A stretch of DNA of 31,500 nucleotides, taken from the IMG/VR virus record IMGVR_UViG_3300035661_000234, positions 1 to 31,500 of that record; one strand, written 5' to 3'. Position numbers and translations under genes: made by a program. The stretch comes from a virus. The stretch's first letter is position 1. Each line of letters starts with the position of its first letter. This document shows positions 1-31,500 of the stretch, in pieces. The notes beneath the pieces were generated by a model that did no database searches, was not told where the DNA came from, and worked only from the letters and a program-made list of their open reading frames with translations.

Positions 1-1094
1 AGATAGTCATTCAAACCAAGTTGGTCGATTACTTTTAATTCATAATCAGTTTGTTTTTCTATTGCTGAGATTTCTTCGTCTGTGTATTTGTCTGGGAAGA
101 ATTTTCTTTCCAATTCTATATTCTCAAGTAACCCTGTCCAAGTTGCTTGTTCGATATAATCTTTTGAATCCATTTTACCTGTGTCAATTTTAGGCAAATG
201 GTATTTTCCTGTTTCAAACTCAAAATTTACTTTCTTTGAGAAGTCAAAGGAATTTTCTAAACAGTTTTCAATGAATTTGGTATCATAGTTATATCCAAAC
301 TGTTTATTGAAGTCGTGATAATCACTTTCATCGTGATAGAATAGATTACGGGCCGATATAGTCCAATCTTGTCCACCCTCATCTTCTGAGGAACTACTTG
401 CTCGTTTACTTCTGATAACTGCATCTTGTAACTCATTATCTTCTCTGTTTACATAATGTACATCACCACCGATAATCATTTTCACATCATACTTCTTACA
501 TAAATGTATGATGAAATTATTTATTGCTTTCTGGTCCTCAATTTCATTCATTTGAATCTCTCCATAGAAATCCTCACCAAACTCGTTTAAATATCTTTTG
601 AAAAGTTCCTCTGCTTCTTTGTGTCTGTTCTCAGCAATATATCTTGAGGTTTTAGAAGCCATACAAGATGAGGTAATCATTAAACCATTCTTTAACTCAA
701 ATAAAGAATCAAAATCAATTCTTGGTTTATAATAATATCCTTCGTTAAAAGACCTATAAGTCAACTCACAAAAGTTTTTATACCCTTCTTTATTTTTTAT
801 ATAAGTTGATTGGTGATAATCTTTATCCTCAAGAGCTCTACCTTTATTTGCAACTCTACTGGTTAAATCATTACAAATATAAAATTCAAGCCCTAAGATA
901 GGTTGAATACCTTGTTTTTTACATTCTTTATAATGGTCATATAGCATTTGAGGACCACCATGGTCGGTTAAAGCTAATGCAGGATGCCCTAATTCTTTTG
1001 CTCTCTTTACAAGATTTTTAATAGATGCTACACCATCCAATAAAGACCCAGAACTATGACAATGCAGTTGAACGAATTTTTTACTATCACACAT
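1..1094 (-). CDS. dnaE: DNA polymerase III alpha subunit (C-family), N-terminal part with PHP domain, truncated by window edge
   Basis: This is the start of a bacterial-type replicative DNA polymerase; about 364 codons are visible before the frame leaves the left edge. Translation from the ATG at 1094 gives a PHP domain at the very N-terminus: an HCHS motif near residues 11-14, TDHG near 43-46, the GLEFY strand near 68-72 and GGDVHY near 208-213. These carry the usual PHP metal ligands, so the domain may be catalytically intact. The segment after residue 230 matches the polymerase linker region, but the catalytic palm aspartates lie outside the window. Many large phages replicate with their own C-family polymerase; the DnaQ-like exonuclease at 15169-15933 could provide proofreading (inference). 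The gene diverges from the + strand GIY-YIG gene across 106 bp. The family is confident; the full domain order cannot be seen. Confidence 0.93.
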   Translation of the reverse strand, partial: MCDSKKFVQLHCHSSGSLLDGVASIKNLVKRAKELGHPALALTDHGGPQMLYDHYKECKKQGIQPILGLEFYICNDLTSRVANKGRALEDKDYHQSTYIKNKEGYKNFCELTYRSFNEGYYYKPRIDFDSLFELKNGLMITSSCMASKTSRYIAENRHKEAEELFKRYLNEFGEDFYGEIQMNEIEDQKAINNFIIHLCKKYDVKMIIGGDVHYVNREDNELQDAVIRSKRASSSSEDEGGQDWTISARNLFYHDESDYHDFNKQFGYNYDTKFIENCLENSFDFSKKVNFEFETGKYHLPKIDTGKMDSKDYIEQATWTGLLENIELERKFFPDKYTDEEISAIEKQTDYELKVIDQLGLNDY

Positions 1095-1200
1095 TATTGA
1101 TATCTATTAATAATGTTAAAGTTAAAGGCGAACGGATTGAAAACAAAATGTTTTACTGTATTTGTTTTTATGAAGATTATTATCTAATTTAATAACATGA
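1095..1200. promoter_or_regulatory. Divergent intergenic region with promoter-like boxes and a small inverted repeat
   Basis: This is the only spacer between the leftward polymerase gene and the rightward GIY-YIG gene, so it should hold promoters for both. On the + strand a TTG at 1137-1139 and TGTATTTG at 1157-1164 (one mismatch from the Bacteroidota TAnnTTTG element) are 17 bp apart and about 36 bp before the ATG at 1201. Between them lies a perfect inverted repeat, AAAACA-AAA-TGTTTT, at 1140-1154, placed where a repressor could block the promoter. AT-rich DNA yields such matches easily, so this is only a candidate. Confidence 0.3.
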
Positions 1201-1515
1201 ATGGCAAAATACGTATATCTGATAAGGCAAGAAGATACAACATTATTTAAAATAGGAGTTTCAAAACATCCTGAAAAAAGATTGCTTGAAGTTCAAACAG
1301 GCAATGGTAACAAATTAATACTTGTAGAATATTTTGAAACTAAGTTTAATACAAAATTAGAATCCTGTATTCATGCACATTTTAAACTTAAGAGAGTAAA
1401 TTTGGAATGGTTTGATATTCCGTTAGAAGACGTAAAGAACTTTAAGAATATCTGTCAATTATATGAAGACAACTTAAAGTTCTTAAAACAAAATAATTCT
1501 GTGGTTAAATTTTAA
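1201..1515 (+). CDS. GIY-YIG-superfamily protein of the T5orf172/MUG113 type
   Basis: A 104-residue protein matching the T5orf172-like branch of the GIY-YIG nuclease superfamily. Visible signs are the first strand YVYLI at residues 4-8, the KIGVSKHPEKR block at 17-27 with the conserved Arg, a Glu at 54, histidines at 58 and 60, and the EWF motif at 69-71. Proteins of this group are single-domain nucleases or DNA-binding modules, often mobile or regulatory in phages; the target is unknown. It is one of only three + strand genes in the window and faces away from the polymerase gene, as expected for an inserted or independently controlled gene. It ends one base before the stop of the convergent AAA+ gene, leaving no room for a separate terminator. 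Confidence 0.75.
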   Translation: MAKYVYLIRQEDTTLFKIGVSKHPEKRLLEVQTGNGNKLILVEYFETKFNTKLESCIHAHFKLKRVNLEWFDIPLEDVKNFKNICQLYEDNLKFLKQNNSVVKF

Positions 1516-2832
1516 TTACCCATCTACCACTTCTTCCTCAAATATAGCACCGCCATATCTTCCTGCATTGAATCCAAAACCACCGGTAGTAGCACCATCT
1601 TTTTTGGCTAGTTTAGTTCCACCAGTACCAATTTTTTCCAATGCTTTATATTTATTCATTTGCTCAGAAATTACTTTTTTAACAAAATCAGCATTTACTT
1701 TATCAAAGTTACCATATTTGTAATCAGCAGATTTTTTAACATCTGCAGCAAATTTCATAATCTCTGCCCCTGTATATCCAGTAAATACTCCCTTTAAAGT
1801 TTTAAAATCAAATTCTGCAGGAAGGAAAGTAAAATACATTTTTGTTACTTCCAACGCATCTTTTTCGTCCAGTTCTCCCAGAATGTATATTTCATCAATC
1901 CTTTCTGGTCGATGCTTAATTCTATCTGAAAGTTCCTCAGGGTGATTGGTGGTAAATACAATATATGTACCCGCCTCATTTTTAGGTTCCAAAGGCCCGC
2001 TTAGGAAGTTTAACACTGTTGAATGTTCCTGTCTTACTCCCAAGAAACTTTCACAATCTTCTAATACTACTATTGCTGGTACTTTATATTTCGAACACAA
2101 TTGTAAATGTACTCCCAACTCATCTAATGACTTTGCAATCATTATGGATGCTTTGTTTTGATACATTCTCATCAATTCCTGAATGAAAGAACTTTTACCA
2201 GTACCTTGTGGTCCTGCAATTAAAATTTTACGAGTACCTTTCTCACCATTCTTTATTGAACTCGCTAAGTTTTTATTAAAGTTCTCAATATCTTTTAATA
2301 TTGTTTCCTTCACTTTGTGATAAACAGTTTTGCTGCTTAATGATTTTTTATAAGTAGTATAATCCAGTGTACCTGCTTGGTCTACATTGCCTGTGAATAC
2401 ACCAATCTTTGGTTTGCCTGCCTTTTTCTTTGCTTGGGCTTTTATTTCCTTAATTTTTTTGTAGACCTCATCTTTACAAATAGTAATGTGAACTACATCA
2501 TGTTTAAACCCTGTAAGAAAACAGCAATGCACAGCATAAAAGGTTTTACCATTCTCTTCAAAGCTCACTGTCCACAAACCTGTTTTATCGCACTCAGCAA
2601 CCAGTTCACCTTTTTCTTTATTGTATTTTTGTGGAGGCCAACTGAAATCTGGTATATCAGAATTTAAAAACTCAATTTTAGTTACTCTGAATTTATTTGA
2701 TTTCTTTTTTGTAAGCTGGCTTGCATATAATGAATAATTAAATTCACTAAAAAATACCGTTGCCGTTTCGCCTGTTAGCTTTTTGTATTCACTTATAACT
2801 CTTTCTTGATAAACTTTCATTCCTGGTTCCAT
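1516..2832 (-). CDS. AAA+ family ATPase
   Basis: A 438-residue protein with one AAA+ module in its C-terminal half. Walker A (GPQGTGKS) is at residues 207-214, Walker B (VVLED) at 255-259, a sensor-1-like TTN at 294-296, and candidate arginine fingers in the RIKHRPER segment at 304-311. The N-terminal 190 residues form a separate, probably beta-rich, domain with no motif I recognise. The C-terminus is a glycine-rich tail. The single core and the Asp-Glu-Ile motif after the arginines recall BCS1/katanin-like remodelling ATPases rather than clamp loaders, but I cannot assign a substrate. ATG at 2832 is used; a second ATG four codons later is also possible. Its place beside polymerase and helicase genes suggests a role in replication or protein remodelling (inference). 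Confidence 0.85.
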   Translation of the reverse strand: MEPGMKVYQERVISEYKKLTGETATVFFSEFNYSLYASQLTKKKSNKFRVTKIEFLNSDIPDFSWPPQKYNKEKGELVAECDKTGLWTVSFEENGKTFYAVHCCFLTGFKHDVVHITICKDEVYKKIKEIKAQAKKKAGKPKIGVFTGNVDQAGTLDYTTYKKSLSSKTVYHKVKETILKDIENFNKNLASSIKNGEKGTRKILIAGPQGTGKSSFIQELMRMYQNKASIMIAKSLDELGVHLQLCSKYKVPAIVVLEDCESFLGVRQEHSTVLNFLSGPLEPKNEAGTYIVFTTNHPEELSDRIKHRPERIDEIYILGELDEKDALEVTKMYFTFLPAEFDFKTLKGVFTGYTGAEIMKFAADVKKSADYKYGNFDKVNADFVKKVISEQMNKYKALEKIGTGGTKLAKKDGATTGGFGFNAGRYGGAIFEEEVVDG

Positions 2833-2885
2833 GTTTAGATTTAAAATTATTTTATAAATATAGTAGATGTTATTTTAAAAAACAA

Positions 2886-3224
2886 TTATTTTACAGAAAT
2901 TTTATTTTTTAGATTGTAATGCCTGTGAATTGCTCTGAAAAGATTAATTAATGTACCAACAATCGCAGGATGTTGGTTAATAAAGTTTGATGCTTTTACT
3001 TTATCTTGAAAGTGTGATTTGATAATTGACCTTGTTTTCATTTTCCTATCTGGATTAATATTACTATTCTCTATGTCATCCATATAAAGTTTATAATCCG
3101 CAATCAAGGTTTCAAGTTGCTCAGTCAATTCTAATTTGTTTACTTTGAAACAAATTGAGTTTAAAAAATCTATACATTTATTTATATAGACTGTATTTGC
3201 TTCTAATGATTTATTTTCTTCCAT
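2886..3224 (-). CDS. Hypothetical protein, mostly helical
   Basis: A 112-residue protein without a family I recognise. It is rich in Lys, Asn, Ile and Leu and looks all-helical. The reading frame extends upstream to a TTG at 3239, but the ATG at 3224 is preferred because it starts one base after the stop of the upstream macro-fold gene (TAA 3226-3228), the tight spacing seen between neighbours here. It ends 53 bp before the AAA+ gene and is probably cotranscribed with it. Confidence 0.6.
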   Translation of the reverse strand: MEENKSLEANTVYINKCIDFLNSICFKVNKLELTEQLETLIADYKLYMDDIENSNINPDRKMKTRSIIKSHFQDKVKASNFINQHPAIVGTLINLFRAIHRHYNLKNKISVK

Positions 3225-3225
3225 A

Positions 3226-3654
3226 TTAATCAAACTCAATTGGATAAATTAAATTCTTTTCTTCTTTATAATGCTTTTTAAAAATTTCTTTTATTTCTTC
3301 AATTGAAAATCCAGCAATGCCACAACCTACTTTTGTTAAATAAAAAGTATAGTCAGGATGCCTGTTAATACAATCAAATAAATACTCAAACTCTAAATCT
3401 AATTCTTCCAATGAAAGTTTTAGCATAGCGCCTGGTTCACTTGTAGTTGTTGGATGATATAATGTAGGTAAAGCATAGCATAAACCAGTTAAACCTCTAC
3501 CAACTCCCCATTCTGCAAAAAACATATCGTGAGCTACTCTTGCAGCTCCACCATAATGTTGACCTTCTGAGTTAGAACCAAAAATAAATATTTCTTTTTG
3601 TTCTAAGGCTGTGATATTCTCAGGTGTGTATTTTTTATATGTTAGTGTACTCAT
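3226..3654 (-). CDS. Macro-fold phage protein of the A1S_2505 type
   Basis: A 142-residue protein whose core resembles the short macro-domain-like phage family known from A1S_2505. Residues 22-42 contain the strand IFIFGSN followed by a Gly-rich turn and GGAARVA, the position of the ADP-ribose-binding loop in macro domains. A second glycine-rich block, VGCGIAGFS, lies near residues 108-116. Macro domains bind or hydrolyse ADP-ribose derivatives; the specific activity cannot be read from sequence. A second, divergent macro-like gene lies at 6911-7447, and KptA, which makes an ADP-ribose product, at 7724-8272. The gene starts two bases after the I78-like gene ends, so both probably share a transcript. 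Confidence 0.7.
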   Translation of the reverse strand: MSTLTYKKYTPENITALEQKEIFIFGSNSEGQHYGGAARVAHDMFFAEWGVGRGLTGLCYALPTLYHPTTTSEPGAMLKLSLEELDLEFEYLFDCINRHPDYTFYLTKVGCGIAGFSIEEIKEIFKKHYKEEKNLIYPIEFD

Positions 3655-3655
3655 T

Positions 3656-3844
3656 TTAACCTGTTGTTACTTTTACAATTTTATCATCAACTGAATATAG
3701 ATTCAGCCTTTCAGGAACACAATCTGCTGTAATAGGTCTTCCAACACCATCTACAGACACTACTCTGAAATCAATATTAAATGCATTACAATATTTTATT
3801 GCGTGCTCTAAAGTTTTACCTATAAGTTCTTTTTCTATTTCCAT
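3656..3844 (-). CDS. Small protein resembling peptidase inhibitor I78
   Basis: A 62-residue protein with the pattern of the I78 inhibitor fold: an N-terminal GKTLEHAIKYC helix, a basic strand (FRVVSVDG), the ITADCVPERLNLYSVDD segment matching the family's T-x-D-x-x-P-x-RLN signature, and a final IVKVTTG strand. I78 proteins are small compact inhibitors of serine proteases; phage homologues are usually uncharacterised and may inhibit host proteases or act as binding scaffolds. There is no signal peptide, so it would act in the cytoplasm, unlike many bacterial I78 lipoproteins. It sits between the helicase C-half gene (13 bp away) and the macro-fold gene. Confidence 0.6.
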   Translation of the reverse strand: MEIEKELIGKTLEHAIKYCNAFNIDFRVVSVDGVGRPITADCVPERLNLYSVDDKIVKVTTG

Positions 3845-3857
3845 TATATAAAATTAA

Positions 3858-5084
3858 TTAAAATCTGTCAAGTTGCGCGAAAATTTCTTTTAAGATAGAT
3901 TCTTTTGATAATTCAGAAGATTTTTCATAGTCTGTAAAATATTGGCTTTCTTTTCCTTCCAATACAGTTGATACAACCTGCATTTTCCTAGATACTGTTT
4001 CATATAAGATTTCATCAACCGTATCTTTATATAAAAGATATTGGGCTAACACATCTCTTAATTGACCAATCCTATACGCCCTATCCTCCGCCTGTAACAT
4101 AGTTGATGGAACCCAATCCATGTCATTTATAATAATTGAATTAGCAGCCTGAGCATTTAGTCCTACCGACCCAACTTTTAAGTTTAACACCATCATCCTA
4201 ACTGAGGCATCGCGATTAAACTTATCCAACAACTCTATCCTGTCTTTTGCATCAGTACGTCCATCAATAAATAAACTATCAGATTTAAAGGAATCATATA
4301 CTGCATCAACAACTTTCGTAAAGTTTGTAAATACCAATATTTTACTATCTTTATCAAGTTCGTTGTTAATAACCTCAACCAAAGAACCATCCTTTACTTT
4401 TTCTAAAGCAAGGAATTGTCTGCGTAAAATTAATTTAACCATAGCAGAAACCTTTGGGTCTTCTTTTACAAACTCAAGTTCTTCTGGATTTAATAAATCA
4501 ATTTTCTTTTTGATATAGTTATCTACCACAGCATTATATCCTTTAGTGTTCTCAAGATGTAACCAAACCGGTTTTCTTTCCTTGTTTGGTAGGTCTTTTG
4601 CAACATCAGATTTTAATCTGCGTAAAATAATTCCTTTTGTTTCTGCATGGAGTTTTTCTAAATTAGAATGCCCACTAGTGTTCCATCTACCCCACCTATC
4701 CACATATCCATTGCAAAAATCAATTACATAATTTCTCCAGTTCTTAGATAAAGGATGTTTGATTAATTTTAACAGATTAAAATAATCAAGAGGTTTACCA
4801 TCAATAGGTGTTCCTGTAAGCAACCAAATCTTTTTAATATCCTTTTTTGTTTCATCTAGTATGTCATCAAAGATTTGCATTCTTTGAGTTTTGGCATTCC
4901 TAAACTTATGGCAATTACTTACAAGTAGTCCGTTTGCAAAATAGTTGTGATTATCCTCTACTTCAATATTGTAAACATTGTTATTAAATTGTTTCTCTTT
5001 AATGTCAACTACAGTGCATAGTTCTTTTTTATAAACTATGTTTACGATTTTATCTTTAATCCATTTAGTAGTTTTTCTAAACAT
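3858..5084 (-). CDS. SNF2-family helicase, C-terminal half, preceded by the C-half of a split intein
   Basis: A 408-residue product in two parts. Residues 1-57 are a C-intein: block F (VYNIEVEDNHNYFANG) and block G ending in LLVSN, with terminal Asn57 followed by extein Cys58. The penultimate residue is Ser rather than the usual His. Residues 58-408 begin CHKFRN, completing the helicase DECH box whose first half (IIIDE) ends the N-half extein. They contain motif III (LTGTP), a motif V region (SVGLNAQAAN) and motif VI (QAEDRAYRIGQ), the C-terminal RecA lobe of a SNF2/Rad54-like ATPase. Spliced together, the exteins would be 190 + 351 = 541 residues, reasonable for a phage SNF2 helicase. The ATG at 5084 follows AAGGA at 5090-5094, a rare clear Shine-Dalgarno sequence here. 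Its start overlaps the end of the endonuclease gene by 43 bp. Confidence 0.93.
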   Translation of the reverse strand: MFRKTTKWIKDKIVNIVYKKELCTVVDIKEKQFNNNVYNIEVEDNHNYFANGLLVSNCHKFRNAKTQRMQIFDDILDETKKDIKKIWLLTGTPIDGKPLDYFNLLKLIKHPLSKNWRNYVIDFCNGYVDRWGRWNTSGHSNLEKLHAETKGIILRRLKSDVAKDLPNKERKPVWLHLENTKGYNAVVDNYIKKKIDLLNPEELEFVKEDPKVSAMVKLILRRQFLALEKVKDGSLVEVINNELDKDSKILVFTNFTKVVDAVYDSFKSDSLFIDGRTDAKDRIELLDKFNRDASVRMMVLNLKVGSVGLNAQAANSIIINDMDWVPSTMLQAEDRAYRIGQLRDVLAQYLLYKDTVDEILYETVSRKMQVVSTVLEGKESQYFTDYEKSSELSKESILKEIFAQLDRF

Positions 5085-6344
5085 TTTTGTCCTTTTAATT
5101 TACTAATTTGAATATATTCCAATATGTTTTGCTCATTTATAATAATAAATTTCAGATTATTATTTTTACAATATTCAATACCAACTTCTAACTTAATTTT
5201 ATCATTTTGATGCTGAGAATTTGGTTTTATCTCATAAACTATACTATTGTCTTTATCCAGAAAATCTGTTATATAGATTTTCCTTGTATTATTTTTATCG
5301 AAATATTCTATTCGTAATTTTTCATATTCTAAGTTTTGATTACAATACCAAAAACATGCTTCCCAACTACTACGAAACTTTTTTGTTAATCCATTTTCTA
5401 AATTTACTATAGCATCCCAATGGGTATAAGTATTAGTAATACAAGGAGTAAATGTACCATTTAGAATTTTATCTTTTATAATTCTAGAAATTGTTTTACC
5501 CATTTTATCTCTCGCACTTTTTTCTTTCATGGGATTATTACTTTTCATTCTTTTTCTTATATTTTCACATATTTGTTTATGCTTTTCTGGATTATTAATT
5601 TTTAAATTTTTAAATCCAATTTTTTGTTTATTTATTCTTTCCTCAGAATATTTTTTTCCTTTTATATTTGCCCCATTATTATTTACTTGGCATTGGTTTG
5701 AGCAAAATCTTCTGTTTTTTATACTATTTTTATACTCAAAAATGTTTTTACACCATTCGCATTCTTTTTTAACTAATTTATATTTTCTTCGTTTTTCACC
5801 AGATATACTTTTGTTGTTGTTTGTTTGAGGTAAAGTGTTTACGTATTTACCAACACATTTTTTTGTGCAAAATGCGTGTTTTCTATTTTTTATCTTATCA
5901 TATGTGGTTAAATATTCTATATTGCAAAATTCGCATTTGCATAAAATGTTAATTTTTTTATTATCAAAAAGACTATTTAATTTTTTTAAGCAACTTCGCG
6001 AACAATGAATCGAATATTTGGAATAACTTTCTTTTCCGCAAAATATACACTTTTTCTCCCCGCTTAATTTGATTGGCTGATTTATATTGATTATCATTAG
6101 CAATAAATATTTTATGATTATGGGTCATATCATAATTTAAATACTGATTACTTTCGTTTAGTAACGAAATTTCTAAAATTGTGTCTTTCCGGCCATTATC
6201 CCAATAATTAACTATAGGCTTATATTCTAATTTTAAAGTATTTATATTATAACTTAAGATTTGTGCTTTTATTTTTTTTGTTACAATATCACCAATTTTT
6301 AATTCTCCTTTATCTGTTTTTACTAAAGTATCATATGGGAAACA
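4914..6344 (-). mobile_element. Fractured split intein with intervening homing endonuclease gene
   Basis: The span covers the N-intein (from Cys at codon 6342-6344), a free homing endonuclease gene and the C-intein (Asn at codon 4914-4916). It interrupts the SNF2 helicase exactly between the E and C of its DECH box, a conserved ATPase site, as is typical for inteins. The intein is encoded in two separate genes, so the helicase requires protein trans-splicing. The same architecture (split intein halves flanking a nuclease gene) was described as 'fractured genes' in environmental phage sequences. The inserted nuclease gene is visibly more AT-rich than its surroundings: one sampled 60-base line, 5701-5760, has 15 G or C. 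Confidence 0.88.
5042..6097 (-). CDS. Zinc-finger homing endonuclease of the PD-(D/E)XK/Vsr-like kind, inside the split intein
   Basis: A 351-residue protein lying between the intein halves. The N-terminal third has three C-x2-C...C-x3/4-C zinc-binding clusters (about residues 17-36, 55-81 and 113-136), then a Lys/Asn-rich NUMOD-like helical region, and a C-terminal nuclease domain. The latter shows RSSWEACFW (Glu about 246), ITDF (Asp about 278) and YEIKP (Glu and Lys about 289 and 291), the acidic/lysine pattern of PD-(D/E)XK nucleases. It would cut intein-less helicase alleles and drive homing. ATG at 6097 is preferred over the TTG two codons upstream. It overlaps the N-half gene by 125 bp in a different frame, and the first zinc cluster is encoded inside that overlap. 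The extreme AT content supports recent mobility. Confidence 0.82.
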   Translation of the reverse strand: MIININQPIKLSGEKKCIFCGKESYSKYSIHCSRSCLKKLNSLFDNKKINILCKCEFCNIEYLTTYDKIKNRKHAFCTKKCVGKYVNTLPQTNNNKSISGEKRRKYKLVKKECEWCKNIFEYKNSIKNRRFCSNQCQVNNNGANIKGKKYSEERINKQKIGFKNLKINNPEKHKQICENIRKRMKSNNPMKEKSARDKMGKTISRIIKDKILNGTFTPCITNTYTHWDAIVNLENGLTKKFRSSWEACFWYCNQNLEYEKLRIEYFDKNNTRKIYITDFLDKDNSIVYEIKPNSQHQNDKIKLEVGIEYCKNNNLKFIIINEQNILEYIQISKLKGQKCLEKLLNGLKIKS

Positions 6345-6914
6345 CTCATCAATTATTATAACTTCGAACCTTGACTCAACTAATTCTTTTTTCCATTTCT
6401 TTAAAGCATCATAGTGAACTATGGTAAATTTATTAGGTGTCCACTCTTTATCAATTACAGATACCCTGTCATCATAGAAAGAAATTTCGTTTGCAAAGTT
6501 ATATTTTAGTGTTTTTAAAGTGATTACTAAAATATTATATTCATCAGGAAGGAATTTGGATGCCAATACAGATTGTAAAGATTTACCCAATCCCATATCG
6601 TCAGCAAGAATACATCTGTTATTTAAAATTAGAAATTTAATTCCATCTTTTTGGAAATCTCTTGGAGGACGTTCAGAAATTACATCCCAATCAATTTTAT
6701 CTAAAACATATTTATTGATTTCTTTTTCTGTGTCATCAAGGTATTTTTTAAACTTACCATAAGCTCTAGCATCATCAATATACTCTATTGGTTCCTTTTT
6801 TATTAGTTTTTTTCTATAATCTAATAAAAAATCTGGGAGTGTAGGGAATAAAGACAAATCAAGCTCTCTCAATACTTTTCTATAATTCCTTCTATCAATT
6901 ATTGGAAGATTCAT
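5973..6914 (-). CDS. SNF2-family helicase, N-terminal half, followed by the N-half of a split intein
   Basis: A 313-residue product. Residues 1-190 are helicase: a Q-motif-like RDFQKDGI segment at 85-92, Walker A (ADDMGLGKS) at 104-112, motif Ia (LVITLKTL) near 129-136, and the start of Walker B (VIIIDE) at 185-190. Residue 191 is the intein Cys1, opening block A (CFPYDTLVKT). Block B, with its T-x-x-H signature (MTHNHKI), follows about 83 residues later, and block N2/EN-like sequence ends with NQIKRGEKVYIL, a normal N-intein end. The last residues are a basic tail encoded in the overlap with the nuclease gene, and the stop is TAG. On its own this protein cannot hydrolyse ATP because its DECH box is incomplete. 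It starts by ATGA overlap with the macro-like gene upstream. Confidence 0.93.
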   Translation of the reverse strand: MNLPIIDRRNYRKVLRELDLSLFPTLPDFLLDYRKKLIKKEPIEYIDDARAYGKFKKYLDDTEKEINKYVLDKIDWDVISERPPRDFQKDGIKFLILNNRCILADDMGLGKSLQSVLASKFLPDEYNILVITLKTLKYNFANEISFYDDRVSVIDKEWTPNKFTIVHYDALKKWKKELVESRFEVIIIDECFPYDTLVKTDKGELKIGDIVTKKIKAQILSYNINTLKLEYKPIVNYWDNGRKDTILEISLLNESNQYLNYDMTHNHKIFIANDNQYKSANQIKRGEKVYILRKRKLFQIFDSLFAKLLKKIK

Positions 6915-7447
6915 TTCACTTGAAAAATTGCATTAAATAATTTAATATACCACTTCTCTTCTTTCTTTATAACTTTTTTTAACGCTTCCTCTATTGATAT
7001 TTGTTGTTTTTCTGTTTTGCAATAAATAACGAGTTCTTCCACGTATTCTAAATTAGAAAAATAATCAACTGCATTATCTAATATAGATGTAAGTGAATTA
7101 TAATCTGGTATAGTCATAGAAACAAACCTACAAAGATTATCTCCTTGTCTGTATGCATCAATTGTAATTTTTATATGAAAAAAGGACTCTGAATACCTGG
7201 TATGTAAATCAGGGCAGATTGAATGAATGATTAAATTAGCTCTTGTTTCCCCAGGTATAGTTGAGATACAATCACAAAACTTTAAATAGTCTTTGTGAAG
7301 TATTGTAGAATAATAGACCTGACTCTTTGCTTGGTTTATTACTTCTGCAAAAGGCTCAGGTCCAGATTTAAATTGTATGTATGCCCAGTTTATAAGTATA
7401 TCAGTAGGCTCAGTTTCTATTTGCCCTATCTTTACTGTTACTTTCAT
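6911..7447 (-). CDS. Divergent macro-domain-like protein
   Basis: A 178-residue protein whose first half follows the macro-domain plan. The opening KVTVKIGQIETEPTDILIN resembles the canonical 'GDIT...DAIVN' start, a weak Gly-containing segment follows, and RANLIIHSICPD near residues 69-80 matches the strand after the second loop. The canonical Asn-Ala-Asn and GGG-type binding loops are not preserved, so ADP-ribose binding is doubtful. The C-terminal part is a mixed alpha/beta region with a Lys-rich end. It sits between KptA/RNA ligase upstream and the helicase downstream, coupled to the helicase by an ATGA overlap. A macro fold here would suit processing of the KptA product, but that is inference; it could equally be an unrelated Rossmann-like protein. 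Confidence 0.5.
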   Translation of the reverse strand: MKVTVKIGQIETEPTDILINWAYIQFKSGPEPFAEVINQAKSQVYYSTILHKDYLKFCDCISTIPGETRANLIIHSICPDLHTRYSESFFHIKITIDAYRQGDNLCRFVSMTIPDYNSLTSILDNAVDYFSNLEYVEELVIYCKTEKQQISIEEALKKVIKKEEKWYIKLFNAIFQVK

Positions 7448-7691
7448 TTGCTCTATGGTTTAAATAAACAGCCCACTCCCGCTCAGTACCTTTGCCTATA
7501 ATAAACTCAAAAGCTAACCATTGAATAGTAAATTTTGGGATATTGGTTATCCAAAAAACATTATTCGAACGGGTATAAGATAATTTTGATATTCTGAATT
7601 TAGGTATCAAAATTATACTAAAACTACGTAAATTAGTATAGCTTTTAAACTTTGAATAGAATTTAGGTTTGATAGGTAGTTTGCGTGCCAT
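7410..7691 (-). CDS. Hypothetical small basic protein
   Basis: A 93-residue protein with no recognised family. The first 70 residues are rich in Lys, Arg, Phe and Ile with short beta-like segments; the tail after residue 75 is polar. It starts at an ATG 33 bp after kptA ends and overlaps the macro-like gene by 38 bp. That overlap is long for this window, so the true C-terminus or existence of this gene is less certain. It is plausible as a phage gene because it fills the gap in the operon. Confidence 0.45.
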   Translation of the reverse strand: MARKLPIKPKFYSKFKSYTNLRSFSIILIPKFRISKLSYTRSNNVFWITNIPKFTIQWLAFEFIIGKGTEREWAVYLNHRANESNSKDRANRN

Positions 7692-7723
7692 GTGAAATTA
7701 AAGTATTAAAGTAAGAGTTTTAT

Positions 7724-8272
7724 TTAAGAAATCAAATTATTCCTGTGAATTTTTATGTATTTAGCAGGAACTGAATCTGTTAACCATACACCGTTTTCAG
7801 ATTTGTAAAACTTATATCCATCAGCTCGCATCTGGGTAGAAGCTATTTCAAGAATTTCTGAACGACCCTTTCTTCTATCTGCAACAATTTTTGCTGTTTC
7901 TGTTTTCTCAGATAGATGTACATGGTTCCTGTTTCTCTTTTCCAAGCCTTCTTTTAAAATGTTTGTAAGAAACTCTTGTTTAGTGCCATGGAACAATATT
8001 TGGGGAGGCTTTTCATCCACAAGCTTCAAATCTACCTCAAGACTATGACCTTGGGATGCTCTGATTTTTGTTTTATCCTCATTGAAGGCAAAACGTTTTT
8101 TATCGTTCTCGGCTACCACTGTTTGTAAGTCCTCAAAACTGATTCCAACAGCATTGATAAGGTCTTCTGTAAAACACCAACCTTCTTTGTCTAAGGTTAA
8201 ACCTGCACTTTCAGGTTTATGTCTTAATAGTAAACTAATGTGTTTACTTGCACTTGTTAATTTTTTATCCAT
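7724..8272 (-). CDS. kptA: RNA 2'-phosphotransferase (KptA/Tpt1 family)
   Basis: A 182-residue protein of full family length. KptA/Tpt1 enzymes move an internal RNA 2'-phosphate, left by fungal/plant-type ligation, onto NAD+, releasing ADP-ribose 1''-2'' cyclic phosphate and nicotinamide. The four catalytic positions are present: Arg17-His18 in LLRH, Arg71 with the following QGHS, and Arg134 in the ADRRKGR stretch. The family motifs LFHGT (93-97), HVHLSE (117-122) and ENGVWLT (159-165) are intact, so the enzyme should be active. The ATG at 8272 overlaps the end of the RNA ligase gene by 8 bp, implying translational coupling, so ligation and 2'-phosphate removal are probably paired. Few phages are known to need this step. 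Confidence 0.95.
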   Translation of the reverse strand: MDKKLTSASKHISLLLRHKPESAGLTLDKEGWCFTEDLINAVGISFEDLQTVVAENDKKRFAFNEDKTKIRASQGHSLEVDLKLVDEKPPQILFHGTKQEFLTNILKEGLEKRNRNHVHLSEKTETAKIVADRRKGRSEILEIASTQMRADGYKFYKSENGVWLTDSVPAKYIKIHRNNLIS

Positions 8273-9308
8273 TATGTTTTAGTTTATTTGGTACAATTTT
8301 TTCTCTTATCCAATGCCCATGAGCATCATTTACTTTTTGTCTAAAAGATGGCTCAACAAATTTTGCTACACTTTTTCTAAAGTCTTTATACTCAAAACTG
8401 CTTGCAAGTCTTATCACGTACCCTTCGGTCTGAGGACCTTTAAAGTTTGTGTTATACTCTTTTATTATTTTCTCCTTATCATAGATTCCTCGGTAGAATA
8501 CAGGTACTACCTTTAAATCTAATAGAGTAGCATAGTCAACTGTCTCGTCCCAAGAAAAACAAGTCATATCCTGCCACACTGAGAATAAATAAAAATAACT
8601 TTCTAAATCATTATACGCAATTGAATGTCTTGCGTAAAGATTCTCTCCGCATAATCTCATACCTTTTGAAAGCTGCCAGCAAACTTTTTGGAATAAATGA
8701 CCACGTACCCAACTTCTACTTTCATGTACAGTTCCATCAATTGACCTTGCATGGATATAATCTGGATAGACACTTGTGTTCTCTCCATCCATTTTAATAG
8801 TGCCAACAACTTCTTCTCCCTCAAAGTTAGAATCATCTTTAAGTTGTCTGTCGTCTTTACCCATTTGCGACCATGGCAAGTGATTTGTACGAGGGTATTT
8901 AATATACTCAGAAAAAGAATCTAACACTTTTCCAGCTTCAAGTATTTTATGAACTGATTCAACATTAAAAAGTTCACCTCTTAATCTGTTACCATTAGGT
9001 AGTAATATGTTTCCCCATTTGTCATATTGTAAATCATCATACAAATGTTCAGGTAACACAACATGTTTAATTCCTGCCTTATCCCTTATCTCATCACAAG
9101 ATAAAGTTGTTTGTTCCGCCTCGATATGATGTTTACCGCATAAAGTTGCACCGTTGTCTAAATAGTATCCACCATCAGAAAATAATCTTCTTTCAATTAT
9201 ATGGTGAGCATCTTGTCCAGGCTCTTTACATATAACACACTTGTGCCCATCTCTCTCAAAGACTCCTTCTCTAAAACTGTCGCGTGTTAATAATATGTTA
9301 CCTTTCAT
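8265..9308 (-). CDS. RNA ligase with an N-terminal HNH domain
   Basis: A 347-residue fusion. Residues 13-65 are an HNH module: CVIC at 24-27, tandem His 35-36, Asn52, a Cys at 57 and His 60-61, so both a zinc knuckle and the active-site pattern are present. Residues about 140-325 are a nucleotidyltransferase-type RNA ligase: motif I with nucleotidyl Lys172 in KMDGE, motif III-like LFSVWQ (241-246), motif IV TEGYVIRL (294-301) and motif V with Lys316 in AKFVEP. The arrangement is that of the PF09414-type phage RNA ligases, which seal RNA ends through an AMP-enzyme intermediate. The HNH addition could target the ligase to nucleic acid or nick it. It is directly coupled to kptA, the strongest functional link in the window. 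Confidence 0.9.
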   Translation of the reverse strand: MKGNILLTRDSFREGVFERDGHKCVICKEPGQDAHHIIERRLFSDGGYYLDNGATLCGKHHIEAEQTTLSCDEIRDKAGIKHVVLPEHLYDDLQYDKWGNILLPNGNRLRGELFNVESVHKILEAGKVLDSFSEYIKYPRTNHLPWSQMGKDDRQLKDDSNFEGEEVVGTIKMDGENTSVYPDYIHARSIDGTVHESRSWVRGHLFQKVCWQLSKGMRLCGENLYARHSIAYNDLESYFYLFSVWQDMTCFSWDETVDYATLLDLKVVPVFYRGIYDKEKIIKEYNTNFKGPQTEGYVIRLASSFEYKDFRKSVAKFVEPSFRQKVNDAHGHWIREKIVPNKLKHNG

Positions 9309-9348
9309 TTCCTTTTCTTTTTAAATTGCATTGACTTACCAAACATTC

Positions 9349-9429
9349 TCATATAAACTGATTTGCTAACTCAAGAATTATTTTTTTCTCCGTTTTATAC
9401 GGAACGGAAAACCAAGTATGACAACCCAT
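9349..9429 (-). CDS. Possible 26-residue micro-ORF (MGCHTWF start)
   Basis: A short frame from ATG 9429 to TGA 9349 begins MGCHTWF, an opening I associate with small phage proteins, and continues with a Lys-rich helix. It starts one base after the stop of the 76-residue gene. A further 15-residue frame (9305-9352, very basic) overlaps it by ATGA and in turn overlaps the RNA ligase start by ATGA, giving an unbroken coupled chain. Alternatively this is the eroded remnant of a longer gene. No function can be given. Confidence 0.35.
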   Translation of the reverse strand: MGCHTWFSVPYKTEKKIILELANQFI

Positions 9430-9430
9430 A

Positions 9431-9661
9431 TTAAATAATTTTATTTTTATGCTTATTAGAACAATATTCAAGAGCCAATTTAACCGGCAACTCAACATTA
9501 CCCATTCTGGTTATTATGAACTCAATAATTTCTCGTTGAGTTCTTGTTAGTTGATATGAACCCTCAGGAATTGTTTTACACCAATCTAAATATTCTTTTG
9601 AGTACATAGGTTTTGCTATGGTAACATCTACTCCTAATTGTTTACAAAGTTCAATATTCAT
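9431..9661 (-). CDS. Hypothetical protein
   Basis: A 76-residue protein of unknown family with a helical central part (TRTQREIIEFIITRM) that could be a small helix-turn-helix-like bundle. A clear ATG at 9661 overlaps the TGA of the 57-residue gene as ATGA, so it is a translated member of this operon. Confidence 0.55.
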   Translation of the reverse strand: MNIELCKQLGVDVTIAKPMYSKEYLDWCKTIPEGSYQLTRTQREIIEFIITRMGNVELPVKLALEYCSNKHKNKII

Positions 9662-9831
9662 TTTGATAAATAGTTTTCTATTATTTTTTTATAGAATGGT
9701 GCCCATAGTTTAAGATAATAAGTATTTGTTTTTTCATCAATCCTGCCTGCCATTGCTCCAGAAAATTCTCTCATGCAATGAAAGTATTGTTCTTTTATTA
9801 CCACCACTGATTTATCATATTCTAAAGTCAT
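9658..9831 (-). CDS. Hypothetical 57-residue protein
   Basis: A small gene below usual ORF cut-offs: ATG at 9831, TGA at 9658. Both ends form ATGA overlaps with neighbours (start with the stop of 9828-10589, stop with the start of 9431-9661). This double coupling, with no gap left between the two larger genes, is strong evidence that it is real. The product is mixed and charged with an aromatic C-terminal helix (YYLKLWAPFYKK); I recognise no family. Confidence 0.65.
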   Translation of the reverse strand: MTLEYDKSVVVIKEQYFHCMREFSGAMAGRIDEKTNTYYLKLWAPFYKKIIENYLSK

Positions 9832-10589
9832 TTCTTTTTTTGTTTGTCTTTTCTAAAACTTGTTTTTAAATCAAATCCATATTGTAATATTTTATCTTTA
9901 TCAGATATCTCAACCATTCCATTACCCTCAGTTCCTAACACTCCACCCAAATACATTGAAATTTCTTGGAATGCTTGATATGGGTCTACCACTCTAAAAA
10001 ACTCAAAGGTTTTTAATTGTGGATTGGTTATGATATTATATTTCTCTTTTGCTACCGGTGTCCATTTTAACCATTCTTTTTCTGGGCCATAATTATTCCA
10101 GAAATTAGCAGCAACTTTGAAATGGCTTAATATAAAAGATGTTGTTTTATTTTCGATAAACAAATTAGCCGACTCAATCTTTTGTATCATTTCATCCAAA
10201 TTACTAAATTGGGCATTCCAGTTATTGAAATAATTATGCTTTTGTAAAATGTCATTAATTTTTTCTTTATCATAAATAAACTCATTACCTAATTCCTGAA
10301 CTGAGTTTATAAACTTTTTTGGTATTCTATACTCTTGTCTAATCAAAGGATATATTTTACCACAAAATCCAATGAAATATAATTGAGTGTCTAATGAATT
10401 TGAAAAGTTATACCATCTGTTTCCTTCGATTAGATATTCGGCACCTGATTTTTTTCCCCATTTAACTGGTTTGCCTTCTATATGAAAATTACCAACTTTT
10501 GTTTCCCGATTATAGATAAGCTTTTTATCGGTACCTGCGGAACCCATGGCGGTATCATAATAGTCCTTAAATTTTGAAATGATGTACAT
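9828..10589 (-). CDS. Conserved phage protein of unknown function
   Basis: A 253-residue protein of a type seen repeatedly in large phages. The N-terminus MYIISKFKDYYDTAMG and the C-terminal block DPYQAFQEISMYLGG followed by EISDKDKILQYGFD are its recognisable signatures; no catalytic motif is evident. A lone Cys (residue 75, in GFCGKIYPL) is present. The protein appears soluble. It starts two bases after the small membrane-protein gene ends and is coupled to the 57-residue gene. I can say it is a conserved phage family but not what it does. Confidence 0.65.
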   Translation of the reverse strand: MYIISKFKDYYDTAMGSAGTDKKLIYNRETKVGNFHIEGKPVKWGKKSGAEYLIEGNRWYNFSNSLDTQLYFIGFCGKIYPLIRQEYRIPKKFINSVQELGNEFIYDKEKINDILQKHNYFNNWNAQFSNLDEMIQKIESANLFIENKTTSFILSHFKVAANFWNNYGPEKEWLKWTPVAKEKYNIITNPQLKTFEFFRVVDPYQAFQEISMYLGGVLGTEGNGMVEISDKDKILQYGFDLKTSFRKDKQKKK

Positions 10590-10591
10590 TA

Positions 10592-10801
10592 CTAATTATT
10601 TTGTGGTTGGATTAAATGGGTTCCAAATAAAGTGTCAATACCTAACGCGAATAGCATAATAAACCCGCTTAAGAACAATATACCCATCAGGCCACGGAAG
10701 AAACTGCTTTCTTTATATAGATACCCAAATAAAACTATAACGCCGAAAATCAGCGCAAAACGCTCTAACCCAGGTTTGTTATTTTGTTCATTATTATCCA
10801 T
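10592..10801 (-). CDS. Small two-helix membrane protein
   Basis: A 69-residue protein with two hydrophobic helices (about residues 15-28 and 36-58), charged ends and a short central loop containing the Lys-Glu-Ser turn. It ends TAG-TAA, a tandem stop. It is the first gene after a terminator and lies 10 bp downstream of a GTTAAC/TAnnTTTA promoter-like motif, so it probably begins the leftward operon through the RNA ligase. The function is unknown. Confidence 0.6.
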   Translation of the reverse strand: MDNNEQNNKPGLERFALIFGVIVLFGYLYKESSFFRGLMGILFLSGFIMLFALGIDTLFGTHLIQPQNN

Positions 10802-10811
10802 ACTATAAAAT

Positions 10812-10836
10812 TAAGAATAAATTAGTAAATGTTAAC
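10812..10836 (-). promoter_or_regulatory. Promoter-like motif GTTAAC-N10-nTAnnTTTA (one mismatch)
   Basis: On the minus strand GTTAAC (10831-10836) is followed after exactly 10 bases by TTATTCTTA (10812-10820), one base off nTAnnTTTA. It lies just downstream of the terminator at 10841-10869 and 10 bp before the start at 10801, the position expected for restarting transcription. This is the weakest of five copies with identical spacing. Confidence 0.5.
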
Positions 10837-10840
10837 AAAT

Positions 10841-10869
10841 AAAAAAAGCCTCCTTTCGGAAGCCTTTTT
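10841..10869 (-). terminator. Rho-independent terminator after the DUF932 gene
   Basis: In the minus-strand RNA a 12-position stem closes on a GAAA (GNRA) tetraloop and runs into a U tract (complement of the A run at 10841-10847). Two stem positions pair only as G-U in the minus-strand RNA and would be A-C mismatches in a + strand RNA, so the structure is directional and serves the leftward DUF932 transcript ending at 10888. Confidence 0.85.
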
Positions 10870-10887
10870 GCAAACTTACAAACCCAC

Positions 10888-11958
10888 CTAGTTTTGAATG
10901 TACCTCATTGCCATTTCAAATGCTTTTTCAGTTCTCATTTTACCAGTTCCGGTTTGAGAAATAATCAAATTGTCAATTTTTTCTTCTGCTGATTCCCACT
11001 CTTTCATATTCTGGTAATAACCTGTGATTGCATTCAAAGCACCATAAACCGTACCTTTTGTGGCACCAGTCATTTGAGTTGGATTGCTTACGGCATATTC
11101 AAATATTTCTTCTGTCAAATGAATTACGCGGGTACTCATTCCTTTTGAATCCCATTGCTCCTGCGTAATGATTTCTTTATTTGGTGACATTACCGCCGCG
11201 ATATACTCCCTTAATTGGGTATCAGTGATTTTCACCTCTGCCATACGGTTAAGAATCGGCGTAAGGATTCTGTCAACATTATTTGTCATTCCCAATACTC
11301 TTTGGGCCAAAGCAAACTTCTCCTGCACATTTTTCGTATGTTTGATAACAATCTTATGATTGCAATTTGCCAATGCCATATTCAAAGTGTTGTTGCAAAC
11401 AATTCTGATAGGCGTGAAAGCAACTGTGATAGGTGTCATGGAATTGTGTCCCATATAAAGGAACAAATAATTTTCCAGCATATCATCTTTACCAACTCTT
11501 GTCTGCTTTGGTAATTTAAGCGTAATGAATATTTTTTCACCGTTACCTAATGCCCCGGCGGTTTCATACATACCCAATTTGTCGGCACCTGGACCAATTA
11601 AAGAATCCAGAAACTCAAATGCCTGAACATTCTGTACCACTTCAAAATTAGCACCAACGGTACCTAACGAAATACCAGAATCTGTTCTTACCACTTCTGC
11701 CATTCTGTCTGAAATGCCTTTTGAGGCCTTTTTTGTTCCAGCACCATAATACCAATGCAACGGAACCTTTTCAACCGTATAATTCAATTTTGCCAGCTTG
11801 CAGCAGTCTGCTGACCTCATTGCTTCTGCTACCGAGGTTCCTAACCCATGCCAGGGAGCAGGACGGGAACCAGAATCATCAATTACTGATACGAAGGCAT
11901 AGCCTGTCTTCTTTTTACCTTTTTTGTTGTCTGCATCTTGCGCTAAATTGTGACTCAT
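10888..11958 (-). CDS. DUF932 / phage-plasmid TIGR03299-like protein
   Basis: A 356-residue protein of the DUF932 family, common in phages and plasmids. Recognisable parts are the opening PAPWHGLGTSV block (residues 33-43), a FEVVQNVQAFEFLD block near 105-118, the ENYLFLYMGHNSMTP and RIVCNNTLN strands near 163-193, and a helical C-terminus. The molecular role of the family is unknown; DNA-associated functions have been suggested. The gene stands as its own unit: a promoter-like motif at 12001-12025 upstream and a strong terminator at 10841-10869 downstream. It is clearly less AT-rich than its surroundings (26 G or C in the sampled line 11041-11100), which together with the isolated unit suggests strong expression. 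The stop is TAG. Confidence 0.88.
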   Translation of the reverse strand: MSHNLAQDADNKKGKKKTGYAFVSVIDDSGSRPAPWHGLGTSVAEAMRSADCCKLAKLNYTVEKVPLHWYYGAGTKKASKGISDRMAEVVRTDSGISLGTVGANFEVVQNVQAFEFLDSLIGPGADKLGMYETAGALGNGEKIFITLKLPKQTRVGKDDMLENYLFLYMGHNSMTPITVAFTPIRIVCNNTLNMALANCNHKIVIKHTKNVQEKFALAQRVLGMTNNVDRILTPILNRMAEVKITDTQLREYIAAVMSPNKEIITQEQWDSKGMSTRVIHLTEEIFEYAVSNPTQMTGATKGTVYGALNAITGYYQNMKEWESAEEKIDNLIISQTGTGKMRTEKAFEMAMRYIQN

Positions 11959-12000
11959 AATCTTTCTCTTTTAGTGGATTTGTAATGGTTGTTTGTTATT

Positions 12001-12025
12001 TAAAGATATTTTTATGTTAGTTAAC
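12001..12025 (-). promoter_or_regulatory. Promoter-like motif GTTAAC-N10-nTAnnTTTA
   Basis: On the minus strand GTTAAC (12020-12025) and ATATCTTTA (12001-12009) are separated by exactly 10 bases, 42 bp before the DUF932 start. It is identical in both boxes and spacing to the copy at 25638-25662. The second box resembles the Bacteroidota minus-7 element. Confidence 0.6.
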
Positions 12026-12238
12026 AAGTTTTAGGAACTTTGCTTCCTTCTCAACTATATGCCCATTACAATTAATGGTAACAATTGAATTTTCAGGTCT
12101 TGGGTTGAGTCCTGGTTTGAAATCTACCACATAGCCATTGTCATACTGACCTATTACGTGGTTATGAAACGAAACTAAATTGCCTGGTTGAATTTGAATG
12201 TGAATCAAATCCAAAATGTGTTTGTTTAAATTTTCCAT
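12017..12238 (-). CDS. Hypothetical small protein, beta-rich
   Basis: A 73-residue protein, not recognised. The sequence alternates hydrophobic strands with turns (NLVSFHNHVIGQYDNGYVV; SIVTINCNGHIV), suggesting a small beta-barrel or SH3-like fold. The ATG at 12238 faces the + strand gene at 12425 across a 186-bp AT-rich divergent spacer. The promoter-like motif of the DUF932 gene overlaps its last codons. Confidence 0.5.
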   Translation of the reverse strand: MENLNKHILDLIHIQIQPGNLVSFHNHVIGQYDNGYVVDFKPGLNPRPENSIVTINCNGHIVEKEAKFLKLVN

Positions 12239-12424
12239 GGTTTATCGTTATTAGGTAATAAATATAATTAGTTTTTAGTTATTTTTTTAACTTATTTCAA
12301 GTTTTTTAACTTTTTACCAATTATTTATATTAAAGGTAAATTACTTCTAGTTAATTTTTAATATAAATTCAAGATACTTTAAAAAGTAATTTTTTACAAT
12401 ATTTAAAAGTAAATTAATTGAATA
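12239..12424. promoter_or_regulatory. Very AT-rich divergent spacer with repeated TTTTTTAACTT
   Basis: This spacer separates the leftward gene at 12238 from the rightward pair at 12425. It holds two copies of TTTTTTAACTT about 20 bp apart near 12283-12315 and an AACTT-N5-AAGTT inverted repeat between them. Reading leftward this gives GTTAAA and TAAGTTAA elements, a degenerate version of the GTTAAC two-box motif seen elsewhere. It must contain promoters for both directions, but I cannot place them exactly. Confidence 0.35.
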
Positions 12425-12634
12425 ATGTCATTAAGTAAAGCAGCAACAAAATTGAAAGCCTATTTGGGTATTTATAAAAAGACCGCAGCTCAGTATAAAG
12501 CTAAGTTATATACTTATAGTAATAACTGGTTTGCTGATACTCTTAACGAACCAAATGCAAGGAAGAATAAAAAAGCTCCAGTAAAAGGTTTGTTCGGCTT
12601 AGCATTGAATGAATTAGTACAAAGTGGCTATTAA
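12425..12634 (+). CDS. Hypothetical protein
   Basis: A 69-residue Lys/Ala-rich basic protein, not recognised; the N-terminal half looks helical (KAATKLKAYLGIYKK). ATG at 12425, with a short 9-bp gap to the next + strand gene, so the two form a unit. One of the few rightward genes, possibly in the late (virion) class like its neighbour (inference). Confidence 0.5.
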   Translation: MSLSKAATKLKAYLGIYKKTAAQYKAKLYTYSNNWFADTLNEPNARKNKKAPVKGLFGLALNELVQSGY

Positions 12635-12643
12635 TATTTCTGA

Positions 12644-12916
12644 ATGTCAGTAATAAGCAAATCAACACTTGAGGCAAAATGTAATTCATATCTGGCAGAT
12701 AATACTACCAGAAGTATTACTGCTGAGAAGCTAAGAGAAATCTTTACTGACCTAATAGATTCTGCAAGTTTCAATGAAACTTTAATATTGTCTACAGACC
12801 CAGACGTAAATGATATACCAGCTGGTACTTGGAGAGTTGTAAAAAATTCAACTACTGGAATTATGAAATTATGGTCTAACGATGGTGGAACTTTAAAAAA
12901 TGTTTCTATAACTTAA
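12644..12916 (+). CDS. Small protein resembling phage virion appendage N-termini
   Basis: A 90-residue protein. Its SITAEKLREIFTDLIDSASFNE segment (residues 24-45) matches the helix common at the N-terminus of structural phage proteins from Bacteroidota, followed by a beta-rich tail (GTWRVVKNSTTGIMKLWSNDGG). A role as a small fibre or head/tail decoration protein is inference from this pattern. Its TAA (12914-12916) shares a TTAA with the stop of the convergent membrane-protein gene, so the two genes end in each other's stop codons. Confidence 0.5.
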   Translation: MSVISKSTLEAKCNSYLADNTTRSITAEKLREIFTDLIDSASFNETLILSTDPDVNDIPAGTWRVVKNSTTGIMKLWSNDGGTLKNVSIT

Positions 12917-13200
12917 TGAATATCCAAATCTTGGGTATCATCTAAATCTCTATCACCAGCTATTTCTTTTCTTGCCTGCATAATTCTTGCAGCCTGTTTC
13001 ATAGTAACATTTAACACAAAATGAATTCTATGACCAATAAACCAAATCACAAATAAGAAAGATATTACTTTCCAAAAAGGGCTATAGTTTGACTCAAGAA
13101 CATAACTTCCTGCCCAATAACCAATAAATCCAGCAATGGTAATACTTATAAGTTTACCTATATTGAAAAACTTGTGGAATATTTTTGTTTCACTATCCAT
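12913..13200 (-). CDS. Small membrane protein
   Basis: A 95-residue protein with two hydrophobic helices (about residues 15-33 and 42-60), a basic stretch after the second (MKQAARIMQARK) and an acidic tail. No family recognised. The ATG at 13200 would overlap by 8 bp the intact form of the deoxyribosyltransferase-like gene upstream (see that entry). It converges with the + strand pair. Confidence 0.55.
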   Translation of the reverse strand: MDSETKIFHKFFNIGKLISITIAGFIGYWAGSYVLESNYSPFWKVISFLFVIWFIGHRIHFVLNVTMKQAARIMQARKEIAGDRDLDDTQDLDIH

Positions 13201-13680
13201 TGATATTGTTTAATAATTGAAAAATTTGATTGTTAAAGAAATCCTCTTTGTTATCGGTACAAGGGATACCATAATATTCACAAGTAATGTCAATATTTCC
13301 TTTTCTATAGAAACCTTCGGACAACAAACAATTAATTTATTTGCCTGTGCATGAATTCCTAATTCCAACAAAGTGATAGGGGATTTTGTGTTTGGGTCTA
13401 AATACAAAACAATCCAATCTGCTAATTCGAGATGTTCCAATTCCCAAGTTACTTGATTATAGAACTCAGGATTTTCTTTCTTTTGTTCCCAAGTTGGGTC
13501 CCAATCAGCTCTACGTGGATTAAAAATGATTATGTCTTTATCCTTAAGTTTGTTAATTAATTCTGTTTGCCAATCTTCTGCTTTACCCATTTCAATTGAG
13601 CCAGCAAGAAATATCTTTGGTGTAAAGTCAGTTGCAGTTGATGAAACAAACTCTTCTGTATCTGGTCTATATACTTTCAT
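13193..13680 (-). pseudogene. Nucleoside 2-deoxyribosyltransferase-like gene with a one-base frameshift
   Basis: The visible frame (13210-13680, 156 residues) begins as a nucleoside 2-deoxyribosyltransferase-like protein: KIFLAGSIE at residues 22-30, FNPRRADWD at 53-61, ADWIVLYLDP at 87-96 and LLELG with candidate catalytic Glu106. After CCP at 119-121 the sequence becomes hydrophobic nonsense. In the next frame it resumes EGFYRKGNIDITCEYYGIP, the expected family C-terminus, and ends at TAG 13193-13195, giving about 162 residues and an 8-bp overlap with the next gene. One G missing from the GG at 13319-13320 (C on the coding strand) explains this. Either the gene is broken or the base was lost in sequencing. 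The intact enzyme would exchange or hydrolyse the base of deoxynucleosides or nucleotides. It is coupled by ATGA to the Nudix gene. Confidence 0.8.
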
Positions 13681-14138
13681 TTTAAACTATTTATTATTTT
13701 TTTAATTGCTGAGAAATTTACTATTTGACTATCATGTACCAACTCTTTTGCCTCTTTTAAAGTTGCCCACATAAAAGAATCAATCTCAGGTAAAGATTTT
13801 CCATTCTTATCAATAAAGAAAGAAACACATACAGGGTCTACTTGGTCTATTGTTTTATCAAAGACAATCAAATAAGGTTTTAGTTTTTTTTGTTTATTTT
13901 CATACTCAACCAAATCAAATTCCTTTTCATATAAAATACTAGTAAGGTTTCCAACTTTAATATTAGTTTCTTCTGCAAGTTCTCTTATGGCAGCAGTATA
14001 GTAATCACCATCTTCCTCTTCTTCAAACATTCCTTTTGGTATAGAATATTTTCCTCCTGAATTAGTTACGTGACCAATTAATATTTTCTTCTCAGAAATA
14101 TCATATAAATAAATTCCACAAGTTATTTTAGATGCCAT
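13677..14138 (-). CDS. Nudix hydrolase
   Basis: A 153-residue Nudix-fold protein. The Nudix box runs from Gly36 to Ile60: PKG, an acidic stretch, then REL-AEET-NI with Arg52-Glu53 and Glu56-Glu57. It carries two extra residues between the conserved Glu and the Arg-Glu pair, and the usual final Gly is Asn59. The core Glu residues for metal binding remain, so hydrolysis of a nucleoside-diphosphate-X substrate is likely; the box resembles diadenosine-polyphosphate hydrolases but the substrate is unknown. It sits upstream of, and coupled to, the deoxyribosyltransferase-like gene, and its start overlaps the preceding stop by one base (TAATG). A role in clearing modified or damaged nucleotides or NAD/ADP-ribose compounds is plausible (inference). 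Confidence 0.85.
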   Translation of the reverse strand: MASKITCGIYLYDISEKKILIGHVTNSGGKYSIPKGMFEEEEDGDYYTAAIRELAEETNIKVGNLTSILYEKEFDLVEYENKQKKLKPYLIVFDKTIDQVDPVCVSFFIDKNGKSLPEIDSFMWATLKEAKELVHDSQIVNFSAIKKIINSLK

Positions 14139-14635
14139 TAATTTTTAAATTCAAGATTTATAAACATTTTCTTTACTCCTAAACAAACTCTATCTTTTTT
14201 TTCATTGAAGTATAATTTGAATTCTGTGTTATAAGTATTAAACAAATACTCTTCTTCATATTTAATAAAGTCATTAAGTACCAGTTCTTTATTATTTCTA
14301 TCAAAATTTGATACTTTTTTAATCTCAATATGAAAATTTGTTTTCCTAAACAGTTTTGGGTGAGTAAACTCAACAACATAAAGTAAAGTTAATTCTTCAT
14401 GTTCTTCAAACCCTTCTTCGACTGAATCATATTGGACTTCCGTGTCAGGATTGATAGCGATTACATGAGTTATTCTAAATTCTATATCTGCTTTCGTATA
14501 AATATCTTGTAGATAGAATAGAAATTTAATATAGTCATCAGAACTTAAATCAATCACATTTGGATTATCAATCTTTCTACTTAAATCAAATCCTCTGTAA
14601 TGCCCTTGATATAAATAATTATCGAGTGAGAACAT
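14138..14635 (-). CDS. Hypothetical protein
   Basis: A 165-residue soluble, acidic protein without a recognised family, with alternating strands in the middle (FRITHVIAINPDTEVQY; LTLLYVVEFTHPKLF). It overlaps the upstream gene by 17 bp and the Nudix gene by one base, so it is embedded in the operon. Confidence 0.6.
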   Translation of the reverse strand: MFSLDNYLYQGHYRGFDLSRKIDNPNVIDLSSDDYIKFLFYLQDIYTKADIEFRITHVIAINPDTEVQYDSVEEGFEEHEELTLLYVVEFTHPKLFRKTNFHIEIKKVSNFDRNNKELVLNDFIKYEEEYLFNTYNTEFKLYFNEKKDRVCLGVKKMFINLEFKN

Positions 14636-15155
14636 TAGGTTTGTTATTTATTACTGATTCATACTTGCTTGTCAAAAAAGAATAGCATGCTGTAAAATCA
14701 TACATATCATGCTTCAACCTTTGCCTTCTATAAAAGACTTCCATTTGTAAACTATTAGGGTCAAAGAAATCAACTTCTTCAATTCCTTTAATTACATTAG
14801 GAGTATGTTCCCTTAATGTTGTAAATGTGATAAACTCAACTGTCTTTTTTGTTAGGTCAATGGTCGTGATTCTGCCAATAAGACTTTCTTCAATATCAAA
14901 TGCTGCCAAAGAACATAATTGGTTTTGAATACATTCAGTTGTCTTAAATTTCTTTTGAGATTGTAAAAGTTTTAAGAAATCAACTGTGAGTCTTTCTTTG
15001 GATATGAAATGTTCTTTCTTATCTTTGTACGGCATGAAACACTTTTCTAATACTACATCTAAATCCGCCAAAAATTTGTTCTGAAATCCATTTCTAATCT
15101 CTCGTTGTTCTGCCTTTAAGGATGCTTGAACATCCAACTGTAAGTGTTTCGCCAT
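14619..15155 (-). CDS. Hypothetical protein
   Basis: A 178-residue protein, helical at the N-terminus, with alternating strands in the middle and several Tyr/Phe residues at the C-terminus. I recognise no family and see no catalytic motif. It follows the exonuclease gene by 13 bp and overlaps the next gene by 17 bp. Confidence 0.6.
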   Translation of the reverse strand: MAKHLQLDVQASLKAEQREIRNGFQNKFLADLDVVLEKCFMPYKDKKEHFISKERLTVDFLKLLQSQKKFKTTECIQNQLCSLAAFDIEESLIGRITTIDLTKKTVEFITFTTLREHTPNVIKGIEEVDFFDPNSLQMEVFYRRQRLKHDMYDFTACYSFLTSKYESVINNKPNVLTR

Positions 15156-15168
15156 GTGTGATAGAGTT

Positions 15169-15933
15169 TTACTTTTTAATCAATTCAACTAATGCTTTCA
15201 TTACTGCTTGTACATCTTTTTCGCAATACTCTATCACGTCCTTTATTGTTATTTTGCCTTCATCTAATAATGTGTTCATTTCATAATTCTGAAACTTGTC
15301 TTTTGGTGATGTGATTCCTAATGCCATACACACCTGGTCAAGACTTACTGCCTCCCAACCTAAAGATTTCCAATCCTCCATCAAATCCAAAAAGTTTACT
15401 TCCCATGGTTTTTTACCTCTCACCTGAAAATGTTTAGGAATTGCAAGCCTTTGAATCAAACATCTTTTAATAATGTATGGAATGTCAAATCCTTTGATAT
15501 TGTACCCACCTGGTACCATGGTAGTTTTATCGCTTAACCAATATGACAACTCTTTCAATAGTTGAGTTTCTCCTGCCGCATCTTGTGTATCATTTGAAAT
15601 GGTTGCAATAGTTCTATCCAAGTTCTCAGTAAAGACTCCAACTGAGATACAAAGAATTTGTGAGAACTCAGCATATAGTGGAGCGTATTTGATAAATATT
15701 TCTTCAGGATAGAAACAAGATTCTTTATCTTTTAACTTGAACCCAGTAAAATATTCTCCTGACTCGGCAGCCTTTCTTTTTAAAATTTCTTCTGTCTCTC
15801 TATCAACCGAACGTTTGTAATATTTTTTATTCCACAATTCTTTTTCTGCTGTGGTTAATTGGGCATACTTACATTTTGGGCAGGTTTCAATATCAAAAAT
15901 AATTGAATTGATGAGTTCTTGTTTGCTATACAT
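15169..15933 (-). CDS. DnaQ-like 3'-5' exonuclease (DNA polymerase B-type exonuclease domain)
   Basis: A 254-residue exonuclease. Exo I is FDIET (Asp14, Glu16) at residues 13-17, Exo II is the YNIKGFDIPYI segment with Asp150, and Exo III is YCEKD (Tyr236, Asp240). That is the DEDDy pattern, and the spacing fits the stand-alone 'predicted 3'-5' exonuclease related to PolB' group (PF10108-like). A Cys-x2-Cys pair at 18-21 follows Exo I directly. It could proofread for the DnaE-type polymerase or act in repair (inference). The start is ATG 15933; a shared 15-bp motif and a TAnnTTTA box lie just upstream (15944-15962). Confidence 0.9.
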   Translation of the reverse strand: MYSKQELINSIIFDIETCPKCKYAQLTTAEKELWNKKYYKRSVDRETEEILKRKAAESGEYFTGFKLKDKESCFYPEEIFIKYAPLYAEFSQILCISVGVFTENLDRTIATISNDTQDAAGETQLLKELSYWLSDKTTMVPGGYNIKGFDIPYIIKRCLIQRLAIPKHFQVRGKKPWEVNFLDLMEDWKSLGWEAVSLDQVCMALGITSPKDKFQNYEMNTLLDEGKITIKDVIEYCEKDVQAVMKALVELIKK

Positions 15934-15958
15934 TTAAAATAAAATTTAGGAATTAAAG

Positions 15959-17113
15959 TTATAATTCTTTTTGTGAAAGAAAAAATAAATTATTAGATGT
16001 ACCTACTTTTAGTTTATCAATTGTTCTAATCAAAGTAGAACTGATTAAATGGTGGTCTTGTTTACCTAAAAAGAAAACTGCTTTCAAATCTGGTTTCCAC
16101 ATACGGTAAGCATATAATTGAGTTTCTTCCATTTTCAAATCATCACCATTCCGTAAACTTCTTACCAGAGTTACACTACAACCTGTTTTTTCTTCTATAT
16201 TGTTAATATAGTCAGTTAATAGCATACCCTCAGGCAATACATCTATTTCATTATATAGGTGTTCTTTCACATATCCTATTGAGGTTACTTCTCTTTCCAA
16301 ACCTTTATCATCTACAAAATTAAATTTGAAAGTGTCATTTTTCTTCTCAGCATTTAACGCCCATAGTAAAATTATTTTATCAAAATGAGGTTCAGCTTGT
16401 GAACGGGTATCATCATGTCCAATATGATAGGGATTAAAACTACCAGCAAATAATCCTATTTTAGGTTTAAATGCTTTTACCCAATCTATTCTTTTCTTTA
16501 AGGTATCACATCTGTCTGTTAGTTTATTATTTTCTATAAGTTGTTTTTCTAGAAAATCTATTCTACCTGCCTTATATAATTCAACAGGATAACATTGATA
16601 CTCTTTAAAAATTTGATATTCTGTGTCGGCAAGATTTTCTTCGCTATAAAGGTCAGACATATCATAAGAACAAAAGGCATCACTTAATGGTAAAGTTGGA
16701 ATGTGTTTTTTTGTATCTAAAATCATTATTGAAACCTGTTCAACAATATTTTTTATTGTTTTATATGAGTCGTCAGTTTTTACAAACACATCACCGAAAA
16801 TTTCTTTGAAATACTCAACTGATGCTTCTTCATTGTTTGTTTTCCTTGGGTCATAGACAATATCGTGAAACCAAGTTGTGAATACTAATAATTCCACCTC
16901 GGCCTCAGTAAAACGATTATGTATAAAATAATCTCTATGGATTTTAGCAAGCAGTTTTGCTACGTGCACTTCATAGGTGTGAAAATATCTGTGTGGTTCA
17001 TAATACGGAGTTAAAACCTTTTCTTTAAAAGTCTTTGAACTAATTCCATATTTCGCAAAAAGATTATAACTATAATCTAAAAGGAACATATCATCTGCAA
17101 ATTTGTCTAACAT
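15959..17113 (-). CDS. Fusion of HD phosphohydrolase (COG4339-like) and phosphopantetheine/NMN adenylyltransferase-like domain
   Basis: A 384-residue two-domain enzyme. Residues about 30-200 are an HD domain of the COG4339 kind: EPHRYFHTYEVH at 39-50, WFHD with His83-Asp84, and NNEEAS at 93-98, a signature of that group. Residues about 215-384 are a nucleotidylyltransferase: GSFNPYHIGH at 224-233 is the (H/T)xGH ATP-binding motif, LVRSLRNGDD corresponds to the CoaD 'LVRGLR' region, and a late ISSTLIR matches the ISSS-type motif. The second half is closest to CoaD (phosphopantetheine adenylyltransferase) and related to NMN adenylyltransferases. The fusion implies synthesis and breakdown of one nucleotide by one protein. 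ATG at 17113 is preferred over TTG 17149, which would overlap the upstream stop. Confidence 0.85.
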   Translation of the reverse strand: MLDKFADDMFLLDYSYNLFAKYGISSKTFKEKVLTPYYEPHRYFHTYEVHVAKLLAKIHRDYFIHNRFTEAEVELLVFTTWFHDIVYDPRKTNNEEASVEYFKEIFGDVFVKTDDSYKTIKNIVEQVSIMILDTKKHIPTLPLSDAFCSYDMSDLYSEENLADTEYQIFKEYQCYPVELYKAGRIDFLEKQLIENNKLTDRCDTLKKRIDWVKAFKPKIGLFAGSFNPYHIGHDDTRSQAEPHFDKIILLWALNAEKKNDTFKFNFVDDKGLEREVTSIGYVKEHLYNEIDVLPEGMLLTDYINNIEEKTGCSVTLVRSLRNGDDLKMEETQLYAYRMWKPDLKAVFFLGKQDHHLISSTLIRTIDKLKVGTSNNLFFLSQKEL

Positions 17114-17117
17114 ATAA

Positions 17118-18263
17118 TTAAATTTTATAAATTTCTTTTCTAAATTCAAACAATATTGAATCTAATAATTCCACCGGAACTTCTTCTGGTAGTGGTGATA
17201 TTTTTACCAACTCATTTACTTCTTCTAGTTTTTTATCAGCAAAAGAAAGTAATTCATCAAAAGGAAATACACCGGCACGTATTTGTAATAACAATTCTCT
17301 GTTGGGCCTTCTAACAGTAATTTTACCATCACGTAATGCCTCACAACAAGTATCTAATAACCTATAACAATGCATCATGTTTTTACTATCGTATTGGGCA
17401 CCGTTTGCGAGATTATCCTGATATCTTACTTCGTTTCTGTTTTCAACCCACTCCCAATACTTGTTATAAAGTTTGATATAAGTCTGCCATCCTTCAAAAT
17501 TACAATAAAACATTACTTCAGGGCTTAAACCTTTTTCTACGGATGATAATACTATTTGAACATCATCTTTATCGACTATTCCTTTATAAAGTTTTTTATG
17601 TGGACCTGGAGCATTTGTATAATGTTGCAGCACATATTCTCTATCTATAAACAAGTGATAGCAGTTTTTCATATGTTCGATTGCAACAGCACCGCACATT
17701 TCTGGTTTAACGCCCGCGTATTTCAAATATTCTTTTAATGGTTTAGACCCTTGTTTATGAGTTACATAACAAAAATCTAATAGACCTCTCCTTTCCTTAT
17801 CCATTGGGTCCATTATCATTTTGTTCATACCCCTTGCCTTTTTAATTTGCCCAGCAGCATAAGAACCAAAAGAATCTGCAATTTGTCTTGATAATAAAAA
17901 CTCTCTTTTATCTTTCACTAATGTTTTGAACAATGGATGTTGATATAAAACCGTATCCTCGTCCTGCCATAAAATTTCTTGTAGATTAGGACTTTGTTTT
18001 TTTAACAAATCCAGATACCTACCAATTTCATATCCTTTATAATCTTTATCAATTTCAGTTTGAAGAGTATAGGTTTGATTAAGTAATTTATCTAATGGGT
18101 CATAATAGACAAAGACTTTATCGATATCGCTTGTTGGAAGATTTGTACCGTATGCTTGAGAACCAGTAATTGCCTCATATAATAGCATTCCATTATTTCT
18201 CAAATACTCATTATAAGCTATTGCATCTTCGCCTTTTATTATTCTTTGTGCCTCAGTTAACAT
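17118..18263 (-). CDS. RlaP-like nucleotidyltransferase (PF10127, RNA-repair associated)
   Basis: A 381-residue protein with a polymerase-beta-type nucleotidyltransferase start: GSQAYG at residues 34-39 and TSDID at 44-48 with metal-binding Asp46 and Asp48, then a helical remainder typical of the PF10127 (YcgL/RlaP) family. The name RlaP (RNA repair pathway DNA polymerase beta family) reflects recurrent association with RNA ligases in bacteria. Here it shares the window with an RNA ligase and KptA about 8 kb away. It might add nucleotides to damaged RNA ends. The ATG at 18263 follows a 185-bp region rich in palindromes that could control it. The gene ends five bases before the HD/adenylyltransferase gene begins. 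Confidence 0.85.
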   Translation of the reverse strand: MLTEAQRIIKGEDAIAYNEYLRNNGMLLYEAITGSQAYGTNLPTSDIDKVFVYYDPLDKLLNQTYTLQTEIDKDYKGYEIGRYLDLLKKQSPNLQEILWQDEDTVLYQHPLFKTLVKDKREFLLSRQIADSFGSYAAGQIKKARGMNKMIMDPMDKERRGLLDFCYVTHKQGSKPLKEYLKYAGVKPEMCGAVAIEHMKNCYHLFIDREYVLQHYTNAPGPHKKLYKGIVDKDDVQIVLSSVEKGLSPEVMFYCNFEGWQTYIKLYNKYWEWVENRNEVRYQDNLANGAQYDSKNMMHCYRLLDTCCEALRDGKITVRRPNRELLLQIRAGVFPFDELLSFADKKLEEVNELVKISPLPEEVPVELLDSILFEFRKEIYKI

Positions 18264-18326
18264 TAATTCTGCTTTAGAATTAAAATTAAGTAATAGTTAG
18301 TATAAACACTATTAGTAAACTTGACA

Positions 18327-18442
18327 ATAAAATACGAGTTTTATTAACTAGATTTTCTTTGCTATTTAACGCTGAAATACGCGTATTACGACGTTATATG
18401 GTATATGTGTTAACCAGGTGGGAAACAGCCGTAAAATACGGC
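18327..18442. promoter_or_regulatory. Cluster of palindromes sharing AAATACG, upstream of the RlaP-like gene
   Basis: Three elements lie within 115 bp: an imperfect repeat around 18327-18343 (ATAAAA-N6-TTTTAT with AAATACG inside), the perfect 12-bp palindrome AATACGCGTATT at 18376-18387, and the inverted repeat GCCGTA-AAA-TACGGC at 18428-18442. AAATACG occurs in all three. The density, in an otherwise CpG-poor genome, suggests operator sites for the gene starting at 18263. None has a U tract, so they are not terminators. Confidence 0.45.
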
Positions 18443-18448
18443 GTAAAA

Positions 18449-18550
18449 TCACGAATTAAACGTGTTTAAAGTGCAATAGGCAATGGTACCCAGCAATGCT
18501 ATAATAATTGCCCAGGCTACGATTTTCAATATTTTTTCAACTAATTTCAT
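18449..18550 (-). CDS. 33-residue single-span membrane peptide
   Basis: A small frame from ATG 18550 to TGA 18449. The product has a charged start (MKLVEK), one hydrophobic helix at about residues 8-26 (LKIVAWAIIIALLGTIAYC) and a short polar end. The composition, a positively charged cytoplasmic end and single span, is typical of real small membrane proteins rather than random frames. It starts 14 bases after a candidate structured RNA element and could be controlled by it. Confidence 0.5.
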   Translation of the reverse strand: MKLVEKILKIVAWAIIIALLGTIAYCTLNTFNS

Positions 18551-18564
18551 ATATAATATTCAAA

Positions 18565-18749
18565 GTTTAAAATGAAAGTTCTTTTGACAGGATTTCCACC
18601 TGTACGGTTCTATATTTAAATATTGGTAGTATCCAAACCGCCTTATTCCTAAGGGTGTCTATTCATTTAGCAAATTGTTATACAAAGCACCTTATCGATT
18701 CTCAAAATAAGGCTGAAATTTCCACCACAAAAGAACTCCATTTTCAAAC
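18565..18749 (-). ncRNA. Candidate structured RNA or 5' leader, closed by a 22-position helix
   Basis: In the minus-strand RNA, bases complementary to 18728-18749 pair with those at 18565-18586 over 22 positions, with one 2x2 internal loop and three G-U pairs. The G-U pairs would be mismatches in a + strand RNA, so the minus strand is the likely product. Inside are further stems: CCTTAT/ATAAGG (around 18692-18715), CCTTA/TAAGG closing a GGAA (GNRA) loop (around 18641-18654), CGGTT/AACCG (around 18605-18640), and ACAGG/CCTGT (18587-18603). It lies 16 bp past the ABC ATPase stop and 14 bases before the 33-residue ORF. It could be a 5' regulatory element, a processed operon tail or a free small RNA; I recognise no known class. 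Confidence 0.5.
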
Positions 18750-18765
18750 CAAAAAACGAATTTAA

Positions 18766-19566
18766 CTACGCCATGTAGTTTTTAACTTCTTTTAACGTCT
18801 CGATAAACTGAGGCGTATATTTGATATCCTTGTGATATGCTAAATCACGTTCAATCAAATCAATTTCTTTTACAATTGTAGCGCCAGGTTTTTCAGGTTC
18901 AACATTCATTACAAACACTGTATCTGAAATTGCAATACTATCTGCCAAATTGTGGGATACAATAACCAAAGTCTTTAATTCATCTGATAAAGAAACTTTT
19001 ACCAATGTGTCAACTACTTTGTCAATCATAAACACATCCAGACCTGAGAACGGCTCATCTAACAAAAGGAAATTTGTTCCTATCATTAATTGTTCTGCAA
19101 TAGATACCCTTTGTTTTTGTCCGCCTGATAACTGGCCTGGAAATTTATCTAAATGCTCCAAAAGATTAAATTCAGTTGCTATTTGATTGATTACATCCTT
19201 TCTGTCTTTCTCATGGATGTTAGGATTCTTTTTTGTTGCTTTGGTTAAAAGAGTTCTTACTGTTCTCCAATAATCAATATAGTAGTCTTGAAACACAACT
19301 CCCATATCTCCTACGTTTGAAACAGTTTGCTCGGCATTAACCAATATTTTACTACCAGCATCTGGTTGTAATAACCCGGCTAAAATATTAAACAATGTAC
19401 TTTTACCAATACCGGACTTCCCAATTAAAGATACAACCTGACCTTGAATAAAATCTGTACGTGTGATATCTCTTATTTTAAAATTGATATCCCTCAGTAT
19501 TTGCTTACCGCCTAATGTGATGTTTACATTTTGAACATCCAACAGCGTGTTTGTTTTTTGTATCAT
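18766..19566 (-). CDS. ABC transporter ATPase, nitrate/taurine (NitT/TauT) type
   Basis: A 266-residue ABC ATPase with all motifs: Walker A GKSGIGKS at 49-56, Q-loop VVFQD at 90-94, signature LSGGQ at 146-150, Walker B LLLDEP at 167-172 and H-loop His205. It would power the permease encoded next door (ATGA overlap at 19563-19566). The closest style is the SsuB/TauB/NitT group, which import small oxyanions or organic acids. The stop is TAG. Together with the permease and OmpA-fused binding protein it forms a complete importer, unusual in a phage. Confidence 0.93.
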   Translation of the reverse strand: MIQKTNTLLDVQNVNITLGGKQILRDINFKIRDITRTDFIQGQVVSLIGKSGIGKSTLFNILAGLLQPDAGSKILVNAEQTVSNVGDMGVVFQDYYIDYWRTVRTLLTKATKKNPNIHEKDRKDVINQIATEFNLLEHLDKFPGQLSGGQKQRVSIAEQLMIGTNFLLLDEPFSGLDVFMIDKVVDTLVKVSLSDELKTLVIVSHNLADSIAISDTVFVMNVEPEKPGATIVKEIDLIERDLAYHKDIKYTPQFIETLKEVKNYMA

Positions 19567-20405
19567 CTTTTACTTTTTTTCATGTACGGATATGCCATCC
19601 TTATTGTTCTCAATATATAATCACAAGTGATACCAAAACTTAAAATAATTAATGCCACTGCGAAAATTTCTGCTAACAATACATGGTGTTCGCTTTTTAT
19701 AATCATAGTACCCAAACCACCTGAACCAATTGCTTTAGCTTCAACCGCCGTAAGCATAGTCCAACCAAAGGCAAAATTCTGCCTGATAACCTCAAACAAT
19801 TGGTCTGACTTACCTACTACAATTACTTCCCATAATGTTTCCCATTTACCACGTTTATTTACATATGATTTATTTAACTCAGTACCTTTGTCAATCACAT
19901 CTGTTATAATAGCAACAAAGGAGGTTGTCAGATAAGGAACTAAACCAAAGAGCAGTAATATTGTTTTTAGACTTTCAACGGTATCGGTGGATGCTGTGAA
20001 AATAAATACAACGCAAGAGAATGGAAGATACCTACACTTAATAATAAAGTTTACAATTGGTTTGAATAATTGGATTGTCCAAAGACATGAAAATATAAGT
20101 GTAAGAGTTATGCCATATAAAAGGCTTGTACCTAAAAATCCTAATGTTGCTAATAGGTTATCGTAAAACTTTACGTCTTGCAAATAAGCAAAAATTTGTT
20201 CAACCACCTCAGATGGTTTTGGAAACAATGGGTTACGAAAGAATTCTAACCAGGCAAATAACAAAGCCAATTCAACTATAAAAATAAATGTTTTGGTCTT
20301 CTTATCTAATGTACCAAATGGATAGAAAAGATTTTTGAATAATGTTTTCCAACCCATAAACAAGCCCGGCAAATGCTGCTTTAAAAAATCTATTGGCTTC
20401 TTCAT
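19563..20405 (-). CDS. ABC transporter permease, SsuC/TauC-like
   Basis: A 280-residue integral membrane protein with about six hydrophobic helices, the first near residues 40-56. A segment near residues 212-236 (QNFAFGWTMLTAVEA followed by GSGGLG) corresponds to the cytoplasmic coupling loop of binding-protein-dependent permeases, where the usual EAA-G pattern is altered to VEAKAIGSGGLG. An N-terminal amphipathic extension of about 35 residues precedes the first helix. It lies downstream of the substrate-binding protein gene, separated by a terminator-like hairpin at 20418-20460. Confidence 0.88.
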   Translation of the reverse strand: MKKPIDFLKQHLPGLFMGWKTLFKNLFYPFGTLDKKTKTFIFIVELALLFAWLEFFRNPLFPKPSEVVEQIFAYLQDVKFYDNLLATLGFLGTSLLYGITLTLIFSCLWTIQLFKPIVNFIIKCRYLPFSCVVFIFTASTDTVESLKTILLLFGLVPYLTTSFVAIITDVIDKGTELNKSYVNKRGKWETLWEVIVVGKSDQLFEVIRQNFAFGWTMLTAVEAKAIGSGGLGTMIIKSEHHVLLAEIFAVALIILSFGITCDYILRTIRMAYPYMKKSKR

Positions 20406-20417
20406 ATAATTTGAAAT

Positions 20418-20460
20418 AAAAAGGTAGGGTCAAATAAATATTATCCAACCCTACCTTTAT
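20418..20460 (-). terminator. Terminator or attenuator between the binding-protein and permease genes
   Basis: A perfect 11-bp stem (AAAGGTAGGGT at 20420-20430, complement at 20448-20458) with a 17-base AT-rich loop. In the minus-strand RNA it is followed by a U-rich tract. It lies after the SBP-OmpA stop and before the permease ATG, so partial termination would give more binding protein than permease and ATPase. The long loop makes strong termination less certain. Confidence 0.65.
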
Positions 20461-20481
20461 TAAAATAATTGGGTTGTCAGA

Positions 20482-22269
20482 TTATCCTTTCAGAACCACC
20501 TGTACCCTTCTGTTTTCTTTTCTTGCCTCAGCACCATTCTGGTCTTTATTAGGATGTAATGGTTTAGTAGAACCAAACCCATCAACATCTTTAATCCTGT
20601 CTTCCGGAATGCCTTGGGCTTTTAAAAATGCCGCAACTGAATTAGCACGTTCTTTGCTCAATGGAATATTTTGTGAATCATTACCGGTATTGTCTGTATG
20701 TCCATAAAGGTTAACAGATAAACCATCACTTGTATTCAACTTAGAAGCCAATTGCAATAATGCCTGTTCCGATGCTTTTGATATTTGCGCTGAACCTGTT
20801 TCAAATTCAATACCATAAGAAGCATCACCTACAACTTCGCCTGTACCTTTTGAATAGTCAGTCTGTAATGCTGAACCGGTTAATAAACCTGCATTAGGAT
20901 TGTCTTTGATTTTTTCTAACGCATCACGTAAGATAGATTTATCAACAATCTCGGTATAGTTTGCAATAGTTTTATAATCCTCAGGATATAACTTTGCATG
21001 GATTTGGCTGAAGTTATTATAAATATCTTTGAAGATATCTCTTGTGTTATTCAATCCAAATATGTTCGCCATATCATTCAAATTGTAAACCATTGAACCA
21101 CCCAGGTGAGCATCATCAGATTTTACATCAACACCATCGTAATATTTAATCCAATATGCTTTTGTATTTTCTCCCCAAACTTTAGCACCCAATTCACAAG
21201 CATATTCTTTTGCTTCTTTATAGGTTCTGATTTGGTCTCCGGCCTTACCTAAAGCAATTGTCATATCAATCAACTTATCACGGTTGGCACTTACGAATTT
21301 TTTACTTCCGATTGTGATGTTAGGCATAATACTTTTGTATGTCAAAGTACTTGCGATAGTAGCACCACCACGTCCATTCTGTGCAGGGTCGTGTGCATTT
21401 ACATCTCCTGGTGTCCAGGTTGCAACCAAGTCATATCCAATCAATGTATCTTTACCTGTGGTCTTACCATTTACAACGATGTGTCTTTTTTCCTTCAAGT
21501 TTTTATTGTAATCTTCAACGGCTGATAAATAAGTATTTGAATAACTTAAATTCAAAGCGTCTGGATAATACAATGTTGGGTCTCCATTGATAGGAATTTT
21601 ATTATCATTACAAACCTGAATGGCGATATCCAAATCACCATCTTCTTTCACACCGCGGGCAACCTTACCCCTTAATAATTGTTTGTTTTCTTTTATTTCT
21701 TTAGGCCCAATCAATTGGTCTTCACCGAATGATTTACCTGTGGTAAGAAACACTACCGGGCCCCATTCTGCACCCAGTTCTTTTGTTGCATTTTTAATTG
21801 CGTTCACATAGTTATCAATACCGGAACCCATATAGGTTACGAACATACCATCTTTACGTTTTCCTTCTTTGTAATCTTTCAGATATTTGATAAATGCATC
21901 ACGTGATTGGTTACAGTCATCTTGGCGTACGATTTTAACATTCAAACCTGCGTCTTCCATTAAGGATGCTCCTGTTGTTTGAATTCCACCGTTTGCGAAA
22001 ATAATACTGTTTTGTGATTGCCACATCATCATCTGCCATTCAATATCCAATCCTGGTTTGTTACTTACCTGGGTACTTGGGAATGGTAATTTTACTGCTG
22101 CGCTACCCTGTAAAGAAGCTGTCGGTTCATCTGGTAAAGTAACTTTTGCCAATGTTTGTGCTTCACCTACTGTTCGTGGTCTCGAATTAAATTTCCAAAG
22201 ACCGAATACTGCTGCGGCGATTAATATCCCATAAAGGAGTTTTTTACCGCCTGGTTTAATTTGTGCCAT
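20482..22269 (-). CDS. ABC substrate-binding protein fused to an OmpA peptidoglycan-binding domain
   Basis: A 595-residue protein. Residues 10-28 form one membrane helix without a clear cleavage site. Residues about 75-440 resemble a NitT/TauT- or phosphate-type periplasmic binding fold. Residues 485-595 are a complete OmpA-like domain: FETGSAQ, GHTDN with peptidoglycan-binding Asp526, LSKERA with Arg541, and the NRRVQV end. The protein would thus be anchored in the inner membrane and held to the cell wall while delivering ligand to the permease. Bacterial proteins with this domain pair are annotated as phosphate ABC binding/OmpA family proteins; whether the ligand here is phosphate is unknown. 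It is the fifth gene of a leftward run beginning near 25.2 kb. Confidence 0.88.
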   Translation of the reverse strand: MAQIKPGGKKLLYGILIAAAVFGLWKFNSRPRTVGEAQTLAKVTLPDEPTASLQGSAAVKLPFPSTQVSNKPGLDIEWQMMMWQSQNSIIFANGGIQTTGASLMEDAGLNVKIVRQDDCNQSRDAFIKYLKDYKEGKRKDGMFVTYMGSGIDNYVNAIKNATKELGAEWGPVVFLTTGKSFGEDQLIGPKEIKENKQLLRGKVARGVKEDGDLDIAIQVCNDNKIPINGDPTLYYPDALNLSYSNTYLSAVEDYNKNLKEKRHIVVNGKTTGKDTLIGYDLVATWTPGDVNAHDPAQNGRGGATIASTLTYKSIMPNITIGSKKFVSANRDKLIDMTIALGKAGDQIRTYKEAKEYACELGAKVWGENTKAYWIKYYDGVDVKSDDAHLGGSMVYNLNDMANIFGLNNTRDIFKDIYNNFSQIHAKLYPEDYKTIANYTEIVDKSILRDALEKIKDNPNAGLLTGSALQTDYSKGTGEVVGDASYGIEFETGSAQISKASEQALLQLASKLNTSDGLSVNLYGHTDNTGNDSQNIPLSKERANSVAAFLKAQGIPEDRIKDVDGFGSTKPLHPNKDQNGAEARKENRRVQVVLKG

Positions 22270-22323
22270 GTTTTTGTTTTTTTGTTTTTTGTTAATGTTT
22301 GAAAAAATTGTAAATCGTTTATG

Positions 22324-23394
22324 TTATTCGAACAAATTAGATTTGCTAGTAACCGGTAATGCTATTGGTTGCTGAATCCGCATTGATGGCGATGCAGTTA
22401 AAGCATCAGGCAAACTTCCTTTGTTGTCTGTCTCATATTGAGCTTTAAAGCTGGTCAAATATTCTGAGGCAGATTTATCGTAAGAAGCTTCTTTCAGATT
22501 GATTGACGTCGTGAAATCTTTACTCCTTCTCAACACCTGTTTGAATTGGGCAGTATCTTTGGCCATATTATTGCGCATAACCAATAATGCTTGGTCTGCC
22601 ATATATGCTTTTTCGCCCTGTCCAGAAAGTATTTTGAAAAACCTTTGAGCTGCACTGTTCGCTTTGTTCAAGGATTTCCATTTCAGAATTTCCAAATGCG
22701 CCATCTTATCGTTTCCAATCGCCTGGTATTTAGCATACTTTGCTAATTGGTTTAAATTAATACGGGCATTCACAATATCGTTGTAGGTTGGAGTTAATTG
22801 GTTGTTCCAATCAACCAATACTTCCCTTTCGCGAGTGTTATTTGAAATAGTAAATGCAACATCATCAGGCACCAATTGTCTTCTGGCCAAATCTGCAGGA
22901 GTTAATCTTTTCAGATTTTCTGTAGCAGTATCCAGTTCGTGAATTTTACGTGTGTTAGTATCCAGGTCCTGTTTGATTTCTTCTTCTTTTGTTGTTACAT
23001 CGTCAACGTCTGCTTCCATTTTCTTTACATCGTCATACTTTTCCTGTACACCTGCTAACACTAATGCTTCTGGGTCCCAGTTGGCAACTAAACCAATTGT
23101 GTTGTTCATTAGAATATCCCATAAACCCGTAACAGCGAACCTTAACTTTTTGCTCGTTACGCAGGCAAAAAGAAATAGTCCTGTTGCTGCTAATCCTGCC
23201 ATCGCAACTGTTGCTTTAGTAAGACCCCAGAATAATTCCGCTGAATTGTTTAATGCCTCAGTAACTGCTGGTGCTACATAATAGGCAGCGATACCTAATA
23301 ATGCCAATCCCAGCAATACCTTTACTTTACCCCCAGGTCGGTTCCATAAACCTCCGACTTCTGCTTGGGCTGATGAGAAACTTAAATTGTCCAT
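22324..23394 (-). CDS. Membrane protein with two spans and a long coiled-coil region
   Basis: A 356-residue protein with two hydrophobic helices near residues 24-44 and 57-77, then about 230 residues of charged helix with heptad-like patterning (about 118-330) and a Ser/Pro-rich tail. The layout recalls envelope-stress coiled-coil proteins such as PspA, but I see no PspA signature, so that is only an analogy. It is immediately upstream of the OmpA-fused binding protein in the same transcript and likely acts with it at the inner membrane. Confidence 0.6.
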   Translation of the reverse strand: MDNLSFSSAQAEVGGLWNRPGGKVKVLLGLALLGIAAYYVAPAVTEALNNSAELFWGLTKATVAMAGLAATGLFLFACVTSKKLRFAVTGLWDILMNNTIGLVANWDPEALVLAGVQEKYDDVKKMEADVDDVTTKEEEIKQDLDTNTRKIHELDTATENLKRLTPADLARRQLVPDDVAFTISNNTREREVLVDWNNQLTPTYNDIVNARINLNQLAKYAKYQAIGNDKMAHLEILKWKSLNKANSAAQRFFKILSGQGEKAYMADQALLVMRNNMAKDTAQFKQVLRRSKDFTTSINLKEASYDKSASEYLTSFKAQYETDNKGSLPDALTASPSMRIQQPIALPVTSKSNLFE

Positions 23395-23425
23395 TGTCCA
23401 TTGTTTTTTGATTTGAAAATAAATT

Positions 23426-24259
23426 TTATGCTTGTTCCAAAATTAATTTAGAGCCATCAACAACCAATCTTTGGCCAGGAAGCAAATTGGTTTGCATCAG
23501 TTTGAATAACTCAAGGTCGATGTTTGATTTTTGTTGGGCCGGTGCTGTGATAATCATTGCGGCTGCAACAATTTCACTTTTCAGTTGCTCTCTTTTTGCA
23601 ATCACATCTGCTGAGGCATATTTTGAAAGCTTGTTAGGCAAATGTGTTGGTATATATTTGTCTGCTTTACCGGTAGCAATGAAATGCAATTCCAAAGTAA
23701 CATCTTTGATAATTTCTTCCAACTCCCTTTGGTTGAAAACTACTGTGTTCGCATTTGTTGCTGTTGGTACTGATTGGGCATTTATTTCTTTTTCCAATTC
23801 TGTGTACTCACTTATAATGGTACCAGCTGGTAAATTTGGAAACTTCTGCTGTAACAACCCCAATGCAGTATTGATATTTTTACCTTCCAAAATCATTTCA
23901 CGGAAAGTAAAATCTTCATCCATGGTCAGATTTGTTGAACGGGTGCTATTAACTGTACCCATTGAACCTGCCTTTACAACTGTTACCAGAATTGGACTGG
24001 AAGCATTTTTTCTTTGCATATCATCAACCAATGTAACGTCTAACCTTACAGCGGCGTCAAGCATGGTTGTCAGAAATAGTTTTTTTGCATTTGCCAAACT
24101 ATATCTGGTTCCACGAACTGCGCCAGGCGTTCTTTCGCGTTGCTTTGCAATTGCGGCTGGGGTAACACCAAATGCTTTTGCGAGCAATTGGTTTGATGGA
24201 GTTTCTGCAATCAATTGTAATTCTCCTGGTGTGTAAATGTGTCTTGTTTTCTTTGACAT
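23426..24259 (-). CDS. Hypothetical protein with possible N-terminal helix-turn-helix
   Basis: A 277-residue protein. Residues 8-45 (tandem short helices with LLAKAFGVTPAAIAKQRERTPGA) look like a DNA-binding-type helix-turn-helix with a basic turn. The rest is mixed alpha/beta with no known motif; an LPAGTIISEYTELEKEI segment (about 143-159) and a final GQRLVVDGSKLIL strand can be seen. It might regulate the ABC module or be a structural partner. It is less AT-rich than the window average and lies between two module genes. Confidence 0.55.
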   Translation of the reverse strand: MSKKTRHIYTPGELQLIAETPSNQLLAKAFGVTPAAIAKQRERTPGAVRGTRYSLANAKKLFLTTMLDAAVRLDVTLVDDMQRKNASSPILVTVVKAGSMGTVNSTRSTNLTMDEDFTFREMILEGKNINTALGLLQQKFPNLPAGTIISEYTELEKEINAQSVPTATNANTVVFNQRELEEIIKDVTLELHFIATGKADKYIPTHLPNKLSKYASADVIAKREQLKSEIVAAAMIITAPAQQKSNIDLELFKLMQTNLLPGQRLVVDGSKLILEQA

Positions 24260-24285
24260 TTTGTTTATTTTAATGGTTTGTAAGA

Positions 24286-25011
24286 TTATTGAACTAATGT
24301 GTTTATCACATCAATGTCCTGTGTTAATTTCTGATGCACAGAATCAAATACGAAATTATAATTCGCCTCAATTTGGGCAGCCTTTTGTTGCTGTTGAACT
24401 AACTCAATTGATAATTGCTGAATGGTACCCAGGTTGGTTGTTATTTCCTGATTCAATTTCGCAATCTGCTGCTGTTTCAAATCATTTTCATTTCCTAGGT
24501 TTGCAATTTGGTTTTGGCGGCCATCAACTTCTTTGGCCTTCATATTTGTCAACTGCTGCGTAAAATCTAATTTGTCTTTTTCCAACAATTGTAAATACTT
24601 TTGTGCTGAACTTACCAAAATTTCTTTTGAAAGTCCTGCACGACTTAATGTCTTAAAGGCACCGGTTACAGCTTTTGCTTGGTCCAAACCTAATTCAAGG
24701 TTATCTCCAACTGCCCCCATAAACTCATAATAGTCAGGACCAGGCAGATTTGCATCCTGAAAGAATTTATCAAAGTGTGCTTTGAATTTTTGGGTATCAA
24801 CCGCAGGACCTGAGATAGGTTGTTGAGGTATATATGTTGTCTGCGGTGCCGGTTGTGATGGTTGGGCATAAGTAATAACAGGTTCTCCTGCTACGGCTAC
24901 TTTTTTTGGTTGTGATACAGGTTGTGATACAGGTTGTGATACAGATTGTTCTTTATTGTCGCTACCACCAAGGTCAACAATATTTTCATTAATCCATTTA
25001 CCTAAACTCAT
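24286..25011 (-). CDS. Coiled-coil protein with VSQP repeats
   Basis: A 241-residue protein. Residues 24-36 hold tandem VSQP repeats, followed by a Pro/Gln-rich linker to about residue 75, then a compact helical segment and a Gln-rich coiled coil from about 135 to 228. The linker suggests flexible positioning of the helical part. Three 12-bp DNA repeats encode the VSQP units. No family recognised. It sits between a small membrane protein and the helix-turn-helix-like gene in the same leftward run. Confidence 0.6.
   Translation of the reverse strand: MSLGKWINENIVDLGGSDNKEQSVSQPVSQPVSQPKKVAVAGEPVITYAQPSQPAPQTTYIPQQPISGPAVDTQKFKAHFDKFFQDANLPGPDYYEFMGAVGDNLELGLDQAKAVTGAFKTLSRAGLSKEILVSSAQKYLQLLEKDKLDFTQQLTNMKAKEVDGRQNQIANLGNENDLKQQQIAKLNQEITTNLGTIQQLSIELVQQQQKAAQIEANYNFVFDSVHQKLTQDIDVINTLVQ
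24908..24943 (-). repeat. Three tandem 12-bp repeats (GGTTGTGATACA)
   Basis: Three exact 12-bp copies inside the coiled-coil gene encode VSQP repeats. The unit keeps frame, so copy number can change by slippage without breaking the protein, giving a variable-length linker. Confidence 0.85.
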
Positions 25012-25014
25012 AAA

Positions 25015-25197
25015 TTATTTTTTTGGGTTTGAAAAGATGAAATAATATGCTGCCCATAATACTCCAACAATAGCAGCATAAAATGCAATTTTGAAAACGA
25101 TGAATGTAACCCACATTGCTACTTTGAAAATCACAATGGCAATAATAATTGCAATGATTACTAATATGAATGCTTTGAATTTTTCGAACAGTGTCAT
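25015..25197 (-). CDS. Small hydrophobic membrane protein
   Basis: A 60-residue protein that is nearly all hydrophobic helix: a first stretch at residues 9-25 and a second at 28-54, with basic ends (MTLFEKFK and NPKK). ATGA overlap with the upstream gene and a three-base gap to the coiled-coil gene show it belongs to the ABC module transcript. It may be a membrane anchor or accessory subunit. Confidence 0.6.
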   Translation of the reverse strand: MTLFEKFKAFILVIIAIIIAIVIFKVAMWVTFIVFKIAFYAAIVGVLWAAYYFIFSNPKK

Positions 25198-25619
25198 TTT
25201 TTTCTATTTAAACGGTAATTAGGACTTTTTGGATTAAACATATCGTTATATTGTAACTCATCTAATTCCTCAGGCTCTGGCGGCATAAAAGTAATTCTAA
25301 TCGCAGGTTCTAAAAACCATTCAATCAACTTCTCTTTACTGCGATATCTGATTCTGCCTATATGGTTTTTATACAACTCATATAATGGGTCAAGCTCTTC
25401 TGGTTTTGAGAAATTGAAAACAAAACCATTTTGAAATCCAACCCAACGAGTCATTCTTTCTTCCCATACTTCCATTCTATAATTTCTATAATCAATGGCG
25501 GCAAGCTTCACAAACTTTTCTTCTTTTATTAGGAACCCAGCTAATTGATATTCCACCCTTGTGGTGTCATATTTTTCAATACTGAAATTTTTAGCTGCCT
25601 CAAAACCTGGATGTATCAA
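25194..25619 (-). CDS. Hypothetical protein, TTG start
   Basis: A 141-residue soluble protein without a recognised family. It must start at TTG 25619, as an in-frame TAG lies three codons upstream and the next Met is near residue 49. The opening H-PGFEAAKNFSIEK resembles the C-terminal H-SGFEVGKNYSINK of the DUF2786 protein at 27585-28325, so the N-terminus may be a shared small motif or a duplicated end. A GTTAAC/TAnnTTTA promoter-like motif ends 18 bp before the start. Confidence 0.55.
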   Translation of the reverse strand: MIHPGFEAAKNFSIEKYDTTRVEYQLAGFLIKEEKFVKLAAIDYRNYRMEVWEERMTRWVGFQNGFVFNFSKPEELDPLYELYKNHIGRIRYRSKEKLIEWFLEPAIRITFMPPEPEELDELQYNDMFNPKSPNYRLNRKK

Positions 25620-25637
25620 CGATTGCTATTTAGGAAT

Positions 25638-25662
25638 TAAAGATATATTATCTTATGTTAAC
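25638..25662 (-). promoter_or_regulatory. Promoter-like motif GTTAAC-N10-nTAnnTTTA
   Basis: GTTAAC (25657-25662) and ATATCTTTA (25638-25646) on the minus strand, 10 bases apart, 18 bp before the start at 25619. It would initiate the transcript running into the ABC module. It is followed by TTCCTAAAT, so a 15-mer (25628-25642) is shared exactly with 15944-15958. Confidence 0.6.
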
Positions 25663-25681
25663 TTAATTTTACAATTTGTGT

Positions 25682-26122
25682 TTATAAACTAACTAGATTT
25701 TTTCTTCCTTCCTTTTTATTGTACCATTCAACTGCATTGGTTACTAATTCAAATGCATTTATTGGTTGGTTTAAAGAATTTGCATCTAACCAACCTGAAA
25801 CATAATTTTCTCCAAATTCAGATTTAAACCCATCGCCTAAATAATTATTTAAATCATCATCTTCTTGTGCTAACTCCATAAGTTTTGCGTGAACTGGAAC
25901 TAACCAATCCCAAGATGAATTATATTCAAGTGAAGCGGAGCTCAAATTTCGATATACTTTACTTGGGCAGTGTACTTCTTTTGAAAAATAGAATAACAAA
26001 CCGTCTTGTTTGTAATCGTTATTTTCACTGTAGGCTTGGTCGCAGGTTGCTCCCATAAATAAAGCCAACATTTTCTTTTTTTCAACCAGTGCTTTTACTT
26101 CTGGTAATGATTTGAATTCCAT
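25682..26122 (-). CDS. Hypothetical phage protein
   Basis: A 146-residue acidic soluble protein. The SLEYNSSWDWLVPVHAK segment (about residues 63-79) is a pattern I associate with small Bacteroidota phage proteins of unknown role. It begins three bases after the next upstream gene ends. No catalytic motif is visible. Confidence 0.6.
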   Translation of the reverse strand: MEFKSLPEVKALVEKKKMLALFMGATCDQAYSENNDYKQDGLLFYFSKEVHCPSKVYRNLSSASLEYNSSWDWLVPVHAKLMELAQEDDDLNNYLGDGFKSEFGENYVSGWLDANSLNQPINAFELVTNAVEWYNKKEGRKNLVSL

Positions 26123-26125
26123 AAA

Positions 26126-26389
26126 TTAGTTTTGTAATTGAAGTTCTCCAGCACGTACACCAGGTATAACCTTTCTGAGTACATACCATTTATCATTTTC
26201 AAATTTGAATTGTGCTTTTGTTTCGTCAGGTTGAATATCTGCAATGTGCATTAATAATGCATCTGTTTCTGCTTCAGATAGTTTATTATCATACACATAG
26301 GTATCAGTTCTTCTATCGGCTTTTCTGTCGCCTTCAACAACAACACCTATTTTAAGATACCTTTCTTCATTTTGAAATTCTGTGGTCAT
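26126..26389 (-). CDS. Hypothetical small protein
   Basis: An 87-residue protein, unrecognised, with strand-like segments at both ends and a central helix (SEAETDALLMHIADI). It starts 23 bp after the upstream gene and is followed three bases later by the next. Confidence 0.55.
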   Translation of the reverse strand: MTTEFQNEERYLKIGVVVEGDRKADRRTDTYVYDNKLSEAETDALLMHIADIQPDETKAQFKFENDKWYVLRKVIPGVRAGELQLQN

Positions 26390-26412
26390 AATTTAGATTT
26401 GTACAACTGTGA

Positions 26413-26694
26413 TTAAATCAATTTCTTTTGGTGGAGCTTTTTGTCTTCGATTGGTGCTACATATTGAATAACTTCCGAACTGTAATTTTCCCCATCAAAG
26501 GCATCGTGAAAACCTTGCTTTTCAATTTTAGCGTAATATCTGTGTAAGCCTGAAGTCCCTGCACCTTTTGGTATAATTGAATTACCTTGTTCAAAATTAC
26601 TGGTTGGAACTCCTACAATGTCATCTGGATGTTCCAACAATAATGCTGCTAGTGCTTTGGCAGTCATATATTTGAACTCATTCTTTTGTGCCAT
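26413..26694 (-). CDS. Hypothetical small protein
   Basis: A 93-residue soluble protein without a recognised family, with a helical start (TAKALAALLLEHPDD) followed by polar, Gly-rich sequence. Its ATG at 26694 follows the end of the interrupted lipoprotein frame (26700) by five bases. Confidence 0.55.
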   Translation of the reverse strand: MAQKNEFKYMTAKALAALLLEHPDDIVGVPTSNFEQGNSIIPKGAGTSGLHRYYAKIEKQGFHDAFDGENYSSEVIQYVAPIEDKKLHQKKLI

Positions 26695-26699
26695 AATAT

Positions 26700-27122
26700 T
26701 TATTTTAAAATGAATTTTCTTTTTGTTTCTAATGGTGCTGAGTAACTAATAATCTGTACCGACTTTGTGTTATATACTAATGCGGGTGCAGATACTGTGG
26801 TACTATACATCCATTGACTATAAAGATAAGGCATTCTTATTGAAGTAAAACGAGTAATTGTATCAGTTGTAATATTCCATTTGATATTAAAATAAGTATC
26901 CTACCCAGTTTTCTGACTCAAATAGATATTTGAATTATAGTAATAACCATAGTTTGGAAACTCGCTTGGATACATATCTATATGTACATATACCGTGTTT
27001 CCAGAATTAGGTTGCAACGGATTTACCAGAACTGAATAATCTTTTGTAATTGGTGTTTCCGCATCTTTCTGACAACTCATAAATGTCAGCATAAAAATTA
27101 ATATCGTGAATAGTTTTTTCAT
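26700..27122 (-). pseudogene. Lipoprotein gene interrupted by an in-frame amber codon
   Basis: The frame starts with a lipoprotein signal: MKKLF, a hydrophobic core and the lipobox FMSC with Cys about residue 17, followed by a beta-rich sequence. At 26901-26903 there is a TAG. Beyond it the same frame stays open for 66 more codons of normal-looking sequence (DTYFNIKWNITTDTITRF and onward) to TAA 26700-26702, just before the next gene. A one-base change of TGG (Trp) to TAG would explain it. So the intact protein is probably about 140 residues, exported and lipid-anchored in the host outer membrane. Shortened as read, it would be 73 residues. A suppressor or sequencing error cannot be excluded. 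Confidence 0.65.
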
Positions 27123-27130
27123 TACGGGTT

Positions 27131-27535
27131 TTAAATTGGTTCAATTGCATTTAGAGCTATAACACCAGGCTCTACATCTTCTTTATATATTCTGATGTTC
27201 GTCGGATTTTCAAGAATATTGCCATTTCCAGCTCTTCCTTTAAACCCAAATTCTCCAAGAATCATATCAAATGCCTCCAACGAAGGTACTTTATTTTTGG
27301 CATCTACTGAAACTGAAATATGTCTGGAAACTCCTTTCGGCTGCCATTCGTGAGAATATGCAATTCTATAACCTTGAGGAATTTCAATTTCCAAACCCAA
27401 TTCATGTGGCATAGGTACTTTATGACCATTATGGGCATCTAACATATGGTCCATTGAAAATTCATTTTCAATTGCTTTTTCAACTAGCAATTTGATAAGC
27501 TGCTTTTCTGATGGGCCGATGATTAACATTCTCAT
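27131..27535 (-). CDS. Hypothetical protein
   Basis: A 134-residue protein, unrecognised, with a helical start, an EIEIPQGYRIAYSHEW region and a C-terminal Gly-rich segment. ATG at 27535 (or at codon 3); a GTTAAC-N10-TAnnTTTA motif lies 21 bp upstream. It precedes the lipoprotein gene by eight bases and is probably cotranscribed. Confidence 0.55.
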   Translation of the reverse strand: MRMLIIGPSEKQLIKLLVEKAIENEFSMDHMLDAHNGHKVPMPHELGLEIEIPQGYRIAYSHEWQPKGVSRHISVSVDAKNKVPSLEAFDMILGEFGFKGRAGNGNILENPTNIRIYKEDVEPGVIALNAIEPI

Positions 27536-27556
27536 TTTAATTTGTTTTTTGTAATA

Positions 27557-27581
27557 TAAAACTATTTGTTAATTAGTTAAC
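27557..27581 (-). promoter_or_regulatory. Promoter-like motif GTTAAC-N10-nTAnnTTTA
   Basis: GTTAAC (27576-27581) and ATAGTTTTA (27557-27565) on the minus strand, exactly 10 bases apart, in the 49-bp spacer before the gene starting at 27535. Like the copy at 28350 it continues GTTAACTAAT. Confidence 0.6.
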
Positions 27582-27584
27582 TGA

Positions 27585-28325
27585 TTAATTTAAACGCTTT
27601 TGAATTTCGGGTGCATCAACCAATGGTTTATTAATTGAATAATTTTTCCCAACTTCAAAACCAGAATGATACCCAGGTCCCACATATTTTGTTTTAGCTT
27701 TTCTGCCTTCTTTGATATTAGCATTTTCAATTCTTACAAACCTGTTTAATGCATCTTCTGTCAATACCATTAAAGCATTCAGATTATCAGATTTAGTCAT
27801 TTCGGCTCTTTGTTCTCTTAATTTAGAACCGACACCATTTGCTGCACCCAGAAGAAAATCGGGGAAATATTTATATTTTGGATAAACAGCTTTTTCAAAC
27901 TCGCTTAACATTGCATAATGCTTACGGGCAACTGAAAGCATACTGGTGGTAATGAAATTGTACATCCAAACAACAACTTCAACGTTTTGAATCCTACCAT
28001 ATACTTGTAATGTTTTTGAGTATTTGTTATATGTGTAGCTTGAAAAATTGGCTGTTGTTAAATGTGTCATTAAATTTAACTTCCATCTGTTTCCAGCTTG
28101 TGTGTCTTTATAGGAAACTCGTTCGCTATAACACCAGTTTGCAAATTCATTTTCGGTGTTAGCTTCCTCTTTCAGAATATCAACCATATCCAGATTGTAC
28201 TCCATTAATAACTCTGTTGCTTTTTTAGCGAAAGCTTCTGCTTCTGCAATCGAACCTAAAGCTTCTGCTGATTTTGAATGACGTATTAATTTTTTAATAC
28301 GTTCAACAATTTCTTCTTTTGACAT
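27585..28325 (-). CDS. DUF2786-family protein
   Basis: A 246-residue protein. The first 45 residues (IKKLIRHSKSAEALGSIAEAEAFAKKATELLMEYNLDM) match DUF2786, a phage and bacterial family of unknown function. The C-terminal part has a helical middle (FEKAVYPKYKYFPDFLLGAANGVGSKLREQR) and ends with a Gly-rich YHSGFEVGKNYSINK block typical of these proteins' tails. It is likely cytoplasmic. It has its own promoter-like motif and follows a strong terminator, so it appears to begin a new leftward unit. Confidence 0.8.
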   Translation of the reverse strand: MSKEEIVERIKKLIRHSKSAEALGSIAEAEAFAKKATELLMEYNLDMVDILKEEANTENEFANWCYSERVSYKDTQAGNRWKLNLMTHLTTANFSSYTYNKYSKTLQVYGRIQNVEVVVWMYNFITTSMLSVARKHYAMLSEFEKAVYPKYKYFPDFLLGAANGVGSKLREQRAEMTKSDNLNALMVLTEDALNRFVRIENANIKEGRKAKTKYVGPGYHSGFEVGKNYSINKPLVDAPEIQKRLN

Positions 28326-28349
28326 AAATGGGGTAGTTTAATTTACTAT

Positions 28350-28374
28350 TAAATCTACCTATATATTAGTTAAC
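28350..28374 (-). promoter_or_regulatory. Promoter-like motif GTTAAC-N10-nTAnnTTTA
   Basis: GTTAAC (28369-28374) and GTAGATTTA (28350-28358) on the minus strand, 10 bases apart, 24 bp before the DUF2786 start and directly after the terminator at 28395-28424. Confidence 0.6.
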
Positions 28375-28394
28375 TATTTATTTTCAAACTAACA

Positions 28395-28424
28395 ATAAAA
28401 AAGACCCAGTTTTTCTGGGTCTTT
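28395..28424 (-). terminator. Rho-independent terminator after the zinc-finger endonuclease-like genes
   Basis: A perfect 10-bp stem (28400-28409 with 28415-28424) around a five-base loop, ending in a U tract in the minus-strand RNA. It lies 28 bp after the stop at 28453 and before the promoter-like motif at 28350-28374. Confidence 0.9.
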
Positions 28425-28452
28425 CTGAATATTTGAATATTTGAATTTTGAA

Positions 28453-28881
28453 TTACAAAACTGAACCAATTATATATTGTTTTGTAATTTCTCCTTTATA
28501 ATTCAAAATTATAATTTCCACTGGTTTAACATTATCTGAAACCCATTCCACTTTTTTCTTTTTGAGTTGTTGAAATGCTTCCGTTATATCCCGCTCTGCT
28601 TCCAACAAAAACCTCATGAGTAAAACTCGATTTAATTTCAATAAATTTATTTTGAAATTAAATGGAGTTTTTATACCTTTTGGTTTTGTTGGTAGCTCTT
28701 TATCTTCTTTGATTAAGTTATTAATATAAGATAGTTCATAAGTACCAAATACTTTACCTATAGGAGTATCGTAGTATCTACTTTTACCACCTTTTATTAA
28801 ATCCGGATTATTTCTTTTTGTTTCAACCATTTTTCTAACCCTTTCTTTCTCTCTGTCGTCTTTACCTTTCTCCCATTCCAC
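28453..28881 (-). CDS. Probable C-terminal part of a homing-endonuclease-like protein, split off by a 10-A run
   Basis: A 142-residue frame whose only usable starts are GTG at 28881 or ATG about 17 codons later. The frame is open upstream through the A run at the end of the previous gene (T run 28890-28899 on the + strand); nine instead of ten A's would fuse both into one protein of about 315 residues. The product is basic, with RYYDTPIGKVFGTYELSYINNL (about residues 39-60) resembling a DNA-binding helix-turn-helix module of phage homing endonucleases. No nuclease motif is obvious. Fusion by transcript slippage, real frameshift or sequencing error are all possible. Confidence 0.5.
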   Translation of the reverse strand: MEWEKGKDDREKERVRKMVETKRNNPDLIKGGKSRYYDTPIGKVFGTYELSYINNLIKEDKELPTKPKGIKTPFNFKINLLKLNRVLLMRFLLEAERDITEAFQQLKKKKVEWVSDNVKPVEIIILNYKGEITKQYIIGSVL

Positions 28882-28885
28882 TCTT

Positions 28886-29398
28886 TCAATTTTTTTTTTC
28901 TTGGTTTTGTAAAAGTTTTTTATAATAGTCTGATTCTAAAAAACTTTTCTTTTGTTTTTCTATTGATTCATTAGATGGTTTTTTCCCTTTTAATGCTTTT
29001 GATATATTATTTTTCCATTCTTCTGTTCTTACCATATTTGCAATTACATCTAACATAGGTTTTGCAATATTTCTTTTTTCTTCTTTGCTCAATTTGTTTA
29101 ATCTCTTTACATGAGCACTAGACATATTTTCTTTTGTTTTAGAACTCATTTTCAACCCCTCGTTCCAGGATTTCTGCCCTATATGAGATGTAGATAATTT
29201 ATCTTTAATTGCTACAGCTTTTTCTGTTCCGTATAATTCCTCTAATGTTTTTCCTTTCTTCCCTTTCCATCTTCCCTCGAATATTTTTTTACCTAAATCA
29301 AATACCGGTTTTCTAGTACCATGACAATATGGTTTATGATTTCCAATAGAACGTTTTGTTTGAAACTCTCGTTGACAATTTTCACAGATAAAATTCAT
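28886..29398 (-). CDS. Zinc-finger/NUMOD3-type homing-endonuclease-like protein, N-terminal part
   Basis: A 170-residue protein. It begins with a CENC ... H-x4-C zinc finger (residues 5-25), then Gly/Lys-rich segments with repeated SKTKENMSSAHVKRL- and SKALKGKKPSNESIEKQK-like blocks that match NUMOD3 DNA-binding modules of phage homing endonucleases. The recognisable nuclease core is missing here and may lie in the next frame. It is placed directly downstream of the baseplate gene, a typical site for a free-standing endonuclease. It ends in a run of ten A's. Confidence 0.65.
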   Translation of the reverse strand: MNFICENCQREFQTKRSIGNHKPYCHGTRKPVFDLGKKIFEGRWKGKKGKTLEELYGTEKAVAIKDKLSTSHIGQKSWNEGLKMSSKTKENMSSAHVKRLNKLSKEEKRNIAKPMLDVIANMVRTEEWKNNISKALKGKKPSNESIEKQKKSFLESDYYKKLLQNQEKKN

Positions 29399-29442
29399 TT
29401 GTTTAGTATTTTATCTTTATATATTGAAGTAACCTAAGATAT

Positions 29443-31500
29443 CTATAATACACTACCGGATATGTCGCAATCTGGAAATTTTATGGATAATAGAGTGTCC
29501 GGATAGGAAAGGATAACATTATTAACATTATCCATTAAAAATTTGTTATTGTATTTGTTTACAGTTGTTCCTGTATTATTTCTATACCTTCCTATTTCTT
29601 TTGGTGAATAGACTTTTCCTGAATCAATATCAGTATCGAAAATATTATAGAATCTCAAATTCACCACATTCACCACTCCATCTATTCCTTGCAATACGTT
29701 ATGTACACTTGAAATATAAATAGGCTGATTTATCTGCCAGTTTGTTACCGCGAAATAAGTTCTCAATGCAGTTAAACAATCAATCAATACTTTCTGTTTA
29801 TTTTTCTTATCTGCAATAATTTGAAACTGAACCTGGAAATTAACTACTCTTGCATCAACAATGTCAATCCAGTCACCAATCAATCTCTTTGTAACTAACC
29901 AGTTTTTGATATTTGTTTTCAATAACTCATTAGGATATTTCCATAGTCCTTTATCGTCTTTATAAATAGTTACTGGCAAATTATCTTGATTAACTCCCAA
30001 CACATATAATCTACATTTTTCACCTATCCATAAAGAGGTAGTATTTTGTAGAATAGCATTTGAGGTTTCTTGGAATTGAGTAATGACATTACCGGATGCT
30101 ATCGATGAACTAGAAGTTGGTAAATTAGCCATAAATTGTTTTATAGTATTTATCGCAGCTTCTCTATCTGCTGTAGACCCAAGTGTCAATAGTTTATCTA
30201 ACTGAGTATTTAAATAGTTTTGTATTTTACTATAGGTTAATACTTGAGGCTTTATTTCTTCGTAAGATACTCTAAAAGGAGCACCATATTTAACGGGCAT
30301 TTTTAAAATCAAATTCTTTACATCTTCATAAGTAACTGCTCTATCGTTGGCAGAAAATATTTTACCAATGCTATGCCTAATCTCCTCATTTGTTAAATCA
30401 TCTGTTCCACCTACTGCTGGTAAATTAGATGCTATCTTTAATGAGTTTTTTACCACACTAAGGATACCTAAATTAGCTGAACCAGGTGCTGCTACAAATT
30501 GTTTATCAACTATGTCTACAATCTGATTGTTTAGTATGTTTGTCTTCGTTCCTGCCCCTGTTCTATATTTTATAAACAAAGTACTGTCTCCCTGAGGAAC
30601 TTCGCCTAATGCCGAGTTACTTAAGATTTGATTTAATGAGAAATTAGCAAGAGTTCTTACATCGTATGTGTTTAATAACTGATTCCAGTTATCGTAGTTA
30701 ATAAGAGTTGAACCAAAGGTCAATATCACTTGATTATCTTTCGTTCTTCTTACTATAAATCTTTTTGGTTTGTTTACCCATTCGCCATAACTCACACTCA
30801 TATCTGTATATGAGTTTACTAAATTCTGTAAATCTTGAGGTAAAGCATTTAACTCAACAAATATAGAATCCTCAGATAAGTTTTCTACTTCAACATAAAC
30901 TTTATTAAGGTCTCTAAAATCACTATCTACTGGTACATCATAAGTGTTCCCTGCTACTGCTACTACTCCTAAAATTTCTGTTACCTCTGTATCGTTAATA
31001 ACTACAGGTAAAAATGGTTGGGCTAAATTAGCACTTACGTAAAATCTTTGTACCCTTGTTTCTCCAGCAGTTAATACAATAGTTTTCTCAACTGTATAAT
31101 CAATTAATCTGTTATTAGTATCAAAATTTGGTATAATAGTTCTTCCTTGAGAGTTACTAAAGTTAATCTCATCCAAACATTCAAACACTGTTCCGTTAGT
31201 TGATTGAACTTTTAAACCTGATTGTAAGGAAATAAGGTAGTTAGAGTCAGGGGTCATAACAGAACCACTTTGGGTTGCAACTGCAGGTACTGTAATGGTT
31301 AAAACTGCCTGAGTTGTTGATGGTTTAGGAAAATAATTATAAAACCCTAAGTCTTGTGCAATTCTTATTAGAGACTCTCTTGCTTGGGCTGTTCCTTTAG
31401 AGCTTTCATTAAATGCTCTATCTATTGAATAGTTTAAAGTATCCCCAGCATAGGCAAGCATTTCCAAATACATCATATCTGGTGAGGCGTCGTTAAAATA
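29443..31500 (-). CDS. Baseplate J-like/wedge protein, N-terminus beyond window edge
   Basis: A large structural protein: at least 685 codons are visible, and the frame stays open past the ATG at 31476 (FNDASPDMMYLEMLAYAGD), so the true start is outside. The PDMMYLEMLAYAGDTLNY opening is the hallmark of baseplate J/gp6-like proteins. The region up to about residue 300 contains beta-rich repeats, and GGTDDLTNEEIRHSIGKIFSANDRAVTYEDVKNLI near residues 355-392 matches the conserved J-like core. In contractile-tailed phages this protein forms the wedges around the tail hub. It marks this end of the window as the virion region. Confidence 0.9.
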   Translation of the reverse strand, partial: YFNDASPDMMYLEMLAYAGDTLNYSIDRAFNESSKGTAQARESLIRIAQDLGFYNYFPKPSTTQAVLTITVPAVATQSGSVMTPDSNYLISLQSGLKVQSTNGTVFECLDEINFSNSQGRTIIPNFDTNNRLIDYTVEKTIVLTAGETRVQRFYVSANLAQPFLPVVINDTEVTEILGVVAVAGNTYDVPVDSDFRDLNKVYVEVENLSEDSIFVELNALPQDLQNLVNSYTDMSVSYGEWVNKPKRFIVRRTKDNQVILTFGSTLINYDNWNQLLNTYDVRTLANFSLNQILSNSALGEVPQGDSTLFIKYRTGAGTKTNILNNQIVDIVDKQFVAAPGSANLGILSVVKNSLKIASNLPAVGGTDDLTNEEIRHSIGKIFSANDRAVTYEDVKNLILKMPVKYGAPFRVSYEEIKPQVLTYSKIQNYLNTQLDKLLTLGSTADREAAINTIKQFMANLPTSSSSIASGNVITQFQETSNAILQNTTSLWIGEKCRLYVLGVNQDNLPVTIYKDDKGLWKYPNELLKTNIKNWLVTKRLIGDWIDIVDARVVNFQVQFQIIADKKNKQKVLIDCLTALRTYFAVTNWQINQPIYISSVHNVLQGIDGVVNVVNLRFYNIFDTDIDSGKVYSPKEIGRYRNNTGTTVNKYNNKFLMDNVNNVILSYPDTLLSIKFPDCDISGSVL

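What the first reader, a model, noticed from the sequence alone, without database searches (positions are those of the whole stretch)
4914..6914. Fractured split intein inside the DECH box of a phage SNF2 helicase
The helicase gene is broken between the E and C of its DECH motif. N-intein (Cys1, blocks A and B) ends one gene and C-intein (blocks F and G, Asn then Cys+1) begins the other, with a nuclease gene between. A protein trans-splicing event is therefore needed to make an active ATPase. Fractured-gene inteins are known in environmental phages, but a SNF2 DECH insertion of this kind is not one I know. The penultimate Ser (instead of His) and the 57-residue C-intein make it a candidate fast or unusual split intein.
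Basis: partly seen in the sequence, partly recalled or inferred. Interest (0 to 1): 0.85.

Follow-up and report, generated by a model that had tools for sequence, protein, structure and literature searches.

The report
Split phage intein with chimeric endonuclease
A virus of bacteria carries a DNA helicase gene cut in two by a self-splicing protein element whose endonuclease gene sits between the halves; close relatives keep the helicase in one piece by hiding that endonuclease in a second, overlapping reading frame, which suggests a route by which split inteins can arise.

Summary
A phage SNF2 helicase is encoded by two genes that end and begin with matching intein halves at IIIDE|C...SN|CHKF, with a nuclease gene between. 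Protein trans-splicing to a 541-residue helicase is the best reading, but it is inferred. The arrangement is not unique: the same DE|CH site carries fractured split inteins in UvsW-type helicases of T4-like phages (S16, PM2) and in Lak phages, and penultimate Ser is the commonest form in this family.

The new part is its kin. At the same site, other phage SNF2 helicases carry unbroken inteins whose homing endonuclease (zinc fingers plus DUF559) is encoded in the +1 frame of the intein itself (98 of 103 loci examined). The intein frame has no stops there, where synonymous shuffling predicts about 7-16. The window keeps that geometry, but its intein frame holds 51 stops, and its nuclease is a chimera: DNA-binding half of the nested type, TnsA-like catalytic half of the fractured-gene type. 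A swap of the nuclease half could have turned a dual-coding cis intein into a split one. No paper found in the searches describes out-of-frame endonucleases inside genuine inteins. The same phage also has a split DnaE intein.

The parts
5973..6914 (-). gene for the N-half: SNF2 helicase residues 1-190 plus 123-aa N-intein
   Evidence: TIGR01445 E 1.4e-7
5976..6344 (-). N-intein (Cys1, block A, block B THNH); the last ~22 residues are read out of frame over the nuclease gene
   Evidence: (SNF2-intein profile 90 bits against 37 for the UvsW split-intein profile)
5042..6097 (-). endonuclease gene between the halves, +1 frame relative to both intein halves (a TTG at 6103 is a possible earlier start)
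5534..6103 (-). DNA-binding half of the nuclease (about residues 1-190, three Cys4 zinc fingers), nested-HEN type
   Evidence: (57.9 bits against -7.7)
5045..5533 (-). nuclease half (about residues 191-353), fractured-gene type, TnsA-like PD-(D/E)XK
   Evidence: (132.8 bits against 2.7)
5090..5094 (-). Shine-Dalgarno-like AAGGA 5 nt before the C-half ATG, inside the nuclease gene
4914..5084 (-). C-intein, 57 aa, block F and ...LVSN| ending
3858..5084 (-). gene for the C-half: C-intein plus SNF2 helicase residues 191-541 (Cys+1 onward)

Best explanation
This is a naturally split intein in the DECH (motif II) box of a phage SNF2 helicase, with its homing endonuclease gene between the halves. The two genes are translated separately; the C-half has its own ribosome-binding-like site inside the nuclease gene. 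The intein halves associate and trans-splice (Cys1, terminal Asn, Cys+1) to give a 541-residue helicase with an intact DECH motif. The nuclease would cut intein-less alleles and spread the cassette. Most likely origin: an unbroken SNF2 intein whose endonuclease was encoded in its +1 reading frame. Recombination exchanged the nuclease half of that overlapping gene for one of the type found in fractured genes. The incoming DNA has stops in the intein frame, so the intein became split while both ends stayed in one frame. Shown by sequence: intein blocks, insertion site, frames, chimeric nuclease, nested relatives. Inferred: splicing, nuclease activity, homing, and the order of events.
For: Intein N- and C-terminal models hit exactly at DE|C and SN|C. 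The joined product aligns seamlessly with an unbroken SNF2 helicase. The same site and layout occur in S16, PM2 and Lak phages and in many IMG/VR contigs. Unbroken SNF2 inteins at the same site carry +1-frame HENs: 27 loci with zero frame-0 stops where synonymous shuffles give means of 7-16; 98 of 103 loci in a wider sample. 19/19 +1 ORFs match DUF559 and 19/19 frame-0 translations match Intein_splicing. Window geometry is the same: N and C halves in one frame, HEN at +1, start at +247 against +229 to +244 in most SNF2 relatives. The N-intein is of the SNF2 type (90 against 37 bits; AU p 0.007 against the UvsW split clade). The HEN N-part is nested type (57.9 against -7.7 bits) and the C-part split type (2.7 against 132.8), with a crossover near residue 190. 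No Rfam intron in 3500-7500.
Against: No splicing or nuclease data exist. The tree of N plus C intein does not reject grouping the window with the UvsW split clade (AU p 0.24), and the C-intein is ambiguous (50.5 against 46.3 bits). The group for the AU test was chosen after the tree was seen. Zinc fingers and an NNPM motif occur in both HEN families, so part of the N-terminal signal could be convergent. No close relative of the window with the nested state was found, so the swap is reconstructed, not observed.
Confidence: 0.72

Rival explanations
1. The whole fractured cassette (split intein plus nuclease) jumped from a UvsW-type helicase into the equivalent DE|CH site of the SNF2 helicase.
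For: Same site, same layout and a homologous nuclease half in UvsW fractured genes; C-intein equally close to both groups; N+C tree test p 0.24.
Against: The N-intein scores 90 bits with SNF2 inteins against 37 with UvsW split inteins, and AU rejects the union at p 0.007. The DNA-binding half of the nuclease is of the SNF2-intein type.
Confidence: 0.15
2. Splitting came first: split SNF2 cassettes are ancestral, and the nested, dual-coding inteins arose by loss of stops and fusion.
For: Both states exist; trees here are unrooted; split SNF2 inteins with a DUF559-type HEN also exist (L113, L118).
Against: The nested state is far commoner in this HEN family (76 of 81 clusters) and always in the same +1 phase. 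Clearing tens of stops from one frame without changing the HEN is hard. The window HEN is a hybrid, not an intermediate.
Confidence: 0.12
3. A dead relic: the intein halves no longer splice, and the two helicase fragments work as a non-covalent pair, or not at all.
For: HEN insertions that leave a working enzyme in pieces are known, e.g. split nrdA of Aeh1 (PMC2988022).
Against: All catalytic intein positions are intact (Cys1, TxxH, block F, Asn, Cys+1); both ORFs are full length; the break lies inside the Walker B motif, where unspliced tails would be expected to disable the ATPase.
Confidence: 0.12
4. RNA-level splicing by a group I or II intron joins the halves.
For: Phage HENs often sit in introns.
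Against: No Rfam match up to E 1 in 3500-7500; the coding sequences that flank the nuclease are themselves intein halves.
Confidence: 0.02

Closest known systems
Fractured genes with split inteins and a free-standing endonuclease (Dassa et al. 2009, doi 10.1093/nar/gkp095; not held here, known from memory and from its citation in PMC3229294)
   Same: Conserved DNA-metabolism gene broken by a split intein with an endonuclease gene between the halves.
   Different: SNF2 helicase host; intein of a lineage whose other members are mostly unbroken; hybrid nuclease.
Fractured uvsW of Salmonella phage S16 and Proteus phage PM2; fractured helicase of Lak phages
   Same: Insertion between E and C of DECH; overlapping gene order helicase-N, HEN, helicase-C; homologous nuclease half.
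   Different: UvsW-type rather than SNF2 helicase; N-intein of another clade; HEN with a different DNA-binding part; not annotated as split inteins in the records viewed.
Unbroken SNF2 DE|CH inteins with a +1-frame DUF559 HEN (L092-L125 and others, this work)
   Same: Same host gene, site, N-intein lineage, +1 phase and zinc-finger half of the HEN.
   Different: Intein frame open throughout (cis splicing expected); DUF559 nuclease half.
[quoted passage not shown]
   Same: An endonuclease hidden in another frame of an insertion that keeps the host frame open.
   Different: The authors found no intein or intron splicing domain there; HNH rather than DUF559; here the host insertion is a genuine intein.
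NrdJ-1 and gp41-1 split inteins (8ubs, 6qaz)
   Same: HINT fold; the model of a nested relative (L097) has 8ubs as best PDB match.
   Different: Other host genes; no kinetic data for this one.

Membership tests
Class 1 intein (splicing domain) | Cys1, block B TxxH, block F, terminal Asn, nucleophile at +1 | tested here: met
   Cys1, THNH, VYNIEVEDNHNYFANG, SN|C; TIGR01445 and TIGR01443 hits
Class 1 intein (splicing domain) | penultimate His (usual, not strictly defining) | tested here: not met
   Ser in the window; Ser is the commonest residue there among its relatives
Fractured-gene split intein | host gene broken at a conserved motif by two intein halves on separate genes | tested here: met
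Fractured-gene split intein | free-standing endonuclease gene between the halves | tested here: met
   353-aa ORF with TnsA-like/PD-(D/E)XK nuclease half
Fractured-gene split intein | Vsr-like endonuclease family reported for about half of the loci | tested here: inconclusive
   Best fold match is TnsA (prob 0.99, E 0.04); no Vsr hit; the 2009 set could not be fetched
Fractured-gene split intein | protein trans-splicing | not testable with these tools
   needs co-expression
Intein with nested +1-frame HEN (this work) | HEN in +1 phase, starting inside the N-intein | tested here: met
   offset 247 nt, phase +1; N and C halves in one frame
Intein with nested +1-frame HEN (this work) | intein frame open across the HEN | tested here: not met
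   51 stops in frame 0 inside the HEN
Intein with nested +1-frame HEN (this work) | zinc-finger half plus DUF559 nuclease half | tested here: not met
   zinc-finger half yes (57.9 bits), nuclease half no (2.7 bits)
Group I/II intron | ribozyme core around the HEN | tested here: not met
   no Rfam match up to E 1

The most novel reading that the evidence does not exclude
There is a large, unrecognised class of mobile inteins, mostly in motif II of phage helicases, whose homing endonuclease is encoded in the +1 frame of the intein itself. The intein frame is kept only free of stops there, as an unstructured spacer. Split inteins such as the window's arise when that second-frame nuclease is exchanged or drifts, so that dual coding breaks and cis splicing becomes trans splicing.
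Probability: 0.55. Interest if true: 0.86.

Novelty: new variant of a known kind. Interest (0 to 1): 0.73.

Why it matters
How naturally split inteins arise is an open question. Here the same site in one helicase family shows three states: unbroken with a second-frame nuclease, a mini-intein with the nuclease deleted, and split with a hybrid nuclease. That makes a concrete route testable. The nested class also means that annotated helicases in phage and bacterial genomes hide endonuclease genes in another frame, and it adds split inteins at a DECH site as candidates for protein-ligation tools.

Tried and rejected
(1) Group I/II intron: no Rfam match. (2) Sequencing or assembly frameshift: 51 stops in the intein frame, and a second contig is 99.97% identical. 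(3) A unique insertion: rejected, same site in S16, PM2, Lak and many contigs. (4) A whole-cassette transfer from UvsW: disfavoured by N-intein and HEN N-part scores, but not excluded by the N+C tree. (5) Close relatives of the helicase halves in viral contigs by single-sequence search: only the near-identical contig was found; profile searches were needed. (6) PDB sequence search with the HEN: only weak LAGLIDADG hits, taken as chance. (7) Literature: no paper found for split intein plus UvsW, nor for out-of-frame endonucleases in genuine inteins; 12 papers mention split inteins and SNF2, of which only titles and abstract starts were seen. Dassa 2009 is not held. (8) In L255-L257 the DUF559 HEN is free-standing or not spanned by an open second frame; a few plain DUF559 genes (L277, L278, L282) have no spanning second frame either, which serves as a negative control.

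Full report
What is there. On the minus strand, gene 6914..5973 encodes the first 190 residues of an SNF2 helicase up to IIIDE, then CFPYDTLVKTDKG..., an N-intein (TIGR01445 E 1.4e-7). Gene 5084..3858 begins with a 57-residue C-intein ending ...NHNYFANGLLVSN and continues CHKFRNAKT... into the rest of the helicase (TIGR01443 E 3.6e-8; SNF2 and Helicase_C). Between them lies a 353-aa nuclease gene (6103/6097..5042), overlapping the N-half by 125 nt and the C-half by 43 nt. Joining the exteins gives 541 residues that align across the junction with the unbroken helicase of Rhodothermus phage RM378 without a gap. A second contig carries the same DNA with 2 mismatches in 7,733 bp. No RNA family matches the region.

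Same site, other phages. The fractured layout at DE|CH is present in the UvsW-type helicases of Proteus phage PM2 and Salmonella phage S16 and in a helicase of Prevotella Lak phages (TAG read as Gln), each with a homologous nuclease between the halves. Profile searches in IMG/VR brought in many more: several dozen split UvsW-type loci, and a group of unbroken SNF2 inteins at exactly the same site. Ser before the terminal Asn is the commonest state in the family, so it is not a special mark of the window. The literature library held no paper with both 'split intein' and UvsW.

Nested endonucleases in the unbroken relatives. In the unbroken SNF2 inteins the stretch between intein blocks has no recognisable domain in the intein frame, but the +1 frame is open for 200-350 codons. 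All 19 of these +1 ORFs tested match Pfam DUF559, and all 19 intein-frame translations match Intein_splicing. They carry Cys4 zinc fingers. Shuffling synonymous codons of the +1 gene (1000 times per locus, 27 loci) gives on average 7-16 stops in the intein frame; every locus has none, and the shuffles reach none only once in 27,000. The third frame has about as many stops as the shuffles. In pairwise comparisons the +1 protein is conserved (mean identity 0.54) while the intein frame is no more conserved than the unused third frame (0.39 each), with changes concentrated in third positions of the +1 codons. So the intein frame there is kept open rather than kept for its sequence. AlphaFold2 of one such intein (L097) gives a confident HINT domain (pLDDT 80-90 for the first block, similar for the last strands) and pLDDT below 50 over most of the dual-coding stretch; its best PDB match is the NrdJ-1 split intein. 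L102, L103 and L122 are mini-inteins in which this stretch is deleted in frame. Searching with the +1 protein family, 98 of 103 loci (76 of 81 clusters at 70% identity), from viral contigs, cultured phages and bacterial genomes, show the same phase and an open spanning frame. In some of these the short intein profiles used here did not detect both ends, so the intein nature of every one is not proven.

How the window fits. Its two intein halves are in one frame and the nuclease is in +1, starting 247 nt after Cys1, the geometry of the nested relatives (+229 to +244 in most SNF2 cases), but the intein frame contains 51 stops inside the nuclease gene. The first such stop comes only 122 nt into the nuclease gene, so the N-half still reads out of frame over the first zinc finger. 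The N-intein scores 90 bits with the SNF2-intein profile and 37 with the split-UvsW profile; a tree of N-inteins rejects grouping it with the UvsW clade (AU p 0.007), whereas the N+C tree does not (p 0.24), and the C-intein is equivocal. The nuclease is a hybrid: residues 1-210 score 57.9 bits with the nested family and -7.7 with the fractured-gene family, the rest 2.7 and 132.8, with a crossover near residue 190. The nuclease half is TnsA-like by Pfam and by fold (top match TnsA, probability 0.99, E 0.04).

Proposed mechanism and origin. The halves are translated separately; AAGGA five nt before the C-half ATG lies inside the nuclease gene. Trans-splicing would restore DECH and so the ATPase. 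As origin I propose that a nested SNF2 intein exchanged the nuclease half of its +1-frame gene for one from a fractured-gene cassette; the new DNA carries stops in the intein frame, so the intein was split in the same step. Splicing, cleavage and the order of events are inferences. Another split SNF2 group (L113, L118; site DEIHK|C) retains a DUF559-type nuclease, so splitting in SNF2 inteins probably happened more than once.

What is known. Fractured genes with split inteins were described by Dassa et al. 2009 (cited from memory; not held). [quoted passage not shown] No paper found in the searches describes a second-frame endonuclease inside a genuine intein; the library omits most subscription journals, so this is not proof of novelty.

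Noticed in passing
window 1..1094 (-), continuing in L002 6640-8079 and downstream: DNA polymerase III alpha (DnaE) of the same phage is also split by an intein...FVGPGRG|CFLPGSKVV... ends one gene and ...DHSYNIENVVVHN|SAAASVVCWALG begins the next, with no nuclease between; only the first part lies in the window.
   Followed up: partly
L250 (Longilinea arvoryzae), L251 (Desmonostoc MAG), L331 (Pseudomonas phage MR14), L332 (Vibrio phage 1.194.O): Out-of-frame nested endonuclease inteins also occur in named bacterial genomes and cultured phages; the phage records show only a helicase or coil-containing protein there.
   Followed up: partly
L113, L114, L126, L118: Split SNF2 inteins at a site three codons downstream (DEIHK|C) with a DUF559-type nuclease between the halves and no nesting.
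   Followed up: partly
window 18766-20405 (-): An ABC transporter ATPase gene next to a membrane protein resembling a permease, in a phage contig.
   Followed up: no
window 20482-22269 (-): A 595-aa protein with an OmpA C-terminal domain, next to the ABC transporter genes.
   Followed up: no
window 7724-9308 and 17118-18263 (-): RNA-repair genes: KptA/Tpt1 2'-phosphotransferase, an RNA ligase with an HNH-like N-terminal part, and an RlaP-type nucleotidyltransferase.
   Followed up: no
window 15959-17149 (-): A cytidylyltransferase-like domain fused to an HD-domain-like N-terminal part.
   Followed up: no
window 1201-1515 (+): A T5orf172/MUG113 (GIY-YIG-like) gene on the opposite strand, between the split dnaE gene and the next genes; possibly another mobile nuclease.
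   Followed up: no
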